Shown in pieces: positions 1 through 64,000 of a DNA stretch of 64,000 nt; position 1 is the first letter of the stretch, and every line of letters starts with the position of its first letter. The notes beneath the pieces were generated by a model, which ran no database searches, was not told where the DNA came from, and saw only the letters and a list, made by a program, of their open reading frames with translations. The stretch covers positions 4,287,279-4,351,278 of the forward strand of contig NZ_CP004078.1 of the NCBI RefSeq assembly GCF_000612505.1. The letters run 5' to 3'. This DNA comes from Paenibacillus sabinae T27 (lineage in GTDB: Bacteria; Bacillota; Bacilli; Paenibacillales; Paenibacillaceae). A program made the position numbers and the translations under genes.

Positions 1-147
1 CTCAACCTCATCCAATTTCGGATACATCTTCAGAGGCCTTGTATTATAGGCCGCAAAAGCCGGAACAGTAGCCTGGGTTATGAAAATAATCATCATCCAA
101 ACGCAAATCATCCATCGCATCAATTGTTTATAGTTGTTATTTTTCAT
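1..147 (-). CDS. secreted protein, N-terminal part only
   Basis: The gene runs off the left edge of the window, so only the first 49 codons are visible. The start ATG at 147-145 follows a good ribosome binding site (AAAGGGGA, about 5 bases away). Residues 1-33 look like a Sec signal peptide: a short Lys/Asn-rich start, a hydrophobic core (MIIFITQA) and a likely cleavage after AFA. The mature part visible (YNTRPLKMYPKLDEVE) gives no family. It lies beyond the last recognisable attC site of the cassette array, and I cannot tell whether it belongs to the array. Confidence 0.6.
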   Translation of the reverse strand, partial: MKNNNYKQLMRWMICVWMMIIFITQATVPAFAAYNTRPLKMYPKLDEVE

Positions 148-254
148 AAAGTCCCCTTTTCCTTCCCGTCATCCACAACCAATTAATCGATTTACTTATA
201 TAATAATATATCTATCTATATCAAAAGAACTAAATAAATAATCATTTAAGCATG

Positions 255-286
255 TTTCGTTATATTTAAATATATTTCGTTATATT
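255..286. promoter_or_regulatory. paired direct repeat upstream of the secreted protein gene
   Basis: The 12-mer TTTCGTTATATT occurs at 255-266 and again at 275-286, exactly 20 bp apart (about two helical turns), in AT-rich DNA about 110-140 bp upstream of the minus-strand gene starting at 147. This is a plausible binding site for a dimeric regulator. No regulator is identified. Confidence 0.35.
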
Positions 287-387
287 ACAACATTATACGT
301 CACTAACTCCGAATAACAATCAGAGTTTAACGTGTAAATTCAACAATTTTATTACAGAGTGACTTTCTATGAAAGTATTACGTAATG

Positions 388-683
388 TTACATGACACAA
401 AAATTCCATAGGTTAAGAAGCAATTTAAAACGAAGGTAGTACTGGAGGGTCTTATAGGAAGAGTAGACGGTCAACGAGATTCCCGCCAAATATGAAATGA
501 GTTCCGTGATAATTAGCCGGTGGAACGCCGGTTTTCTGAGCCGGGCGTCCATAGTGTTCGAGAAAGGGGAGAGTGAAGCGGACAAGATGAGAAAGGAGTG
601 CGAAGCAAGCAGGAACGCCTGGAAAGCTGGTCGGTCAACTTACCGTTGAAGTCGGCTGGCTAAAGTTTTAAGAAGTTGCTCAT
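388..683 (-). pseudogene. decayed gene of a possible seventh cassette
   Basis: A very good ribosome binding site (AAAAGGAGA) precedes an ATG at 683, but the frame stops after seven codons (MSNFLKL, stop at 660-662). Two other frames then stay open in succession. The last (588-388) contains 'RKPAFHRLIITELISYLAGIS', faintly like the start of an MFS transporter. The arrangement suggests a gene broken by frameshifts. It sits directly downstream, in the reading direction, of the attC at 714-878, where a seventh cassette should begin (core GTTAGGT). No matching attC was found further left, so this cassette may be truncated. The rest of 148-387 is AT-rich and shows no gene. Confidence 0.3.
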
Positions 684-713
684 TTTTAATCTCCTTTTAT
701 TTGCTGTGATTTC

Positions 714-878
714 ACCTAACGTTCATGTATTCCTGAACCCGAGAAGCCTAAGCCAGCTTTAGCAGGCGGGTCCGACGGACTTGGCTTCGCAAGGTTGTCT
801 GCCTGACTCCACTTCTTCGAACTCCCTCGGGCAGACCAAGGAGCCGTCAGGCTCCGCCGCAGGAATACGGTGTTAGAT
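714..878 (-). repeat. attC-like site 1 (cassette 6)
   Basis: This 165 bp site has the cores ACCTAAC (714-720) and GTTAGAT (872-878). The outer arms GTATTCCTG (727-735) and CAGGAATAC (860-868) pair perfectly. Three inner hairpins follow: GAAGCCTAAG with CTTGGCTTC, TTGTCTGCC with GGCAGACCAA, and GGAGCC with GGCTCC. Confidence 0.8.
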
Positions 879-911
879 GATGTGGATACCTTCTTCGAGC
901 TTACTTACAAA

Positions 912-1592
912 TTAAGGTTTGTTGGCTTTCCATATGTATTTATAATCTTTCAATCCAAGTTTTCCGTTTATAATATTCTGTTGAACCCTTAATTCTAATT
1001 CCTTCTTTAGTTCAGGCGTAGTATATTCGGGATTTCCGGGTATTCCTGAAATAAACTTAGCAAATTCAATCTCATCAGGGAAAAAGATAATCGCACTATT
1101 AAATTCTTCAATTTCAATGTTTATATATCCATTACTGTTTAATCTGTTTTTAACTGTTTGCAATGCGCCTGAGTGAATTCCGAATACAGTGCCTCCAGAA
1201 AAAAGTATTCTACTATGATTTAATATAGATGTTGGCCCTCTTCTGTCATAAATTAAATCAAATTGTTCATCATTAAAAGGTAAGTCAGTCTTGGTGCTAG
1301 CGCATACAATTCTTACATTATTCACTTTACTTTCTTCTAAAATTGACTCAGCAATCTTAATCATTTCAACTGAGTTGTCAAATCCTATTATCGATTTAGC
1401 ATGTCTCGACATCTTTAGTGTAAAATCCCCATGTCCGCACCCAGCATCTAAGACTGAATTGAAATTAGGTAACATACCCATTAGTCTTTCTTCAAATATC
1501 TGCTCCGCTGAAATTCCCTCAATGGTAAATACAGCATTGCTTTTATATCCGCCATTTCTTCTAGCGATCATGTCATACCATTCGACTCCCAT
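912..1592 (-). CDS. class I SAM-dependent methyltransferase (cassette 6)
   Basis: This is a 226-residue protein. The SAM-binding motif I is clear at about residues 47-55 (VLDAGCGHGDF) and is followed by the acidic strand end 'GFDNS' and by 'FDLIYDRRGP', where the post-I and motif IV region is expected. The substrate cannot be told; small-molecule or nucleoside-type acceptors are possible. The start follows GGAGG with 8-9 bases spacing. The gene fills the cassette between the attC sites at 1647-1807 and 714-878 and is clearly AT-rich. No promoter of its own is obvious, so it may depend on transcription through the array. Confidence 0.75.
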   Translation of the reverse strand: MGVEWYDMIARRNGGYKSNAVFTIEGISAEQIFEERLMGMLPNFNSVLDAGCGHGDFTLKMSRHAKSIIGFDNSVEMIKIAESILEESKVNNVRIVCASTKTDLPFNDEQFDLIYDRRGPTSILNHSRILFSGGTVFGIHSGALQTVKNRLNSNGYINIEIEEFNSAIIFFPDEIEFAKFISGIPGNPEYTTPELKKELELRVQQNIINGKLGLKDYKYIWKANKP

Positions 1593-1646
1593 GAATTAAC
1601 CTCCGAGAATAAGTGTTTTAGTTTTTATTATTGTTGCAGCCATTTC

Positions 1647-1807
1647 CTCTAACGTTTCCGCATTCACGAACCCGAGAGGCTTAAGTGAGCGCCAGCGAGC
1701 GGGTCGCCAGACTTAGCCTCGCAGGGTTGTCTACCTGCCAATTTCTTCTTTGAAATCTCTTCCGCAGACCCAGGGCGTTAGCCCGCAGCGTGAATGCTGT
1801 GTTATAA
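1647..1807 (-). repeat. attC-like site 2 (cassette 5)
   Basis: This 161 bp site has the cores CTCTAAC (1647-1653) and GTTATAA (1801-1807). The outer arms GCATTCACG and CGTGAATGC pair perfectly. The inner hairpins are GAGGCTTAAGT with ACTTAGCCTC (one bulge), a weaker TGTCTACC with CGCAGACC, and GGGC-GTTA-GCCC. Confidence 0.8.
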
Positions 1808-1929
1808 GATGTCTCCGTCTTCGAAGCATCCCCTTTAAGTTATGTTGTTTGATAAATATGATTCTATTCCATTCGCGAGGTAAAAACAGTCACAGATCTG
1901 GAACCTTACATACTCTATAGTCTTTAGTC

Positions 1930-2056
1930 TTAATGTTTCTTTAATATAGGTATTACTCCGATCGTTATTAGCCTTACTTCTTCTAAAATTTTTGATACAT
2001 CAATTTTCTTTAGTTCATGTTCATCAATTTAAAATAGATGGATAACCAATCTTTTA
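1930..2056 (-). pseudogene. frameshifted remnant in cassette 5
   Basis: Downstream of the small gene at 2054-2215 a protein-like frame can be read without a start codon: KIKDWLSIYFK, then after a one-base shift near 2025-2030 DEHELKKIDVSK and onward to a stop at 1930. The composition looks like real protein and the two pieces join naturally. Both are short and the frameshift is inferred. No family is recognised. The remainder of the cassette (1808-1929) shows nothing. Confidence 0.25.
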
Positions 2057-2215
2057 TTTTTCTAAAATTACCAATGAATATACAGCATTATTACCACCAC
2101 CGCCACCCATCGCACTTTGACTAACTAATTTCCATCCGGTATTTAACAATTCATTTAATTCCTCTAAGTTATTTTTCTTCTCAGTTAAGAAATAGACTAC
2201 TATTGCTTTTTGCAT
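2054..2215 (-). CDS. 53-residue cassette protein, possibly DUF4177-like (cassette 5)
   Basis: This small gene starts at ATG 2215-2213 after GAAGGA. It begins MQKAIVVYFLTEKKNN and continues with 'ELNELLNTGWKLVSQS', a Gly-rich turn (GGGGG), and 'AVYSLVILEK' at the end. The pattern 'LNELLNxGWKxVS ... YSLVILEK' resembles small bacterial proteins such as the DUF4177 type, which have no known role. The alternating hydrophobic strand, helix and strand pattern, together with the ribosome binding site, makes it a credible gene. It is the only intact gene in this cassette. Confidence 0.6.
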   Translation of the reverse strand: MQKAIVVYFLTEKKNNLEELNELLNTGWKLVSQSAMGGGGGNNAVYSLVILEK

Positions 2216-2262
2216 TTTTGCACTTCCTTCTTCTTTATAGTTTTACTCATAACAAGGATTTC

Positions 2263-2420
2263 TTATAACGTTATTGTATTCACGAACCCGAGAGGCTTAA
2301 AGGAGCGTAGCGACTGGGTCGAAGACTTAGCCTCGCAGGAGTTGTCTGCCTGAATCCACTTCTCCGTATTATCTTCAACAGACCAAGGGGGTAGCCCGCA
2401 GCGTGAATGTTGTGTTATAC
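2263..2420 (-). repeat. attC-like site 3 (cassette 4)
   Basis: This 158 bp site has the cores TTATAAC (2263-2269) and GTTATAC (2414-2420). The outer arms are GTATTCACG and CGTGAATGT, with one mismatch or wobble. The inner hairpins are GAGGCTTAA with CTTAGCCTC, TTGTCTGCC against ACAGACCAA, and a short GGGGGTAGCCC. It is the least perfect copy. Confidence 0.75.
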
Positions 2421-2455
2421 GAAGACTTGCTCTTCATCGAAAAACCTCACTAAAC

Positions 2456-2914
2456 CTATTCGAATGTACTTTCGAAAAAGGGCCCTTCAATATCATTTAT
2501 ATAGTTTTCAATAATCTTTCTCATTGGTTGAGGAAGAAGGTTATGTCGGTCCATCTCATTTATGGGTATCCAATAAAATTCTAAATGGCTCTCTTTTGAT
2601 TCTGGATTCTTTCTATAATCTGCGTTTTCTAATTTAGTAATAAAAACATGATTTATCTCTTGATGATATGTTCCTTCATCTTCGTGTTCAGCTTCTACTG
2701 CTCCTATGTACGGCCCGACTTCACTTATTAAACCAAGTTCTTCATTTATCTCTCTATACAAAGAGGTTCTAATACTTTCATGAAACTCAACATGTCCTCC
2801 TGGTAAAAATGTGTTATCCATTCCTATGCAATGGGCAACTAAAAGATGGTTATCGGTTAATATGACTCCTCGAGCCAGCACGTGGTACTTTTGTGGTTGT
2901 TCTTGCTTTATCAT
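2456..2914 (-). CDS. Nudix hydrolase (cassette 4)
   Basis: This is a 152-residue protein with an intact Nudix box at about residues 39-61: GGHVEF-E with seven residues to REINEELGL, which fits Gx5Ex7REUxEExGU. Nudix enzymes hydrolyse nucleoside diphosphates linked to another moiety, using Mg2+ held by the REUxEE helix. The start region (YHVLARGVILTDNHLLVAHC) is the usual first strand pair. The substrate is not predictable. The start follows AGAAGGAG. It is a single-gene cassette between the attC sites at 2967-3128 and 2263-2420 and is AT-rich. Confidence 0.85.
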   Translation of the reverse strand: MIKQEQPQKYHVLARGVILTDNHLLVAHCIGMDNTFLPGGHVEFHESIRTSLYREINEELGLISEVGPYIGAVEAEHEDEGTYHQEINHVFITKLENADYRKNPESKESHLEFYWIPINEMDRHNLLPQPMRKIIENYINDIEGPFFESTFE

Positions 2915-2966
2915 TTTGAAGTCTCCTTCTAAAATTGTTGGTTTTTAATAGGGTTAGCAAGTTTTC

Positions 2967-3128
2967 GTATAACGTTGTTGCATTCCCGAATCCGAAAGGC
3001 TTAAAGGACGAATGCGACTGGGTGGCTTGCCACTTAGCCTTGCAGGGTTGTCGCCTGAATTTGCTTGCCTGTTATAACTTCTGGCGACCAAGGGCCGTAA
3101 GGCCCGCCGCGGGAATGCGGTGTTATCT
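2967..3128 (-). repeat. attC-like site 4 (cassette 3)
   Basis: This 162 bp site has the cores GTATAAC (2967-2973) and GTTATCT (3122-3128). The outer arms GCATTCCCG and CGGGAATGC pair perfectly. The inner hairpins are AAGGCTTAA with CTTAGCCTT, TTGTCGCC with GGCGACCAA, and GGGCCGTAAGGCCC. Confidence 0.8.
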
Positions 3129-3230
3129 GATGGATCGGCCCCACTTCCTCGAATTGAGACAGGACGTCGACCCACATAATCTTTATTGTATTGTAAGTCT
3201 CCAATATTTATTGAGTTTTATATAGTTTTT

Positions 3231-3884
3231 CTATTTTCTTGCTGTCACAAGGATCGCTACTATTCTATGTTTATTTCCATATGTATCCTTAAATTCATAT
3301 ACTTTGTCCTTTAATACAACATCACTAAACTTGCGAAACATCCCACACAACTCTTCGCGTGTCGTATAGTAATGTGGTATATTCTCTTCTCCTGGTCTTC
3401 CTCCTAAAAATGTGTTCGGTGCAATTTCATCGCCAATCCCATAACTTGGATCTTCTGTAGTTACAAAATCCGTTACAACTATTCCATCATTTTTAAGTAT
3501 TCGATATATCTCATTGATTCCTTTTTGAATTTCTTCCCGAACACCATGACCTTGAACCCAAATACATAATACTCCATCAAATATATTATCTTCTAATGTC
3601 ATTGAGTACATATTCTGTATACTATATTCCGCATTAGATTTCTCTGATCGTTCTAATAATTCCTTAGTTATTTCTATTCCTGTTTCTGAGATATCACATG
3701 CATGTACATTGAATCCTTTATCTACCAAATAATACGTATGTCGTCCTGTCCCACATCCTAAATCTAAAATTTTCTTGCATTTATTTTCTAAGAATACGTT
3801 AGCAGCCTCTACAACCGAGTCTAGAACATCAATTTGTACTTTCCCTTGTTCCACATAAATTTTTTCCCAACTGCCGTTATTCAT
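3231..3884 (-). CDS. class I SAM-dependent methyltransferase (cassette 3)
   Basis: This is a 217-residue protein. Motif I is ILDLGCGTGRHT at about residues 39-50, followed by 'VHACDIS' (acidic residue that binds the SAM ribose) and 'FDGVLCIWVQGHGV' as the motif IV region. It reads as a Methyltransf_25/11-type enzyme. The acceptor is unknown. The start follows GGAGACAAGG. It differs clearly from the methyltransferase at 912-1592, so the two are independent acquisitions rather than copies. It is a single-gene AT-rich cassette. Confidence 0.8.
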   Translation of the reverse strand: MNNGSWEKIYVEQGKVQIDVLDSVVEAANVFLENKCKKILDLGCGTGRHTYYLVDKGFNVHACDISETGIEITKELLERSEKSNAEYSIQNMYSMTLEDNIFDGVLCIWVQGHGVREEIQKGINEIYRILKNDGIVVTDFVTTEDPSYGIGDEIAPNTFLGGRPGEENIPHYYTTREELCGMFRKFSDVVLKDKVYEFKDTYGNKHRIVAILVTARK

Positions 3885-4010
3885 TATTTCCTTGTCTCCT
3901 CTCTATTTTGGGAAATGTCGTTACAATGAGGTTTGCGATTTTCTATTTACTTCAAGCAACACGATGTTGCGAATGAATTACCTTCAAGTCATCATTGGGG
4001 CCGATCTTTC

Positions 4011-4171
4011 AGATAACGTTATTGTATTCACGACGCCTTACCGACTTAAGCCCCATAGGGTGGCCGCGACGCGGTTAGTCGGTGCAGGTTTGTCTGCTGA
4101 ATATGCTTCCCCGAATTGCCTCGGGCAGACCGAGGCTCCGTAAGAGCCGAAGCGGGAATACGGTGTTATGT
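4011..4171 (-). repeat. attC-like site 5 (cassette 2)
   Basis: This 161 bp site has the cores AGATAAC (4011-4017) and GTTATGT (4165-4171). The outer arms are GTATTCACG and CGGGAATAC (one mismatch). The inner hairpins are ACCGACTTAA with TTAGTCGGT, TGTCTGC with GGCAGACC, and GGCTC-CGTAA-GAGCC. The first inner hairpin has a different sequence from sites 1-4 but still pairs. Confidence 0.8.
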
Positions 4172-4219
4172 GATGCCCCTCACTTCTTCGAGTAAGCTTC
4201 CAAGTCGCCTTTAATCTTG

Positions 4220-4573
4220 TCAGTCTACTTCTGTCTTGATCTTAATTTGTATATAGTTTTTTGTTATTTGTTGTGTTGAGACTGTAGTCTCGTAATTGTC
4301 TTTAATGAATTTGAATCCTGATCCTATTTGTTCTTCGTATTTCCAGCCTTTGCCTTTCATATAATCCTTTAGATTTTCATATCCGTTGCCCTTTATATTC
4401 TTTGCCATGAATGTTGCATAATTTTGATTTTCATCTGTCTTTATCATGTCTTTATCGGTTGTTTGTAGTTTAATTATTCCCCAGAGGTTACTTGCTCCAT
4501 ATCTACTAACTGGTAAAAATATTAACACCATAACGATCAAAGTTGATATGAAAAGTAATTTCCCTTGCTTCAA
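4220..4573 (-). CDS. small membrane-anchored protein of unknown function (cassette 2)
   Basis: This is a 117-residue protein with one N-terminal membrane segment (about residues 6-22, LLFISTLIVMVLIFLPV) and a soluble, probably extracellular, Lys-rich domain (ENLKDYMKGKGWKYEEQIGSG). The start is TTG at 4573, preceded by a weak GTAGGTGA site. No family is recognised. The second half, with alternating strands ending KNYIQIKIKTEVD, looks like a small alpha/beta domain. It is a single-gene AT-rich cassette. Confidence 0.6.
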   Translation of the reverse strand: MKQGKLLFISTLIVMVLIFLPVSRYGASNLWGIIKLQTTDKDMIKTDENQNYATFMAKNIKGNGYENLKDYMKGKGWKYEEQIGSGFKFIKDNYETTVSTQQITKNYIQIKIKTEVD

Positions 4574-4616
4574 TGTTTCACCTACTCACTGTTTTCATAT
4601 GTCTTTAAGGGGTTTC

Positions 4617-4797
4617 ACATAACGTTTCCGTGTTCACGACGTCCATTCACCCTAAGCTGCCAGCGTCGTGCGTCGAGCACGATCTCGGCCGGCCGCGATG
4701 CGGTTGGGTGAATGGATGTGTCCCGGCAACTACATCTTCGACTTATATGCCGGGACCGAGGCGGCTTGTCCGCCGAAGCGTGAACACATTGTTATCT
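4617..4797 (-). repeat. attC-like site 6 (cassette 1)
   Basis: At 181 bp this is the longest site. The cores are ACATAAC (4617-4623) and GTTATCT (4791-4797). The outer arms CGTGTTCACG and CGTGAACAC pair perfectly. The inner hairpins are CCATTCACCCTAA with TTGGGTGAATGG, GTCCCGGCA with TGCCGGGAC, and GGCGG-CTTGT-CCGCC. All stems differ in sequence from the other sites while keeping the same layout. Confidence 0.8.
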
Positions 4798-4850
4798 GAT
4801 GCCAGCAACTTCTAAGAGTTACCCTTAAAATCGCTTTATTCATGCTTTAT

Positions 4851-5120
4851 TTATTTGTTTATTGGCGACTTTTCCTTTTCCCATTCTGTAGGCCCTTCAT
4901 TAGAAGGTATGAATCTCCTCCAATAGTCACCGGTTTGTTGATCAAATATTATGATATTGTTTTCGTTTACATTTATCATTTGATATCGATTGCCATTTTG
5001 GTCTTTACTGTCGTTCTGATTTGATTCTCCTTTAAAAGATATACCTAATAGAAAGCCAAATATTCCAGAAATGAGAACTAGCGTCAAAATAGAGACTGCG
5101 ATAATTGTCTTGTTTTTCAT
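4851..5120 (-). CDS. small membrane-anchored protein (cassette 1, first in the array)
   Basis: The preferred start is ATG 5120-5118 after GAGAGGAA, giving 89 residues: a Lys-rich start, one membrane segment (about residues 5-27), then a hydrophilic domain with 'IIIFDQQTGDYWRRF' and 'NEGPTEWEKEKSP'. Such short anchored proteins with a 'TGxYW' strand occur in bacilli without known role. The same frame is open upstream to an ATG at 5192 that lies in the attI-like site and has its own AAAGGG site, so a longer form of 113 residues fused to attI sequence is possible. Confidence 0.6.
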   Translation of the reverse strand: MKNKTIIAVSILTLVLISGIFGFLLGISFKGESNQNDSKDQNGNRYQMINVNENNIIIFDQQTGDYWRRFIPSNEGPTEWEKEKSPINK

Positions 5121-5165
5121 TATTCCTCTCCCTCGATTCACTAGAAAATCCATCTTGCTGGTTTC

Positions 5166-5233
5166 AGATAACGTCTTATCTCTGAACTTCATGTATCCCT
5201 TTAATCCGGGTTATCTCTGTACTTCGTGAATCC
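5166..5233 (-). other. attI-like insertion site with two direct repeats
   Basis: The core GTTATCT (minus strand, 5172-5166) marks the junction with the first cassette. Beside it lie two 23 bp direct repeats at 5176-5198 and 5211-5233 (20 of 23 identical), both starting TTATCTCTG on the plus strand. There is no long branched fold as in the attC sites. Direct repeats next to a single simple site are what attI1 shows as extra integrase binding sites. I infer attI from position and from the cassette-end rule. Confidence 0.6.
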
Positions 5234-5281
5234 AGCATTGGATTCTTTTTTCATGTACCACAAGACATCTTCTCCCAACAT
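5201..5281 (-). CDS. 26-codon leader frame running into attI
   Basis: An ATG at 5281-5279 is preceded by GGGGGAGGTGA, a near-perfect ribosome binding site. The frame (MLGEDVLWYMKKESNAGFTK and six more residues) ends in TAA at 5203-5201, inside the attI-like region. Right after the stop come AAAGGG and an ATG (5192) that opens in frame into cassette 1. Class 1 integrons carry a comparable short frame (ORF11) in attI1 that raises translation of the first cassette. The same role here is inference. Confidence 0.45.
   Translation of the reverse strand: MLGEDVLWYMKKESNAGFTKYRDNPD
5228..5251 (+). terminator. terminator-like hairpin beside attI
   Basis: GAATCCA and TGGATTC pair around a 4-base loop and are followed by six T on the plus strand. 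It would stop transcription moving rightward, from the array into the recombinase's antisense strand. Confidence 0.45.
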
Positions 5282-5303
5282 TCACCTCCCCCCCTATTCG
5301 TGC

Positions 5304-6422
5304 CTACATCCGATCTAGAGGACTCTGAATCCGCCGGATATCCTTTACACTTACATGGGTATACCGCTCTGTCGTACGAGAACTCTGATGGCCGAGCAGT
5401 TCCTGGATATAGCGCAGATCAATTCCATTTTCAAGCAGGTGGGTCGCAAAAGAATGCCGGAGCGCGTGGATGCCAACCTGTTTCATCACACCGGAGGCGG
5501 AGAGTGCCTTTTCGAATACTTTTTGCACGGAGCGTTCAGTCAGATGTCGGCCGGGAGTTTGTCCGGGGAATAACCAAGGTTCGGGTTTCTCCTGATCAAC
5601 ATATTTGCGGACCAGTTGGTAAGCGGAATCGGACAATAGAGTGATCCGGTCTTTTCTTCCCTTCCCTTGACGCACACGCAGCACTTGACGGGCATGATCA
5701 CAATCCTCAATCCGAAGCCGAACCACCTCGCTGACCCGCAGGCCGGACGAATAGGTCAGATATAGAATAGCTTGATGCTTCAGGTTGTCCACGGCCTTTA
5801 AAATGATCATCACCTCATCAAGTGATAGCACATTAGGAAGCTTATTCTCCTTTTTGGGCCGAATATATGAAGCTGTCTCTTTCAGGTTAAGAACATGCTT
5901 GGAATAGAATTTCAGTGCGCTAATCGCCTGGTTCACGTAGGCATGGGAGTACGCCCGCTTGAGCAAAGATAGAGCATACTGTTGAACACAAGATTCACCG
6001 GTTTGAGACTCTCGCTCCCTATGGTAAGCACAGAATCTCTTTACATGGGCACTATACGCCCGAATGGTCTTGCCACTGTATCCGCGGACAGTTAGTGCAT
6101 CCCGAAATCTATGTTCCATCTCTTCATTCCATAGATAAGAGCTCCGCTTGGCGGCAGCCACCGCCTGAACTTGTTTGTCCAGCCATTCTTGAATAAAAGG
6201 GCTATCCTCCACCAGACGCTGATCCACCTTCACCTCATCGCCGAAGCAAGCATTTAGCAGTTGTTCGACTTTAGCGATAGTGTAAGGGATCGTCCAAATG
6301 CCTTCGTCAGGTACCCACTTCCTACCGGGGATCGATTTTATCTTCAGAATGTCCTCTTTGCCGAATCTGTTGATTTGGATCCCGATCGTTCGCTCATCGC
6401 GTATGCCCAGTCGGATTTCCAT
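5304..6422 (-). CDS. tyrosine recombinase of the cassette array
   Basis: This 372-residue protein follows a strong site (GGAGGGAG). Residues 1-75 form an extra N-terminal domain with 'GRKWVPDEGIWTIP'. A SAM-like core-binding domain covers about 95-185 and the catalytic domain about 195-368. The active-site set is complete: R229 (SSGLRVSEV), the Lys of GKGRKDR (253-259), H319 and R322 (HALRHS), H345 (LLGH) and nucleophile Y354 (TERYTHV). The last residues (IQSPLDRM) resemble the end of IntI proteins (RSPLD). The stretch between the GKGRKDR hairpin and HALRHS (about 60 residues) shows no room for the IntI-specific insertion. It is therefore closer to XerC/XerD-like enzymes with an integron-like tail. 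Its position next to attI makes it the likely cassette integrase. Confidence 0.8.
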   Translation of the reverse strand: MEIRLGIRDERTIGIQINRFGKEDILKIKSIPGRKWVPDEGIWTIPYTIAKVEQLLNACFGDEVKVDQRLVEDSPFIQEWLDKQVQAVAAAKRSSYLWNEEMEHRFRDALTVRGYSGKTIRAYSAHVKRFCAYHRERESQTGESCVQQYALSLLKRAYSHAYVNQAISALKFYSKHVLNLKETASYIRPKKENKLPNVLSLDEVMIILKAVDNLKHQAILYLTYSSGLRVSEVVRLRIEDCDHARQVLRVRQGKGRKDRITLLSDSAYQLVRKYVDQEKPEPWLFPGQTPGRHLTERSVQKVFEKALSASGVMKQVGIHALRHSFATHLLENGIDLRYIQELLGHQSSRTTERYTHVSVKDIRRIQSPLDRM

Positions 6423-6462
6423 TTATTTCTCCCTCCAGTGTAACCTCATTTCAAGATATTGG

Positions 6463-6569
6463 ATACAAGAAGAAACGGCTGACGACGTCTTTCAAGACGC
6501 AAGTGCGTTTCTCGTAGAAATACAAGGTCTGTTATAAGCGTGAAACTTATAAATTCTTGTATTTTAAAA
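6463..6569. repeat. structured dispersed repeat, copy 1
   Basis: The shared order is AAGAAGAAACG, a GACG-type hairpin, GCGTTTCTCGTAGAAATACAAGG, then TTATAAGCGTGAAACTTATAA, then CTTGTATTTT. The GAAACG and CGTTTC arms pair, and ATACAAG pairs with CTTGTAT. The outer ATACAAGAA (6463-6471) is also complementary to TTCTTGTAT (6554-6562), so two folds compete. A terminator-like hairpin follows directly. Confidence 0.7.
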
Positions 6570-6578
6570 AAGTTAAGA

Positions 6579-6627
6579 AGCCAACAAGTCTTCCGGTTAT
6601 TGGAGACTTGCTGGCTTTTGCTTTTCT
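6579..6627. terminator. bidirectional terminator-like hairpin
   Basis: AGCCAACAAGTCTTCC and GGAGACTTGCTGGCT form a long stem followed by TTTTGCTTTT on the plus strand; on the minus strand it is followed by CTTAACTTTTTT. No gene in 6628-7015 feeds it. That stretch holds only small hairpins, such as ATGCAGAA with TTCTGCAT near 6895-6920. Confidence 0.5.
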
Positions 6628-7015
6628 ATTGGTGCAATTCCTCCATCAAACCAAGTTAGGAATTAGGGCAATCGCTCTAACATCAAGGGACAGGTCAGGT
6701 TGGTTATGATTTTAATTCAACATCATTGCAAAACAGCTAAAGTGCAGCTTTTTTCGATCAAAAACGTTTTTTCTCAAACATAACCTGCAATTATACAGGG
6801 ATTTGAGACTGTTCTGACTGAATTTGAGGCGGAGCGGAGAAAAACCTGTATTTCCGTAGGCATGTTATACATAGCTATTCTCAGGCGATCAAAAGATGCA
6901 GAATTTCAGGTTTTCTGCATTATTTACTTCCCCCCCTAAAAAGAAAGAAGGATCACCCGCTTCCATTCGGGCGGCCCCGTCCACCTACGTAAATCCCACC
7001 TACCTGAATCCCACC

Positions 7016-7116
7016 CAAGAAGAAACGCCTGACGGCGTCTTTCAAGACGAAAGTGCGTTTCTCGTAGACATACAAGGTCTTTTATAAGCGTGAAACTTAT
7101 AAAAGACCTTGTATTT
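7016..7116. repeat. structured dispersed repeat, copy 2
   Basis: Same family as 6463-6569. The second hairpin is perfect here: ATACAAGGTCTTTTATAAG pairs over 19 bp with its complement around a CGTGAAA loop. Copy 2 ends at the A-run that is the T-tract of the minus-strand terminator at 7117-7154. Confidence 0.7.
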
Positions 7117-7154
7117 AAAAAAAGAGACTCCAAGGCTTGTTGCCTCAAAGTCTC
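7117..7154 (-). terminator. terminator of the IscA-like gene
   Basis: On the minus strand GAGACTTTGAGGC and GCCTTGGAGTCTC form the stem around AACAA, followed by seven T. It lies about 45 bp after the stop of the gene at 7198-7557. Confidence 0.75.
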
Positions 7155-7197
7155 CGCTGCTTTCGGAACTCAAATATTCTGCTGTTTCTTAACTACC

Positions 7198-7557
7198 TCA
7201 GCAAGGCTCCTCGCTAGGTTTCCCCGCATCCGTCGCCGTTCTGAAGCTGTGTCCGCAGCCGCACGTGGCGGTGGCGTTCGGGTTGTTGATCGTGAAGCCG
7301 CCGGACATTCCGGATTCCTCGAAGTCGATTTCGAGGCCGTCGAGCAGGCGCAGGCTGTCTTTTTCCATGACGACCTTGAGGCCCTTCACATCCATGTAGA
7401 CGTCCTGATCGGTTTCGTTGTCGTCAAAGCCCATCGCGTACGAAAATCCGCTGCATCCTCCGGCGGTTACGCCAAGGCGAAGGAACATGTTCGGGATCTC
7501 CTGCGAGTCGCGCATGGTCTTCAGCTGCTCCGCAGCCGTATCGCTGATTGTAATCAT
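7198..7557 (-). CDS. IscA/HesB-family iron-sulfur cluster assembly protein
   Basis: This 119-residue A-type carrier fold protein acts in Fe-S cluster assembly or delivery in the cytoplasm. The three family cysteines are visible: one in 'VTAGGCSGFSY' and two in 'TCGCGHSF', with the usual 'GFTINNPNATATCGCG' ending. I chose ATG 7557 because AGAAGGAGG lies 8 bases upstream; a longer frame to 7605 has no such site. The extra tail after the CGC motif (DAGKPSEEPC) ends with another Cys. It stands alone with its own terminator. Nearby Fe-S-related genes (the radical SAM MqnE and NifU-like YutI) fit. Confidence 0.85.
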   Translation of the reverse strand: MITISDTAAEQLKTMRDSQEIPNMFLRLGVTAGGCSGFSYAMGFDDNETDQDVYMDVKGLKVVMEKDSLRLLDGLEIDFEESGMSGGFTINNPNATATCGCGHSFRTATDAGKPSEEPC

Positions 7558-7692
7558 GGTTTCCAGCCTCCTTCTAAATATATGGGATCGGCCGTGCTTG
7601 GCCAAAAGTTATTGTCTATATAAAATAAAGTATACTTCACTCCACCCCGCTCCACAAGCCGCAGATGAGGGGACAAGAACGGTTCCGGGCGG

Positions 7693-7721
7693 TTGCTCAC
7701 CTTTCAAGAGAGGTTTATAAT
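7693..7721 (+). promoter_or_regulatory. promoter-like boxes upstream of mqnE
   Basis: TTGCTC (7693-7698) and TATAAT (7716-7721) are spaced by 17 bp. A leader of about 220 bases follows, holding an imperfect hairpin at about 7815-7863 (AAAACA arm with TGTTTT arm) of unknown use. I see no known riboswitch in it. Confidence 0.5.
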
Positions 7722-7944
7722 AGGAAAAAGCACTATGCAAAATTCGAAATTTTGTCACGCGCGGCCTATGACTCCATAGAAAATGAAATTGCTGCCGCTT
7801 CGATATGTTGTTCTTGAAAACATCTGCGTCGTTTTTCTCTAGGTGAGAAACAACGGGGTGTTTTCTTATTGGTAGGCCGCACTCGCTATCGTTTGCCCAT
7901 GCTGGCTGAGCCTCTGATCTCAAACCTTACTAGGAGGAATCATA

Positions 7945-9051
7945 ATGTCTACTCTTATTACGCCCCACACCGATGCCAGAATGGCGGATATTATTGAAAA
8001 GGTTCACGCCGGCGAGCGATTGACCCTTGAGGATGGCGTTTATTTATATGATAGCAACGACTTGCTGACGATCGGTCAGCTCGCTAACGAGGTTAACCTT
8101 CGGAAGAACAGAAACAAGGTGTATTTTATCGAAAATATGAGCCTGTACTTCACCAATGTATGCGAATCGCGCTGCGCGTTCTGCAACTTCCGCAAGGATG
8201 AGGGCGAAGAAGGTGCCTATACCCTCTCCGGCGAGGAAATGATCTCCTACGTGGAGCAGCATATCCACCCCGGCGTGCGCGAGTTCCATATTGTGGGCGG
8301 GCACAACGCAAACGTCCCTTTCCAGTACTATGTTGATTCGCTTCAGGCGCTGCATGACCGTTTTCCTGATGTGACCTTAAAGGCTTATACGGCGGCGGAG
8401 ATCGATTTCTTCACCCGGATCAGCGGTCTGAGCATCCGCGAAGTGCTGGAACGCTTGCAGGCGGCGGGTCTTAAGACCCTTACAGGCGGAGGAGCGGAAA
8501 TTCTGTCCGACCAATACCGCCAAAAAATGCACGTCGACAAAGCGAATGTCGAACAATATCTGGAGGTGCACCGGCAGGCGCACAAGCTCGGTATGCGGAC
8601 CCATACGACCATGCTGTACGGCTCCATCGAGTCCCACGAGGACCGCGTCCGGCACATGCTGCAAATCCGCGAGCTTCAGGACGAAACGAACGGCTTCATG
8701 GTGTTCATTCCGCTGTCGATGCAGCCCAAGAGCAAGAATGCCGGCATTATGCGACGAAACTCCGCGTACGAGGATCTCAAGACGATCGCTATCAGCCGGC
8801 TGATGATCGACAATATCGATCACATCAAAGCTTACTTCATTAATATAGGGCCGCAGCTGACCCAGGTCTCGCTGAGCTTCGGCGCTTCCGACGTGCACGG
8901 AACGATTCTGAAGGAACGAATCAGCCATTCCGCCGGTGCACTGACACCAGAAGGTCTTACACGCGAAGAACTGATCTGGCTCGTGAAGGGCGCAGGCAAA
9001 ATCCCCGTTGAGCGCGACACCTTCTACAACGAAATCAAGGTATACGAATAG
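7945..9051 (+). CDS. mqnE: aminofutalosine synthase (radical SAM)
   Basis: This 368-residue radical SAM enzyme has the cluster motif CESRCAFC (CxxxCxxC) at about residues 72-79. It has the CofH/MqnC/MqnE family features 'LYFTNVCESRCAFCNF', 'FHIVGGHNAN', 'KAYTAAEIDFF', 'GLKTLTGGGAEI' and 'MLYGSIES'. MqnE joins SAM and 3-[(1-carboxyvinyl)oxy]benzoate to give aminodeoxyfutalosine, an early step of the futalosine route to menaquinone. MqnE rather than MqnC is chosen on the family pattern. The MqnL-type decarboxylase at 14757-16535 supports use of this route. The start follows AGGAGGAATC. The NADH dehydrogenase-like gene lies 37 bp downstream and may be cotranscribed. Confidence 0.85.
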   Translation: MSTLITPHTDARMADIIEKVHAGERLTLEDGVYLYDSNDLLTIGQLANEVNLRKNRNKVYFIENMSLYFTNVCESRCAFCNFRKDEGEEGAYTLSGEEMISYVEQHIHPGVREFHIVGGHNANVPFQYYVDSLQALHDRFPDVTLKAYTAAEIDFFTRISGLSIREVLERLQAAGLKTLTGGGAEILSDQYRQKMHVDKANVEQYLEVHRQAHKLGMRTHTTMLYGSIESHEDRVRHMLQIRELQDETNGFMVFIPLSMQPKSKNAGIMRRNSAYEDLKTIAISRLMIDNIDHIKAYFINIGPQLTQVSLSFGASDVHGTILKERISHSAGALTPEGLTREELIWLVKGAGKIPVERDTFYNEIKVYE

Positions 9052-9088
9052 CCAACCCATTTCACAGCGGAAAGGAAGGGCGCACTGC

Positions 9089-10150
9089 ATGAAGAAACTG
9101 CTTGTTCTCGGGGGCGGCTATGGCGGCCTCGCACTGATCCAGGATTTGCTTAACCATCATCTCCCCAGCGACGTGGAAATCGTCCTGATCGACCGGATGC
9201 CCTTCCAGGGCATCAAGACGGAATATTATGCGCTTGCCGCCGGTACGGTTTCTGATTATGATCTTCGCATCGCCTTTCCCGTTCACCCCAGGCTCTCAAC
9301 CAAGTACGGCGAAGTCGGCTCCATTGATCTGGAGAGCCGGCTCGTCCTTATGGCAGACGGCGAGCCTGTCCCTTACGATATCCTGGCCATCGCCCTCGGC
9401 TGCACCGATAATTATCACGGCATTCCCGGCGCCGTGGAGCATACATGCAGCATACAGACGCTGCCTGGCACCCGAGAGACCTACCGCCGCCTGAACGATG
9501 TGAAGCCCTATGGCACCATCAACATTGTGGGCGGCGGCCTGAGCGGCGTCGAGCTTGCCGCCGAGCTGCGCGAAAGCCGGCCCGATCTGAATATCTCTAT
9601 TCTCGACCGGGGCGATCGTGTGCTGTCCGCTTTTCCGGCCAAGCTGTCTGAGTACGTCGAGGAATGGTTCAGCGAGCATCAGGTGCAGACGCTCAGCCGG
9701 ATTTCGGTCTCCCACATTGAGAAGGATGCGGTCTTCAACGGCTCACAGGCAATCGCTTCGGACGTTACGGTCTGGACCGGCGGCATTCAGCCTGCCCAGG
9801 TCGTACAGAACCTCAATGTGGCCAAAGACCGCGGCGGAAGGGTGCTTCTCGGCCAATACTATAATATCCCGGAGTATCCGGAAGTTTATGTGATCGGCGA
9901 CTGCGCCAGCCTGCCGTATGCGCCCAGCGCCCAGGCGGCGGGTGCCCAGGGCGAGCAGATCGGGCAGGTCTTGCGGGCCCTGTGGCGAAACGAGAAGCCG
10001 AGACTGCATAAAATCAAGCTGAAGGGAACGCTCGGTTCCCTGGGTAAAACCGAGGGTTTCGGCCTGCTCGGCAGCCGTTCCGTGATGGGCCGGGTCCCCC
10101 GCATTCTGAAGAGCGGTGTGCTGTGGATGTCCAAGCGTCATTTCGGCTAA
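9089..10150 (+). CDS. NAD(P)/FAD-dependent oxidoreductase, type II NADH dehydrogenase-like (YutJ-like)
   Basis: This 353-residue flavoprotein has an N-terminal FAD-binding GGGYGG motif (LLVLGGGYGGLA), a second nucleotide site 'INIVGGGLSGVELAAEL' and the C-terminal FAD motif 'EVYVIGDCA'. Type II enzymes pass electrons from NADH to menaquinone without pumping protons. Start ATG 9089 follows GGAAAGGAAGG; a longer frame to 9008 would overlap mqnE. Genes for YuzB and a YutI-like NifU follow, as yutJ, yuzB and yutI cluster in B. subtilis, so I read this as the YutJ counterpart. The link to menaquinone-making MqnE is natural. Confidence 0.8.
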   Translation: MKKLLVLGGGYGGLALIQDLLNHHLPSDVEIVLIDRMPFQGIKTEYYALAAGTVSDYDLRIAFPVHPRLSTKYGEVGSIDLESRLVLMADGEPVPYDILAIALGCTDNYHGIPGAVEHTCSIQTLPGTRETYRRLNDVKPYGTINIVGGGLSGVELAAELRESRPDLNISILDRGDRVLSAFPAKLSEYVEEWFSEHQVQTLSRISVSHIEKDAVFNGSQAIASDVTVWTGGIQPAQVVQNLNVAKDRGGRVLLGQYYNIPEYPEVYVIGDCASLPYAPSAQAAGAQGEQIGQVLRALWRNEKPRLHKIKLKGTLGSLGKTEGFGLLGSRSVMGRVPRILKSGVLWMSKRHFG

Positions 10151-10157
10151 AGCCCGC

Positions 10158-10412
10158 TTAGTCGATTTCAAGATTGTCCCAGGCTTCCAGTTCCTTGATC
10201 TTGGAATCAATGGCGGCTTCCAGCTCTTCGGGCGAATCGGCGGCGACGACTTCTCCGTTTACCATCGCGAACGGCTCGAAGCGGCATTGGTTGCAGTTGC
10301 CCAGGCAGGTGTATTCGATGACATCGTAACCCGGATTCTGCTCCAATTTATTCTTAAGCGCTTCGGTGCCATGTCCCAGGTTGCTGACACAAAATTCAAT
10401 AATTGGTCTCAT
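10158..10412 (-). CDS. yuzB: YuzB-family protein (DUF1450, UPF0349)
   Basis: This 84-residue protein has the family pattern 'PIIEFCVSNLGHG' and 'CLGNCNQCRFEPFAMVNGE'. The CxxxC-xx-C cysteines suggest a thioredoxin-like ferredoxin fold that may bind metal or a cluster; its role is unknown. The start follows AAGGAGATCAAC. It converges with the YutJ-like gene, only 7 bp between the stops and no terminator seen. Confidence 0.85.
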   Translation of the reverse strand: MRPIIEFCVSNLGHGTEALKNKLEQNPGYDVIEYTCLGNCNQCRFEPFAMVNGEVVAADSPEELEAAIDSKIKELEAWDNLEID

Positions 10413-10462
10413 GTTGATCTCCTTGGCCCTTACTAACCGTTTTATTTTTTAAGTATTTGTAC

Positions 10463-10484
10463 TATAATATACGTACGAAAGGAG
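10463..10484 (+). promoter_or_regulatory. -10 box and ribosome binding site of the NifU-like gene
   Basis: TATAAT (10463-10468) lies just ahead of GAAAGGAG (10477-10484), leaving a very short leader before ATG 10495. The -35 region is AT-rich and not distinct. Confidence 0.45.
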
Positions 10485-10494
10485 TGATTGAGAA

Positions 10495-10743
10495 ATGAGT
10501 GAGAATACACAAAGCACTAGCATGTACGATGAAGTGCTTGAAGTTCTTGATAAACTGCGTCCGTTCCTGCAGCGCGATGGCGGCGACGTTGAGCTCATCG
10601 ACGTTGAGGACGGTATTGTTAAACTGAAATTGATGGGTGCCTGCGGCAGCTGCCCAAGCTCCACCATTACGCTGAAAGCCGGAATTGAACGTGCTCTGAT
10701 CGAAGAAGTTGAAGGTGTCGAGGAAGTCGTTCAAGTATTCTAA
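10495..10743 (+). CDS. NifU-like Fe-S scaffold protein (YutI-like)
   Basis: This 82-residue protein is only the C-terminal NifU domain: '[30 protein letters not shown]' then '[18 protein letters not shown]'. The CxxC pair at about residues 54-57 binds a transient Fe-S cluster for delivery to apoproteins. It is transcribed alone and ends in a strong terminator. The start follows GAAAGGAG with 10 bases. Confidence 0.9.
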
Positions 10744-10760
10744 TTTTCGCGTACACACCG

Positions 10761-10801
10761 TCCCGGTGCTTTGCCCTATGGCAAACGCCGGGATTTTTTT
10801 G
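10761..10801 (+). terminator. terminator of the NifU-like gene
   Basis: The stem combines CCCGG with CCGGG and TTTGCC with GGCAAA around CTAT, and is followed by seven T. Confidence 0.85.
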
Positions 10802-10897
10802 TGCTTATTTTTGCGCCTAATCTATCGGTCAATTATATTAAATTTTATCTTTCGCCACAACCTTGTCTCTTAGCTGAACCCGAACCCGTGATCTCCA

Positions 10898-10940
10898 CAA
10901 AAAAATCCCGCACGCCCTTTAAACAGGCAGTACGGGATTG
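10898..10940 (-). terminator. terminator of the metNIQ operon
   Basis: On the minus strand CCCGTACTGCC and GGGCGTGCGGG pair around TGTTTAAA, followed by seven T, about 20 bp after the metQ stop. Confidence 0.85.
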
Positions 10941-10959
10941 GTTTTTAGCTTGCAGTCAA

Positions 10960-11826
10960 TTAGAACGCCGGGATGATGGAGCCTTGGTACTTGTCTTCAA
11001 TAAATTTCTTCGCTTCCGGGGAAGTCAGCGCGGCTGCCAGCTTCTTGATGGCGTCTTTCTCCTTGTCGTCCGGACGGACTACAAGCAGGTTCGCATATGG
11101 AGAATCTCCGCTCTCGATGAACAGGGCGTCCTTCGTCGGAACGAGTCCCGCTTCCAGCGCGTAGTTGGCGTTGATCAGCGCGAGGTCGACTTCATCCAGC
11201 TGACGCGGCAGGTTAGCGGCTTCCAGCTCGATGATTTTGAGATTCTTTTTATTTTCCGTGATATCCGATTTGGTAGACGCAATATTGTTAGGGTCCTTCA
11301 GCGTGATCAGACCGTTCTTCGCCAGCAGAATCAGCGCGCGGCCGCCGTTGGTGGCATCGTTAGGGATGGCCACTTTCGCGCCGTCTTTCAGTTCGTCGAT
11401 CGATTTGATTTTTTTGGAGTACGCGCCAAAAGGTTCAACATGGACAGCGGCGACGGAAGTCAAATTCCAGCCGTTCTTTTGATTCTGGTCGTCCAGGTAA
11501 GGCTTGTGCTGGAAGAAGTTCGCGTCCAGTTGGCCTTCGGCCAGCTGCACGTTCGGCTGAACGTAATCAGTGAATTCCTTGATTTCAAGCTTGATGCCCT
11601 GCGCTTCAAGCTGCGGTGCGATAGCCTTCAAAATTTCTGCGTGCGGAATCGGAGAAGCTCCGACAACTAGTGTGACAGGTTCTGCGCTTGGAGCAGCCGA
11701 AGCTCCGGCAGCAGGCGCACTGGAGGCGGCAACGTTGGAGGCTTTGTTTCCTCCATTGTCAGCGCCGCAGGCAGCCAGCACCATAATCAGCGTCAGGCTG
11801 AACAAGGTCAACAGCATTTTTTTCAT
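10960..11826 (-). CDS. metQ: methionine ABC transporter, substrate-binding lipoprotein
   Basis: This 288-residue lipoprotein has a signal peptide with lipobox LAAC (Cys at residue 20), then an Ala/Ser-rich linker and the NlpA/MetQ fold: 'VVGASPIPHAEIL', 'KEFTDYVQPN', 'DANFFQHKPYLDDQN', 'VAIPNDATNGGRAL' and 'ALINANYALEAGL'. It captures methionine outside the membrane and delivers it to MetI. It is the last gene of metN-metI-metQ, 152 bp after metI, and ends at a strong terminator. The SAM-I riboswitch ahead of metN controls the set. Confidence 0.92.
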   Translation of the reverse strand: MKKMLLTLFSLTLIMVLAACGADNGGNKASNVAASSAPAAGASAAPSAEPVTLVVGASPIPHAEILKAIAPQLEAQGIKLEIKEFTDYVQPNVQLAEGQLDANFFQHKPYLDDQNQKNGWNLTSVAAVHVEPFGAYSKKIKSIDELKDGAKVAIPNDATNGGRALILLAKNGLITLKDPNNIASTKSDITENKKNLKIIELEAANLPRQLDEVDLALINANYALEAGLVPTKDALFIESGDSPYANLLVVRPDDKEKDAIKKLAAALTSPEAKKFIEDKYQGSIIPAF

Positions 11827-11978
11827 TTGATAAATCCCCCTCTGAAAGTGTATGTGTGTTAACGGAGGCTTGTAAGGTTCCCCAACCGCCAGCTCCGCCG
11901 GTTTCGGCGAAAGCCTCTGCTTCCATCGGAAGCGGAAGGCGCCCTCGCCTCAATAAGGTATTTTTATATAAATAGGCC

Positions 11979-12650
11979 TTATTTTCGTGTGAAATGTCTT
12001 ACCAGCCGGTCGCCCGCCATCTGCAGGAACTGCACCAGCACAACAAGCAGAATAATCGAGACAATCATGACTTCCTTCTCATAACGCTGATAGCCGTAGC
12101 GGATCGCCAAATCCCCAAGTCCCCCGCCGCCGACCATGCCTGACATGGCTGTGTACGACACCAGCGTAACAACGGTAATCGTAATCCCGGCAAGCAGGCC
12201 CGGACGGGCTTCCGGCAGCAGCACGCGCATCACGATCTGGGTAGTCGAAGCTCCCATCCCCTGCGCCGCTTCAATCACGCCACGGTCCACCTCACGCAGC
12301 GACGTTTCCACCAGACGGGCGAAGAACGGCGCGGCTCCGATGACCAGCGGCGGTATGGTTCCCAGAACCCCGATGGACGTACCGACCACGGCCCGGCTGA
12401 ACGGGATCAGCGCAATGACCAGAATAATAAACGGCACCGAGCGCAGAATATTAACAATGAAGGAAATAACCGCGTATAAGCCTTTTACAAAAGGAAGCTG
12501 TGATCTCCCCCATAAATATAACACAATTCCGAGCGGTAAACCAAGGATTATTGTAAAAATCGCGGAACTGCCCAGCATTTTTAAGGTATCCACCGTACCG
12601 GTAATCATCTCATCCCAGTCAACGGCTGAAAAATCAAGACCGAATATCAT
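11979..12650 (-). CDS. metI: methionine ABC transporter permease
   Basis: This 223-residue membrane protein has about five membrane segments and the permease contact loop 'EAAQGMGASTTQIVMRVLLPEARPGL' (EAA motif). It forms the channel for methionine uptake with MetN. Its ATG overlaps the metN stop by four bases (ATGA), so the two are translationally coupled. Confidence 0.92.
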   Translation of the reverse strand: MIFGLDFSAVDWDEMITGTVDTLKMLGSSAIFTIILGLPLGIVLYLWGRSQLPFVKGLYAVISFIVNILRSVPFIILVIALIPFSRAVVGTSIGVLGTIPPLVIGAAPFFARLVETSLREVDRGVIEAAQGMGASTTQIVMRVLLPEARPGLLAGITITVVTLVSYTAMSGMVGGGGLGDLAIRYGYQRYEKEVMIVSIILLVVLVQFLQMAGDRLVRHFTRK

Positions 12651-13663
12651 GACAGCACCTCCACATCAAGTCCCTGCGCGGTCAGCTCGGAGATTGTTCT
12701 GCCGATGGCTGTGGCGTCTCCTTCGAAGCGGACAACGAGCTGGCCGTACGGAATATCTTTAATGGTGGAGATGGTTCCTTGCAGGATAGCGAAGTTCACT
12801 CCGGTACCGCTGGCTACGCGCGACAGCGTCGATTCGTACGTCTTTTCCCCAAGGAACGTAATCTTGACCGCCGTCGTCCCGTCGGGATGCGGAGCCTGCA
12901 GCGCCGCAAGGAGCGGACTGTCGTCATGGGCTTCGCTTTGGATGAACTCCTTCGTCACCCCATGCCTTGGCTTCAGGAACACATCGGCCACCCGCCCTTG
13001 CTCGACGATGCCCCCGCCGTGAATCACGGCCACCCGGTCGCAAATGCTCTGAATGACATGCATTTCATGCGTAATCAGCACAATCGTCAGATTGAACTGC
13101 TTGTTGATGTGAAGCAGCAGTCTTAGGATCGAATCGGTCGTCTGCGGATCAAGCGCCGATGTGGCCTCGTCGCACAGCAGCACGTCCGGATCGCTCGCCA
13201 GCGCCCGGGCGATGCCTACCCGCTGCTTCTGCCCGCCCGACAGCTGAGCAGGGTATTTGCTCCGGTGTTCGGTGAGGCCCACAAGCGCGAGCAGCTCATT
13301 CACCTTCCGGTCGACCTCGGCCTTTGGTGTGTGCACCAGCCGGAGCGGAAAGGCGATATTGTCATACACCGTCGCCGACGAGAGCAGGTTGAAATGCTGA
13401 TAAATCATGCCGATCTTCCGCCGGCGCTCCTGCAGCTGGTTTTTGCCCAGCCGGGTCAGCTCGGTGCCGTCGACCCACACTTCGCCTTTCGTCGGACGCT
13501 CCAGCAGATTAATGCAGCGGATCAGGGTGCTTTTGCCCGCGCCGGAGTGGCCGATTACCCCGAAGATTTCCCCTTTTTCAATATGAAGATTCACGCCCGA
13601 GAGCGCTGTGGCGGCGGTGCCGCCTTTTCCGTACACTTTGGTCAAGCCTTTTAACTCTATCAC
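12647..13663 (-). CDS. metN: methionine ABC transporter ATP-binding protein
   Basis: This 338-residue ATPase has Walker A GHSGAGKST (about 38-46), a Q-loop in 'MIYQHFNLL', signature LSGGQKQRV, Walker B 'VLLCDEATSALD' and the switch His in 'LITHEM'. The C-terminal 90 residues are the NIL domain, which binds methionine and lets MetN shut the importer when methionine is plentiful. It is the first gene of metNIQ, 45 bp after the riboswitch terminator. Confidence 0.93.
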   Translation of the reverse strand: MIELKGLTKVYGKGGTAATALSGVNLHIEKGEIFGVIGHSGAGKSTLIRCINLLERPTKGEVWVDGTELTRLGKNQLQERRRKIGMIYQHFNLLSSATVYDNIAFPLRLVHTPKAEVDRKVNELLALVGLTEHRSKYPAQLSGGQKQRVGIARALASDPDVLLCDEATSALDPQTTDSILRLLLHINKQFNLTIVLITHEMHVIQSICDRVAVIHGGGIVEQGRVADVFLKPRHGVTKEFIQSEAHDDSPLLAALQAPHPDGTTAVKITFLGEKTYESTLSRVASGTGVNFAILQGTISTIKDIPYGQLVVRFEGDATAIGRTISELTAQGLDVEVLS

Positions 13664-13708
13664 TTTCTATCCTCCCCATGCCCCATAAACCACAAATCAA
13701 AAATCTAT

Positions 13709-13917
13709 CCAAAAAGCCCCCCGACAATCCGTGCAGACCGCGGGAGGCTCTCTTAACTGTAAAAGACCATGCCTTCTCATCTGCACAAAGCCGTGAACAT
13801 GCCACGCCATGTAGGAATTAGCACCATGACACTGATGCTTGGGGACGTATGTATACACCGCGCATCAATCGGTTGCCGGGCTTCATCGGGCCTGTCCCTC
13901 CGCCACTCTCGATAAGA
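13709..13917 (-). promoter_or_regulatory. SAM-I riboswitch (S-box) with terminator
   Basis: On the minus strand the leader reads TCTTATCGAGAG, then GGCGGAGGGACAGGCCC and GATGAAGCCCGGCAACC, the conserved S-box core, and ends with a terminator at 13709-13751 (GAGCCTCCCGCGG arm, CGGGGGGCTTTTT). SAM binding is expected to favour the terminator and switch metNIQ off when SAM is high. Confidence 0.95.
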
Positions 13918-13941
13918 TTGGATATGAAATTTTCATGCCTT

Positions 13942-13970
13942 AGTATAAAATCTTTTACATGCTTTGTCAA
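13942..13970 (-). promoter_or_regulatory. sigma-A-type promoter of metNIQ
   Basis: A consensus TTGACA (13970-13965) and TATACT (13947-13942) are spaced by 17 bp on the minus strand, about 25 bp ahead of the S-box. Confidence 0.8.
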
Positions 13971-13984
13971 AGATTTTTTAAAGA

Positions 13985-14719
13985 TTATCGTTTACTATCT
14001 CTTGATTTTTCCAGACTCTTGCCGAGCAGCTCGTTGCTGTACGTGAAGACTTCGACCAGGGTTTTGCATACCATTTCCATCCCCTGACGCAAATCCTCCA
14101 AATGCTCGTCGAGATCCTCAAGCCGAATTTTGTCGTGCAGGCCCTGATGCCGCTGCCACAAGTCATCCTGCATTTCGGAATTCATATAATGAATCTCGGC
14201 GTTGCGTCGGTTCCGCAGCTTCTGCATCGGATCGCGGTACGATTCCTTGATCTCATCCAGCCGGCCCGACAATTCTCTATGCTTCTTGGTGGAACGGAAT
14301 CGCCGGAGCACGGTAAAGTAGGAAAAATGCGCTTTAACCCTGACCGTATTCAGGTCGTACAGCGTGTTCAGCACCGTTCCCAGCTTGTCGAGCAGGGAGA
14401 AGACGCGGATGAAGCCGTTTTTGTAAAAATAGACATAGCGCGCGTAATCCCCCTGTTCGCTGACGGACATATCGTCCATATAGCCCGCCTTCACCGATTT
14501 GCGGAAAAAGCTAGCAGCGAACAGGCTCTGCTCAAGCTCATCCAGCGAGGAGATCAGCCCGCGAATCCAGATTTCCAGCTTCCGGTACTCATGGTCCCGG
14601 TCCTCGTTGTCATTCATTTCCGAGCGCAGCATGGACGCCATTTCCGCCATTTTGTCCATGGCATCGGCCAGCACGCCGGTGTTTTCACGGGGAGGCTCCC
14701 CCAGCAATATCCGCAGCAT
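13985..14719 (-). CDS. HEPN-like protein (Cthe_2314 type)
   Basis: This is an all-helical protein of 244 residues. 'RNRRNAEIHYMNSEM' at about residues 170-185 gives the Rx4-6H motif of HEPN domains, many of which are metal-independent RNases or helper domains of toxin systems. The long preceding helices and the length match the Cthe_2314-like HEPN family as I recall it. No partner nucleotidyltransferase lies nearby. The start is the second ATG (14719), 6 bases after AAGGAGG; the first ATG overlaps that site. The function is unknown. Confidence 0.6.
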   Translation of the reverse strand: MLRILLGEPPRENTGVLADAMDKMAEMASMLRSEMNDNEDRDHEYRKLEIWIRGLISSLDELEQSLFAASFFRKSVKAGYMDDMSVSEQGDYARYVYFYKNGFIRVFSLLDKLGTVLNTLYDLNTVRVKAHFSYFTVLRRFRSTKKHRELSGRLDEIKESYRDPMQKLRNRRNAEIHYMNSEMQDDLWQRHQGLHDKIRLEDLDEHLEDLRQGMEMVCKTLVEVFTYSNELLGKSLEKSRDSKR

Positions 14720-14756
14720 ATCCATCCTCCTTATGCATTCGGCACGGGAAGTATCA

Positions 14757-16535
14757 TTAAAAAGCTTGTTTAGGGAAATAGTTCTTCCAGTTGCGGTCGA
14801 CCAATTCCACGATATCCTCGCGCGGTAACAGCTCGTCCGGGTACCCCGGCTTCATGCGGGCGTCAATGACGACCGGAAGCTCGTAGGCGATGTGATGATT
14901 TTTAACCGATGCTTCGGCAAAAATATCGGTCGCCGGATTAAAGCGGGTGAATACCGTCCACAGGAACGAGGTTTGCGACTTCACCGTTTCGGCGGCATTG
15001 TCGACCAGAATAACGAGCGGCCAGGAGGTATTCTTCTCCCGAAGCGCGCCTACGAGGCGCTGCGGCAGCTCCGGATCCTCCGTATAGGACGGGCCTGATA
15101 CGACAAGGCAGCCGCCGCAGTAAGGCAGCGCCGAGTGAATGCCCGGAAGGTTGCCCTCCTCGTAGCTTCGCGGAAGCTCGCGCACCTTGCTGCCGATGCC
15201 CATCAGGACGCCTTTGCTGCCGTGATTCATTCGCTGGCCGGTGTAATCGAGCGTGTCATGCGAGGTTTTGTTGAAAATAAACAAATCGACCGCCGGATTG
15301 AACCGCTCCAGCACCGTTTCCAGCAGCTTCGGGAAATCGGCCAGATCCACGAGCTCGTTCGTCAGAATCAGGAACTTGGTCAACGACAGCTGCCCCTCGC
15401 CCAGGATGCGGAACGCCGATACGAGCGCTTCGCGGGAATAGCTCTCCCGCACGACGGCGGACGCCAGCGTATGGGAGCCCGACTCCGAGTACGCCCACAG
15501 GGAGTGGACGGACGGCATGACGAGCGGATAAGCCGGAGACAGCAGCCGCTGGAGGAAATCACCGAGGTAATAATCCTCCTGCCTTGGCTTGCCGACGATG
15601 GTCGCCGGATAAATGGCATCCTTGCGGTGCCACATGCGCTGCACATTCATCACCGGGAAGTCATGCTTCAGCGAGTAGTAGCCGTAGTGGTCCCCGAACG
15701 GGCCTTCCGGTCTGCGCTCATGCGGCGGAACCAATCCGCGGATGACAAATTCCGCCTCCGCCGGCATCCGGTGGCCGCCCATCGGATCTTTGACCATCGG
15801 CAGACGGCCGCCCAGCACCATGGAAGCCAGCAGCAGCTCCGGCATGCGCTCCGGCACAGGAGCGATGGCTGTGGCGATCAGGGCCGGCGGACCGCCGATG
15901 AAGACGGAAACCGGCAGCGCTTCGTTCCGCTGCTCAGCCTCAAAGTGATGAAAGCCTCCGCCCTTATGAATCTGCCAGTGCACGCCTGTCGTTTGATCAT
16001 CATAGATTTGAATCCGGTACATCCCGAGATTATGGTCTTTGGGATTGGAAGGGCTTTCGGTGTACACAAGCGGCAGCGTGACGAACGGGCCGCCATCCTC
16101 CTGCCAGCTTGTGACTCGCGGCAATCCCTTCAAGGGATCGGTGCTCCGGCAGACGTTCAGGATGGGCGCGTCTCCCTGCGGCACATTCTTAATGCCGACC
16201 TTAAGCAGGTCAAAGAGCAGCCCTTTTTCCTTCCAGACGCCGGTCACTGTAGGGGGCAGCAGCGTTTCCACCGCGCCCATCAGCGACTTCATCAGTTCCT
16301 CGGGACGGGGGCCAAATGCTTGATCTACCCGGCGGACCGTGCCGAACAGGTTGGTCACTACTGGGAAAGGAGTTCCTTTTACATTCGTAAACAACAGCGC
16401 CGGCCCCTCTTCCTGGATGACGCGGCGGTGAATCTCCGCCAGTTCCAGATAAGGATCGACCGGCGCTTCAATAACGGCAAGATCTTTATCCTTCCGCAGT
16501 TGCTCTATCCATTGACGTAAATTGCTGTATCCCAA
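14757..16535 (-). CDS. mqnL: UbiD-family decarboxylase, menaquinone (futalosine route) type
   Basis: This protein of about 592 residues has UbiD features: 'MYRIQIYDDQTTGVHWQIHKGG', 'EAEFVIRGLVPPHERRPEGP' and 'FGDHYGYYSLKHDFPV'. UbiD enzymes use prenylated FMN to remove carboxylate from aromatic rings. The length and the presence of MqnE point to MqnL, which acts late in the futalosine route. The start is a TTG at 16535, 9 bases after GGAGGAGG; the frame is open to 16598 but would then overlap ctaA. The ctaA gene lies just upstream and may share transcription. No ubiX-like gene is in the window. Confidence 0.8.
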   Translation of the reverse strand: MGYSNLRQWIEQLRKDKDLAVIEAPVDPYLELAEIHRRVIQEEGPALLFTNVKGTPFPVVTNLFGTVRRVDQAFGPRPEELMKSLMGAVETLLPPTVTGVWKEKGLLFDLLKVGIKNVPQGDAPILNVCRSTDPLKGLPRVTSWQEDGGPFVTLPLVYTESPSNPKDHNLGMYRIQIYDDQTTGVHWQIHKGGGFHHFEAEQRNEALPVSVFIGGPPALIATAIAPVPERMPELLLASMVLGGRLPMVKDPMGGHRMPAEAEFVIRGLVPPHERRPEGPFGDHYGYYSLKHDFPVMNVQRMWHRKDAIYPATIVGKPRQEDYYLGDFLQRLLSPAYPLVMPSVHSLWAYSESGSHTLASAVVRESYSREALVSAFRILGEGQLSLTKFLILTNELVDLADFPKLLETVLERFNPAVDLFIFNKTSHDTLDYTGQRMNHGSKGVLMGIGSKVRELPRSYEEGNLPGIHSALPYCGGCLVVSGPSYTEDPELPQRLVGALREKNTSWPLVILVDNAAETVKSQTSFLWTVFTRFNPATDIFAEASVKNHHIAYELPVVIDARMKPGYPDELLPREDIVELVDRNWKNYFPKQAF

Positions 16536-16560
16536 TATATTGTTCCTCCTCCAAACAACT

Positions 16561-17523
16561 CTATCCAGAACGGCTGATTTGATCTGAAGCCGTCTCATTT
16601 TTTAACCGGCCAAGCTGCCAGACGCGTACACTCAAATAGCACAGTACACCGAACAGACCGGAGATCAATACAATGTGTGCCAATGCGGCGAACAGGTACC
16701 ACTGCTCGTTATCCAGCGTGAACACGACGCCCGCTCCGCTAAAAATCTGCAGCACGCACAAAATAACGGCGGCGATGCCGAGCTTCTTGAACTCGGGGTA
16801 ATTGCCATAGCGCCAGAACGCTAGATGCCCGAGCGCCGCCACGAGAAGAAACAGAAGCAGCGCCGCGACCCGGTGAAAGAACATAATGGCGACTCCTCCG
16901 GAAAGCTCCGGAATCACTTCTCCGTTGCACAATGGCCAGCCTGAGCAGCCTCCTTGTGAATCGGTATGACTCACATAAGCGCCGATGTAGACGACGATAT
17001 ACGAATAAACGGCGGTTGCCCAGGTTAGCAGGCGGAAGCCTCCGGCAAGCGGCGGAAGGCCGCCGGGCACTTCGGCAGAGGGACTTCTTCCCGCGCCGAG
17101 AGCCAGCATCAGGGAGCTGGCGAAGGCGATCAGCGAGAAGCCCATATGCAGCGCCATCACGGCAGCGGATTGGGGCCGGACGACCGCCAAAGCGCCCATG
17201 GCCGCCTGGATGACGACGAAGAGCAGCGTCAAGAAGGCATACGCCTGCAAATCTCGGCGGTCCCGGGCATAGCGCCGGAAGGCCAGCGCCGAAGCCAACG
17301 AGAACAAGCCCGCCAGACCGCTCAGCAGCCGGTGGCTCCACTCAATCATCTGTCCGAGCGTATAAGCCGGTACCAGCTTGCCGTTGCACAGCGGCCATTC
17401 ATTGCCGCATTCAAGTCCGGACCCCGTTTTCGTGACCACCGCACCGCCAAGCAGGGCGAGAAACATAATGAGACAGGTTATGTATCCAAGCCATTTCAAC
17501 TGTTTCGCCGTCAATCCGATCAC
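16561..17523 (-). CDS. ctaA: heme A synthase (CtaA/COX15)
   Basis: This 320-residue membrane protein has eight predicted helices in two similar halves. Conserved heme ligands are visible in 'EWSHRLLSG', 'MALHMGFS', 'FFHRVAALL' and 'LAHIVLIS'. Cysteine pairs CGNEWPLC and CSGWPLC sit in the outer loops. It oxidises heme O to heme A for cytochrome aa3. The start is GTG with a weak site, so it is less certain. Its partner CtaB is at 30717-31655, so the pathway is split over two loci. Confidence 0.9.
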   Translation of the reverse strand: MIGLTAKQLKWLGYITCLIMFLALLGGAVVTKTGSGLECGNEWPLCNGKLVPAYTLGQMIEWSHRLLSGLAGLFSLASALAFRRYARDRRDLQAYAFLTLLFVVIQAAMGALAVVRPQSAAVMALHMGFSLIAFASSLMLALGAGRSPSAEVPGGLPPLAGGFRLLTWATAVYSYIVVYIGAYVSHTDSQGGCSGWPLCNGEVIPELSGGVAIMFFHRVAALLLFLLVAALGHLAFWRYGNYPEFKKLGIAAVILCVLQIFSGAGVVFTLDNEQWYLFAALAHIVLISGLFGVLCYLSVRVWQLGRLKNETASDQISRSG

Positions 17524-17599
17524 CCGCTGTCTTATGGAATTTTATAGCTTCCGGGTCTATCGCGACAAAAAGTTATGCGTTTCCATTATAACCGATAAG

Positions 17600-17661
17600 T
17601 ACGTTTCTCGTAAAAATATAAGACCAAATGATAAGCGCTCAGCTAAAAATTCTTATATTTG
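17600..17661. repeat. structured dispersed repeat, copy 3 (truncated)
   Basis: Only the second half is present: ACGTTTCTCGTAAAAATATAAG, then ATGATAAGCGCTCAGCT and TTCTTATATTT. It abuts the T-tract of the thioredoxin gene terminator. Confidence 0.6.
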
Positions 17662-17700
17662 AAAAAAAGCCGCCTCCGCACGAACCTTTGCGAAAGCGGC
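17662..17700 (-). terminator. terminator of the thioredoxin gene
   Basis: On the minus strand GCCGCTTTCGCA and TGCGGAGGCGGC pair around AAGGTTCG, followed by seven T, 8 bp after the stop. Confidence 0.8.
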
Positions 17701-17708
17701 GAATCGCA

Positions 17709-18053
17709 TTACTTGTGAATGGTCTGGTACACCTCGGACGCCCGGTTCAGGAAATCTTCAATTTCCTGTCTCGACTTGCGTAGCTTGTTGACGAACCGGA
17801 CCAATTCTTTTCCCTCCGAATAAGCGACAAAGCTGGGGATGCCGAGTATATTCTGTTCCTGGCTGACATCGCCAACCGCATCGACGTCCACCTCAACCAG
17901 CGTCAGTTTATCTGCGAAATTCCGCTCTACCTCGGGAATAAACGGATTGATAAATTTACAATCTCCGCACCAGTCTGCCTTGAATACGGCCACGGTCAGT
18001 CTTGGAGATTGGATGGCCTCCTGAAATTCGGCCGCAGAGCTGATTTTGTCCAT
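17709..18053 (-). CDS. thioredoxin family protein
   Basis: This 114-residue single thioredoxin domain has active site WCGDC (about residues 28-32) in place of WCGPC. The cis-Pro is in 'GIPSF'. It lacks a signal peptide, so it is cytoplasmic. The Asp between the cysteines is typical of a Bacillus-group subfamily and should change the redox potential. The start follows AAAGGGACGG. It is a single gene with its own terminator. Confidence 0.85.
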   Translation of the reverse strand: MDKISSAAEFQEAIQSPRLTVAVFKADWCGDCKFINPFIPEVERNFADKLTLVEVDVDAVGDVSQEQNILGIPSFVAYSEGKELVRFVNKLRKSRQEIEDFLNRASEVYQTIHK

Positions 18054-18138
18054 TACTTACACCGTCCCTTTCTAATATGGCAATAATCTCTTCTTACTCT
18101 TTAAGTGAAGCAAAATGCGCAGCGGAAGTCAAATGCCC

Positions 18139-19764
18139 TTATTCTCTTTCCCGCACGCGGGAGGGCTGCAGCTTCATGAGCGGATTCAGCAGCCTGCGCA
18201 CCGGACGCGGATAGCTTGCAAGTTCCTGCGCGCTTAATACGCCCAGCACAATCAGCATAACGAGATAAAGAATGACAACCGCCGCTCCTGCGGCCAGACA
18301 GGCAATCAAATAAGCCAGCCGCGCAGGCATCATTCCGGAGAGGGCGATACCGGCCTCGTTCAGACCGTACCCTGCGGCCCCCGATACGAGCACAGCCAGC
18401 AGATATCCTCTCCAGCGCTTGCCCATGATCTCGAACGGCACAATGGTCCGAAGCAGCCGCAAGTTGAGGGCGGTGATTACGATAAAACAGAGCGCCGTAG
18501 CGATAATGATGCCGTAAATGCCCATGAACTGGCTCAGCAGAATGCTTGCCGCCAGCTTGACGATAACCCCTGCCAACACGTAGAACATGGAGATGCGCGA
18601 TTTGCCCATGCCGAGCAGGATGGAGTTCGAGGTGGTCATCGTAATCTGAAAAATCGTGCCCAGCGTCAGCAGGGCGATGATGCCGCTGCCGGAGGTGCTG
18701 CTGAAGAGCAGGCCGTTCACCGAGTAGGCCGCGACGACAAGCGACAGCACGATCGGCGTACCGGTCAGGATGGCGATGCGCATGGCGAGTGTAATCTGCC
18801 GCTTCAGGTGGTCTTCGTCCCGGCGGGCATAGGCTGCTGAAATGACCGGAATCAGGGAGGTGCTGAGGGCGATCGCAAGTATCGGCGGAATGCCCGCAAT
18901 ACTCTGCGCCTTCAGTCCGAGAATACCAAGCAGTCGCTTCGCTTCAAAGGCGCCCACCTGCCCGCTGATGAGCGGGACAACCAGGGAAGTGTCAATGAAA
19001 TAGACGGCTTGAATCGTCATGGAAGACAGAATGATCGGGATGGACAAGCTGAAAATATCTTTATAAATCCCGAGCAGCGGCAGCTTGGCTTCGGAGGAAG
19101 CCTGGATGCCGCTTTGCTTGTCGCTCCGCTTCATCTTGATTGCGGCATACAGCATGATGGCGAAAGCTCCGACGCTCCCGAACACGCTGCCAAACGAGGC
19201 TCCCGCCGCCATAACCGGGTTACCGTACCCTTGATGAAGCAGGAAATACGCTAAGAGGATAGCCGTAAACACGCGGGCAATCTGCTCCACAATTTGCGAG
19301 ATTCCGTTGGCCATCATATTGTTACGGCCCTGCGAGTACCCGCGCATCATTGCGATGGTGGGGAACAGCAGCAGCGCGGGAGCGATCGCCCGGATCGCAA
19401 GCGTGCTCTCCGGAACGCCCGCATGCTTTGCGAACAGCGGAGCGGATATGTACAGCACCGCAGAGATGATCACGCCGGCAACGGCGCCAAAAATAAGCGC
19501 GGCCCGGTACACCTGGCGCGCTTCATCCGGACGGTTCAGGGCGTAGCGCTCTGAGACCATTTTGCTAAGCGTGCTGGGAATGCCCGCCGTGGCGAGCGTC
19601 AGCAGCATCAGATACACATTGTTGGCCTGCGTAAAGGCCACATCCCCTACTTCATTGAATAAATGCTCCAGTGGAACCCGCTGAAAAATGCCAAGCACGC
19701 GCGCTACCAGCGCGGCGGCGGCGAGTATAATTGTGCCTTTGACAAAAGAATCCTTCTTAGACAA
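18139..19764 (-). CDS. MurJ/SpoVB-type polysaccharide flippase
   Basis: This protein of about 541 residues has roughly 14 membrane helices. The N-terminus 'FVKGTIILAAAALVARVLGIFQRVPLEHLF' and 'ANNVYLMLLTLATAGIPSTLSKMVSERY' is typical of the MOP-superfamily SpoVB/MurJ group that flips lipid-linked cell-wall or polysaccharide precursors. Start TTG 19764 is preferred because AGGGGAA precedes it; the longer frame to 19809 overlaps the next gene. Whether it is a SpoVB, YtgP or YabM equivalent cannot be told. Confidence 0.85.
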   Translation of the reverse strand: MSKKDSFVKGTIILAAAALVARVLGIFQRVPLEHLFNEVGDVAFTQANNVYLMLLTLATAGIPSTLSKMVSERYALNRPDEARQVYRAALIFGAVAGVIISAVLYISAPLFAKHAGVPESTLAIRAIAPALLLFPTIAMMRGYSQGRNNMMANGISQIVEQIARVFTAILLAYFLLHQGYGNPVMAAGASFGSVFGSVGAFAIMLYAAIKMKRSDKQSGIQASSEAKLPLLGIYKDIFSLSIPIILSSMTIQAVYFIDTSLVVPLISGQVGAFEAKRLLGILGLKAQSIAGIPPILAIALSTSLIPVISAAYARRDEDHLKRQITLAMRIAILTGTPIVLSLVVAAYSVNGLLFSSTSGSGIIALLTLGTIFQITMTTSNSILLGMGKSRISMFYVLAGVIVKLAASILLSQFMGIYGIIIATALCFIVITALNLRLLRTIVPFEIMGKRWRGYLLAVLVSGAAGYGLNEAGIALSGMMPARLAYLIACLAAGAAVVILYLVMLIVLGVLSAQELASYPRPVRRLLNPLMKLQPSRVRERE

Positions 19765-19790
19765 CCTGTTTCCCCTACTTTGCAGTGAAT

Positions 19791-20276
19791 TTAATACCGG
19801 CCGATCCAAATAAAGAAGAGGATCACCATAACGATTTGAAGCACGACTTTAACCACGGTGCTGCTGAACAGCCCGAGCATGGAGCCAGCGCTGACCTTTA
19901 GCGCTTTGCCCGGATTCGATCCGGCGATCATCTCGCCGATAAATGCTCCAAGAAGCGGCCCGATAATGAGGCCGAACGCCGGGATCACGAACGGTCCCGC
20001 GATCAGGCCGATGGTGCTGCCGATCACGGAGGCGCGGGAGCCGCCGAATTTTTTGACGCCCCATGCCCCCACGACATAGTCCGCAATGAACAGCGCGGCG
20101 ACGATCAGCGTCTGGATGATCCAGAACAACGGTCCGAACGGCGCGAAGCCGAAGAACCAGCCATAGACGAAGAAGGCAAAGTAAATCGCCAAGGCTCCCG
20201 GCAAAATCGGATAGACGGCTCCGGCCAAGCCGACGGCAAAGAGTGCGATAATCAGAATCCAACCGAGAATAGTCAA
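19791..20276 (-). CDS. DUF456 membrane protein
   Basis: This 161-residue protein has four to five membrane segments and the glycine-rich family pattern 'AGAVYPILPGALAIY', 'DYVVGAWGVKKFGGSRASVIGSTIGLI' and 'GPLLGAFIGEMIAG'. The function is unknown. The start is TTG after AGGAGGGACC. It lies 26 bp upstream of the flippase gene, a likely operon. Confidence 0.85.
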   Translation of the reverse strand: MTILGWILIIALFAVGLAGAVYPILPGALAIYFAFFVYGWFFGFAPFGPLFWIIQTLIVAALFIADYVVGAWGVKKFGGSRASVIGSTIGLIAGPFVIPAFGLIIGPLLGAFIGEMIAGSNPGKALKVSAGSMLGLFSSTVVKVVLQIVMVILFFIWIGRY

Positions 20277-20337
20277 GCTTGGTCCCTCCTGTGTTTAGTT
20301 GTCAGGCTTGCATTCATGAGCAGGCCCTTGCGTTAGG

Positions 20338-21108
20338 TTAAGATCTGTGCTGGGAGGCAGCCGCTTCATCCAGCAGAATAAAACGGCGGATGACCTCGGC
20401 AATTCCATCTTCGTTGTTCGACGAAGTCACCGCGTCGGCTTCCTCCTTGACCGTATCCTGGGCATTGCCCATCGCAACGCCAAGGCCTGCCTGCTGAATC
20501 GCCGCCAGATCGTTCAAGCTGTCGCCGACCGCGACGACTTCCTCCATCTTGATGCCCAGCAGGCCGCACACTTCCTTGATTCCGGCTGCTTTATTCACAC
20601 CGAGCGGATTGATCTCAAGATTGTAAGGCGAGGAGTTGGTGATCTCCAGACCGCCCATGTCCTGCAGCTTCAGCAGCACCTGATGGCGGATCTCGTTATC
20701 TTCCGTATGATAGCCGAACTTCAGCCACTCCCGCCCGTCGATATCGCCGTCCCAGCTTTCCTTGTTATACACGCCATCGACGGCATACGCCCAATACCAG
20801 ATGCCGGCCTTCGCCGCGATCGCGTGCATTTGTTTGACGAGCTGCGGGTCCATCAGCGAACGGCGGTACAGCTCATGCGGCGCCCGCCACACTTCGCTGC
20901 CGTTCACCGTCACCATCGGTGTCTTGAGTCCAAGCTGCTCGGCGTAAGGATACGCAGAGTCGAAAGAGCGTCCGGTGGACAAGCACACATGGATGCCCGC
21001 GTCGACCGCCTTGTGAATCCATTTTACCGTCTCCGGTGTAATCAATTGTTCGTCATTCAGTAAGGTCCCATCCATATCCAAAGCAAGCAGGCGGTATTTG
21101 GCAGTCAT
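20338..21108 (-). CDS. Cof-type HAD-IIB phosphatase
   Basis: This 256-residue protein has motif I 'LALDMDGTLL' (Asp nucleophile), motif II 'CLSTGRS', the Lys of 'GVNKAAGI' and motif III/IV 'AVGDSLNDLAAI'. These enzymes dephosphorylate sugar phosphates, FMN or other small substrates. The C2-type cap sits between motifs II and III. The start ATG 21108 is 6 bases after GGAGGGG; the GTG at 21114 touches that site. The substrate is unknown. Confidence 0.9.
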   Translation of the reverse strand: MTAKYRLLALDMDGTLLNDEQLITPETVKWIHKAVDAGIHVCLSTGRSFDSAYPYAEQLGLKTPMVTVNGSEVWRAPHELYRRSLMDPQLVKQMHAIAAKAGIWYWAYAVDGVYNKESWDGDIDGREWLKFGYHTEDNEIRHQVLLKLQDMGGLEITNSSPYNLEINPLGVNKAAGIKEVCGLLGIKMEEVVAVGDSLNDLAAIQQAGLGVAMGNAQDTVKEEADAVTSSNNEDGIAEVIRRFILLDEAAASQHRS

Positions 21109-21130
21109 TGCCACCCCTCCATTTTCTGTT

Positions 21131-23219
21131 TTATTGGTTTATATTAACCGGTTGATTCTGCTGGAGACTCTTCTTCGGCACACCATTCAAGCCGTACTCC
21201 CAGTCGTAAGCGTCAAAAATCTTCCGTGCGACCGGCGCGGCGCTGTTCGAGCCGAAGCCCCCTTCGGGGATTACAACGGCTACAGCCAGCTTCGGATGCT
21301 CGCGCGGAGCGTAGGCGATAAAGACGCCGTTGTCAACGGTGTGTTTGCCACTTTTATCATAATAATCCTGCTGTGAGGTTCCCGTCTTGCGGGCAAAATC
21401 GTAAGGGAAACCGTCAAACACCTTGACATCGCTCTTCATACCGCGCTTCACTTCGTTCCAGTACGCATCGTTGATTTTAACGGTATTTAATACCGTCCGG
21501 CCGAACGTTTTGACCACTTTGCCACTCGAATCCGTAATTTTACTGACCAGATGCGGCTTGATCCGCTCACCCTTATTAGCCAATGTTGACGCATACTGGG
21601 CAAGCTGCAGCGCCGTATATCCGCCCTGCTGGCCGAACGAGGCATAGACGAGCGCCGCCTGGGAACTGCCCGCAGCTTTAATATTGGTGTAGTTGATTTT
21701 CCCTCTGCGTTCTCCCGGGAGGTCTACTCCCGTAAAGACACCAAGGCCAAACTCCTTCATATATTTATCCCATACTTCAATGCCTTCTGAATGATATTTG
21801 TTATATAATCTCTTGCCTACCATGTCCACCATAAATACATTGGAGGAATGCTCGATGGCCTGATGAGGATACATTCCTCCATAGACATGTCCGGATGCGT
21901 TTCGAACGCTGGTCTCATGGCCTGCTCTGCCAAAATAAGCAATCCCTGTATCCGTGTACTTGTGATATTCTAAAGAGTCCTTCATTTAGCCCTAGCAATA
22001 CACTGAGCGGCTTGACGGTGGAACCCATCAGAACGGCCGAGTCAAAGTTATGGCCCGATCTGCCTGAAGCAATTGGAGTAATCGTGCCATTTTGGTAGTT
22101 CTCCATAATTTTATTCCAAACATCCGTATCAATACTACCGCTGGTCCACGCATTCGTATCGTAATCCGGCATGCTGGCCATGGCCACGATATTTCCGGTA
22201 TCGACTTCCATCGCCACCGCATAGCCGGTTACGGCGTCAGGATGCGTCTTGCCCTGAACGGCATGCGTATGCAGCCATCTCAATTGATTGGTGATCGCCT
22301 GCTCCGTCTTGAGCTGCATATTTTTATTAATCGTCATCCAAATGTCATTGCCCTTGACGGGAGGAACGACCTTCTCAACCTTCTCAGCCATGTTCTGTGG
22401 ATTGATGGAGACCACCTGATAACCGTTCTGCCCGCGAAGCTCCCGCTGATACTCCCGCTCAAGCCCATCGAAGCCAACAAATTCTTCATCTTTGTACATC
22501 AGCCCCGAGTTCGACCCCTTCTTCTTCATCGCGTTCAGGACGTTCTGGTAGATGGGAAGACTGTTGGAATTCTTGAACAGCTTGATATACCCGACCGTCT
22601 GGACAGCCACCGTATCCTTGTCGTAATGCCGCACGTTCTCTTCCACGACTTCGAGGCCAGGGTATTCATGTTTGTGCTCCATAAAATAAGCGACTTCCTT
22701 GGCGGAAAGTCCCACCTTGATCCGGCGGGGCGTATAGCCGTTGTACTTCTTGTACTTTAGGTCAAGCGAGTCTTTTACTTGTTCCACCGTCAGCTTCTCC
22801 CCGCTCTTGTCGCCCAGTTCATTGAATTTATTCACCAGATCCGTCGCCAGCTTGTCGACAGCGGTCTTCGCTTCCGGAGTAAAGTCCGTAATGCGGGTAT
22901 CTTTGTCCGTCTTTTTGGCGGTGTATTCCTTGGTGAGCGTAATGTACAGCGACTGGACAGGGGAGGAGTAGGCGATCTTCTCGCCTCCGGCGGCGAGGAT
23001 CGAACCTCGCATGGCAGCCAGCGGCACATCTTTCGTATCCCGGTTCGTCTCCACTTCGGTCAGCGTCGGTCCTTCTACAAATTGCAGTACGGCAAGACGG
23101 ATAATAATGACACAAAAGATCACAAACGTGCTGAAAAAGAATACATTGGTCCGCAGCGCCAGGGTGCTTTTGCCGTTGGTCTCGTCCGAGGGCGAGATTT
23201 GATTGCGAAAAAGGTTCAC
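21131..23219 (-). pseudogene. class B penicillin-binding protein, frameshifted copy
   Basis: This is a second copy of the PBP at 23464-25560, highly similar throughout. The frame from GTG 23219 runs through the membrane anchor, dimer domain and the catalytic 'MGSTVKPLS', then breaks near 21957-21972. The segment matching 'TTDWY' of the intact copy has 13 bases where 15 are needed. The rest, with 'EHSSNVFM' and 'RKTGTSQQ', continues in another frame to 21131 and ends normally. Unless the two missing bases are a sequencing error, the product stops shortly after the SxxK motif and is inactive. Apart from the shift the reading frame is well kept, which suggests recent damage. Confidence 0.8.
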
Positions 23220-23463
23220 TTTGTTCTCTCCTTAATTATAACATCAAAGAATACCCTATGAATCCCTGTGAAGAAGGTTAATGTCCAAGGAATCCATTTC
23301 CAAAGTAACCCATTTATTGTAACACAAGCACCGCTGAGCCTCGAATATTTTTCGGCACATTTCTGTGGCCTGTCATCAAAGAAAAGGACATCTTCTTATG
23401 TGGATAAATACAAAGAAGATGTCCCCTCTCTTAATATACGATTAAAGGCTGCTGTCAGCTCCT

Positions 23464-25560
23464 TTAGTTCGTACCCGTTGCGCCGCTCTCGCCAGAACTG
23501 CCGCTTTGACCCGCGGATTGCTGCTGGAGACTCTTTTTCGGCACACCATCCAGCCCGTACTCCCAGTCGTAAGCGTCAAAAATCTTCCGCGCCACCGGCG
23601 CGGCGCTGTTCGAGCCGAAGCCCCCTTCGGGGATCACGACGGCAACAGCCAGCTTCGGATTCTCTCTCGGCGCGTAGGCGATGAAGACGCCGTTGTCTTT
23701 TAAATCACCTCTAGCTGCCTGCTGCGAGGTCCCTGTCTTGCGGGCAAAGTCGTAAGGGAATCCGTCAAACGCGCTGACGTCACTGTTCATCCCTCGCTTG
23801 ACTTCGTTCCAGTAAGCATCGTCCATTTTGACAGTATTCAGTACCTCGCGTCCAAACGTCTTGACAACTTTCCCCGAGGGATCCGTAATTTTGCTGACAA
23901 GATGCGGCTGGATCCGCTCACCCTTATTGGCCAGGGTAGAAGCATATTGGGCAAGCTGCAGCGTGGTGTAAGCCCCCTGTTGACCAAAAGAAGCATAAAC
24001 CAACGCTGCCTGGGCACTGCCTGCCGCCTTTAGATTCGTATAGTTGATTCTTCCCAGAAACTCATTGGGCAGATCAACTCCAGTGGACACACCCAGTCCA
24101 AATTCCTTCATATACTTGTCCCATACATCGATGCCCTTGGAAGCATATTTCTCATAAAGTCTCTTACCAACCATATCAACCATAAAGACGTTAGAGGAAT
24201 GCTCAATAGCCAAAGCGGGGTCCATTCTTCCATAGACATGGCCAGAGGCGTTCCGAACCTTGGTTTCATGGCCGGCCTTACCGAAGGAAGTAATCCCCCT
24301 ATCCGTATACCAATCTGTTGTTCTAAAAAGTCCCTCGTTAAGCCCGATCAATACGCTTAGCGGCTTGACGGTGGAGCCCATCAGAACAGTCGATTCAAAA
24401 TTATTGCCCGATCTCCCGGACGAAAAAGGAGTTATCGTGCCATTCTGATAGTTGGTGATGTCCAGGATTTTCGAAATACTTCCGTCCGTCCATGCATTCG
24501 TATCATAATCCGGCATGCTCGCCATGGCCACGATATTTCCGGTGTCGACCTCCATCGCGACCGCGTAGCCCGTTATGGCATTGGGATGCGTCTTACCCTG
24601 AACCGGGTGCGTATGCAGCCATTTGATCTGGTCCGTTATTGCCTGCTGGGTCTTGAGCTGCACATTTTTGTTGATCGTCATCCAGATGTCATTGCCCTTT
24701 ATTGGAGGAACGACCTTCTCAACTTTTTCCGCCATGTTCTGCGGATTGATAGAGATCTCCTGATATCCGTTCTGCCCGCGAAGCTCGCGCTGGTACTGAA
24801 GCTCAAGGCCGTCGAAACCGACGAATTCATCGTCTTTATAAGTCAGGCCCGCTGCCGGATCCTTTTTCATCGCGTTTAGAACGTTCTGGTAGATGGGAAG
24901 ACTGTTGGAATTCTTGAACAGCTTGATATACCCGACGCTCTGAACGGCCACCTTATCCTTGTCGTAATGCCGCACGTTCTCTTCTACAACTTCCAGGCCG
25001 GGATATTCATCCTTGTGCTCCATAAAATAAGCGACTTCCCTTGAAGAAAGTCCCACCTTGATCCGGCGAGGCGTATATCCGTTATATTTTCTGAACTCCA
25101 GATCGAATGAATCCTTGACCTCTTCCACCGTCATCTTCTGCTCGCCTGGATCACCCAGCCGATTAAACTTATCCACCAGGTCAGCCGCCAACTGGTCGGC
25201 CTTCGCCTTGGCTTCCGGAGTAAAGTCCGTTTTGCCGGTATCCTTGTCCGTCTTTTTGGCGGTATACTCCTTGGTCAGTGTAATATACAACGACTGAACG
25301 GGTGTCGAAAAGGCGATCTTCTCGCCTCCCGCAGCGAGGATCGAACCTCGCATGGCGGCCAGCGGCACATCTTTCGTATCCCGGTTCGTCTCCACTTCGG
25401 TCAACGTCGGTCCTTCCACAAATTGCAGCACGGCAAGACGGATAATAATGACGCAAAAGATGATAAATGTGCTGAAAAAGAATACATTGATCCGCAGCGC
25501 CAGGGTGCTTTTGCCGTTGGTCTCGTCCGAGGTCGAGCCCTGCTTGCGAAAAAGGCTCAC
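23464..25560 (-). CDS. class B penicillin-binding protein (PBP2/MrdA-like transpeptidase)
   Basis: This 698-residue protein has a cytoplasmic tail of about 20 residues, one membrane anchor (about 25-46), the PBP dimer domain and a transpeptidase domain with S396-TVK, S455-SN and K608-TG. All three catalytic motifs are intact, so it should cross-link peptidoglycan outside the membrane. The C-terminus is a Ser/Gly/Gln-rich tail (about 678-698). The start is GTG after GGAGAGAAC. It resembles the PbpA/PbpH group of elongation-type enzymes, but the exact counterpart is not certain. A near-identical frameshifted copy follows. Confidence 0.9.
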   Translation of the reverse strand: MSLFRKQGSTSDETNGKSTLALRINVFFFSTFIIFCVIIIRLAVLQFVEGPTLTEVETNRDTKDVPLAAMRGSILAAGGEKIAFSTPVQSLYITLTKEYTAKKTDKDTGKTDFTPEAKAKADQLAADLVDKFNRLGDPGEQKMTVEEVKDSFDLEFRKYNGYTPRRIKVGLSSREVAYFMEHKDEYPGLEVVEENVRHYDKDKVAVQSVGYIKLFKNSNSLPIYQNVLNAMKKDPAAGLTYKDDEFVGFDGLELQYQRELRGQNGYQEISINPQNMAEKVEKVVPPIKGNDIWMTINKNVQLKTQQAITDQIKWLHTHPVQGKTHPNAITGYAVAMEVDTGNIVAMASMPDYDTNAWTDGSISKILDITNYQNGTITPFSSGRSGNNFESTVLMGSTVKPLSVLIGLNEGLFRTTDWYTDRGITSFGKAGHETKVRNASGHVYGRMDPALAIEHSSNVFMVDMVGKRLYEKYASKGIDVWDKYMKEFGLGVSTGVDLPNEFLGRINYTNLKAAGSAQAALVYASFGQQGAYTTLQLAQYASTLANKGERIQPHLVSKITDPSGKVVKTFGREVLNTVKMDDAYWNEVKRGMNSDVSAFDGFPYDFARKTGTSQQAARGDLKDNGVFIAYAPRENPKLAVAVVIPEGGFGSNSAAPVARKIFDAYDWEYGLDGVPKKSLQQQSAGQSGSSGESGATGTN

Positions 25561-25602
25561 TTTGTTCTCTCCTTTATGATTCAGATAATTAGAATAAATG
25601 CC

Positions 25603-26745
25603 TCAAAGCACACTTTCCTTCATATGTGTGGAGTCAAAATCCGGCGGATTGAACCAGTTTCCGCTCTTGGCCCATGTGGAGTCCATTGGAATCCACGCCT
25701 TCCGCTCGGCGATATACACCTCGTTCCAGGCATGCGGCCCGTATCCGCCCTGACCGTCATAGCCGCGGCCGGTTACCACCCGCACATCAAGGCCCTGCGA
25801 ACGGGCCATCACGGCATAAAGCCGGGCATAGTCGATGCATACGCCAAGCCGGGTATTGAAGGTATCCTGCGGCGTCTGTTCTTTCCATATCCGATTCTGC
25901 TCATAGTTCTCCGCTTTGGCGTAATCGTAGGAAATTCTGCTGCCGACCCAGTCGTAGAGCAGCCGGGCTTTCTCCTCGTCGTCCTTCGCGTTCCCCGCAA
26001 TGTCCTCCGCCGCTCCGGCAATATCCTTCGGCACATCCCGGTCGATGATTTCGTATTTGCGCCGGAGAATTTCGTTCATCTCGTCGGCGACCGCCTTGGT
26101 CAGCACCGGCAGATGGTCCTGCACCGTGGTACCGGCCACAGGCTTGATCACGGATTCGACGCCCTGCCGGTACACCGGCGACTCTTCCACGTAGCGGGAC
26201 AACCCGCTGCTTGGACTCAGTCCGGTCCAGACATACAGCGCGATGATGATCAGAAGGCAGCGGACGGCGCCGATGAACAGTCCGATGCCCGCACCGCCGA
26301 GGCGGCTTGCTGCCGAGATTCTCCTGCCCGGCAGACCGGGCCGCCGGCTCCGGGGAAACGGCAGCAGCGGGACCAGCAGCCCCAGGATGATCCGGATCAG
26401 GCTGTAGCCCAGGATCAGCAGGAACAGGAACCGCAGCAGCGGAAGTCCCGCAAGCGCCGACACGGCAGTGTAATAAAGCTGCTGCCACTGCTTCAGTTCT
26501 CCTGCGGGCGCGGTTGTTTCCGCCGCCCACGTTTGAACGTACGGCGAGAAATACGCCGCGGCCAGCGCGGAGAGAACCAGCGCCGCAATCGTCGCAATGC
26601 CCGAACCGAGCAGCCCGAACAACCTGCCCGCGGACATGGAAAATCCCCGAAACCAGCCCTGAATCAACGAGAAGGCGGCAACAACCAGCAATAATAACGT
26701 GATGATATTGGCATCGCGCAGGCTCTGCAGCCATTCGTTCAACAT
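25603..26745 (-). CDS. membrane protein with transglutaminase-like domain
   Basis: This 380-residue protein has five or so membrane helices in its first 190 residues, the first ones CvpA-like in style. A transglutaminase-like domain follows with Cys in 'TRLGVCIDYARL', His in 'YGPHAWNEVYI' and Asp in 'WIPMDSTWA', the full Cys-His-Asp triad. The enzymatic domain probably faces outward and may act as a peptidase or amidase on wall or protein substrates. The start follows GGAGGG. It lies just upstream of the PBP pair, which hints at a cell-envelope role. Confidence 0.8.
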   Translation of the reverse strand: MLNEWLQSLRDANIITLLLLVVAAFSLIQGWFRGFSMSAGRLFGLLGSGIATIAALVLSALAAAYFSPYVQTWAAETTAPAGELKQWQQLYYTAVSALAGLPLLRFLFLLILGYSLIRIILGLLVPLLPFPRSRRPGLPGRRISAASRLGGAGIGLFIGAVRCLLIIIALYVWTGLSPSSGLSRYVEESPVYRQGVESVIKPVAGTTVQDHLPVLTKAVADEMNEILRRKYEIIDRDVPKDIAGAAEDIAGNAKDDEEKARLLYDWVGSRISYDYAKAENYEQNRIWKEQTPQDTFNTRLGVCIDYARLYAVMARSQGLDVRVVTGRGYDGQGGYGPHAWNEVYIAERKAWIPMDSTWAKSGNWFNPPDFDSTHMKESVL

Positions 26746-26825
26746 GTCTTCCCTCCTGCTCTAACACCTGTCTTGTATTTTGCTGCGACTATGATTAATC
26801 CGGTACCGATCGTTCTTGAAACCCT

Positions 26826-27275
26826 TTATTGACCCGTTCCCTGCGCTTTCCGCGCTTCATTGATGAAGCTGCGCAGCGTATCGTTCACGCTCCACTGACC
26901 GAGGCTGACGCCGCGGAAGGTTACGTTCACCTTATCTTCTCCGGCCTTGCCCTTCACCTCAATATTAGGCGTCGTAATCGTAAAGGTTCCGTCTTCACTC
27001 GCGGTGTAGACAGCATCCTTCGCTTCCTTCAGCATTACGCTCTGGGCTTCGGTCTTCAGCGTGTCGACCGTTCCCTCCTTGACCTTATTCACGGCATTTC
27101 CGATCTGATCTATAGTAACGCCGCTGTAGATGAGCAGCCCTGCGACAATGACAATGGCAATCGCCCATTTCAGCACCGTTTTGACCAAATTGACAACAGC
27201 GAACAGCAGCACCAGCCCGATAACGATCACGAGCCAATTTTCTCTAATAAATTGCGACCACACCTGAGTATCCAT
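26826..27275 (-). CDS. small membrane protein of unknown function
   Basis: This protein of about 149 residues has two adjacent membrane segments (about 14-33 and 38-55: 'WLVIVIGLVLLFAVVNLV', 'WAIAIVIVAGLLIYSGV'), then a soluble domain with 'NAVNKVKEGTVDTLKTEAQ' helices and a beta-rich end. No family is recognised. It precedes the transglutaminase-like gene by about 80 bp in the same direction and may be in one operon with it. Confidence 0.65.
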   Translation of the reverse strand: MDTQVWSQFIRENWLVIVIGLVLLFAVVNLVKTVLKWAIAIVIVAGLLIYSGVTIDQIGNAVNKVKEGTVDTLKTEAQSVMLKEAKDAVYTASEDGTFTITTPNIEVKGKAGEDKVNVTFRGVSLGQWSVNDTLRSFINEARKAQGTGQ

Positions 27276-27456
27276 CAATCCTGCAACACGCTCCTGTACC
27301 TATTTGCCCCGGGCTCCGCTCTATACTGTTTCGCATAAGCGCTATTGCCACGGATATTGATTATTATACATGATCATTCGTCATATTTCACAAATCGGTC
27401 TAGATAAGTTGAACTTAAGATTTTCCCATCAGATATCAGTCGTAACTACGAGAAAC

Positions 27457-27563
27457 GTTTGGACTTCCGGCCGGTGTTGTCTCCAGATTTCTTGATTTAA
27501 ACCGCTCCTCGCGGATGAAATCCGGAGACAAAGGCGATCGCTATCGCTCCTACAGTTCCAAAC
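27457..27563. other. structured intergenic element
   Basis: GTTTGGA (27457-27463) pairs with TCCAAAC (27557-27563). Inside, GTCTCCAGATTTC (27479-27491) pairs with GAAATCCGGAGAC (27517-27529), apart from one A/C mismatch. A small GCGATCGCTATCGC hairpin follows. The flank carries CTACGAGAAACG, the reverse complement of a motif in the dispersed repeat family. No gene lies in 27279-27860. Confidence 0.4.
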
Positions 27564-27624
27564 TTCCCCTTTGTTACTCCTTCTTCTAATTTATTTCAAG
27601 TTCATCTTATTTAGATTGGTTTCA

Positions 27625-27737
27625 TTCTTATATTTCAAGAAGAAACGGCTGCGCCGTCCTGTTAGGGACGGTACCGTTTCTCGTAGAAATATAAGGCAAA
27701 TGATAAGCGCGAAGCTTATACTTTCTTATATTTTAAA
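27625..27737. repeat. structured dispersed repeat, copy 4
   Basis: This is the most complete copy. GAAACGG and CCGTTTC enclose a CCGTCC-TGTTAG-GGACGG hairpin; AAATATAAG and CTTATATTT enclose ATAAGCGCGAAGCTTAT. It abuts an A-run and the short palindrome ACGGCATATGCCGT (27740-27753), a terminator-like hairpin on the minus strand. Confidence 0.7.
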
Positions 27738-27878
27738 AAAACGGCATATGCCGTCCCACCCTCACGTAAAGTACAAGTAGCGATTGTCCACACCTTCCGG
27801 GAAGGTATCATTTCATTTTTCATTTCTGTCCGCCCTGACCTGGCAAGCCTGGGACGGCTCATGGAGGTGCACAGCCGC

Positions 27879-29075
27879 TTGAAGACCGCACTCTGGCTCT
27901 ATCTGTTCTTGTTTCTGGCCTACTTTGATCTGCATGCGCAGTATCCCGTTCTGACCCCCTTCGCCATTTCGCTGGGCGCCGGTCCTGCCTTTATCGGCTG
28001 GATGATGGGCATGTATTCGCTTACGCATCTTCCCGGCAATCTGCTGGCCGGCGTGCTGATCGACCGAAAGGGCAGCCGCCGCTATATCGTCTACAGCCTG
28101 GTCGCCGCGGGCGTAATCCTGCTGTTCCAGGCGTATGCCCGGCTGCCGTGGCATCTGCTGCTTCTCCGGGCGGCGAGCGGCTTTGCGCTCGCATTCCTCT
28201 CCCCCGCCTGCATGTCGCTGCTCGCCTCGCTGTCAAGCGATTCGGAGAAGCAGGGGAAGTACATGTCCGGGCAGGGGATCGTGCATACACTCGCTTCCGT
28301 CCTTTCGCCGGCCGCCGGCGCTTTCATCGTAGCCAAAGCCGGCTTCTCAGGCACGTTCCTGAGCCTGGGCTGGCTGCTGATCGCTACCGGCGTAATGGCG
28401 TTCTTCAGCGTGCCAAGGGCTGCAAGGAACCAGCCGGCGAAGGCGGTAAGTGCAGCGGCGGAACACGGGCACGCCAAAGCGTTGATTTCGCCGGAAGCCG
28501 CTTCAACGAAGCTGGTTCCCTTCCGCTTTCTCCTGCTGCCCTTCTTCATTGCAGCCGCCCAGGGCGTACTGTTCTTTGAGCTCCCCCTGTCGCAGGCCGC
28601 AAACGGAAACAAGGGCATTCTTTCAACGGGAATTTTGCTTTCGCTGCTCAGTCTCGGCGCGCTCGTCACGTTGAGCATGCTGTTTATGAACCGCCTGCCC
28701 GCTCTATGGCGGATCGGCGCGGCGCTGCTTGGCATGGCGCTCTGCTTCTTCGGCCTTGCCGCCGTCCCCGGAATCCCTCCGGCGGTCATTCTGTTTCTGA
28801 TGGGCACCGCAAAGGGCGTGCTGTTCCCGGCCTTGGCCTCGCTATTCATCAGCATCGGCGGACCCGGGCGTATGGGGCGGATCTTCTCGCTGCAATCCAT
28901 CGCCACTTCTCTCGGGGCCTTCGCCGGCCCTGTTGCGGCCGGACAGCTTCGGGGGTTCGTTTCGCCTTACTTCATCGCCTTCGTTCTGGTGATGCTCGCC
29001 CTGCTGATTATCCCGCTTCCGGGATCAGGCAAGCTGTCCGCCTATCGTCCCGATTGGGAAGGTCCGGCGATTTGA
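27879..29075 (+). CDS. MFS transporter
   Basis: This protein of about 398 residues has twelve membrane helices and the loop 2-3 motif 'GVLIDRKGSRR'. It is a drug- or metabolite-exporter type member of the major facilitator superfamily; the substrate is unknown. I prefer TTG 27879, 9 bases after GGAGGTG; the ATG at 27861 overlaps that site and would add six residues. It stands alone, with no regulator next to it. Confidence 0.8.
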   Translation: MKTALWLYLFLFLAYFDLHAQYPVLTPFAISLGAGPAFIGWMMGMYSLTHLPGNLLAGVLIDRKGSRRYIVYSLVAAGVILLFQAYARLPWHLLLLRAASGFALAFLSPACMSLLASLSSDSEKQGKYMSGQGIVHTLASVLSPAAGAFIVAKAGFSGTFLSLGWLLIATGVMAFFSVPRAARNQPAKAVSAAAEHGHAKALISPEAASTKLVPFRFLLLPFFIAAAQGVLFFELPLSQAANGNKGILSTGILLSLLSLGALVTLSMLFMNRLPALWRIGAALLGMALCFFGLAAVPGIPPAVILFLMGTAKGVLFPALASLFISIGGPGRMGRIFSLQSIATSLGAFAGPVAAGQLRGFVSPYFIAFVLVMLALLIIPLPGSGKLSAYRPDWEGPAI

Positions 29076-29213
29076 TCTATACGCAGTACAGCCGCCTCCC
29101 TAAAGTCGAGTCTTGCCGTCCGTCGTTAAATGGGCAGGGACACAAACCCGGTAGATAAATCGACATATAATACATCGTAGTCAAGAATCCACTGCGAAAG
29201 AGAGTTGATCTAC

Positions 29214-29342
29214 ATGATGAATCCCTGCTGCCCTAAACCCGTTGCACCGGTTCACACTGTTCCGGTGTGCCCGACATCTGCCGGCGTTATTCTGGTCCTC
29301 TACGTCCTGCTTGTCATTATCCTCAAAACATGCTGGTTATAA
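29214..29342 (+). CDS. YjcZ-like small hydrophobic protein
   Basis: This 42-residue protein starts MMNPCCPKPV and ends with a hydrophobic helix 'GVILVLYVLLVIILKTCWL'. This layout, a Cys/Pro-rich head and a single membrane helix of the 'xLVLxxLLVII' type, matches the YjcZ family of small sporulation-associated proteins. AAAGAGAG lies about 10 bases upstream. Confidence 0.55.
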   Translation: MMNPCCPKPVAPVHTVPVCPTSAGVILVLYVLLVIILKTCWL

Positions 29343-29617
29343 GACACGGACTCCGCTCTCTATAGCGCATATTCCACGAAATCATCCGGACAGCCGTCAG
29401 GCTCCGGGTGATTTTTTTGCTGTATCCATGTACGGTTTCAAGCCGCGAGATAAAATATCCGGCAGATTCTGGCGGATGATGCGACATTTCCCGGGGAATG
29501 ACTACAATCCTGCGGCCGCTTCTGTTAAAAGTGACAAACCTTAGGTAATATATAGGTAAAGGCCCGGCAGCCGGTTATGCCGCGCTTCCATTATCCGCCG
29601 GAGGTGACGCCGCCATC

Positions 29618-29965
29618 ATGTCCATTACCATCATCGTCGAAGGAAAGAATGACCGCAGCCGGTTAAGGCGTCTGCTGAAGCCCGAGATCGACATTCTGTG
29701 CACCAACGGTACGCTCAATACGCTAAAGCTTGAGGCACTGCGTAAACAAGTCGGAGATAATGAAGTCTACCTTTACATGGACAACGACAGCTCCGGCAAA
29801 AAAATACGCGGCGTCCTGCGCGAAGCTTTTCCCGACGCCGAGCATATCTACACCCGCCGCGGTTACGCCGGAGTCGAAGGCACGCCCGATGAATACAATA
29901 TTTCGCAGCTTGAAAAAGCGGGGCTGGAAGAATTCATTATCTATCCCGAGCCGCTGCCCTACTGA
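29618..29965 (+). CDS. toprim domain protein
   Basis: This 115-residue protein is a single toprim domain: the Glu motif 'IIVEGKNDRSRL' at the start and 'LYMDNDSSGKKI' (DxD) at about residues 52-63. Toprim domains bind Mg2+ in primases, topoisomerases and RNase M5. Small stand-alone forms like this are common in bacilli and unassigned. The start follows GGAGGTGA. Confidence 0.85.
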   Translation: MSITIIVEGKNDRSRLRRLLKPEIDILCTNGTLNTLKLEALRKQVGDNEVYLYMDNDSSGKKIRGVLREAFPDAEHIYTRRGYAGVEGTPDEYNISQLEKAGLEEFIIYPEPLPY

Positions 29966-29995
29966 AGCAGCCCGAGTCCTTATTTCCGAAAAAAG

Positions 29996-30053
29996 CGCCT
30001 TTTTCAGCTTTCCCCTTCCATGTCGGAACAAGGGAAAAACGAAAAAGGCGCGT
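29996..30053. terminator. bidirectional terminator
   Basis: GCGCCTTTTTC and GAAAAAGGCGC form the base of a long hairpin between the convergent toprim and sco genes. Confidence 0.65.
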
Positions 30054-30083
30054 TTCCAAACAAAGCTTACTCATCCAAAGCGT

Positions 30084-30701
30084 TTACTCGCGGGCGAGCT
30101 TGTTCACCGCATCCTCTAGAAATTCCGGGGTCACCTGATCCATGTCGCCGGCATTGTACAGGGCGCGCAGCCGGTTCTCCCGGTCCACCAGCCCGATCAG
30201 GTTCGCGTGGGCGAAATTGTCCTTGCTGTTCCCCGCGATCAGGATTTTGAACGAATCGGCCGCCAGATTCCGCACCTTCTCCTGATCGCCGCGCAGAAAG
30301 TACCAGCCGCCATAGTTCGCATGGAAACGGTCGGCAAACGTCTTGATCGCTTCGCGCGTATCATTCTGCGGGTCGAATGAGATGGAGAGGAAGGACGAAT
30401 CTTTGCCAAAGCTGCCGTCCTTGATCAGCAGCTTTTGAGTCTGCGACAGGGTAAAGGTCGTAACGGGGCACACATCCGGACACTGGGTAAAAAAGAAATA
30501 GACCAGCCGGACCTTGCCCTCCGTATCCGACAGCGTTACCGTGTCACCGTTTACATTTTCAAGGGAGAAGTCATGCACTTCCCCGATAACCGGGAGCTTC
30601 CCCGTTCGGGAAGCCCAGGAGCTTGCGGCCAGATAGGCCGCCATGGCCAGCGCGAGCAGCAGCATCAGCCAAGTCCATTTATACCGTAAGAGGATGCGCA
30701 T
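30084..30701 (-). CDS. SCO1/SenC family protein
   Basis: This 205-residue protein has one N-terminal membrane anchor (about 9-27) and an outward thioredoxin-fold domain. The copper-binding CPDVC (CxxxC) and the distal His of 'FAHANLIGLVD' are present. Sco proteins deliver copper to, or reduce, the CuA site of cytochrome c oxidase. It lies 15 bp after ctaB in the same direction, an operon for oxidase assembly. Confidence 0.9.
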   Translation of the reverse strand: MRILLRYKWTWLMLLLALAMAAYLAASSWASRTGKLPVIGEVHDFSLENVNGDTVTLSDTEGKVRLVYFFFTQCPDVCPVTTFTLSQTQKLLIKDGSFGKDSSFLSISFDPQNDTREAIKTFADRFHANYGGWYFLRGDQEKVRNLAADSFKILIAGNSKDNFAHANLIGLVDRENRLRALYNAGDMDQVTPEFLEDAVNKLARE

Positions 30702-30716
30702 GATCTTCTCCCTTCG

Positions 30717-31655
30717 TTATCCGTTAATCGTATTGAGCACCATAGCGATCAGGCTGAGCGTCAAATAATTAATGGAGAAAAAGAAGTTCTGCTTCGCCCA
30801 GGCATCATCATCCTTTGCCCAGAGGCCTTTTAGCGTCAGATAAAGCCAGGTGACGGAGAGTCCGGCCGAAACGATCAAATAAAAAATGCCGGCGTAATCG
30901 TACACATACATGTACACCGAAACCGGAACGAGCAGCGCAACATAGGGAATCATCTGCAGTTTGGTGCGCCGCGTGCCTTTCACGACCGGAAGCAGCGGAA
31001 ATCCGGCGGCGCGGTACTCTTCCTTGCGGCGGATGCCAAGCGCCCAGAAATGCGGGGGCTGCCACAGGAACAGCATCGCGAACAGCAGCCAGGCGCCAAG
31101 ATCAACCTTGCCCGTTACGGCAACATAGCCGATCACCGGCGGCATTGCGCCGGAAATGGCGCCGACCGAAGTGCTCCAGGTGGAGGTCCGCTTCAGCCAA
31201 AGGGTATATACTACAACATAGACGAACATACCGACGATTCCGAACAGACCCGCCAATACTCCGGAAAAAACGAATAACGAGACGAGTCCGGCGATACCGA
31301 GCCCTGCAGCGTAGACCAGAACCGTATTCGGCTTCAAGCGGCCGGTTGGCAGACCCCGTTTCTTGGTCCGTTCCATTTTCATATCCAGATCGCGGTCGAA
31401 ATAGTTGTTGAATACACAGGCCGAAGCCATCACAAGCATCGTGCCGATCAGGGTCAGGATAAGTTTGCCGTAATGAACATCCCAACCGGAGGCCAGCCAG
31501 AAGCCCGCGAACGCGGCGATCAGATTCGACCGGATAATGCCCGGTTTGGTTACCGTAATGAAATCGCGCCATGTGGCGCGCTCGGCTTCAGGGGGGAGTT
31601 TAGCGGACATGGCCGCGGATTCGGAAGAGGCTTGATATCTCCATTGATTATCCAC
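30717..31655 (-). CDS. ctaB: protoheme IX farnesyltransferase (heme O synthase)
   Basis: This 312-residue membrane protein belongs to the UbiA superfamily. The first Asp-rich motif is 'NNYFDRDLDMKMERTKKRGLP' and the second region is 'GIRRKEEYRAAGFPLLPVV'. It adds a farnesyl group to heme B, making heme O, which CtaA (16561-17523) turns into heme A. The start is GTG after TAAGGAGGAAC. It is first of the ctaB-sco pair. Confidence 0.92.
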   Translation of the reverse strand: MDNQWRYQASSESAAMSAKLPPEAERATWRDFITVTKPGIIRSNLIAAFAGFWLASGWDVHYGKLILTLIGTMLVMASACVFNNYFDRDLDMKMERTKKRGLPTGRLKPNTVLVYAAGLGIAGLVSLFVFSGVLAGLFGIVGMFVYVVVYTLWLKRTSTWSTSVGAISGAMPPVIGYVAVTGKVDLGAWLLFAMLFLWQPPHFWALGIRRKEEYRAAGFPLLPVVKGTRRTKLQMIPYVALLVPVSVYMYVYDYAGIFYLIVSAGLSVTWLYLTLKGLWAKDDDAWAKQNFFFSINYLTLSLIAMVLNTING

Positions 31656-31915
31656 GTATATGAGTTCCTCCTTAATGCTCCGCCTTGAAGACGGAACGTA
31701 CTTGCAAGCCTGTTTCGCAGTTTATACTGACGAACATTAACCTTCCGCTGTTAACTTTATCATAACAAACGGCAAAATACTTTGACAATCATTGACCAAG
31801 ATGTTCATCAATTTGACAATTGCGTGACGGAAAATATTTCAGTTGAACATAAATATTAAGGAGTTAAAATGGGTAGTTATTAATAGAGAACTTCCGTACA
31901 AAGGAGAACTGCGCT

Positions 31916-32920
31916 ATGGATACCGCTACACACTTCGTTATGGGTTTTGGACTCGCGGGGCTCTCCTTCGTCGATCCCGCCGTCTCCTCGCAGCCGATGC
32001 TGGCCGGAGCTGTCATGCTGGCCACCGTTATCGGTTCACAGGCCCCGGATGCCGACACCGCCCTTCGGTTGAAAAGCAATGCGGTCTATATCCGAAATCA
32101 CAGAGGGATCACTCACTCCCTTCCTTTTTTATTGCTGTGGCCCGGGCTCATCACACTGGTGTTTAGTCCGATTTTCGGACTAAACGATGCGCGCTCCGTC
32201 GGCCATCTTGCCCTCTGGAGCTTTATCGCCGTTGCCATTCACGTGTTTAGCGATTTATTCAACACGTACGGCACTCAGGCCGCCCGGCCGTTCACCGAAC
32301 GCTGGATTGCCTGGAACATCATCCATATTTTCGACCCCTTTATTTTCGGCACCCACGTAGCGGCTATCGCGCTGTGGGTTACAGGCCTGATCCCGCCGGC
32401 TCCTCTATTCGTGACGCTGTATCTCATCATCGTCCTGTACTACATTTGGAGAACCGCCGCGCATTTCCGGGTCACCCGCAGCATCATGCTTAAAGACATC
32501 AAGCATGACCCCAGCGACAAATATATCGTCATCCCCACAATTACGCCAAGGCGCTGGAATGTCGTCAAGGCTAAAAAGGCAGGCGACTACTATGTCGGCC
32601 AACTCAATTACGGACGCCTGGAGTGGTTCAAGCACGCGGTCAACTCCCAGCATCCGGCAGTGGAGCACTCCAAGAACCATCCGGATATCCAGGCATTTCT
32701 GTACTTTACTTCGTATGCCGTCGCCGAGGTTGAGGAATTGCCTTCGGGTTATATTGTACGCTGGGGAGACGTCCGTTATTTGCACCGCAAGCAATTTCCG
32801 TTTGTCGCTGTGCTTGTCATGGACCACCATTATCATCCGCTGCAGACTTATGTGGGTTGGCTCAGCAGCGAGAAGCTGGACGAACGATTCGCTATTGAGC
32901 CCGGGTCGATGAAAGTATAA
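31916..32920 (+). CDS. YfhP-like membrane-bound metal-dependent hydrolase
   Basis: This 334-residue protein has four to five membrane segments in the first 190 residues and the family motif 'DTATHFVMGFGLA', 'APDADTALR' and 'HRGITHSLPF' (His and Asp metal ligands). This is the DUF457/YdjM type; B. subtilis YfhP is the likely counterpart. A soluble C-terminal domain of about 140 residues follows. A terminator lies 15 bp after the stop. Confidence 0.8.
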   Translation: MDTATHFVMGFGLAGLSFVDPAVSSQPMLAGAVMLATVIGSQAPDADTALRLKSNAVYIRNHRGITHSLPFLLLWPGLITLVFSPIFGLNDARSVGHLALWSFIAVAIHVFSDLFNTYGTQAARPFTERWIAWNIIHIFDPFIFGTHVAAIALWVTGLIPPAPLFVTLYLIIVLYYIWRTAAHFRVTRSIMLKDIKHDPSDKYIVIPTITPRRWNVVKAKKAGDYYVGQLNYGRLEWFKHAVNSQHPAVEHSKNHPDIQAFLYFTSYAVAEVEELPSGYIVRWGDVRYLHRKQFPFVAVLVMDHHYHPLQTYVGWLSSEKLDERFAIEPGSMKV

Positions 32921-32933
32921 TCTTTGTCCATAT

Positions 32934-32972
32934 AAAAAATCCCGAAGCCTTTCATAGCGCTCCGGGATTTTT
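32934..32972 (+). terminator. terminator of the yfhP-like gene
   Basis: ATCCCGAAGC and GCGCTCCGGGAT pair around CTTTCATA, followed by TTTTT. Confidence 0.75.
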
Positions 32973-33079
32973 AGTGTCAACCGACCTTATTTCATTATAG
33001 AATAGTCTATTATTGGGCAGCCGCCTTGATCCAAGCCCGTTCGGGCTTCGAAAGGCCTGCCTCGAAACGGAGGCATTCC

Positions 33080-33247
33080 ATGAATAAAGGACTCTCGCTA
33101 TGGTTCGCCCTTTCTTCGATCCTGCTCCTCGCCGCAGCCTCCATTGCCCTCAGCTACCGGCTGTGGATGGCGCTCCTGCTGGGCGCCCTATGCGTGCTCA
33201 ATATCGGCTGGGGATTCATCATCAAAGCCCGCAGCGAAAGGAAATGA
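33080..33247 (+). CDS. small two-helix membrane protein
   Basis: This 55-residue protein starts MNKGLSLWFALSS, has two hydrophobic segments (about 6-25 and 28-48) and a basic tail (KARSERK). ATG 33080 is 7 bases after GGAGG; a longer frame to 33026 has no such site. The family is unknown. Confidence 0.6.
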   Translation: MNKGLSLWFALSSILLLAAASIALSYRLWMALLLGALCVLNIGWGFIIKARSERK

Positions 33248-33346
33248 CAAGCGTGCGCCGCAAAGGGTTTACACCCTAAGTCACTTCAAACCACAAGACC
33301 GGGAGAATCCCCCGCAAGAATACTCGCGTCCAGAAGGTTTACGGTC

Positions 33347-34333
33347 TTAACGCGCCGGCAGGAATCCCATCCGATCCTTGACCCCGGCCAGCGTTACCGA
33401 CGCCACGGCCCGGGCGCGCTCGGCTCCCGACGCGAGGATGTCGGTAATGGCGCCGGAGCTGCGGATCTCGCGGTAGCGCTCCTGAATCGGCTCAAGCGTC
33501 GCCACGACGACTTCGGCCAGATCCTTTTTGAAGCCGCCGTACATCTGTCCTTCATAGCGTTCGGTGATTTCCGCAAGCGACAGCCCGGAGCATTCCGAAT
33601 AAATGCTCATCAGATTGCTGACCTCCGGTTTGTTCGCCGCATCGTATACGATTTCCCGACCGGAATCCGTAGTCGCCCGGCTGATTTTTTTGCGGATGAC
33701 ATCCGGGGAATCGAGCAGGGCGATATAGCTGCCTGCGTTCGGGTTGCTCTTGCTCATTTTCTTCCGCCCGTCATCCAGCGACATGATCCGTGCGCCGACC
33801 TTCGGAATATACGGCTCCGGAATGGTGAAGAACTCGCCGTAGCGGTGGTTGAAACGCCCCGCCAGATCGCGGGTCAGCTCCAGATGCTGCTTCTGGTCTT
33901 CGCCCACCGGAACGAGATCCGCGTTGTACACCAGAATATCGGCGGCCATCAGCGCCGGGTATACGAACAATCCCGCGCCCACGGTGTCCTTGCCGGAGGA
34001 TTTGTCTTTAAACTGCGTCATCCGTTCCAGTTCGCCCATCGCGGTGAGCGTCGTCATAAGCCAGCCCAGTTCGGCGTGCTGGGGCACATGGGACTGCAGG
34101 TACACATTGGACCGGGCGGGATCGATGCCCGCCGCGATGAACAGCGCGGCTACTGCCTCGGACTGCTCGCGCAGGCTGGCCGGTTCCTGCGGTACGGTGA
34201 CGGCATGCAGGTCTACCACCATAAAATAACACTGGTGCTCTTCCTGAAGCTTGACGAAATTTTTCATCGCGCCGATATAGTTGCCGAGCGTCAGCGAGCC
34301 GCTGGGCTGTATGCCGGACAGAACTTTTTTCAT
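33347..34333 (-). CDS. trpS: tryptophanyl-tRNA synthetase
   Basis: This 328-residue class I synthetase has the HIGH-like 'SGIQPSGSLTLGNYIG' and the KMSKS loop 'GRKKMSKSNPN'. 'GEDQKQHLELTRDLAGRFN' is also characteristic. It charges tRNA-Trp. ATG 34333 follows CGGAGGAGAT; the frame is open to 34489 but that part is T-box leader. Confidence 0.95.
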   Translation of the reverse strand: MKKVLSGIQPSGSLTLGNYIGAMKNFVKLQEEHQCYFMVVDLHAVTVPQEPASLREQSEAVAALFIAAGIDPARSNVYLQSHVPQHAELGWLMTTLTAMGELERMTQFKDKSSGKDTVGAGLFVYPALMAADILVYNADLVPVGEDQKQHLELTRDLAGRFNHRYGEFFTIPEPYIPKVGARIMSLDDGRKKMSKSNPNAGSYIALLDSPDVIRKKISRATTDSGREIVYDAANKPEVSNLMSIYSECSGLSLAEITERYEGQMYGGFKKDLAEVVVATLEPIQERYREIRSSGAITDILASGAERARAVASVTLAGVKDRMGFLPAR

Positions 34334-34383
34334 AGTATATCTCCTCCGATTCAAATTCATGATCATTTCCCTAAAAAGAACGC

Positions 34384-34676
34384 AAAAAAGCCTCACTCCC
34401 AAGGGACGTGAGACCGTGGTGCCACCCTTATTTACCGCTGCAGCCTTTCTGTTGCGCTTACCGCCTGGAAGCGTCATGAAATGCTGCAAACCGCCTTAAG
34501 ACTTCCTGTAACGGGGAAGAACCGGCCGGTCTACCAGGGAGAGTTCTCCCGTTCGATCGCGGCGCTCAGGGGTCCATTCATCCGGGAGGCATTCTCCGGT
34601 TCGCATCACCCACCGGCTTTCTGATGACCTGCCACTCCCGCCTACTTATCCCCGTCATCGCATTGACAACATCGTT
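34384..34676 (-). promoter_or_regulatory. T-box leader of trpS
   Basis: On the minus strand the T-box AGGGTGGCACCACGG (34428-34414) is followed by a terminator (GTCTCACGTCCC with GGGAGTGAGGC, then six T, to 34384). A TGG at 34576-34574, flanked GAA-TGG-ACC, is the likely specifier codon for uncharged tRNA-Trp. Uncharged tRNA should stabilise the antiterminator and raise trpS expression. Confidence 0.92.
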
Positions 34677-34686
34677 AACTGAGTTC

Positions 34687-34716
34687 ATCATAGAGCCCGG
34701 AGAGCAGGTTTGTCAA
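34687..34716 (-). promoter_or_regulatory. promoter of trpS
   Basis: TTGACA (34716-34711) and TATGAT (34692-34687) are spaced by 18 bp, just ahead of the T-box leader. Confidence 0.7.
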
Positions 34717-34836
34717 ATGAGTGTTTAGCGAAATAATGAATTGTTTAACCGCGCGAACATAAATCTGTTATGATAAGGATATCGTGTTCACATCTATATT
34801 TTCGAATCAAGCGTACGAAAAAAAGGAGCATGGATC

Positions 34837-35814
34837 ATGAAACAGGTGACCAAAGGGCAATGGTGCGGTTATGATACTTACATTTTGCACAGCCGCGATT
34901 TGGAAGTCACGCTGCTGCCGCGTCTTGGCAACAACGTAATCTCCCTGTGGGACCGAAAGGAAGGGCGGGAGGTTCTGCGCCGGCCGGAAGAGGCGGATCT
35001 GGATTTCTATATGCAGAAGCCCTATCATTTCGGCATTCCGCTCCTGATTCCGCCAGGGCGAATCTCCAAGGGGCAGTTCGAATTCCAAGGCGCGCATTAC
35101 CAATTTGACCGCAACACCGCCGGCGACAACCATATTCACGGCCTTCACCGGACACAGTCCTGGTGCGTCAGCGATATTGAGGAAGACGATGAGGGCTGCG
35201 CGGTAACCACCGAATTCAAGACGACGGACGATCCCCACTGGATGCAGCAGCTGCCGGCTCCGCTTCAATTTGAAATGACCTTCCGGCTGCAGGATGCGGT
35301 TCTGTATCAGACCCTGAAGGTGACCCATCTCGGCAGCGGACGGAGCATCCCTTTCGGGATCGGCTATCACACCTGGTTCATGATTGACGGACAGCCGCAG
35401 CGATGGAGTCTGAAGCTGCCCGTAGAGAGTATCTACGAGCTGAATGACCAGCTTCTGCCCAGCGGAAAGGTGCTTCCGCTCGGCCCGCTCGAAGCCCTGA
35501 ATGAAGGCATGAACCTCCAGGGAACCAATTTCGACACCGCTTTGCGGATCGGCGCGATGACCCCTGTTCAGGCTCTGCTGCTTCGTGACGACGGCTACGG
35601 GCTTCGTTACAGCGGCGACGGGAACTATTTCCGTCATTGGGTCGTTTATACGAAAGGGCCTGCCGACCAGTATCTCTGCGCCGAGCCGTACACATGGCTT
35701 CCGGACGCGCCCAACGTTTCCCGGGACCCGGACTTCACCGGACTTCTGACGCTTTCTCCCGGCAAAAGTCTCGAACTAAAAACCTCAATTGAAATCATAT
35801 ATCCCGAAAAATGA
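34837..35814 (+). CDS. aldose 1-epimerase family protein
   Basis: This 325-residue protein has the galactose mutarotase fold. Candidate catalytic residues are His in 'DNHIHGLHR' and 'GIGYHTWFMI' and Glu in 'YLCAEPYTW'. The family interconverts alpha and beta anomers of aldoses or acts on related hexose phosphates; the substrate is not clear. The start follows AAAGGAGC. It is a single gene. Confidence 0.88.
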   Translation: MKQVTKGQWCGYDTYILHSRDLEVTLLPRLGNNVISLWDRKEGREVLRRPEEADLDFYMQKPYHFGIPLLIPPGRISKGQFEFQGAHYQFDRNTAGDNHIHGLHRTQSWCVSDIEEDDEGCAVTTEFKTTDDPHWMQQLPAPLQFEMTFRLQDAVLYQTLKVTHLGSGRSIPFGIGYHTWFMIDGQPQRWSLKLPVESIYELNDQLLPSGKVLPLGPLEALNEGMNLQGTNFDTALRIGAMTPVQALLLRDDGYGLRYSGDGNYFRHWVVYTKGPADQYLCAEPYTWLPDAPNVSRDPDFTGLLTLSPGKSLELKTSIEIIYPEK

Positions 35815-36018
35815 CATAATCGTGGTATTACAAATACCGCAAACAGCGCCAAGAGGGCAATCCGCAGCTACAAACCGGGTTGCCCTCTTGCTGCATTCCG
35901 CAGCCGGGATTAGCTTTGTAAGGACGCGCGTTTCTAAGGAAAAATCCGCAGCTGACGCGTGAATTCGCCGTATTTTTATACACTTATTCCCAGCCTTTGA
36001 ACCTTTCTTTATCATGCA

Positions 36019-36045
36019 TGAATTCCCGCCTTCGCGCTCATACTA
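36019..36045 (+). promoter_or_regulatory. sigma-G/F-like promoter of the SASP gene
   Basis: TGAATT (36019-36024) and CATACTA (36039-36045) with 14-15 bp between fit forespore promoters, which is expected for an SASP gene. Confidence 0.5.
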
Positions 36046-36075
36046 TCTCTACCAAGGACGAAGGAGGTGACACAC

Positions 36076-36312
36076 ATGGGTCAAGTAGGTCAAAACCAAG
36101 GTCGCAGCAGCCGTTCCAACAACCTGGTCGTTCCTCAAGCAACCGCTGCGCTGCAACAACTGAAACTTGAAGCGGCGCAAGAGCTTGGAGTAACAATCCC
36201 TCAAGACGGTTACTATGGTAACTACACTTCCCGCGAAACCGGTTCTCTGGGAGGATATATCACCAAACGTCTTGTACAACTGGCAGAGCAACAACTCTCC
36301 GGTCGTGTGTAA
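36076..36312 (+). CDS. small acid-soluble spore protein, alpha/beta type
   Basis: This 78-residue protein has the two family signatures: 'LEAAQELGV' after 'LVVPQATAALQQLK', and 'SRETGSLGGYITKRLVQLAEQQL'. These proteins coat and protect spore DNA and are degraded at germination by Gpr near the 'KLEAAQE' site. ATG 36076 is 8 bases after GAAGGAGG. It marks the host as a spore former. Confidence 0.95.
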   Translation: MGQVGQNQGRSSRSNNLVVPQATAALQQLKLEAAQELGVTIPQDGYYGNYTSRETGSLGGYITKRLVQLAEQQLSGRV

Positions 36313-36370
36313 TGCATAGTTCATCGTTTTTATTCAGCCGGTCCTAATGGGCCAGCCGAACAGCTAATCG

Positions 36371-36402
36371 GCCTCCCGCTTCGCTGAAGCGGGGGCTTTT
36401 TC
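36371..36402 (+). terminator. terminator of the SASP gene
   Basis: CCCGCTTC and GAAGCGGG pair around GCT, followed by GGCTTTTT. Confidence 0.8.
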
Positions 36403-36429
36403 AAATTCAAGTATGATTAAACAGCGAAG

Positions 36430-36837
36430 TTATCCGCAATAATGATCAGTCTCTGCCTGTGTGTTGCGGGGATAGCGGATCATCAGATTAGCCATGTTGT
36501 AATTGGATTCCATTACGGCGTCGACCATTACAATATCCTGCCTTACGGCAAATTCATAGCTGATTTCGCCATGCGTCCACCGCCGTTTGAATTTCAGACT
36601 TTCCAGCGCCATCAGGCGAAACGAAGACAGCTGCCCGGCGGTAAGCCCCTCCCCCTTGTCGGTGAATGTGCCGCTGCGTCCGGATAGAGGATTATGGCGG
36701 ATACCGAATTTGCCAATGACATTATTTCGTATTTGTACAAATACGGTTCCGGAAGACAATCCCGACAATTCCTCCTGAAGCTCTTTAAACACCAGATCCA
36801 TCTGCCTCGCCAAAGACAATTGTTCCGTCTTAAGCAT
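36430..36837 (-). CDS. conserved hypothetical protein
   Basis: This is a 135-residue soluble protein with no signal peptide or membrane segment. The readable features are an N-terminal helix (LARQMDLVFKELQEELSG), then strands 'TVFVQIRNNVIGKFGIRH' and 'GEISYEFAVRQDIVMVDAVME'. The start follows GAGGAGGAAAG. I do not recognise the family. Confidence 0.65.
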   Translation of the reverse strand: MLKTEQLSLARQMDLVFKELQEELSGLSSGTVFVQIRNNVIGKFGIRHNPLSGRSGTFTDKGEGLTAGQLSSFRLMALESLKFKRRWTHGEISYEFAVRQDIVMVDAVMESNYNMANLMIRYPRNTQAETDHYCG

Positions 36838-37021
36838 ATCTTTCCTCCTCTTTATACATACAGCCTTACTGCCTAAGGCTTAGGACTCATTATAGGATAT
36901 CGGACCGAACCGTACAACAATTATCAACATAATTGGGTTATTATCCCTATAAATGCGCATTTTTCAACGTTTTCTTCCATCTTCCTTGCTTCTAATCGAT
37001 TGTTTTCGACAAATATCCATG

Positions 37022-37061
37022 AAAAACGACCCCCACAATGCTACGCATCGCGGGGGTCGTT
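37022..37061 (-). terminator. terminator of the M3 peptidase gene
   Basis: On the minus strand ACGACCCCCGCGATGCG and GCATTGTGGGGGTCGT pair, followed by TTTTTC. Apart from this, 36838-37137 shows no gene. Confidence 0.75.
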
Positions 37062-37137
37062 CATATTCGCACACTAAAAACGCAACAAAATGTGCTTTTT
37101 CTCCTCAAATCTAACTAACTTTTGCGTAAATCCGAAG

Positions 37138-38937
37138 TCAAGCCAAATGCTTCGTCATCTCCAGGAAGGCAGAAATGTCTTCAAGAATCAGATCGGCAGC
37201 TCCCTGCCAGAAGTCCGGCCGAGTCAGATCGACGCCCAGATGTTTGCGTACCAGATCCTCAAGCGTCATGACGCCGGTATCCCGCAGCAGCGCATCGTAT
37301 TTATCCGCGAAGGACGGCCCTTCCTGCAGAGCAAGGCGGTATAGCCCCGTGCTGAACATATAGCCGACCGTGTACGGGAAATTGTAGAACGGCACGTCGG
37401 TAATATAGAAATGCAGCTTCGACGCCCAGAAATGCGGATGGTAGCCGGACAGCACTCCGCCGAACGCTTCCTTCTGCGCCTCCATCATAAGCGCGGAAAT
37501 CTCCTCGGCGCTGACCAGTCCACCTTTGCGCTTCTCATAGAACCTTGTCTCGAACAGGAAGCGGGCATGGATGTTCATAAAAAAGGCGACGCTGTTCTGA
37601 ATCTTCTCCTCCAGCAGCGCCAGCTTCTCCTCATCGCTGTCCGCCGCCTTGACCTGGGCGTCCGATACGATTACCTCGGCGAAGGTTGAGGCCGTTTCAG
37701 CTACGTTCATGGCGTAGTTCTGATTCAGCACCGGCTGGTCATCCAACAGGAAGGAGTGGTAGGCGTGGCCCAGCTCATGCGCCAGCGTGGCGACATTGGA
37801 AGGCGTGCCGCTGTACGTCATAAAGATCCGGGATTCATTTATCAGCGGGAACGAGACGCAGAAGCCGCCGGGACGCTTACCCGGCCGGTCCTCTACCTCG
37901 ATCCAATCGCTGTCGAACGCGCGCTCGGCGAATTCCGCGAGCTTCGGGCTGAACTTGCGGAACTGGGTGACGATTTCTTCCGCCGCCCGGTCGTAAGGAA
38001 TCTTGCCCGAGGACTTCGCAATCGGAGCCTCCACGTCTTCCCAGCTGAGCGATTCCAGTCCCAGCAGCTTGGCCTTGCGCTCCAGGTACGAGATAAGGAC
38101 CGGCTTGCTCTTGACGATGACATCCCACATGGCGTCTAGCGATTCGCGGGTCATGCGGTTGATGCTGAGCGGCTCCTTCAGCACATCGTCCCATCCCCGG
38201 CGCTCATACAGCTTCAGGCGGAAGCCTGCCAGATGGTTCAGCGTGTCGGCGGCATAATCGGCGACGCCTTCCCACGCCTGCTCCCATTTGGCGAACATTT
38301 CCTTGCGCGCCTTATTGTCATTGACATGCAGCTTGTTGAAGGCTTGGCCCGCTGACAGCTTCTTCTCTCCATCCTCGTCGGAGTAGGGGATGGCGATTGA
38401 GCTGACGATCGTCTCATAGTGCTCGCTCCAGCCGTGATAGCCGTCCACCGCGAGTTCAAGCGCCAGGCTCTCGAGCTCAGGGCTCATTTTCTCGCGGGCT
38501 AGGTCCCGGCTTTCGCTCAGCACGAACGACAGCGGCGCGATTTCGGGCCGGGCCATCCATTCTGCCCATACCTCGTCACTGGTCTGGCGCAGTACATTCT
38601 CGAATTCCGACGTTACGCCCTGAAACCGGGCGCTGAGCCCGGCCACGGTGCCCGAGAGGCGGACGGCTCCTTTATCCTGCTGGTTCTGCGCGCCGAGGCA
38701 TCCGGCGAACTCCGATGCCTGAACCAGCCGCGCGGTACAGCTCTGCAGCAGATCGATCACACCGTCAAGCGACCGGGTCGACTCCAGATCGGCCGGAGCC
38801 TGCGCGGCTCTTACCTTGTCCGCTAGCGTGCCGATATCCTTTTCCAGATCGCTTAAGAAGCGTTCAAACTCGGGAGAAGACGATCCTCCCGGAAAGAGAG
38901 AATCGAGTTCCCAGGTTAAAGACAACGGCTGTTTCAT
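37138..38937 (-). CDS. M3-family oligoendopeptidase (PepF-like)
   Basis: This 599-residue cytoplasmic metallopeptidase has HELGHAYHS (HExxH with zinc ligands) at about residues 394-402 and the third ligand Glu in 'NVAETASTFAEVI'. It cleaves short oligopeptides. The length is usual. The start follows a weak site (GGTGATAGAAG). It is a single gene with its own terminator. Confidence 0.93.
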   Translation of the reverse strand: MKQPLSLTWELDSLFPGGSSSPEFERFLSDLEKDIGTLADKVRAAQAPADLESTRSLDGVIDLLQSCTARLVQASEFAGCLGAQNQQDKGAVRLSGTVAGLSARFQGVTSEFENVLRQTSDEVWAEWMARPEIAPLSFVLSESRDLAREKMSPELESLALELAVDGYHGWSEHYETIVSSIAIPYSDEDGEKKLSAGQAFNKLHVNDNKARKEMFAKWEQAWEGVADYAADTLNHLAGFRLKLYERRGWDDVLKEPLSINRMTRESLDAMWDVIVKSKPVLISYLERKAKLLGLESLSWEDVEAPIAKSSGKIPYDRAAEEIVTQFRKFSPKLAEFAERAFDSDWIEVEDRPGKRPGGFCVSFPLINESRIFMTYSGTPSNVATLAHELGHAYHSFLLDDQPVLNQNYAMNVAETASTFAEVIVSDAQVKAADSDEEKLALLEEKIQNSVAFFMNIHARFLFETRFYEKRKGGLVSAEEISALMMEAQKEAFGGVLSGYHPHFWASKLHFYITDVPFYNFPYTVGYMFSTGLYRLALQEGPSFADKYDALLRDTGVMTLEDLVRKHLGVDLTRPDFWQGAADLILEDISAFLEMTKHLA

Positions 38938-39199
38938 CTTCTATCACCATTCCTTTACAAATGATCCATTCCCCGGAACCGTTCATGCAACATTGCTTTG
39001 TCATCTGCCGCATCCCATGGTAAAGTGAATAACACGCCTTACCTTTAAGCATTGCGCAGAGATCCGGAGCTCCTGCTTATTCATCGTAATCCAAAGACGG
39101 GAATGCTTCAACTCGTCTACAGCTTGTATACCTAAGCGTTCGAACCCGGGTTCTGTCAAATGCCCATTTCATTTACAAAAGGACAGGAGGATCTTAACC

Positions 39200-39382
39200 A
39201 TGCGGCCACTTCAAATTTCGCCGGAAACGGCCTTGATGCTCTCCAAGCAGCTGGGTGTGCCCCTTGAACACTTGATGCATATGCCCCAGCATATTTTATT
39301 GCAAAAAATAGCCGAGCTATCCAAAAAAAATACGGAAGAAGGTAACGCGGAAGCCGGCGGTGAAGGCAAGGACAAAGCATGA
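39200..39382 (+). CDS. YycC-like protein
   Basis: This 60-residue protein begins MRPLQISPETALMLSKQLG and continues 'PLEHLMHMPQHILLQKIAEL', which matches the small YycC family of bacilli (function unknown). The tail is Glu/Gly-rich. ATG follows AGGAGGATC. Its last bases overlap the next gene (ATGA), so translation is coupled. Confidence 0.75.
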   Translation: MRPLQISPETALMLSKQLGVPLEHLMHMPQHILLQKIAELSKKNTEEGNAEAGGEGKDKA

Positions 39383-39609
39383 TTCCATTCAGCCACGCCT
39401 GGCCTTATGAAATCATATTGGGCGATGTGTACGTCCAATCCTGTCCATTCTGCCATACGGAGAACGTGCTTCTCCCCATGAAACCAAAAGAGCTGCAGAG
39501 TGTTCGGGAAGGCAAGAAGAAACTTCTTGTCTTCCCGTGCTGCAGCGAAAGGCCAGTCGTCGTGGATAGCGACGGCGATTATTTGTTGTTCGACCGGGCG
39601 GTGCGCTAA
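39379..39609 (+). CDS. small zinc-ribbon-like protein
   Basis: This 76-residue protein has CPFCHTENV (CxxC) and later 'FPCCSERPV', together a plausible zinc knuckle. It overlaps the yycC-like gene by 4 bp. The function is unknown. Confidence 0.7.
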   Translation: MIPFSHAWPYEIILGDVYVQSCPFCHTENVLLPMKPKELQSVREGKKKLLVFPCCSERPVVVDSDGDYLLFDRAVR

Positions 39610-39653
39610 AGCGCCGCCTTTTTTTTATAGCGGCAACCGGCAGATGTGCTTCG

Positions 39654-40364
39654 TTACGTCCCCGTCAGAGTCGTTCCCGCAGCCGGACCGCTCTCTTCCC
39701 CGAGCATCTGCTCGCGGAGGACCGACCACTGCTCGCGCGCTGCCCGAATCATCGAAGCATCCATAATCCGCCGGTCGTTGATCAGACGGGAGAACCATTT
39801 GACGGCCTCGGAGAACTGGCCGATCCGCCGGTAGATCTCGCCGATCAGGAACATCAGCCGCGCATCATTCCCGCCAACTCCATCCTGTTCAAACACATGG
39901 ATATAGGACTCCAGCGAATACTGGAGAAAGCGCTGCTCCTGCCCGTTATCGCCTTGATAACGGTAGAGCCAGGCAATATGGTGTAGAAGGCTTGCGACGA
40001 TTCGCTCTTTGTCGTGAATGAACTGTGCGCAGATAAGCGCCAGCTTATAGGTCTCCATTGCTTCTGCCCAGCTGCGCTTGCCTCCGAAATCCCGGGGCTG
40101 CCACCGGCTGCTGATCCGCTCGTTAATCGCCTTCCGCTGCCAATCGGCCAGCCTGGACACGGAGTTCTCCGTAGAGGCGAAGCCGCACGAGGGACAAACC
40201 CGGACAACATAGTAATCCGGATTCTCTTCCTTGTAGTAGGCGCAGAAATCGGCATCCCGGCGAAAAGCCCTCTTCAGGCTCGGACGCACTCTGGACGTTT
40301 CAAATTCATGTTCACAGTTGCAGCACACTACTTTGATCGTATACAAAGGCTCCAAATAGGTCAT
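39654..40364 (-). CDS. DUF2225 protein
   Basis: This protein of about 236 residues has an N-terminal double zinc knuckle, CCNCEHEF and 'VCPSCGFAS', followed by a helical repeat region of TPR type ('ETYKLALICAQFI', 'YIHVFEQD', 'RLMFLIGEIYRRIGQFSEAVKWF'). This is the DUF2225 layout; the function is unknown. ATG 40364 lies 9 bases after AAGGA and avoids overlap with the globin gene upstream. Confidence 0.85.
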   Translation of the reverse strand: MTYLEPLYTIKVVCCNCEHEFETSRVRPSLKRAFRRDADFCAYYKEENPDYYVVRVCPSCGFASTENSVSRLADWQRKAINERISSRWQPRDFGGKRSWAEAMETYKLALICAQFIHDKERIVASLLHHIAWLYRYQGDNGQEQRFLQYSLESYIHVFEQDGVGGNDARLMFLIGEIYRRIGQFSEAVKWFSRLINDRRIMDASMIRAAREQWSVLREQMLGEESGPAAGTTLTGT

Positions 40365-40393
40365 ACGCCTCATTCCTTTCTCGTCCGTCACGC

Positions 40394-40783
40394 TTAATCT
40401 GCTGCGGGGGGCATGTTGACGAAGTGGCGGGCCGGACCTGCCAGCCGCTGTAGTACGAAAGTCCGAAGCGGCTCCTCTACGCCGGTTTCCTCCAGCGCTT
40501 CTCCCATGCAGGCCAGCCACTCTTCTGCCCGGTTCTCCGTAATCGGCACATGCATATGCCTCGCTCTCATCATGGGGTGTCCGTACACCTCGGAATACAG
40601 CGGCGGACCACCGAAGAATTGGGTCAGGAAGCGGTACTGCTTATCCATAACGGGAGAAATATCGACCGGAAAAAGAGGACCAAGCCGCGGGTGGGCCTGC
40701 ACTTTGCCATAAAACACTTCCACCAGCCTGCGTAATCCTTCGGCTCCCCCAAGATTTTCATATATGCTTTCATTCGGATTCAT
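40394..40783 (-). CDS. truncated hemoglobin, group II (YjbI-like)
   Basis: This protein of about 129 residues has a 2-over-2 globin fold: 'IYENLGGAEGLRRLVEVFYGKV', 'FLTQFFGGPPLYSEVYGHPMMRARH' (proximal His region) and 'MHVPITENRAEEWLACM' with the Trp at G8 typical of group II. It binds heme and may handle O2 or peroxide. The start is ATG 40783 or TTG 40795; neither has an ideal site. The next gene is 30 bp away. Confidence 0.88.
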   Translation of the reverse strand: MNPNESIYENLGGAEGLRRLVEVFYGKVQAHPRLGPLFPVDISPVMDKQYRFLTQFFGGPPLYSEVYGHPMMRARHMHVPITENRAEEWLACMGEALEETGVEEPLRTFVLQRLAGPARHFVNMPPAAD

Positions 40784-40969
40784 TGAAGTAACCAACTTTC
40801 CGCCGTTTTTAATTATATCGGCCTATTGATTATAACAAATTAGGGGTCATTCGACATCTTTCGCCCCAAATTTTAGTTATGACAAAAAACCCTTACACAG
40901 TAAACAAGACCCGTTCGGAGATATTGTTCTGTGAAAAGGTGCCTATATGTAATATTCCCCCTAATAAGT

Positions 40970-41024
40970 GAAAAAAGACGCTAAACAAGCCAAAAAAGAC
41001 GCTAAACAAATGTTTAGCGTCTGC
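40970..41024 (-). terminator. terminator with a duplicated 3' arm
   Basis: On the minus strand GACGCTAAACA-TTT-GTTTAGCGTC is followed by TTTTTT, and then TTGTTTAGCGTC plus TTTTTT is repeated. Either copy of the 3' arm can close the stem. It follows the 33-residue gene directly. Confidence 0.75.
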
Positions 41025-41030
41025 AGCATA

Positions 41031-41132
41031 TTAATAGGTCCGCCAATCCTCATCGCCGGGAGAGACGAGGGAGGCCCGGATGACATAAACAAAGGCGCAA
41101 ACGAGAACGCCGGCAACTACGCTCATCATCAT
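41031..41132 (-). CDS. 33-residue membrane peptide
   Basis: The frame begins with three ATG codons (41132-41124) after GGATGGAG and encodes MMMSVVAGVLVCAFVYVIRA and a short polar tail (SLVSPGDEDWRTY). There is one membrane helix. The stop lies 7 bp before a strong terminator, which supports a real transcript. The family is unknown. Confidence 0.5.
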   Translation of the reverse strand: MMMSVVAGVLVCAFVYVIRASLVSPGDEDWRTY

Positions 41133-41299
41133 CACTCCATCCCTGAATTTTGAAGTTTTCGAAAGGGTGCTTTAATTAACTTTTATATTACCATAAATAA
41201 AGCGAAAATGCACTCCCGTTTGTAACCGCTTTCCTATATTTTTTTGGGATGTTTGTCCCTAATACCGCATATCTTACCATAGACCGGGAGGCGTAAATT

Positions 41300-42568
41300 A
41301 TGACCTTGAACAAGTTAAAGGGGCCGTTTCTGGCGCTGGTGCTCGCCGGCTGCATGCTGCTTCTGCTGCTTCACCCCGAAGCCGCCCTTGGCGCCGCGCT
41401 GCGCGGGCTGGCCATCTGGTGGGATGTGCTGTTTCCGTCGCTCTTTCCCTTCTTTGTGATCTCCGAGCTCATGCTTGGCTTCGGGGTCGTCCACCTGTTC
41501 GGCGCTCTGCTTGATCCGCTGATGCGCCCGCTGTTCCGAATCCCTGGAAGCGGCGGCTTTGTAATGGCGATGGGCTATGTGTCCGGCTACCCGGTAGGCG
41601 CCCGACTGACGGCCAAGCTCCGGGAGCAGAATCTGCTAACCCGGGTGGAGGGCGAAAGACTTGTGGCCTTCACGACGTCCTCAGACCCGATCTTTCTGCT
41701 GGGCGCCGTATCAGTCGGCTTCTTTCAGAATGCCGCTTTGGGTCCCTGCCTGGCGATTGCCCATTACGGCAGCGGCCTGCTCGTCGGACTGCTGATGTCC
41801 TTTCACGGGCGCAAGGAAGAGGCGGACGCCGCGGGCCCGCCCAGGTCTGTGGCGGAACGGACAGCCTCCCGCTCGGCCACGGCGGGGCCCCCGAAAGCGG
41901 CGGGGATTCGCGCCGCCCTCGCCTCCATGGCCGAGGCCCGCCGCCGCGACGGGCGTTCGCTCGGAGAGCTTCTGAAGGGGGCGGTGCAATCCTCTCTGCA
42001 CCTTATTATTGTCGTAGGCGGCCTGGTTGTATTCTTCACTGTACTGATGGAGCTGCTGAACCGAGCCGGAGTGATGGCCTTCCTCTTTTCGCTGACCGGA
42101 GGACTCTTATCGCTCTTCCGTTTCCCCGCCGGGTTGAACGAGGCGATCACCAGCGGATTCTTCGAAGTTACGCTTGGTGCCAAGGCCTCAGGAGCCGCAG
42201 CGTCCGCGCTCCCCTTCAAAGCCGCCGCGGCCGCCTTCATTCTCTCCTGGGGAGGCCTGTCCGTGCACGCCCAGGTCGCGAGCATATGGAACGGCACCGG
42301 GCTTCGCTATCTGCCGTTCATGGCCGCCCGCTTTCTGCATGCTTTCCTGGCTGCCGGATTTACGCTGCTTCTCTGGCGGCCAATGATGGAGGCATCCCCG
42401 GCGCTGGCCTTCCCGTGGACGCCCGTTCCCGGACTGTATCCGCCCGCCGCAGGATTCGCGCTCCTTCCTCTCCTGCTCGCCGGCACTCTGCTGCTGTCGC
42501 TTGCAGCGGCTGCCACCGGCAGGGTTCTGCGTCTTCTGCGCCCGCGCGGAAGTCGACCCCGGAGCTGA
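41300..42568 (+). CDS. ylbJ: sporulation integral membrane protein YlbJ
   Basis: This 422-residue protein has about eight to ten membrane helices and the family pattern 'WWDVLFPSLFPFFVISELM', 'GFVMAMGYVSGYPVGARLTAKLRE' and 'AFTTSSDPIFLLGAVSVGFF'. YlbJ resembles nucleoside-type transporters and is needed for spore cortex formation in B. subtilis. A hydrophilic, Ala-rich loop covers about 175-225. The start follows GGGAGGCG. Confidence 0.88.
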   Translation: MTLNKLKGPFLALVLAGCMLLLLLHPEAALGAALRGLAIWWDVLFPSLFPFFVISELMLGFGVVHLFGALLDPLMRPLFRIPGSGGFVMAMGYVSGYPVGARLTAKLREQNLLTRVEGERLVAFTTSSDPIFLLGAVSVGFFQNAALGPCLAIAHYGSGLLVGLLMSFHGRKEEADAAGPPRSVAERTASRSATAGPPKAAGIRAALASMAEARRRDGRSLGELLKGAVQSSLHLIIVVGGLVVFFTVLMELLNRAGVMAFLFSLTGGLLSLFRFPAGLNEAITSGFFEVTLGAKASGAAASALPFKAAAAAFILSWGGLSVHAQVASIWNGTGLRYLPFMAARFLHAFLAAGFTLLLWRPMMEASPALAFPWTPVPGLYPPAAGFALLPLLLAGTLLLSLAAAATGRVLRLLRPRGSRPRS

Positions 42569-42763
42569 CTTAGCGGGACCATTTAGAAAGGACCGCCGCC
42601 GCCCGGGCCGCTCCCCTCCTGCGGGTAGCCTCCCTTGCCGAACCGGGCAGAGCGGCCGCTGCTTAAGGGTGCTTTATCCTTTTGATCCGCCAAACATTGT
42701 GTTCCGGACTCAGATTGATTATGATCGGTGTATGACAGAACCTAACAAAGGAGTCTATTCACC

Positions 42764-43567
42764 TTGAGATATTATGTCCTGGACCGCGGAGATCAACTGT
42801 CTATTGATCTCAGCGAACAATTTCACAAGCTTGCGAAGGAGCGGGGACTGCAGCTCGACGCCGAGTCACCCGAAATCGTCGTTTCCATAGGCGGAGACGG
42901 CACAATGCTTCACGCCTTCCATACCTTCATTGACCGGATTCCCGAGCTGGCTTTCGTCGGCGTTCATACGGGCCATCTGGGCTTCTATGCGGACTGGCAG
43001 GCCGATGAACTTCCCGCCCTCGTCGATTATATGTCCGGAAACGGAGACCATCATCCGCATAAGCCGAAGATCGTTAAATATCCGCTGCTGGAGCTGGAGA
43101 TCCACAGGAAATCAGGAACCTCTTCCCATATCGCCCTGAATGAGGCCACGCTGAAAGGGGTGGACGGCACGGTTGTTCTTCAGATCGACATCAACGACGA
43201 GACGTTCGAGATGTTCCGCGGGGACGGAATCTGCATTTCAACGCCCTCGGGAAGCACGGCCTATAACAAAAGCCTCGGAGGCGCGATGATCCACCCTTCC
43301 ATCGAGGCCCTTCAGATTTCCGAGATCGCGTCAATCAACAACCGGGTGTTCCGCACGATGGGTTCCCCGCTGGTGCTACCCAAGCATCACCACTGCGACA
43401 TTTTTTCCTGCAGGGAACAGAAGCTCATGCTGACGCTGGATCACATCAACCATCCTATCGACGATCTGATTTCCATGCGGTGCCAGGTGTCGGAGAAGAA
43501 GATCAGCTTCGCCCGTTACCGTCCGTTTCCATTCTGGAGCCGGGTACGTTCGGCATTCCTTGTATAA
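42764..43567 (+). CDS. ppnK: NAD kinase
   Basis: This 267-residue enzyme makes NADP from NAD and ATP or polyphosphate. The GGDGT motif is 'VVSIGGDGTMLHAFH', the NAD-binding stretch 'ALNEATLKG' and the Gly-rich region 'GICISTPSGSTAYNKSLGGA'. The start is TTG after AAAGGAG. It ends at a terminator. Confidence 0.93.
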   Translation: MRYYVLDRGDQLSIDLSEQFHKLAKERGLQLDAESPEIVVSIGGDGTMLHAFHTFIDRIPELAFVGVHTGHLGFYADWQADELPALVDYMSGNGDHHPHKPKIVKYPLLELEIHRKSGTSSHIALNEATLKGVDGTVVLQIDINDETFEMFRGDGICISTPSGSTAYNKSLGGAMIHPSIEALQISEIASINNRVFRTMGSPLVLPKHHHCDIFSCREQKLMLTLDHINHPIDDLISMRCQVSEKKISFARYRPFPFWSRVRSAFLV

Positions 43568-43605
43568 GCAGCCTGCGGAAATCGCACTCACATAGACCTG
43601 AAACG

Positions 43606-43651
43606 AGCCTGTGCGGCAGCCTCCCCGGCTGTTGACGCAGGGCTTCTTTTT
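43606..43651 (+). terminator. terminator of ppnK
   Basis: AGCCTGTGCGGCAGCC and GGCTGTTGACGCAGGGCT pair, followed by TCTTTTT. Confidence 0.7.
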
Positions 43652-43686
43652 GCCTGCAATCTATCAAAACGACCGTGTTATGCCGA

Positions 43687-43716
43687 TAGACATAGAAAGA
43701 GACCAAATGGTATAAT
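43687..43716 (+). promoter_or_regulatory. promoter-like boxes of the S41 protease gene
   Basis: TAGACA (43687-43692) and TATAAT (43711-43716) are spaced by 18 bp. The following 250 bases up to the gene show nothing else. Confidence 0.5.
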
Positions 43717-43968
43717 GAGGCTATTTTACAAGAGGTTACATAAAATGGGGCGGAAAATGGGATATTCCGATCTAAAAGGCAATGAAGCGGCGGGGCCTCA
43801 GCAGACCTCTGCATTTACCGGAGAGATCGGGTTGACCGGCCCTGGGACGATTACATAAGCGAAAATGACGGGAAATTCGGATAGACGGCACTTTATTAAT
43901 CAGCAGCAGCTTTACCGTCTCCAATACAAAGGCAGGCGGACCAAATAATCCGTAAAGGACGTTATAAA

Positions 43969-45420
43969 ATGACATTTAAAAAGTTAACGGCGGCGGCGGC
44001 CGGCACCTGTCTGGCCCTGTCGCTGGTTCTATCTCCTGCAGCAATGGCGGCGGATAGCACGCAGGCATCCGGCCAGGCTGCCCCGGATACCGATTTAATC
44101 CATGAGGTCATGCAGTATATCGAAGATTACAACCTGACCGGAGCCGATAAGGACGCCCTGATCCGCGCCGCGATCGACGGCATGGTGGAGTCGCTGAACG
44201 ACCCTTATACCCAGTATTTCAGCAAAGACGAGAGCAAGGAGCTGCAAAGTCAGCTGGCTCTGGATTATGTCGGCATCGGCGTCCAGCTGGTCTACTCGGG
44301 CAACGAGCTGTATATCGAGCAGATCATGCCCGGATCGCCTGCCGAAAGCGCCGGACTGAAACGCGGAGACACCATTCTGAAGATCAACGGCGTGAAAATC
44401 AGCGAGCTCGAAAGCGACACACTGAGCGGTAAGGCGGGCACCAAGGTGACGCTGCTCATCCAGCGCGGCGGCGTTTCCAAGATCTACTCTGTGAAGCGGG
44501 GGGAAATCGAATATCCATCGGTTACCGGCAAAATCATAGGCCCCCAAATCGCCTATATCGAGCTGAACGGCTTCACGGAGGATTCCGATGAAGAATTTGC
44601 AGCCGTGCTCCAGAAAATGCGAGCTTCAGGAATGAAGTCCATGGTTCTCGATCTCCGCAACAATGGCGGCGGATATATGGATACGGCTTATAATATCGCT
44701 TCCCAGTTTATCGACAAAGGGATTATGATGTACACGGCGGACAACTCGGGCGTTCTTACCCCGGTAACCATCACGAACGGCTCCAAAATCGATGTGCCTG
44801 TCATTATCCTGACGAATGAATATACCGCCAGCGCCTCCGAAGCGCTGACCGGAGCGCTGCACGACAATGATCTGGCCACGGTCGTCGGTACCAAATCGTA
44901 CGGAAAGGCCCGAATTCAAAGCCTGATGGAGCTGTCGGACGGCGGCCTGCTGAAGCTGACAACGGAAAGGTATCTGACTCCGGATAAAGTCGATTTCAAC
45001 CATATCGGCCTGACCCCGGATATCGAGGTTAAAGACGACGCCGCGCAGATTATCACCGCGCTTCGGCTTGCGGGGATGAAATCGATCGAAGCCGCGGGCG
45101 ACAACCATATTCTCGACGTGAACGGTTCCGCTTTTTCCGGAAATGTCGGTCTGGTGAAGCAGGGGGGCCGTGTGTACGCTTCCTCCCGTGTGCTGACGGC
45201 GCTTGTTAATGGCACTTTGACCTGGGATGCCAAGAACAAGAAAGTCATCGTCGCCTCAGGGTCCGGCAAGACCTTTGGCTTCAGCGTCTCCTCGAAGGAG
45301 GCGCTCTCCCGGAACGGAGAAACGTTTATCGCACTCAACACCTTTACGAAAAAATTCCCGGCGGTAATCTGGAGCATTAATCAGGCCCAGAACCGCCTGA
45401 CGATTACTGTTAAGCCTTAG
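43969..45420 (+). CDS. S41 C-terminal processing peptidase with stalk-like C-terminal domain
   Basis: This 483-residue secreted or anchored protease has a signal peptide ending near 'AAMAADS' (about residue 27), a PDZ domain (about 95-180, 'YIEQIMPGSPAESAGLKRGD') and an S41 core with Ser in 'YTASASEALTGAL' and Lys in 'GTKSYGKARIQ'. After residue 390 comes a copper amine oxidase N-terminal-like domain ('GGRVYASSRVLTALV' and 'FIALNTFTKKF'), common as a wall-binding module in Paenibacillus. Substrates are unknown. The start follows AAAGGACG. Confidence 0.88.
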   Translation: MTFKKLTAAAAGTCLALSLVLSPAAMAADSTQASGQAAPDTDLIHEVMQYIEDYNLTGADKDALIRAAIDGMVESLNDPYTQYFSKDESKELQSQLALDYVGIGVQLVYSGNELYIEQIMPGSPAESAGLKRGDTILKINGVKISELESDTLSGKAGTKVTLLIQRGGVSKIYSVKRGEIEYPSVTGKIIGPQIAYIELNGFTEDSDEEFAAVLQKMRASGMKSMVLDLRNNGGGYMDTAYNIASQFIDKGIMMYTADNSGVLTPVTITNGSKIDVPVIILTNEYTASASEALTGALHDNDLATVVGTKSYGKARIQSLMELSDGGLLKLTTERYLTPDKVDFNHIGLTPDIEVKDDAAQIITALRLAGMKSIEAAGDNHILDVNGSAFSGNVGLVKQGGRVYASSRVLTALVNGTLTWDAKNKKVIVASGSGKTFGFSVSSKEALSRNGETFIALNTFTKKFPAVIWSINQAQNRLTITVKP

Positions 45421-45459
45421 GAGCAGCAATTTACGCCGCTGAACTTATGCTAAAACAAC

Positions 45460-45508
45460 AAAGGTGCCGCAAAGCGTTCATGGTACGAACGCCTTGCGGC
45501 ACCTTTTA
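45460..45508. terminator. bidirectional terminator
   Basis: AAAGGTGCCGCAAAGCGTTC and GAACGCCTTGCGGCACCTTT form a long stem with TTTT, between convergent genes. Confidence 0.85.
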
Positions 45509-45544
45509 TCATCATCCCGGTTGCTAACAACATTTCAAAGAACG

Positions 45545-46216
45545 TTACGACGGTCCCGAAGGACCTTGCGGCGGTCTTTGCTGGGAGCCTCTGCCCTGGG
45601 CATCGCGGCTCTGATACTCCCGGGACGGATTACTCTTCGGGTGGTTGTCCCGGCTTTGATGATCCCGGGACTGGTTCTCGCGAGGGCCTTTTCTGCCCTG
45701 ATAATCCCTGTTCCGGTTGTCTCTTCCGCGATCCTTGGCGGGTCTGTCTTTGGAAGTATATTCTCTGGATGGCACCTCTTTGGAAACGGCCGATTCCGCC
45801 TGAAACTTTCTTGAGGAAATCTGCGGAATGCCTTCCTCTCTGGCAGCGGCCGTCTGGGAGACCGGCCCTTTGCCCGGAATCTCCTTTGAAGCTTCGCCAG
45901 GCTCCTTGACCAGAATATCTTTGGCGTCCGGGTCCTTTGGAGCATCCTTCATCTTGCGGAGGACAAAATAGGCGCAGCCGAAGTTGCAATATTCATTAAT
46001 GTAGTCGATCAGACCCGAAATGACCGTATCCCGGTTCGCCTTCGGATGATTATCCCGGTAAAAGCCTTTCAGGCGCAGCTGGCTGTAGCCCCAATCGCCG
46101 ACAATATAATCATAGCGGTCGAGCACCTCGCTGTATCTTCCACGGAAACCCTCCGGATTCCAGCCCTCCTTATGGTTCACCATAAGCTCGTAACATTTGC
46201 CGCCAATAACGATCAA
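45545..46216 (-). CDS. yutD: YutD-family protein with disordered tail
   Basis: This is a 223-residue protein. Residues 1-90 are the YutD (DUF1027) domain: 'YDYIVGDWGYSQLRLKGFY' and 'YINEYCNFGCAYFVLRKM'. The remaining 130 residues are low-complexity, rich in Arg, Asp, Ser, Gln and Lys, with repeated 'SRDxQ' and 'SREY' words. That tail is an extension beyond the short family members I know. The role is unknown. The lipA gene is the upstream neighbour, as in B. subtilis. Confidence 0.8.
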   Translation of the reverse strand: MIVIGGKCYELMVNHKEGWNPEGFRGRYSEVLDRYDYIVGDWGYSQLRLKGFYRDNHPKANRDTVISGLIDYINEYCNFGCAYFVLRKMKDAPKDPDAKDILVKEPGEASKEIPGKGPVSQTAAAREEGIPQISSRKFQAESAVSKEVPSREYTSKDRPAKDRGRDNRNRDYQGRKGPRENQSRDHQSRDNHPKSNPSREYQSRDAQGRGSQQRPPQGPSGPS

Positions 46217-46259
46217 GCAAGACTCGCCTGCCTTTCACAAAAAATATAATGTCACGGGG

Positions 46260-47162
46260 TCAGTTCGTTACCGGCCGCCCTTCGCGGGCTTTTTCAGCCG
46301 ATTGAACCTGCTCATGCGCATGATAGGAGCTGCGGACGAGAGGTCCCGATTCCACGTGACTGAAGCCGCGCTTCAATCCTTCTTCCTTCAGCCGCTGGAA
46401 ATCCTCCGGCGGATAATATTTCACAACATCCAGATGCTGCGGGGACGGCTGCAGATATTGCCCCAGCGTCAGGATGTCGCAGTCGACCTCGCGCAAATCG
46501 TCCATCGCCTGCAGGATTTCGTCCCACTCTTCCCCGACTCCGAGCATGATGCTGGACTTGGTCGGAATCTCCGGCTGCATTTCTTTGGCCCGGCGCAGCA
46601 GTTCGAGCGAGCGGCGGTATTTAGCCTTGGCGCGAACGCGGTCGGACATACGCTCGACCGTCTCGATATTATGGTTCAGAATATCGGGCTTACTATCCAT
46701 CACAATCTTAAGGCTGTCCCTGTCACCGAGGAAATCGGGAATCAGCACCTCCACGCTGCACAGCGGCAGGCGTTTGCGAATAGCGGCGACCGTCCCGGCA
46801 AAAATACTTGCGCCTCCGTCCTTCAGATCGTCGCGAGCCACACTGGTTACAACGCAGTGGCGAAGGTTCATGTTCTCCGCGGCTTCAGCCACCCGTTCCG
46901 GCTCCTGAAGATCCAGTTCGGTAGGCATCCCGGTGTTGACTGCGCAGAAGCGGCAGGCGCGGGTACAAATGTCACCCAGGATCATAAAAGTTGCCGTCCG
47001 GTTCGCCCAACATTCATAAATATTCGGGCAGCGCGCTTCTTCACAGACGGTATGTAAAGTTTTGGAGCGCATCATGCCTTTAATATCTTGATAATTATCG
47101 CCGGTTGTCAGCTTAATACGAATCCAATCCGGCTTGGGTTGTTTAGCATCTCTATTCTTCAT
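46260..47162 (-). CDS. lipA: lipoyl synthase
   Basis: This 300-residue radical SAM enzyme has an auxiliary cluster motif [12 protein letters not shown], the SAM cluster motif CTRACRFC and the C-terminal 'VRSSYHA' Ser ligand. It inserts two sulfurs into octanoyl groups on lipoyl domains, including that of the acetoin dehydrogenase E2 encoded at 52119-53555. ATG 47162 follows GGAGAGGGG; the longer frame to 47312 lacks support. Confidence 0.95.
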
Positions 47163-47398
47163 GGTAGCAAACCCCTCTCCGACTGAATGTGAAAATGTAA
47201 AGTTACTGCCTTTCATTATAACATGCGCCATCCGGAATTGCCTGCTTTTGTGAAAGAAGGGTGACAAAAGCAAAGCCGAACTGTTAGTGAGACCCCGGCT
47301 TCTTTTCCTCATGGATAAAAAATGCGAATTGGTTCAATCTAAAAGAAAAGCTGCTGCTGTAATCGCCCTTATATCCGTAAAAAGGAGGCTTGTAAACC

Positions 47399-48499
47399 TT
47401 GCCGTTCCTACGAACAAGAACGCAGCGGGCGCTGATTTCCCTATCCGCAGCGGCCGCCCTATGGGGAAGCTCCGGCGGCGCAACCGCTGGAACCGCCCTT
47501 AATCCGCAAGCCGGGGACAAAGGATTGTCTCATCAGGGAAACCGTATTGCGGTCCGGTCCGAAGCCGCTGCCGGAGATACTTTTGCCGCCCGCCAGCACC
47601 TCTTCGACCAATTGAGCGCAACAACCAATATTCCCTGGTACCGTCTGGCGGCCATCGACCAATATGAACGAACCCTTGCCAAAAAAGGAAAATCAATGAC
47701 CGACGGGCCTCAACGTCTCATTGGAATTTCGGTTCCCGAGCCGATTTGGTGCGGTCCGCTGAATCCGGATCAGGAGGATACCTCTCCCTCGTCCATTTCC
47801 TTCTTTGACGGATTCGGACGCGACGGCTCGGGAGACGGCAAAGCCGATCTCCGAAACGACATTGACGTTCTTTACAGTATGGCTGCCTATCTCGCCAAAT
47901 ACGGAAACTCCGCCAGCGACTTCAACATTGCCGTCTGGGAGTATTACCACAACGGCCGCGCTTCCCAGCGCATCGATCAATTCTCCAAGCTGTATCGGCA
48001 CTTTGGCCGGCTAGACCTTTCGGGGAGCGCTTTTCCGCTGCCGCTGGGCAGCACATACTCCTACCGGAGCACCTGGGGCAGCGGGCGAAGCTGGGGCGGC
48101 GCGCGTATTCATGAAGGCACCGACCTGTTCACGCCCCACGGCGTCACCGTGCGGAGCACCTGCTACGGCGTTGTGGAGACCAAAGGCTGGAACCGCTATG
48201 GCGGCTGGCGGATCGGCATCCGCGACATTGAGAACCGCTACCATTATTACGCCCATTTGTCCGGCTTCGATAAATCGCTGTCCGCCGGCGATATCGTCAT
48301 CCCCGGCCAGCAGCTCGGCTGGGCCGGCAGCTCCGGGTATGGCAAGCCGGGGACGCAAGGGAAATTCCCGCCTCATCTGCACTACGGCATCTACAAGGAC
48401 CGCGGTCTTACGGAGTGGGCCTTCGATCCTTACCCGCTGCTGAAGCAGTGGGAGAATACCGAACGAATAGCGCTGAAAAAGAACAAGAAGAGCCGCTGA
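47399..48499 (+). CDS. LytH-like M23 peptidase
   Basis: This 366-residue exported protein has an N-terminal signal or anchor (about 8-32). The C-terminal M23 domain has zinc ligands in 'RIHEGTDLFTPHG' (HxxxD) and 'PHLHYGIYK' (HxH). The middle part, 'LDQLSATTNIPWYRLAAIDQYERT' type, is found in LytH (YunA), the L-Ala-D-Glu peptidase that trims spore cortex peptidoglycan. Its place beside lipA and yutD also fits. The start is TTG after GGAGG with about 11 bases. Confidence 0.82.
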   Translation: MPFLRTRTQRALISLSAAAALWGSSGGATAGTALNPQAGDKGLSHQGNRIAVRSEAAAGDTFAARQHLFDQLSATTNIPWYRLAAIDQYERTLAKKGKSMTDGPQRLIGISVPEPIWCGPLNPDQEDTSPSSISFFDGFGRDGSGDGKADLRNDIDVLYSMAAYLAKYGNSASDFNIAVWEYYHNGRASQRIDQFSKLYRHFGRLDLSGSAFPLPLGSTYSYRSTWGSGRSWGGARIHEGTDLFTPHGVTVRSTCYGVVETKGWNRYGGWRIGIRDIENRYHYYAHLSGFDKSLSAGDIVIPGQQLGWAGSSGYGKPGTQGKFPPHLHYGIYKDRGLTEWAFDPYPLLKQWENTERIALKKNKKSR

Positions 48500-48526
48500 G
48501 CAGAACCAGTGGCTCTTTCTCTCGGT

Positions 48527-50491
48527 TCAGATATCCTTTCTGCCAATTCCGTATTCCGCCAGTTTGCGGTACAAAGTCGATTTGCCGATGCGCAGCAGCC
48601 GGGCAGCCTCCACCACATTGCCGCCGCTTGCTGCCAGAGCGCGGCGGATGCTCTCAAGCTCTGCCTGCCGCATGCTCTTGACCGCCGGCGCCCCCTCTGG
48701 TGCAAATGCCTGAAGGGGCGCCAGTGTAGAGTCCCGAAGCCCGCTTTCGTTCTGGCTGACCGGAGGCGCTTCTCGCTCCGTAATGCAGTCCCCGGCGCAC
48801 AAATAATAGGCCCGCTGGACAGCGTTTTGCAGCTCGCGCGCATTCCCGCTCCACCGGCGCTCCTTCAATTGCTCCAGAAAACCGCCGCCAAACCGTTTGG
48901 CCGGTCCGGGATTTTCCTGGTTGCATTTGCGCAGGAAGAGCCGGGCAAGCGGCGGTATATCCTCCGGGCGCTCCCACAGCGGGGGCAGCTTGAGATTGAT
49001 GACATTCAGCCGGTAATACAGATCGCCCCGGTATGCCTTCTGCGCAACTTCCTCCAGCAGATCACGGTTGGTAGCCGCGATGACCCGGACATCCAGCAGC
49101 CGCTCATGCTTGCCGCCGATCCGCCGGACCTTGTGGTTATCCAGCACCCGAAGGAGTTTGGCCTGAACTTCAAGAGACAGCTCGCCAATCTCGTCGAGAA
49201 ATATCGTCCCACCGCTGGCCAGTTCGAACTTGCCGGGGTTGCCTTCGCGTAGTGCGCCCGTAAACGAGCCTTTCTCATAGCCGAACAATTCGCTTTCCAC
49301 CAGCTCCTTGGGCAGCGCCGCGCAGTTAATGGCGATAAACGGTCCGTCCGCCCGCGCGCTGGCGTTATGGATGGACTGGGCGAACAGCTCCTTGCCGGTG
49401 CCGCTCTCCCCTTCGATCAGAACCGTGCAGTTCGTTCTGGCGATTTTTCGGGCAAAATCGATCTGCTCCTGCATATAGGGATGCTGCGTGACGATGTCCT
49501 CAAACCGGTAATTAGCCTTGAACCCCGCGAGCTGATTAACCTCCTTGCGCACCTGTACCGCTTCCCGAATGGTGAGCGACGCCCCGAGCACCCGTTCATC
49601 CAGCGTGTAAGGACAAATATTGACCATGCAGTCAATCTTCTTTCCTTTCACCGTAAGCGTACAATCCGCATACCCGATGCGGGTCCTGTTCCGGAACACG
49701 CCCTCCAGATCGACCTCCCGCAGCAGCTCCTTGATGTTCATCTCCCGAACCTCATCCATCTCCAGCATAAAAATGGAAGCCAGCCGCTCATTGAACGACC
49801 GGATGCGGTACTCTGTGTCGATCACCAGCAGCCCGTCCTGCATCGATTGAAACACGGCGTTCATCAGCTGGTTCGTCTCCAGTACATTCAATTGTTCTTC
49901 GATGCTCTTCACGGCGGAAACGACAATTCCAAATGTGTGGGGATGCACATCCTCCGCTTTGCCGGAAAGATCGAGGCAGCCAATGACCCGCCCGGAGCTG
50001 TCGTGAATCGGCGCCGCCGAGCAGGTCCAGGCGTGATGCGATTCGCAGAAATGCTCGTCCCCGACCACCTGTATCGGCAGGCCGCCCGTCAGCGCGGTTC
50101 CGACGGCGTTGGTGCCGACGCTGGCTTCATCCCACCTGGCCCCCTCGATAAAATTCACTTTCGCGCACTCCGGCTCAATTTCCTTGTTAAGTATCGTGCG
50201 GAGCAGCACGCCGTCCTGGTCCGTCAGCACGATAGCGTAAACCGTATCCTTGATCACCTGGTAGATGCTGTTCATCATCGGCTGGGCCACGGAGACCAGC
50301 AGCCGCTTCGTTTCGAGCCGCTGCCCAAGCTCTTCCGCGGACACCTGCACCCCCCGTCCCTGCAGCGGGTTGACTCCTGCCTCCCGGCATCTATTCCAGG
50401 AAGCCGCGATTTCCGGACGCGTTCCTTCGGGAATTCGCCCGCTCTCGATAAAAGCTTCCCATCTGCTCGTCGTATTCGGAAATCCGATCAT
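48527..50491 (-). CDS. acoR: sigma-54-dependent activator of acetoin catabolism
   Basis: This protein of about 654 residues has a GAF sensor (about 60-190), a PAS-like domain (about 200-300), an AAA+ domain with Walker A GESGTGKE, GAFTGA loop 'KGSFTGALREG' and Walker B 'GGTIFLDEIGEL', and a Fis-type HTH at the end ('GGNVVEAARLLRIGKSTLYRKL'). It should bind upstream of acoA and drive RNA polymerase-sigma-54 there. ATG 50491 is 8 bases after GAGGGGGAA. It is last in the acoABCL-acoR order known from B. subtilis, with its own promoter and cre-like site. Confidence 0.92.
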   Translation of the reverse strand: MIGFPNTTSRWEAFIESGRIPEGTRPEIAASWNRCREAGVNPLQGRGVQVSAEELGQRLETKRLLVSVAQPMMNSIYQVIKDTVYAIVLTDQDGVLLRTILNKEIEPECAKVNFIEGARWDEASVGTNAVGTALTGGLPIQVVGDEHFCESHHAWTCSAAPIHDSSGRVIGCLDLSGKAEDVHPHTFGIVVSAVKSIEEQLNVLETNQLMNAVFQSMQDGLLVIDTEYRIRSFNERLASIFMLEMDEVREMNIKELLREVDLEGVFRNRTRIGYADCTLTVKGKKIDCMVNICPYTLDERVLGASLTIREAVQVRKEVNQLAGFKANYRFEDIVTQHPYMQEQIDFARKIARTNCTVLIEGESGTGKELFAQSIHNASARADGPFIAINCAALPKELVESELFGYEKGSFTGALREGNPGKFELASGGTIFLDEIGELSLEVQAKLLRVLDNHKVRRIGGKHERLLDVRVIAATNRDLLEEVAQKAYRGDLYYRLNVINLKLPPLWERPEDIPPLARLFLRKCNQENPGPAKRFGGGFLEQLKERRWSGNARELQNAVQRAYYLCAGDCITEREAPPVSQNESGLRDSTLAPLQAFAPEGAPAVKSMRQAELESIRRALAASGGNVVEAARLLRIGKSTLYRKLAEYGIGRKDI

Positions 50492-50552
50492 TCCCTGTTC
50501 CCCCTCTGTCCGCTCCTTCGGCCGGACATGCATATCCTGCAGCCGTTATTAT

Positions 50553-50566
50553 TGTATGCGCTTACA
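50553..50566 (-). promoter_or_regulatory. cre-like site (CcpA) ahead of acoR
   Basis: TGTATGCGCTTACA fits the cre consensus TGWAANCGNTNWCA at 13 of 14 positions. It lies between the promoter and the acoR start, where CcpA would block transcription. Glucose repression of acoR through CcpA is known in B. subtilis. Confidence 0.65.
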
Positions 50567-50579
50567 ATATTCTACCTTT

Positions 50580-50608
50580 ATTATAAGTGCCCGTTCCTAG
50601 ATTGATAA
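50580..50608 (-). promoter_or_regulatory. acoR promoter candidate
   Basis: On the minus strand TATAAT (50585-50580) is preceded, 17 bp away, by TTATCA (50608-50603), a 4 of 6 match to TTGACA. Confidence 0.5.
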
Positions 50609-50612
50609 CGGC

Positions 50613-50691
50613 AAAAAAACGGATAAGATGAACTTCTAATGACATTTTCCCATAACGGGAAACGCCCATCGGGTTCATTCATCTTATCCGT
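50613..50691 (-). terminator. terminator of the acoABCL operon
   Basis: On the minus strand ACGGATAAGATGAATGAAC and GTTCATCTTATCCGT pair, with an inner TTTCCCGTTATGGGAAAA hairpin, followed by seven T. It separates acoL from acoR. Confidence 0.8.
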
Positions 50692-50718
50692 ACCCGCGGC
50701 AGAGGGGGAACGTCCTGC

Positions 50719-52104
50719 CTAATGCGAATGAATCGCGCGGTGATTCACGGCAAGGGCCGCTTCCAGCAGCGCTTCGGAAACGGTCGGATGCGCGTGCACC
50801 GTCGTTTCGATCTCATCCAGCGTCGCTTCCAGCCGAAGCGCCAGCGCGCCCTGAGCAATCATATCCGTCGCCCTTGGACCCGCGATGTGCAGCCCGAGAA
50901 TTTCACCGGTCCGAGCATCGGTTACATATTTGACCAGCCCGTTCGTTTCGCCCATAATCATCGATTTGCCGTTGGCCTGAAGCGGGAATATCCCCGTCTT
51001 CACATCCCGTCCCTGATTCCGGGCTTCGTCCTCGGTCAATCCGACGGAGGCCAGTTCCGGCCTCGTATACACACAGGACGGCACGGTCCGGAAATCGACC
51101 GGTGACGGCTCGCCCATGATGTGCTCGGCCGCAACGACTCCTTCCGCCGAGGCGACATGCGCAAGCATGACTCCGCCGATGCAGTCGCCGATGGCGTAAA
51201 TGGATGGCACCGCCGTCCGCATGTTGCGGTCGACCTCTATGGCCCCCTTCTTAGTAGAGACTCCGAGAATCTCAAGCCCGAGTCCCGACGTCTTCGGACG
51301 GCGCCCAATGGACAGCAGAACCTTCTCCGCTTCGATGGTAATCGGGCCGGAAGGCGCGACCGCCGTTATGGACAGGCCCTTCGGCGTTTGCTCTATTCGC
51401 TCAACGCGGGTTTCCGTGTGAACGTCCACGCCGGCGGCGGCGAATTCTTTCCGCAGGCAATGGACAATGTCACGGTCCATCACGGCGATCAGCTCCGGCA
51501 GCATCTCAATGATCGTTACCTTGCAGCCGAGGCTGCTGTATATACTGGCGAACTCACAGCCGATGACCCCGCCGCCGATAATGCAGAGGCTGTCTGGCAC
51601 CTCTGGCAGCGACAAGGCTTCGTCGCTCGTGATTACCGCAGAAAGCTCCGTGCCGGGAATAGGCACCCGCGACGGCTCCGATCCGGTGGCAACAATGGCC
51701 CGGTCAAAGACGACCGTCTGCAGGCTTCCGTCTTCCTTGCTCACTTCCAGCTCGTGAACGCCGGTAAATCTGCCGGTGCCGATGATTTTCGTTACTTTGT
51801 TCTTCTTAAGCAGGGCGTCGATTCCGCCCGCGTTTATGCGGATCATCTTGTCCTTGCGTTTCTGCAGACGCTTCCAGTCCACCGCAATCTGCGGGACCTC
51901 CAGGCCGATCTCGGCCGATTCGCGCTTCAGCGCCGTATAAAGCTCTGTCGTATGCAGCAGCACTTTGGTTGGAATACAGCCGACGTTCAGGCAGGTTCCG
52001 CCCAAAGCTTTTTTCTCGATCAGCGTCACTTCCGCTCCCAATTGGGCGGCCCTTATGGCGGCGACATAGCCGCCGGGACCTCCTCCAAGCACGACAACCT
52101 TCAT
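50719..52104 (-). CDS. acoL: dihydrolipoyl dehydrogenase (E3) of the acetoin dehydrogenase complex
   Basis: This 461-residue flavoprotein has the FAD motif 'VLGGGPGGYVAAIRAA', redox disulfide 'GGTCLNVGCIPTK', NAD motif 'CIIGGGVIGCEFA' and the C-terminal His-Glu pair in 'HAHPTVSEAL'. It reoxidises dihydrolipoyl groups on the E2 subunit. It starts 14 bp after acoC and ends the operon. Confidence 0.93.
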   Translation of the reverse strand: MKVVVLGGGPGGYVAAIRAAQLGAEVTLIEKKALGGTCLNVGCIPTKVLLHTTELYTALKRESAEIGLEVPQIAVDWKRLQKRKDKMIRINAGGIDALLKKNKVTKIIGTGRFTGVHELEVSKEDGSLQTVVFDRAIVATGSEPSRVPIPGTELSAVITSDEALSLPEVPDSLCIIGGGVIGCEFASIYSSLGCKVTIIEMLPELIAVMDRDIVHCLRKEFAAAGVDVHTETRVERIEQTPKGLSITAVAPSGPITIEAEKVLLSIGRRPKTSGLGLEILGVSTKKGAIEVDRNMRTAVPSIYAIGDCIGGVMLAHVASAEGVVAAEHIMGEPSPVDFRTVPSCVYTRPELASVGLTEDEARNQGRDVKTGIFPLQANGKSMIMGETNGLVKYVTDARTGEILGLHIAGPRATDMIAQGALALRLEATLDEIETTVHAHPTVSEALLEAALAVNHRAIHSH

Positions 52105-52118
52105 CCCTTATTCTCCTT

Positions 52119-53555
52119 TCACAGCAGCAGCAGCGCCGGATTCTCGGCGTACGCCTTGATTCGCTGCATAAACTGCGCCGCGACCGCGCCGTCTACCGCC
52201 CGGTGATCCGCAGTCAGACTGAGATTCATCAGCGGCTTGACAACGACTTCGCCGCCCACGGCAACCGGCGTATCCACGATCGCATTTACGCCCAGAATCG
52301 CAACCTCGGGCTGATTGATAATCGGGGAAAACGACTCCATGCCGTACATCCCGAGATTGGTTATGGTAAAGGTGCCTCCGGTCATGTCGGCCGGGGTCAA
52401 GGTATTGTCTCTCGCGGCTGAGGCAAGGGAGCGCACTTCATCCGAAATTTCGCTCAGTCCTTTCCGATGGGCGTTGCGGACAACCGGCACGACCAAGCCG
52501 CTATCCAGCCCGACGGCCACGCCGATATGAACCGCTTGGTGAAGCACCAAGTCATTCCCTTCAATGGAGCAGTTAAGCAGCGGGTGCTCCAGCAGCGCCT
52601 TGGCGGCGATGGCGACCAAGAGATCGGTGTAGGTGATCTTCCGCGAAGCCTGAAGCTGACGTCTAAGGGCTGCGAGCGCGGTGGTATCCACCCGCATGTT
52701 GTAAGTGACGGCGGGTGAAATATCGACACTCTCACGCATCCGCTTGGCGATTACCCGGCGCATCGCGCTCATCGGAACCCGTGATACGACTTGTTCCGGC
52801 AGACCCGCATTCGAACTCACGGCAGCCGCTTCGGGAGTAACGGCTCCGGATTTCACTCCCGGGACTTGATTCGGCCCGGATAGGACTGTTTCTGTTCCGG
52901 CGGCGTACGACCGGACATCCTCTTTCATGATTCGGCCGTCCTTGTGAATGTCGGCGGGATTTATGCCAAGCGCCGCCGCTTCTTTCGCCGCGGCCGGAGA
53001 AATCCGGACCTTGGGCGAACCGTGCTTGCCGCTATCGGCATACCGCCGCACGTCGCCGTCCGTTATCCGGCCCTTCGGCCCCGTGCCTTTCACCGAAGCC
53101 AACTCGACGTCCAGCTCCTTCGCCGTTCGCCGGGCCAGCGGCGAGGCCTTGATCCGCCCGCCGTGTGCAGCCGGTTCGTCCTGGGCGGCTTCTTCCTCCG
53201 TAGCTTCGGCTTCCGCCCCAGAACTGCCAAGGCCAGCTGCCCCGGACCCGGGAGACGCCGCTTCTCCTTCCGGCGGATTTCCGGAAGCCCCTTCCGGAAG
53301 CAGCGCGGATATATCCTCATCCGCGTCCGCTATAATCGCCAGTGGATGAAACACCTCCACCGTCCCTTCCTCAACCAGAATCGCCCTCAGCACGCCGCCG
53401 GTTTTGGCTTCGATTTCATTGGATATTTTATCAGTCTCCACATCGAACAGAATGTCCCCCTGCTCCACGCGGTCTCCCTTGGCCTTCCGCCAATTGGAGA
53501 CGGTTCCTTCCGTCATTGTCAGGCCCAGCTTGGGCAGTACGACCAGTTCAGCCAT
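52119..53555 (-). CDS. acoC: dihydrolipoamide acetyltransferase (E2) of the acetoin dehydrogenase complex
   Basis: This protein of about 478 residues has one N-terminal lipoyl domain with Lys in 'DVETDKISNEIEAK' and an Ala/Glu/Pro linker. It then has two regions that look like peripheral-subunit-binding domains: 'KASPLARRTAKELDVELASV' with 'GRITDGDVRRYA', and 'RISPAAAKEAAALGINPADI' with 'GRIMKEDVRSYA'. The catalytic domain carries 'DHRAVDGAVAAQF'. ATG 53555 follows GGAGGTGCG. Two such binding domains are unusual for an E2. Confidence 0.92.
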   Translation of the reverse strand: MAELVVLPKLGLTMTEGTVSNWRKAKGDRVEQGDILFDVETDKISNEIEAKTGGVLRAILVEEGTVEVFHPLAIIADADEDISALLPEGASGNPPEGEAASPGSGAAGLGSSGAEAEATEEEAAQDEPAAHGGRIKASPLARRTAKELDVELASVKGTGPKGRITDGDVRRYADSGKHGSPKVRISPAAAKEAAALGINPADIHKDGRIMKEDVRSYAAGTETVLSGPNQVPGVKSGAVTPEAAAVSSNAGLPEQVVSRVPMSAMRRVIAKRMRESVDISPAVTYNMRVDTTALAALRRQLQASRKITYTDLLVAIAAKALLEHPLLNCSIEGNDLVLHQAVHIGVAVGLDSGLVVPVVRNAHRKGLSEISDEVRSLASAARDNTLTPADMTGGTFTITNLGMYGMESFSPIINQPEVAILGVNAIVDTPVAVGGEVVVKPLMNLSLTADHRAVDGAVAAQFMQRIKAYAENPALLLL

Positions 53556-53571
53556 GACGCACCTCCATGAT

Positions 53572-54543
53572 TTAGAGCATCTCTTTAACGCCCTTGATGA
53601 TATCCTCTGCGCTCGGCAGCACCAGCGACTCCAGCACCTGAGAGTAAGGGACCGGCGCATCCAGCGCGCCAATCCGCACAACGGGGGCGTCCAGCTCGTC
53701 AAAACACTGCTCCGAAATCAGCGCCGACAGCTCGCCGCCGTAGCCGCCCCGTTTTACTTCCTCCGTAACGACCAGCGCCCGGTGCGTCTTGCCGACGGAC
53801 CCGAAGATCGTCTCTTTATCCAGCGGATAGAGCGACCGGAGGTCTATCACCTCGGCCTCGATGCCGTCTTTGGCGAGCGCGGCCGCCGCCTTCAGCGCGT
53901 CATGCACCTGCTTGCCGTAGGTGATGATCGAGACATCTGAGCCTTCCCGCGCAATTCGGGCGGAACCGAAAGGAATCGGTTCAACCTTGTCCGGCAGTTC
54001 GCTTTTTTGCGAATACAGCACCTTGCTCTCGATATAGACCACCGGGTTATCGTCGTCGATCGCGGTCAGCATAAGACCCCACGCATCCTGCGCATTGGAC
54101 GGATATACCACTTTAAGTCCGGGCACATGCGTGACCCACGCTTCCAGCGAACCGGAGTGCTGCGCTCCGGCGCTGATGCCGCCGCCTGCGGGGAGCCGCA
54201 GCACGAGCGGCACGGAGATTTTGCCGCCGAACATGTAGCGCATCTTGGCCGCCTGATTGACCAGCCCATCCATGCCGAAGGTGAGAAAATCAATGAACAT
54301 CAGCTCCGCCACCGGTCTCAGACCCGTCGCCGCCGCTCCCACCGAAGCGCCGACAATCACTCCTTCCGAAATCGGGGTATCCCGCACCCGCTCCTCGCCG
54401 AACTGCTCCCACAGCCCTTTCGTGACGCCGAAGGTGCCGCCGTAAGGACCGACATCCTCACCCAGTAGAACGACGTTCTTGTTCTCCAGCATTTTCTCCC
54501 GCAGGGCTTCGCGGATGCCCTCGCCGTAGGTTATTTTTCTCAT
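53572..54543 (-). CDS. acoB: acetoin:DCPIP oxidoreductase beta subunit (E1 beta)
   Basis: This 323-residue protein has the transketolase pyrimidine-binding domain and C-terminal domain of E1 beta proteins: 'NVVLLGEDVGPYGG' with the conserved Glu-Asp, 'DTPISEGVIVGASVGAA' and 'VVTEEVKRGGYGGELSA'. With AcoA it splits acetoin using thiamine diphosphate. Its start overlaps the acoA stop by 4 bp. Confidence 0.92.
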   Translation of the reverse strand: MRKITYGEGIREALREKMLENKNVVLLGEDVGPYGGTFGVTKGLWEQFGEERVRDTPISEGVIVGASVGAAATGLRPVAELMFIDFLTFGMDGLVNQAAKMRYMFGGKISVPLVLRLPAGGGISAGAQHSGSLEAWVTHVPGLKVVYPSNAQDAWGLMLTAIDDDNPVVYIESKVLYSQKSELPDKVEPIPFGSARIAREGSDVSIITYGKQVHDALKAAAALAKDGIEAEVIDLRSLYPLDKETIFGSVGKTHRALVVTEEVKRGGYGGELSALISEQCFDELDAPVVRIGALDAPVPYSQVLESLVLPSAEDIIKGVKEML

Positions 54544-55526
54544 CTGATTCGCGCCTCCTCGATCAAATCGGAGTAAATGTCCCGCACGGAAGACTCCGGA
54601 GCCGGATACGGGCTTGCGTCGGCGAACTCCAGCGCTTCCCGGATTTCCTGATCGATCTCCTGCCGGATCGCCTCAAGCTCCTCTTCCGTCAGGCCGCCGT
54701 TGTCCAGCAAATAGCTTTCGAACCTTGGAAGCGGGTCCTTTTGCAGCCAGGCCTCCACCTCCTCCTTAGGCCGGTAAGCGCCCGCGTCGCCTTCAAAATG
54801 GCCGTGATGCCGGTACGTCTTAAACTCCAGCAAAGTCGGCCCTTCGCCCGCTCGCGCCCGGCTCACCGCTTCGCCCACTTTTTCGTAGACCGTAAGCACG
54901 TCATTGCCGTCCGCCGAAAGCGAAGGCATGCCATAGCCGGAGGCCCGCTCCGAAATATCCTGTATATTCTGGTGTCTCGCCTGGCTGACGGAGATGCCGT
55001 ACAAATTATTCTCGCAGACGAAAATCACCGGCAGCTTCCACAGGCTCGCCAAATTCATCGCCTCATGGAAGGTGCTTTGGTTCGTGGAAGCGTCTCCAAA
55101 AAAGCATACGCTCACTTGATCGGTTCCTCTGTACTTCGCGCTCCAGGCCGCACCCGTCGCGATCAGATGCCCGGCCCCAACAATGCCGTTGGCGCCAAGA
55201 ATGCCCAGCTCCGCGTCCGCGATGTGCATGGAGCCTCCTTTTCCTTTACAGTAACCCGTTTCTTTGCCGAACAGTTCCGCCATCATGTACTTTAAATTGC
55301 CGCCTTTGGCAACGATATGCCCGTGCCCCCGATGGGTGCTGGTAATGTAGTCATCGTCCCTCAAGTTCGCGCAGGCGCCGACGGCGATCGCTTCTTCCCC
55401 GATATATAAATGCACAAAGCCCGGAATCTTGCCTTCCGCGAAGAAGACCGACGCTGTCTTTTCAAACTTGCGAATGCTCTGCATTTTCCGGTACATCTCG
55501 CTCAACAATTCTTTTGGAATGGTCAA
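54540..55526 (-). CDS. acoA: acetoin:DCPIP oxidoreductase alpha subunit (E1 alpha)
   Basis: This protein of about 328 residues has the thiamine diphosphate motif 'FFGDASTNQSTFHEAMNLASLW' ending at 'CENNLYGISV' (GDG-type, here GDA to NN). 'THRGHGHIVAKG' and 'GKGGSMHIAD' are also typical. The start is TTG 55526, 7 bases after GGGAGGG. The frame is open to 55676, but that part contains the sigma-54 promoter, so it is leader. It is first of acoABCL. Confidence 0.92.
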   Translation of the reverse strand: MTIPKELLSEMYRKMQSIRKFEKTASVFFAEGKIPGFVHLYIGEEAIAVGACANLRDDDYITSTHRGHGHIVAKGGNLKYMMAELFGKETGYCKGKGGSMHIADAELGILGANGIVGAGHLIATGAAWSAKYRGTDQVSVCFFGDASTNQSTFHEAMNLASLWKLPVIFVCENNLYGISVSQARHQNIQDISERASGYGMPSLSADGNDVLTVYEKVGEAVSRARAGEGPTLLEFKTYRHHGHFEGDAGAYRPKEEVEAWLQKDPLPRFESYLLDNGGLTEEELEAIRQEIDQEIREALEFADASPYPAPESSVRDIYSDLIEEARIR

Positions 55527-55639
55527 GGTGAATCCCTCCCGATTCTTTAATAGTCCCTGCTGCCGTTTCTTGATGGAATCTCTGCTTCCCGTCAGGCGCC
55601 CCACCCCCGGATTAAATTGGCCTTCGCTTATATTAAAGA

Positions 55640-55656
55640 TGCAATTTCCGTGCCAA
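55640..55656 (-). promoter_or_regulatory. sigma-54 promoter of acoABCL
   Basis: On the minus strand TTGGCACGGAAATTGCA carries the -24 TGGCAC and -12 TTGCA elements with correct spacing. It lies about 115 bp ahead of acoA and fits control by AcoR. Confidence 0.92.
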
Positions 55657-55687
55657 CATCTGATCCCCTGAAACAAAGGGCCGCACT

Positions 55688-55715
55688 AAAAAAACCTTTC
55701 CCATTCTGGGAAAGG
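55688..55715 (-). terminator. terminator of the lipoprotein gene
   Basis: CCTTTCCCA and TGGGAAAGG pair around GAA and are followed by seven T on the minus strand. Confidence 0.75.
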
Positions 55716-55790
55716 CCGGGAGAATCCTTCCCATTTCGGGAAGAATCGGGAAAGACGGGTAGCAGGCTGAATTTCGAATAAACTGGTGGC

Positions 55791-56294
55791 TTATTTTTCC
55801 ACAATTAGCTTCTCAAACGCCGGGGCATCGAATCGGTCGCCCTGTACAAGCCATTGCCCGTTCACGTTAACAAGGGTCAGTGCCCCCTCCAAAGGAACGC
55901 GCTTTCTTTCCTTGCCTTCCCGGTCCGACAACACAAGGTCCAATGTATAATTCAGCTCGACCGTATCTTGTTTGCGTTCTTCCGGGTTGAACTTTAGGTT
56001 CTCCGGTTTTAAGGATAGATTCTGTTTATGTGCGGCTTGCAAAGGCAATAGCGTGTACCGGGTGTCGACTGCTTTTTTATAATAATCATCCGTGAAAAAA
56101 GGCTTCATCTGTTCATTTCGCTGCCGGATCGATGTTTCGGACAAAATATCTTCGGATGCCTTGACTTCGTATTCCGCCTGTTTGTACTTCTCTGCGGCTT
56201 GGACAGCCCTATCCACATTCGGTGATGAATTGCAGCCCGCAAGGATCAATAGGGAAAGAAACGTTGCGCTTAACAAGGACCAGATTTTTCGCAT
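55791..56294 (-). CDS. lipoprotein of unknown function
   Basis: This protein of about 167 residues has a signal peptide with lipobox LAGC and Cys at about residue 20. The mature part has a helical start ('DRAVQAAEKYKQAEYEVKAS') and a beta-rich end ('LVNVNGQWLVQGDRFDAP'), a layout of NTF2-like or DUF4878-type lipoproteins. ATG 56294 is 8 bases after AAAGG. A partial copy of its 3' end lies at 57380-57510. Confidence 0.7.
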   Translation of the reverse strand: MRKIWSLLSATFLSLLILAGCNSSPNVDRAVQAAEKYKQAEYEVKASEDILSETSIRQRNEQMKPFFTDDYYKKAVDTRYTLLPLQAAHKQNLSLKPENLKFNPEERKQDTVELNYTLDLVLSDREGKERKRVPLEGALTLVNVNGQWLVQGDRFDAPAFEKLIVEK

Positions 56295-56365
56295 AGCAGC
56301 CACCTTTTCAATAAATTGGAAATTACTGAGATGATTTTACCATATTTATTTCATTTATGAAGCGA

Positions 56366-56394
56366 CAAAAAAGCCCTCCCCTACCGGGAAAGGC
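56366..56394 (-). terminator. terminator of the alpha/beta hydrolase gene
   Basis: On the minus strand GCCTTTCCC and GGGGAGGGC pair, followed by TTTTTT. Confidence 0.65.
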
Positions 56395-56445
56395 TTAACA
56401 CGGTTCGGTTGGGCCCCTATCGGGAAGATGCAGGTAAACCGGATG

Positions 56446-57114
56446 TTACATGGAAGAAGCACCTTGGATAAACTGGTGAACCTTGTCCAGAACCATCTCT
56501 TTCTCCTCGCAGTAGCACAGCATATGCCCGCTGCGCTCGACCAGCAGGATTTCCTTGCCCGTAGAACCGATATGCTGCTCCAAATAGTCCGCGCTCTTCG
56601 TTTTGACGAGATGATCTCTCGTTCCCTGCACAATGAGCGTCGGCGCCTCGATCTGCGGGAACAAGTCAAAGCTCTCCCGGACGATCCGATTAAATTCGCG
56701 GTTGGCATGGATCGGCGTCGAGCCGAACTTGCTCACATAATTTTTCAGCATCGCAGGGCTCCCCAGCGTCTTCACAATCTCCCCCGGATTCAGCGGGAAG
56801 ACCGGCGCGGCGAGCAGGGTCAGCGATTGGACGAGGCTTTTGTAGCGGACGGCCAGACGGGAAGCGATTAACGCCCCCATGGAAAAACCGATGACATGCA
56901 CGCCCTCCCCGTCCTGCGCAAGCTGCTCCAGCTCGCTCCCGGCCTGCCGGTACCAATCTTCTCGGGTGGCCCGCCGCATATCGGCCCTTCGGCCGGTGTG
57001 CCCTTTTAGCGTGAACGTTTGGGTTAGATAATGATGCTGTTTCAAATATTCCGACAGAGGCTCAATTTCAAAAATTCCTCCGGTAAATCCGTGGATGAAC
57101 AGACAGCGTTCCAT
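56446..57114 (-). CDS. alpha/beta hydrolase (carboxylesterase-like)
   Basis: This protein of about 222 residues has oxyanion region 'LFIHGFTGG', nucleophile 'VIGFSMGALIA', Asp in 'VQGTRDHLV' and His in 'VERSGHMLC'. It resembles the Est30-type carboxylesterases of bacilli. ATG 57114 follows AAAGAGGA. The substrate is unknown. Confidence 0.87.
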   Translation of the reverse strand: MERCLFIHGFTGGIFEIEPLSEYLKQHHYLTQTFTLKGHTGRRADMRRATREDWYRQAGSELEQLAQDGEGVHVIGFSMGALIASRLAVRYKSLVQSLTLLAAPVFPLNPGEIVKTLGSPAMLKNYVSKFGSTPIHANREFNRIVRESFDLFPQIEAPTLIVQGTRDHLVKTKSADYLEQHIGSTGKEILLVERSGHMLCYCEEKEMVLDKVHQFIQGASSM

Positions 57115-57198
57115 GATCATTCCTCTTTTCGCGGCGGTTCGGTGGTGCAATGCCTTCATTATACGCCTGCGGCGGAGGGGATACCAAGTCTCTGAAAC

Positions 57199-57298
57199 AT
57201 AAGAAGAAACGGCTGCGCCGTCCTGTTAGGGACGGTATCATTTCTCGTAGAAATATAAGGAAAATGATAAGCGCGAAGCTTTACTTTCTTATATTATA
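57199..57298. repeat. structured dispersed repeat, copy 5
   Basis: Same order as copy 4: AAGAAGAAACGG, CCGTCC-TGTTAG-GGACGG, TTTCTCGTAGAAATATAAGG, ATGATAAGCGCGAAGCTT and CTTATATT. It is followed closely by the T-tract of a minus-strand terminator at 57308-57340. Confidence 0.7.
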
Positions 57299-57307
57299 AG
57301 GCTGCAG

Positions 57308-57340
57308 CAAAAAAACCTTTCCCATCATTCTGGGAAAGGC
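57308..57340 (-). terminator. terminator, second copy
   Basis: This has the same design as 55688-55715, with CCTTTCCCA and TGGGAAAGG and an A-run, as part of the duplicated 3' end. Confidence 0.65.
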
Positions 57341-57379
57341 CAGTAAGGACGCTTCCCATTCCGGGAAGGATCGGGAAAC

Positions 57380-57510
57380 TCACTTCTCAACAATTAGCTT
57401 CTCAAACGCCGGGGCATCTAATCGGTCGCCCTGTACGAGCCATTGCCCATTCACGTTAACAAGGATCAGTCCCCCCTCCAAAGGAACGCGCTTCCTTTCC
57501 TTGCCTTTTA
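57380..57510 (-). pseudogene. truncated copy of the lipoprotein gene 3' end
   Basis: The last 40 codons (KERKRVPLEGGLILVNVNGQ and onward to EKLIVEK) match the C-terminus of the lipoprotein at 55791-56294 with few changes, and the downstream terminator is also copied. The signal peptide and most of the protein are missing. The frame upstream of codon 1 is unrelated. Confidence 0.75.
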
Positions 57511-57692
57511 ATTCGGTCGCTTTTTTTGTGGAACAAAAAAAGGGAACGTTCATTGTTCTTTTCCTCTTACGCGACAACTACACAACAGGCAGCAGATACT
57601 GGCGCGGCGGCGTTAAGCTACGGGCAAGATGCTTCCAATTTGTGCTAATATGGATAGGTGGCATTAAGAGCTGATACTGGGGGATTTAAGCC

Positions 57693-58133
57693 ATGACTAA
57701 CATAAACTTTTCGGAGACAAAATTAGCCAGTAGGTATGGAGAAGAGCCTTCAAGTGAAGGTAACAACACTGTGTTTGTTGACTTAATCATTGATTGGATA
57801 TCCTTATATCAAAGGCTGAAAGAGCATGACTTCATACCTGCCTTTGGTTGGGGAAATGATGAGCAACAACAGCTTACAATTGACTACTTCTTATTTAAGT
57901 TTCCTTTTGAATTCAAGTATCATAGGTATCCAATATTGATTTGTCCGCAGTGCGGTGATTTAGAATGCGGATATATCTCTGTAGCTATTGATAAAGAATC
58001 AGATATTGTAGAGTGGAGTAATTTTTACTTAGAACATAACAATCAACCGCTCGATATTGGACCTTTCCACTTTAAATGGGATAACTACAAAGCGGCAATA
58101 GAGAACGCTTATGAAATCGGTCGGTTGAGCTAG
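57693..58133 (+). CDS. hypothetical protein with CxxC motif
   Basis: This 146-residue soluble, acidic, AT-rich gene product is typified by 'YPILICPQCGDLECGYISVAI' with a CPQC pair, and 'WSNFYLEHNN' followed by 'IGPFHFKWDNYKAAIENA'. It looks like the small uncharacterised or immunity-type proteins found singly in bacilli. It starts the accessory stretch at 57.7-59.6 kb. Confidence 0.65.
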   Translation: MTNINFSETKLASRYGEEPSSEGNNTVFVDLIIDWISLYQRLKEHDFIPAFGWGNDEQQQLTIDYFLFKFPFEFKYHRYPILICPQCGDLECGYISVAIDKESDIVEWSNFYLEHNNQPLDIGPFHFKWDNYKAAIENAYEIGRLS

Positions 58134-58188
58134 CGGAGAACGACGGCAGCTTCACGCTTAGTTTCTATGATGTAGATTGAGGTGAGAT

Positions 58189-58423
58189 ATGTCACAGTTC
58201 CATGTTACGCAAACGCTGAAGACAGAAAAAGCTTTTATCATTAAAGGGATTCTGCTGGAGGGACAAATAAGTAAGGGAATGGTTATTCATGTGTCTCTAA
58301 ATAATTCCTTGCAAGTGACTGGCGGTATTAACGGAGATCAGGAAAAATAACGACCATTATGACATCGTAATTGGATGCTCAGATCAAGATGAGATTGAAC
58401 TGTGGGAAATGATAAATATGTAA
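58189..58423 (+). pseudogene. small protein gene, probably frameshifted
   Basis: ATG 58189 follows GAGGTGA and gives 53 residues (MSQFHVTQTLKTEKAFIIKG and 'ILLEGQISKGMVIHVSLNN', a beta-barrel-like strand pattern), stopping at 58350. Another frame continues at once with 'NNDHYDIVIGCSDQDEIELW' to 58423, which looks like the missing end. A one-base shift near 58338-58342 would join them. Confidence 0.5.
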
Positions 58424-58522
58424 TTAGTATTCAGTAGTCATGATTGAACTAACTGGGTACGATAGCACCACGAGACGACGGCAGCTGGTCACGCGATTGG
58501 TTGTCGTTTCTAATTCAAGTAA

Positions 58523-58750
58523 CTAGAAGTAAGGCCCAATGTTATTTTACATCGGTTTTTTTGGGATCGGTCTTCAGGGTATGCGAACGATGCTGACAAT
58601 TTGGTGCAGGAAATGCACGGAAAGTCATTTTTATTTGCGATAGTATTTAACTCAAAGGGAGGGAGAACTGAGGGCCCTCAATTCGAAATGTATTATGGAA
58701 TGCCAGGGCATACACAGGGTGAGATCTGGATACCAGTAAAGAAAAAGTAA
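58523..58750 (+). pseudogene. remnant of a GyrI-like domain gene
   Basis: This 75-codon frame has no start codon. It contains 'WDRSSGYANDADNLVQEM' and ends 'FEMYYGMPGHTQGEIWIPVKKK'. The 'EIWIPVK' end is typical of GyrI-like effector-binding domains. It is probably the 3' part of a lost gene. Confidence 0.4.
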
Positions 58751-58841
58751 CGATGGAACTAACGAGAAGCGTTAATTCCAGACGTTAGTTGAATGTGCAG
58801 CGCGGCAGCCGGCCATGTGATCATCCAGTTCCAAAACACCA

Positions 58842-58901
58842 AAACAGAACAACAAGGAGCAAGATCCACGGCGATTTTGCTCCTTGTTGTTCTGTTTTGT
58901 T
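58842..58901. terminator. strong bidirectional terminator
   Basis: AACAGAACAACAAGGAGCAA pairs perfectly with its complement (about 22 bp with flanking bases) around a 14-base loop. Confidence 0.7.
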
Positions 58902-59032
58902 TCTACATGAGGGAAAGAATAAAAAATCCTTTGGCTGCGACGAAGATGATGTGATGTGGGATAATAAAAACTCATAAGAAATACAACTTAGTATTTCAAG
59001 CAGGAAAAACAACTAATAAACAACTATATAAT

Positions 59033-59500
59033 GTGGAACAATTCAATATGGAGGGTAGAATCATACCTTCGATGATCATGCCCCTTATGAAACTTCCGGC
59101 TCTCTCTGAAGAGGAAATACTGCAAATTAATGATCAGGATTTGCATGACTTTTTGGCGTTCCCGATTTTTCAGCGCGATACCTGGCTGCAGCCTTCTTCA
59201 TTTATTGGACCACAGAATGAGCAAACACTGGAGACTTTCATACAGCTGTTTAGGAGATATTGGCAGACTTTCAAGGGATCTTCTTTTATGAATAGCCCTA
59301 AGATTGAAATTCTTGTCCAATTATTTAATAAACCGACGTTAACGGCGCATCCTCTTGGCGGCCAGCTCCTACTCTTCCTTCTATTAGGTAGCGGCCAAGC
59401 AACTGAAATAATTAACTGGTTAGGTAATCCAAGTACATTCTGCGGTTGGGTTTCGTATTTAGAAGATTTAAACCGGCATATCCGGGAGGAGGTGATGTAA
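59033..59500 (+). CDS. hypothetical protein
   Basis: This is a 155-residue protein, possibly starting at GTG 59033; the start is uncertain because no good site lies ahead of it. It has helical segments 'LPALSEEEILQINDQDLHDFLAF' and 'TLETFIQLFRRYWQTF' and one hydrophobic stretch 'LGGQLLLFLLLGSG'. I do not recognise it. Its last bases (GGGAGGAGGTGATGTAA) form the ribosome binding site of the next small frame, so the two are linked. Confidence 0.45.
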   Translation: MEQFNMEGRIIPSMIMPLMKLPALSEEEILQINDQDLHDFLAFPIFQRDTWLQPSSFIGPQNEQTLETFIQLFRRYWQTFKGSSFMNSPKIEILVQLFNKPTLTAHPLGGQLLLFLLLGSGQATEIINWLGNPSTFCGWVSYLEDLNRHIREEVM

Positions 59501-59641
59501 ATTCGTAAGATTGGAGTTGCAATTGGTGGTGGACGAGCTTTTGGTGTACCCGTGGCCATACTAATTTTCATCGCTGCAGGATTTGCCTTTCCCCTTCTAT
59601 CCTCTAAATTGAACCTGCAAGAGGAAAGGGTGCTGTATTGA
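59501..59641 (+). CDS. 46-residue hydrophobic peptide, ATT start
   Basis: A near-perfect site (GGAGGAGGTGATG) ends in the stop of the previous gene, and the next in-frame codon after that TAA is ATT. The frame reads (M)RKIGVAIGGGRAFGVPVAI, then 'LIFIAAGFAFPLL' and a polar tail, a one-helix membrane peptide. No ATG, GTG or TTG start is well placed. ATT starts are rare but known (infC). From 59642 to 59956 I see no gene. Confidence 0.35.
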   Translation: MRKIGVAIGGGRAFGVPVAILIFIAAGFAFPLLSSKLNLQEERVLY

Positions 59642-59956
59642 GAAAATAAAGTACAAGCCTGGTGTCATTGATTAACGTGGTTTTAAAATGAAGAATCATC
59701 GCCTTTGAAAGGTAAGTTTTTGACTGATCAGATACAAGAAGCAGCGGCAGAACAAGACTTGATAAATAAGTCTTAAACTGTCGCTGATCCTCCTTGCCAA
59801 GACTGCTTGTGTACCAAATTTGCATTTCGATCGGTAGTAGTGAGCCTCAAGTTATCCCCGTGGTACGCCTATACGGTTCTCGATACATCCCGAGACGTTC
59901 ACCCAGGAGTGAGACATCCCCTGGGTACAGCTCTCCATAAATCTATCCCTTCCTGT

Positions 59957-61363
59957 CTAGATACTCGGATGAAGGTCTCGAACAGGGCTTACATTCTCCA
60001 GCAGCGAAGCGAGGTGAAGAATTGTTGACTCTGCATACCAGTTAGATACCAGCTGCACCCCGATCGGTAGTCCGTCCTTGCTGGTGCCGAATCTGATCGA
60101 CAACCCCGGTAGTCCGGTTACGTTGAACGGCACGGTCGCGCTTTGAATGTGTGTGGCGGGTACAGTCTGGCCGTTGATGACAATTTCTGAGAGGCCATGT
60201 GCATGTGCGGGAATAGGCAGTACAGGGCAAAGCAGCGCGTCATAACGCTGGAAGTATTCGGCGAATCCGTCCTTAAGCCGCTCTGCGGCTTGCTCTGCGA
60301 GGATATAGTCGCCATAGTTCGTATCGGACGTCTCAAGCATCGCTTTAGCAATTTTGAAAATCTCGTTTTCGTGTCCGGCAGTTGCTTCCACGAAAGCGGG
60401 CTTAAGTTCCATTACGTGCAGCCGATTGAATACATCGAGGCTATCATCCAGCTCGAGCGCCGGAATGCGCACAGGTTCCACAATGCAGCCGGCAGTCTGA
60501 AGCGCCTTGGCCGCCTCCTGGACGGTAGCCGCAACCTCAGTGTCGATCAGTCCGAAGCCAGGCTCGACCAACCACCCCACTCGAAGCGGATGATCCGGCG
60601 AGGATCCCGCCCCAGCATCAAACGCGAGGGTGCTTGTGGAAAAGCCATCCGCACCATCCGGCCCGATGAGAAGCGAGTAAGCCAACGCGATATCGCGAAC
60701 GCTGCGTGCCATCGGGCCGACATGCCAGAATCGACGCGGCACCCGCGGCCATAGTCCTGTCATCGGGATGCGCCCATGTGTGGCTTTGAGGGCAATGATG
60801 CCGGTATGTGCAGCTGGACCGCGTAGGGAGATGGCAAGATCGCTGCCTAGACCGAGCGGCGACATACCCGCCGCGATCGCTGCAGATTCACCGCCACTCG
60901 ACCCGCCGGGGGTACGCTCAAGATTCCAAGGGTTGTTTGCCCTTCCGGTCAGCAGGTTGTCGCTTTCAGTAGAGTACGAGAATTCCGGAAGGTTAGTTTT
61001 TGCAAGCAGGATCGCACCAGCATTCTTTAAGCGCGCGACGCTGGTAGCATCAGTCTTAGGAATGCGGCCTTTAAAGATCGGCGAGCCGCGTTGTGTCAAT
61101 ACCTCTGCAGTATCAATGGAATCCTTAGCGGTGAAGGGCACTCCATGCAGAGGACCAAGTACGCCACCGCGAAGGAGTGTTGCTTCCGCTTTCCTCGCAG
61201 CTTCAAGTGCATCGTTCGCAACCGTTACAATCGCATTAATCTTAGGATTAACGGCTTCGATACGATCGAGGTGTGTCTGAACAACCTCGACCGGAGAGAT
61301 CTCACGGGTGCGGATCAGCTCAGCCAACTTGGTTGCGTCAGAATAAATGATGTCGAGAGTCAT
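59957..61363 (-). CDS. amidase (amidase-signature family)
   Basis: This 468-residue protein has a Ser-cisSer-Lys triad: Lys in 'PFTAKDSIDT', cis-Ser in 'TPGGSSGGESAAIAAG' and the nucleophile in 'GSDLAISLRGPAAHTG'. The Gly-Ser-Asp stretch is close to GatA-type amidases, but no gatB or gatC lies near, so it is a catabolic or detoxifying amidase. The start follows AGAAGGATAA. It is divergent from a TetR regulator with three operators between them. Confidence 0.9.
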   Translation of the reverse strand: MTLDIIYSDATKLAELIRTREISPVEVVQTHLDRIEAVNPKINAIVTVANDALEAARKAEATLLRGGVLGPLHGVPFTAKDSIDTAEVLTQRGSPIFKGRIPKTDATSVARLKNAGAILLAKTNLPEFSYSTESDNLLTGRANNPWNLERTPGGSSGGESAAIAAGMSPLGLGSDLAISLRGPAAHTGIIALKATHGRIPMTGLWPRVPRRFWHVGPMARSVRDIALAYSLLIGPDGADGFSTSTLAFDAGAGSSPDHPLRVGWLVEPGFGLIDTEVAATVQEAAKALQTAGCIVEPVRIPALELDDSLDVFNRLHVMELKPAFVEATAGHENEIFKIAKAMLETSDTNYGDYILAEQAAERLKDGFAEYFQRYDALLCPVLPIPAHAHGLSEIVINGQTVPATHIQSATVPFNVTGLPGLSIRFGTSKDGLPIGVQLVSNWYAESTILHLASLLENVSPVRDLHPSI

Positions 61364-61585
61364 TATTTATCCTTCTTTCTACGTTTTGTTTTATGCTGTC
61401 GTCTGTTTACATATTTGGCTTCATAGTAGGAAACTTTATGACGCTGTACTTCTTCTGACACTACTCCCCTACATTTAGTACGCAATCAATTACCTACTTT
61501 TCTCTAATCTTTTTCACAACATAAAAGCTTATTTATGACTTTTAATGTAGTGTAGCTAGCATTGTAATATCTTGAACCCCCTCTC

Positions 61586-61605
61586 TACCTGTCACTTGGT
61601 AGGTA
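61586..61605. promoter_or_regulatory. operator 1 of the amidase-tetR region
   Basis: TACCTGTCACTTGGTAGGTA is an imperfect palindrome with arms TACCT and AGGTA. Confidence 0.75.
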
Positions 61606-61621
61606 ATTGTTTTAAAAAAAA

Positions 61622-61641
61622 TACCTACCACACGATAGGTT
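61622..61641. promoter_or_regulatory. operator 2 of the amidase-tetR region
   Basis: TACCTACCACACGATAGGTT has the same arms and length as operator 1, 36 bp away. Confidence 0.7.
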
Positions 61642-61683
61642 TTCTTAAATGAAGGCAGATTCGCTCAGAAAGATGGATTTATC

Positions 61684-61703
61684 TACCTATCACTTGATAG
61701 GTA
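61684..61703. promoter_or_regulatory. operator 3, overlapping the tetR promoter
   Basis: TACCTATCACTTGATAGGTA is the best palindrome of the three. It covers the -35 box TTGATA (61694-61699) of the tetR promoter, so binding should block it. Confidence 0.78.
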
Positions 61704-61722
61704 ATACTTTAGTTGATATAAT
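61694..61722 (+). promoter_or_regulatory. tetR promoter
   Basis: TTGATA (61694-61699) and TATAAT (61717-61722) are spaced by 17 bp. Confidence 0.7.
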
Positions 61723-61770
61723 GTGATTAGTCAACAATAATTTTCGGTAACAAGAAAGTGAGGCAGTAAA

Positions 61771-62337
61771 GTGAGCTCAAACCCCTCTCGGGAAAAAATC
61801 CTGGCAGCTGCCAAAAAGGTAGCACAGGCGCATGGTTACAGCGGGTTGAACTTTCGTGATCTCGCAGAAGATGTGGGTATCAAGGCTGCGAGCATCTATT
61901 ATTACTTCCCAAACAAGGCCGATCTCGGTGCAGCGGTAGCTAGACGTTATTGGGAGGACTCAGCGGCTGTTCTGGAGGCGCTTTTGGCCAAATTTTCGGA
62001 TCCAATTCACAGTCTGCGCCATTATCCCGATACGTTCCGAGAGGCGCTTGAAAATAACAATCGCCTTTGCCTCTGCAGCTTCATGGCTGCGGAATATGAA
62101 GACCTACCAGAACCGGTGAAAAAAGAAGTTCAGACCTTTGCCGATGTCAATGTGGCTTGGCTGAGTAAGGTTCTATCCGCTGCGAACGTAGTAAGTTCCG
62201 AGGAGACCGAACGGCGGGCTCAGGCTATCTTCGCTGCTGTCGCTGGCGCTCAACTCATTGCGAGGAGCCGCTCGGATATTTCGCTCTATGATGCGTTAAT
62301 CGAGAGTTACCGCGTGGCTGGTCTTTTACCTGCGTAG
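61771..62337 (+). CDS. TetR/AcrR family regulator
   Basis: This 188-residue protein has an N-terminal HTH (about residues 5-50: 'REKILAAAKKVAQAHGYSGL', 'AEDVGIKAASIYYYFPNKADL') and a helical ligand domain. It most likely represses itself and the divergent amidase through the three palindromes. The start is GTG after AAGTGAGG. A terminator follows at 62380. Confidence 0.9.
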   Translation: MSSNPSREKILAAAKKVAQAHGYSGLNFRDLAEDVGIKAASIYYYFPNKADLGAAVARRYWEDSAAVLEALLAKFSDPIHSLRHYPDTFREALENNNRLCLCSFMAAEYEDLPEPVKKEVQTFADVNVAWLSKVLSAANVVSSEETERRAQAIFAAVAGAQLIARSRSDISLYDALIESYRVAGLLPA

Positions 62338-62379
62338 GAAGTACAACGAGTATGATATAGTAGTAACCCTTGCATAATA

Positions 62380-62418
62380 AGAAATGCCTGAGGGAGTTGT
62401 TCTTGGGCATTTTTATTC
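62380..62418 (+). terminator. terminator of the tetR gene
   Basis: AAATGCCTGAG and CTTGGGCATTT pair around GGAGTTGTT, followed by TTATT. Confidence 0.65.
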
Positions 62419-62573
62419 GATTTGGGCTTAAGATAATCGGGTATAACACTGTGGATATCAATTCAAATTAGAGAGGGACTCGTTTTACCAGCGTTTTGTT
62501 TATTACGTGCATTTCAAGAAAGGAATTGGCGCAGGTTTCGCTGGGGAAAACACGCCCATGGGGCTATGACGAA

Positions 62574-62626
62574 GAACGTCCCGTTTCACTCACTCGAGTG
62601 AGCCGGGGCGTTTTTTATTTTGGGGA
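62574..62626 (+). terminator. terminator-like hairpin ahead of the nuclease-like gene
   Basis: ACGTCCCG with CCGGGGCGT and CACTC with GAGTG form a stem followed by TTTTTTATTTT. It lies inside the longest open frame and shortly before the likely gene start, so it may be a leader attenuator or a terminator of unknown transcription. Confidence 0.6.
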
Positions 62627-62633
62627 GGACAAA

Positions 62634-63305
62634 ATCGACTTTAACGAAGCCTATCAGCAGTTTATTCAATATCATCTTGCACACCGGACAGGAGAACGCC
62701 AATCCAGGCTGAAAAGGGGGTATCTCCACGCTGAATCACTGTTTCTGGAAAAGGTCTGGTGGCCTTTGGCGGGCCATATGAATGATCTGCATCCGGAGTA
62801 TGAAGTGCTGGATTGGCGGGGCAGGTCTTATTTTGCCGACTTTGCCTGGCTTCCGGGTTACGCCAAGCTGATTATAGAAATCAAAGGATTCGGCCCGCAT
62901 GTGCGCGATATGGACCGGATGAAGTATTGCAATGAATTGAACCGGGAGACTTTTCTGCACGCTATGGGATACCGGGTGATTTCCTTTGCCTATGACGATA
63001 TTGAACAGCGTCCGCAGTTATGCGTCACCTTGCTGCGAATGGTGCTGAGCCGCTACCAGCCATCGGCTGAGCCCGTCTCCAGAGCGTTGCTGGCCGAAAA
63101 AGAGGTGCTCCGGCTCGCCGTTCACGCCGCCAAACCTCTACGGCCGGTGGATGTCGCCCGGCATTTTGAAATCGACGACAAGACGGCCGTCCTTATGCTG
63201 AAAAAACTATGCTCCAAGGGCTGGCTGATTCCTGTCCGGCGCGGCAAAAGTGAACGGGCAGTCGGCTATGAACTGGCTAATGGCGTTCTCGACTATGACC
63301 TGTAA
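62634..63305 (+). CDS. nuclease-like protein with winged-helix tail
   Basis: From the proposed start this is about 223 residues. The middle has a PD-(D/E)xK-like core: Asp in 'YFADFAWLPG' and ExK in 'AKLIIEIKGFGPH', with 'FLHAMGYRVISFAYDDIEQRP' as in DUF559/Vsr-like proteins. The last 80 residues look like a winged helix ('PLRPVDVARHFEIDDKTAVLMLKKL'). The frame is open from TTG 62496, but that part spans a terminator. GGGGAGGAC precedes an ATC at 62634 ('IDFNEAYQQF'), which fits where the conserved part begins. The start is unsure and the function unknown. Confidence 0.6.
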   Translation: MDFNEAYQQFIQYHLAHRTGERQSRLKRGYLHAESLFLEKVWWPLAGHMNDLHPEYEVLDWRGRSYFADFAWLPGYAKLIIEIKGFGPHVRDMDRMKYCNELNRETFLHAMGYRVISFAYDDIEQRPQLCVTLLRMVLSRYQPSAEPVSRALLAEKEVLRLAVHAAKPLRPVDVARHFEIDDKTAVLMLKKLCSKGWLIPVRRGKSERAVGYELANGVLDYDL

Positions 63306-63336
63306 CGGAAATTCTCCCAAAAATGTACATTAAGGC

Positions 63337-63409
63337 GGAAAAGCTCCGGCTTATTCCTCCCCCTGACCCGTAAAGTAGACAAAGTGGAGAAATAAACAGG
63401 AGCTTTTCC
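63337..63409. repeat. inverted repeat after the nuclease-like gene
   Basis: GGAAAAGCTCC (63337-63347) and GGAGCTTTTCC (63399-63409) are perfect complements 51 bp apart. Two small hairpins follow at about 63429-63466: CGGA with TTTCCG, and AACGGGA with TTCCCGTT. Confidence 0.5.
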
Positions 63410-63477
63410 AGTATATTTGGAAATTCGGAGGATTTCCGACTTATAAACGGGAGAAATTCCCGTTCATTAGGAATTTT

Positions 63478-64000
63478 CGACCGAGCCGCTCGCCTGCCCG
63501 CCCCACGCTCCCGGGCTTTGCGTGCCGCTCCCGCCCGCGCCGGCCCGCTTACGGCTCCGCCGTCGACGGCGCGCCACCGCCGCTTCCGGCAGCGCCCCTC
63601 GCTCCCGCGCCGCTGCCACCGGCGGCCGTGCCACCCGCCTGGCCGCCCCGCGCGCCCGGGCTTTGCGCACCGCTCCCGCCCAGCGTCGCCCGCTTACGGC
63701 TCCGCCGTCGACGGCGCGCCACCGCCCTCTGCTCCCGCGCCGCTGCCGCCCGGCGCAGCCCGCTTACGGCTCCGCCGTGGACGGCGCGCCGCCTCCCGCG
63801 CCGCTGCCACCGGCGGCCGTGCCACCCGCCTGGCCGCCCCGCGCGCCCGGGCTTTGCGCGCCGCTCCCGCCCAGCGCAGCCCGCCACCGCCGCTCCCGCC
63901 CGGCGCAGCCCGCTTACGGCTCCGCCGTGGACGGCGCGCCGCCTCCCGCGCCACTGCCGGCGGCCGAGCCGCTCGCCTGCCCGCCCCACGCTCCCGGGCT
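63478..64000. repeat. GC-rich tandem repeat array, continuing off the right edge
   Basis: Mosaic repeats of very high GC. The 30 bp word starting CGCTTACGGCTCCGCCGT and ending GACGGCGCGCC occurs at 63546, 63691, 63761 and 63911. The word starting CCGAGCCGCTCGCCTGCCCG recurs at about 63480 and 63965 (485 bp apart). CGCCGTCGACGGCG is a perfect 14 bp palindrome. Open frames here have Arg/Gly/Ala-rich products that follow from the base composition, so I call no gene. Confidence 0.7.

What the first reader, a model, noticed from the sequence alone, without database searches (positions are those of the whole stretch)
714..5303. Gene cassette array whose cassette ends are complementary, an integron in a Paenibacillus-like genome
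Seen directly: the 7-base cores opening successive cassettes (GTTATCT, GTTATGT, GTTATCT, GTTATAC, GTTATAA, GTTAGAG on the minus strand) are reverse complements of the cores opening their own attC (AGATAAC, ACATAAC, AGATAAC, GTATAAC, TTATAAC, ATCTAAC). Five are exact and one is 6 of 7. Complementarity extends a further two or more bases (GA) in most. Known: in integrons the two ends of one attC are split to the two ends of an inserted cassette, which gives exactly this pattern. Chance agreement over six cassettes with changing cores is very unlikely. Integrons are best known from Proteobacteria, Spirochaetes and Planctomycetes; I am not aware of a well-described one of this type in this genus.
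Basis: partly seen in the sequence, partly recalled or inferred. Interest (0 to 1): 0.95.

Follow-up and report, generated by a model that had tools for sequence, protein, structure and literature searches.

The report
Integron with a non-classical integrase
A Paenibacillus-like bacterium carries a row of gene cassettes that turn up at different places in related species with breaks at fixed points, as in the integrons known for spreading resistance genes, but the enzyme that likely moves them is of a different type and their joining sites have an extra paired box.

Summary
Six cassettes (714-5172, minus strand) lie beside an attI-like site and a 372-aa tyrosine recombinase (5304-6422). Each cassette's start is the reverse complement of its own end: five cores exact, one 6 of 7. 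Over 397 cassettes from 26 genomes the pairing reaches base 18: a 9-base core, a fixed 2-base mismatch, a 7-base cassette-specific box. The sites are ~160-base branched palindromes with strong covariation, found in 73 of 100 genus genomes and 82 of 118 family genomes. Shared cassettes have different neighbours, and identity steps at the GTTA core. Window cassette 1 (96% identical) lies 6.3 kb deeper in a relative's array at the same locus.

It works like an integron, but the integrase is not IntI: it lacks the IntI-specific insert, scores below the IntI cut-off, and has an N-terminal domain of HARP/UvsW-like predicted fold. No IntI passes the cut-off in 100 genus genomes. Three Bacteroidota relatives tested have arrays with the same grammar. 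Recombinase activity, folding in vivo and circles are untested.

The parts
5304..6422 (-). integrase gene, 372 aa, tyrosine recombinase; R229, H319, R322, H345 and Y354 are invariant in the alignment of the window protein and 21 relatives; reads towards the array
   Evidence: best NCBIfam NF040815 225 bits (cut-off 220); TIGR02249 integron integrase 203 bits (cut-off 265). That these residues are the catalytic ones is recalled
6195..6422 (-). N-terminal domain (residues 1-76), predicted HARP / UvsW / XPB damage-recognition-like fold
5172..5230 (-). attI-like site: two 15-base direct repeats GAAGTWCAGAGATAA (5211-5225 and 5176-5190), then the junction with the first core
   Evidence: sequence; conserved in G071; homology with G071 at the same locus ends at 5168
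4624..5172 (-). cassette 1: small protein with a hydrophobic N-terminus (likely CDS 4851-5120) plus attC1
   Evidence: 96.4% identical copy 6.3 kb deeper in the G071 array
4617..4797 (-). attC-like site 1 (181 bases)
   Evidence: 122.0 bits; the model was built from the six sites
4018..4623 (-). cassette 2: 117-aa protein (4220-4573) plus attC2
4011..4171 (-). attC-like site 2
   Evidence: 139.3 bits
2974..4017 (-). cassette 3: SAM-dependent methyltransferase (3231-3884) plus attC3
2967..3128 (-). attC-like site 3
   Evidence: 154.1 bits
2270..2973 (-). cassette 4: NUDIX hydrolase (2456-2914) plus attC4
2263..2420 (-). attC-like site 4
   Evidence: 154.5 bits
1654..2269 (-). cassette 5: 53-aa protein (2054-2215, DUF4177 below its cut-off) plus attC5
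1647..1807 (-). attC-like site 5
   Evidence: 152.9 bits
721..1653 (-). cassette 6: SAM-dependent methyltransferase (912-1592) plus attC6
714..878 (-). attC-like site 6, last of the array (next core GTTAGGT at 714-720)
   Evidence: 168.5 bits

Best explanation
This is an integron-like system: six cassettes, each ending in its own ~160-base palindromic attC-like site, lie next to an attI-like site and a tyrosine-recombinase gene whose product is predicted to cut and rejoin them at the GTTA cores, likely on folded single-stranded DNA. Shown: each cassette's two ends are the two halves of one site; copies of a cassette in different genomes begin at the core and have different neighbours; the site's branched fold is supported by covariation; the enzyme gene is a Xer-like tyrosine recombinase without the IntI insert. 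Inferred: excised cassettes are circles in which the two ends reunite into a complete 18-base outer stem (9-base core, 2-base mismatch, 7-base cassette-specific box). The reunited site is computed to fold about 7 kcal/mol more stably than the same site inside the array, which would favour insertion of circles over excision. Inferred: the HARP/UvsW-like N-terminal domain reads branched or mismatched DNA in place of the IntI-specific helix.
For: Own-end complementarity in the window and in 397 cassettes. Identity step at the core in 19 cassette pairs. 30 cassette pairs at 80% identity or more, 20 of them between genomes; both neighbours the same in 0 of 30, both known and different in 23 of 30. 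Window cassette 1 shifted 6.3 kb in G071 at the same locus. Covariation score 0.421 against 0.152 shuffled and at most 0.089 slid. Sense ORF longest in 345 of 397 cassettes. One-strand arrays in the 19 loci with typed hits beside integrases. Sites in 25 of 25 genus genomes with the integrase and 48 of 75 without, Fisher 1.5e-4. Circle-form fold more stable in 351 of 396. Same grammar in Rufibacter, Flavobacterium and Algibacter arrays downstream of related integrases.
Confidence: 0.9

Rival explanations
1. An ordinary IntI integron acquired by a Firmicute, of the known class.
For: Same organisation and crossover logic; the AU test does not exclude a common clade with IntI; the second-best NCBIfam family is integron integrase; PMC8138268 (passage) says the IntI insert is not fully conserved in its integron-like subgroup.
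Against: 17 residues against 59 between the aligned blocks with V. cholerae IntI4; box I to box II 92-93 residues where read, against 133 in five IntI rows; 203 bits against a 265 cut-off, while an IntI control scores 449; no IntI above the cut-off in 100 genus genomes; bases 12-18 pair at background (7 of 28) in the one IntI array scored.
Confidence: 0.08
2. The arrays are moved by another recombinase (for example host XerC/XerD); the neighbouring gene is a passenger.
For: 48 of 75 genus genomes without this integrase at E 1e-60 still have sites; other tyrosine recombinases exist in the genome.
Against: 25 of 25 genomes with the integrase have sites (Fisher 1.5e-4); the array begins at an attI-like site directly behind this gene; related integrases in some Bacteroidota also sit upstream of arrays with the same grammar.
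Confidence: 0.07
3. The ~160-base sites are a repeated structured element (a mobile repeat or RNA) scattered between genes, and the cassette look is incidental.
For: Sites are numerous and strongly structured.
Against: Cassette-specific pairing of opposite ends of each interval, identity steps at the core, gene plus site found together at new positions. No Rfam family matches the sites at the gathering score.
Confidence: 0.02

Closest known systems
Integrons with IntI integrase (sedentary chromosomal integrons; attC / attI)
   Same: Cassettes mostly with one sense gene and a 3' palindromic site; core starting GTT with AAC partner; breaks at the core; attI-like site beside a tyrosine-recombinase gene; large chromosomal arrays
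   Different: Integrase lacks the IntI-specific insert; sites mostly 148-164 bases (quartiles of 443) against 57-141 in PMC3053210 (passage); cores GTTANNN, many not GTTRRRY; extra mismatch plus 7-base outer box; in the window the integrase reads in the same direction as the array
XerA / XerC / XerD simple tyrosine recombinases (NF040815)
   Same: Core-binding and catalytic domains, no IntI insert; just above the NF040815 cut-off (225 of 220)
   Different: Extra N-terminal part of about 100 residues; sits beside a cassette array and an attI-like site
CALINs and the single complete Firmicute integron reported (Limnochorda pilosa; PMC9024848, passages)
   Same: Cassette arrays in Firmicutes; some of the CALINs reported there could be these sites (genera not named in the passage)
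   Different: Here an associated integrase of another type and sites in 73 of 100 genus genomes; the word Paenibacillus does not occur in that main text
HARP / UvsW N-terminal / XPB damage-recognition domains of SF2 helicases
   Different: Joined to a recombinase, no helicase domain; the window protein itself has no Pfam match there

Membership tests
IntI integron | Tyrosine recombinase with the IntI-specific additional domain around patch III | tested here: not met
   definition from PMC9668308 (passages)
IntI integron | Integrase above the TIGR02249 cut-off | tested here: not met
   203 of 265 bits; 0 of 100 genus genomes
IntI integron | Cassettes: mostly one gene, same orientation, site at the 3' end | tested here: met
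   longest ORF sense in 345, antisense in 25, none of 50 aa in 27 of 397
IntI integron | attC halves split to the two ends of one cassette | tested here: met
IntI integron | Core consensus RYYYAAC ... GTTRRRY | tested here: not met
   GTTA then variable bases; GTTATAT 26, GTTATGT 21, GTTATCT 15 of 174 are commonest and do not fit; consensus from PMC3053210 (passage)
IntI integron | Cassette exchange with breakpoints at the core (comparative) | tested here: met
IntI integron | Recombination of folded bottom-strand attC with double-stranded attI | not testable with these tools
   only fold and covariation computed
XerA-type recombinase (NF040815) | Score above curated cut-off | tested here: met
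   window 225.3 of 220; of four Bacteroidota relatives one is above (227), three below (196.6-218.4)
HARP domain (PF07443) | Pfam match in the window protein | tested here: not met
   no match in residues 1-100
HARP domain (PF07443) | HARP-like sequence or fold in the family | tested here: inconclusive

The most novel reading that the evidence does not exclude
A separate class of integron, the usual one of Paenibacillaceae and shared with Bacteroidota, run by a Xer-type integrase that carries a HARP-like branched-DNA-reading domain instead of the IntI helix. Its sites hold a two-box, cassette-specific stem that is whole only in the excised circle, so the site itself tells circle from array and drives insertion. 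It may have arisen independently of IntI.
Probability: 0.6. Interest if true: 0.96.

Novelty: new variant of a known kind. Interest (0 to 1): 0.92.

Why it matters
Integrons are treated as nearly absent from Firmicutes (one complete case and a few CALINs in PMC9024848, passages). Here a cassette-exchange system, with 45 cassettes in the stretches examined of one genome (G051), is common in a large Firmicute family, and near-identical cassettes occur in different species. It would be a natural test of what an integrase needs to recombine folded attC sites, since the insert described as essential (PMC8138268, PMC9668308, passages) is absent. It also opens a pool of mobile genes that searches for IntI would pass over and, if independent, would be convergent evolution of the integron.

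Tried and rejected
Rfam search of the window gave no family for the sites. Model R1 finds a site at E up to 1 in 1 of 80 loci of related integrases (Paenibacillus sp. NFR01), so Bacteroidota arrays had to be sought by self-comparison (12 of 80 loci with at least 3 repeat segments, two of them IntI loci). In one search the Rufibacter locus gave no usable ends because my pattern was wrong; redone. L090 (Firmicutes MAG with repeats near a related integrase) did not show own-end pairing with a crude search: open. In one search I had labelled L133 as IntI; it lacks the insert and groups with Xer, so that label was wrong and it is absent. 28 rows were dropped before the tree (too short or failed extraction); three IntI of these came back. 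The box I - box II pattern failed or misfired in part of the rows (None, or 239 in L055/L036). A common clade with IntI was tested and is not rejected. Site 4 as query: no phage record, one partial plasmid match in Cohnella. Outside the family 3 of 119 phylum genomes gave one site match each (E 1e-8 to 5e-5), not followed up: distant sites or chance. Literature: searches, open-licence library only, four of them capped (25 of 40, 30 of 214, 20 of 35 and 10 of 59 listed); among the listed titles and abstract starts none describes a Paenibacillus integron or a HARP-recombinase fusion. Cury 2016 is not held. IntegronFinder was not run.

The stretches were picked because one search showed many sites there. 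One search used 19 of the 21 pairs at 88% identity or more; one pair that starts 8-22 bases inside the body and one that differs by 70 bases in length were left out; the pairs are not independent (one cassette family gives six, another three).
Full report
What is there. The window lies in a single 5.27 Mb contig; the closest named relatives of its integrase are from Paenibacillus. On the minus strand an integrase gene (5304-6422) is followed by attI-like DNA and six cassettes down to 714. The six sites are 158-181 bases long. The genes include two SAM-dependent methyltransferases and a NUDIX hydrolase. The integrase reads in the same direction as the cassettes.

The observation. One search confirms each stated core. 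Own-end matches are 7, 7, 7, 7, 7 and 6 of 7; within a site they are 6, 6, 5, 6, 5, 6. Two of 720 orders do as well at 7 bases and one at 12. The complementarity therefore follows the cassette, not the site, as when one site is split between the ends of an inserted circle.

More sites. A covariance model of the six sites finds matches in 73 of 100 genomes of the genus (at most 29 scored per genome), in 82 of 118 genomes of the family covering 17 of 19 genera, and outside the family in 3 of 119 genomes drawn from the phylum, one match each. The window's genome has 22: six in the window, eleven at C1:4254200-4266527 and five at C1:2268339-2271515. In the loci around relatives' integrases the sites run as arrays on one strand.

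The end grammar. Over 397 cassettes from 26 genomes (built) own-end matching is 0.89/0.80/0.79 at bases 5-7, 0.89 at bases 8 and 9, 0.30 and 0.04 at bases 10 and 11 (a fixed mismatch), 0.86, 0.85, 0.83, 0.79, 0.80, 0.70, 0.54 at bases 12-18, and no higher than the controls beyond. Starts of other cassettes in the locus match 0.28-0.47 at bases 12-18. The own start is the unique best in 291 of 396 (35 expected). Copies of one cassette can differ by paired changes of core and partner (for example L042_2 and L042_6). In an array with a true IntI integrase (L124, Calditrichia MAG, 4 cassettes) the core pairs for 8-10 bases and bases 12-18 match 7 of 28: the outer box is absent there. This is one control array only; the IntI locus L125 was looked at but not scored.

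Site structure. On the best 150 sites, 90.6% of cells pair, 33 of 39 pairs have changes on both sides, and the covariation score is 0.421 against 0.152 in shuffles and at most 0.089 in slid controls. The alignment was fitted to the structure, which favours it. The fold is an outer stem enclosing several branches.

Movement. Of 49 cassette pairs alike over 80% of their length, 30 are at least 80% identical, 20 of these between genomes; both neighbours are the same in 0 of 30 and both known and different in 23 of 30. Aligned at the left core, 19 pairs (selected, and not independent: see Tried and rejected) are near-identical from the core on and near background before it; at the right core they fall to background after it. 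Two departures: base 5 after the left core matches in only 12 of 19 (the core itself changes), and before the right core identity is 0.47-1.00, lower than expected if the whole attC always travels unchanged. Window cassette 1 is found at 96.4% over 562 bases in genome G071, 6.3 kb deeper in the array, while the integrase and the DNA beyond it align at the same locus at 80-91%. Its left end switches at GTTA from attI sequence to an attC of another cassette; at its right end the bases after GTTA differ, and so do some of the bases just before it.

The integrase. It is a Xer-like tyrosine recombinase. Against V. cholerae IntI4 (2a3v) the aligned blocks are separated by 17 residues here and 59 there. 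Box I to box II is 92-93 residues in the genus rows that the pattern could read and 133 in five IntI rows. A control IntI scores 449 bits on TIGR02249, this one 203, cut-off 265. In 100 genus genomes nothing passes that cut-off (the 14 control genomes of that call did not ring either, so sensitivity rests). PMC9668308 (passages) calls the additional domain a defining character needed for recombination; PMC8138268 (passages) says the insert is not fully conserved in its integron-like subgroup, so this family may already lie in that subgroup. In trees the genus enzymes with two further rows (a Firmicutes MAG and a genome of another family of the order) form one clade (97/89; 92/80) and IntI another (100/100; four rows, seven). 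Holding both together is not rejected (p-AU 0.33), so origin is open.

Beyond Paenibacillus. Some related integrases in Bacteroidota have repeat arrays downstream. Rufibacter: 12 cassettes, own 8.5 of 9, others 5.2, unique best 10 of 12. Flavobacterium enshiense (6) and Algibacter (5): own 8.0, others 5.9, unique best 5 of 11. A 9-base core, a 2-base mismatch and a shorter outer match appear, which suggests that the grammar belongs to this integrase family. I scored three loci with clear repeats; 12 of 80 loci reached three repeat segments at all in the DNA held.

Mechanism. Supported by comparison: cassettes are exchanged as units with breaks at GTTA. Inferred: the integrase does it, on folded single strands. 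Joining each cassette's own start to its own site, as in a circle, gives a computed fold more stable than the array form in 351 of 396, median 7.0 kcal/mol, and more stable than with another cassette's start in 356 of 396. This follows from the complementarity and does not prove folding in the cell; it suggests that circles present a stronger site than arrayed cassettes.

Association. All 25 genus genomes with the integrase (E 1e-60) have sites, against 48 of 75 without (p 1.5e-4). Several integrases are truncated or carry stops, so many arrays may be frozen.

Prior knowledge. PMC9024848 (passages) reports one complete integron in Firmicutes (Limnochorda pilosa) and a few CALINs in unnamed genera; some may be these sites. 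PMC8618304 (passage) lists Firmicutes and Bacteroidota among phyla with integrons. The nine searches named in Tried and rejected (listings, some capped) show no paper describing this system; the library holds open-licence papers only.

Noticed in passing
window 13774-13918 (-): SAM riboswitch (RF00162, 65.9 bits) in front of ORFs 10960-13663 that look like a methionine-type ABC transporter (by eye).
   Followed up: no
window about 6470-6560 and 7018-7108: A near-repeat of about 90 bases lies twice upstream of the integrase (seen by eye).
   Followed up: no
G000:C1:4254200-4266527 (L147) and C1:2268339-2271515 (L148): Two further clusters of the same sites in the window's genome, away from the only close integrase match, like CALINs.
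   Followed up: partly
L011/L035, L014, L016, L020, L026, L032: Several relatives' integrases are broken: a likely internal loss in G071, in-frame stops in G079, G010, G007, G075 and G065.
   Followed up: no
L065, L071, L087, L079, L059: Bacteroidota loci with related integrases and downstream repeat arrays; the first three were scored.
   Followed up: partly
plasmid records NZ_CP041688.1, NZ_CP094530.1, NZ_CP012644.1: Near full-length relatives of the integrase (37-41% identity) on plasmids of Chryseobacterium and Rufibacter; flanks not examined for arrays.
   Followed up: no
L090:510-4693: Firmicutes MAG HGW-Firmicutes-8 has repeats with GTTANNNGAAAT starts next to, and opposite to, a related integrase; own-end pairing not found with a crude search.
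   Followed up: partly
L152 cassettes 16 and 17 (G097): Two neighbouring cassettes are 99.4% identical, a likely recent duplication.
   Followed up: no
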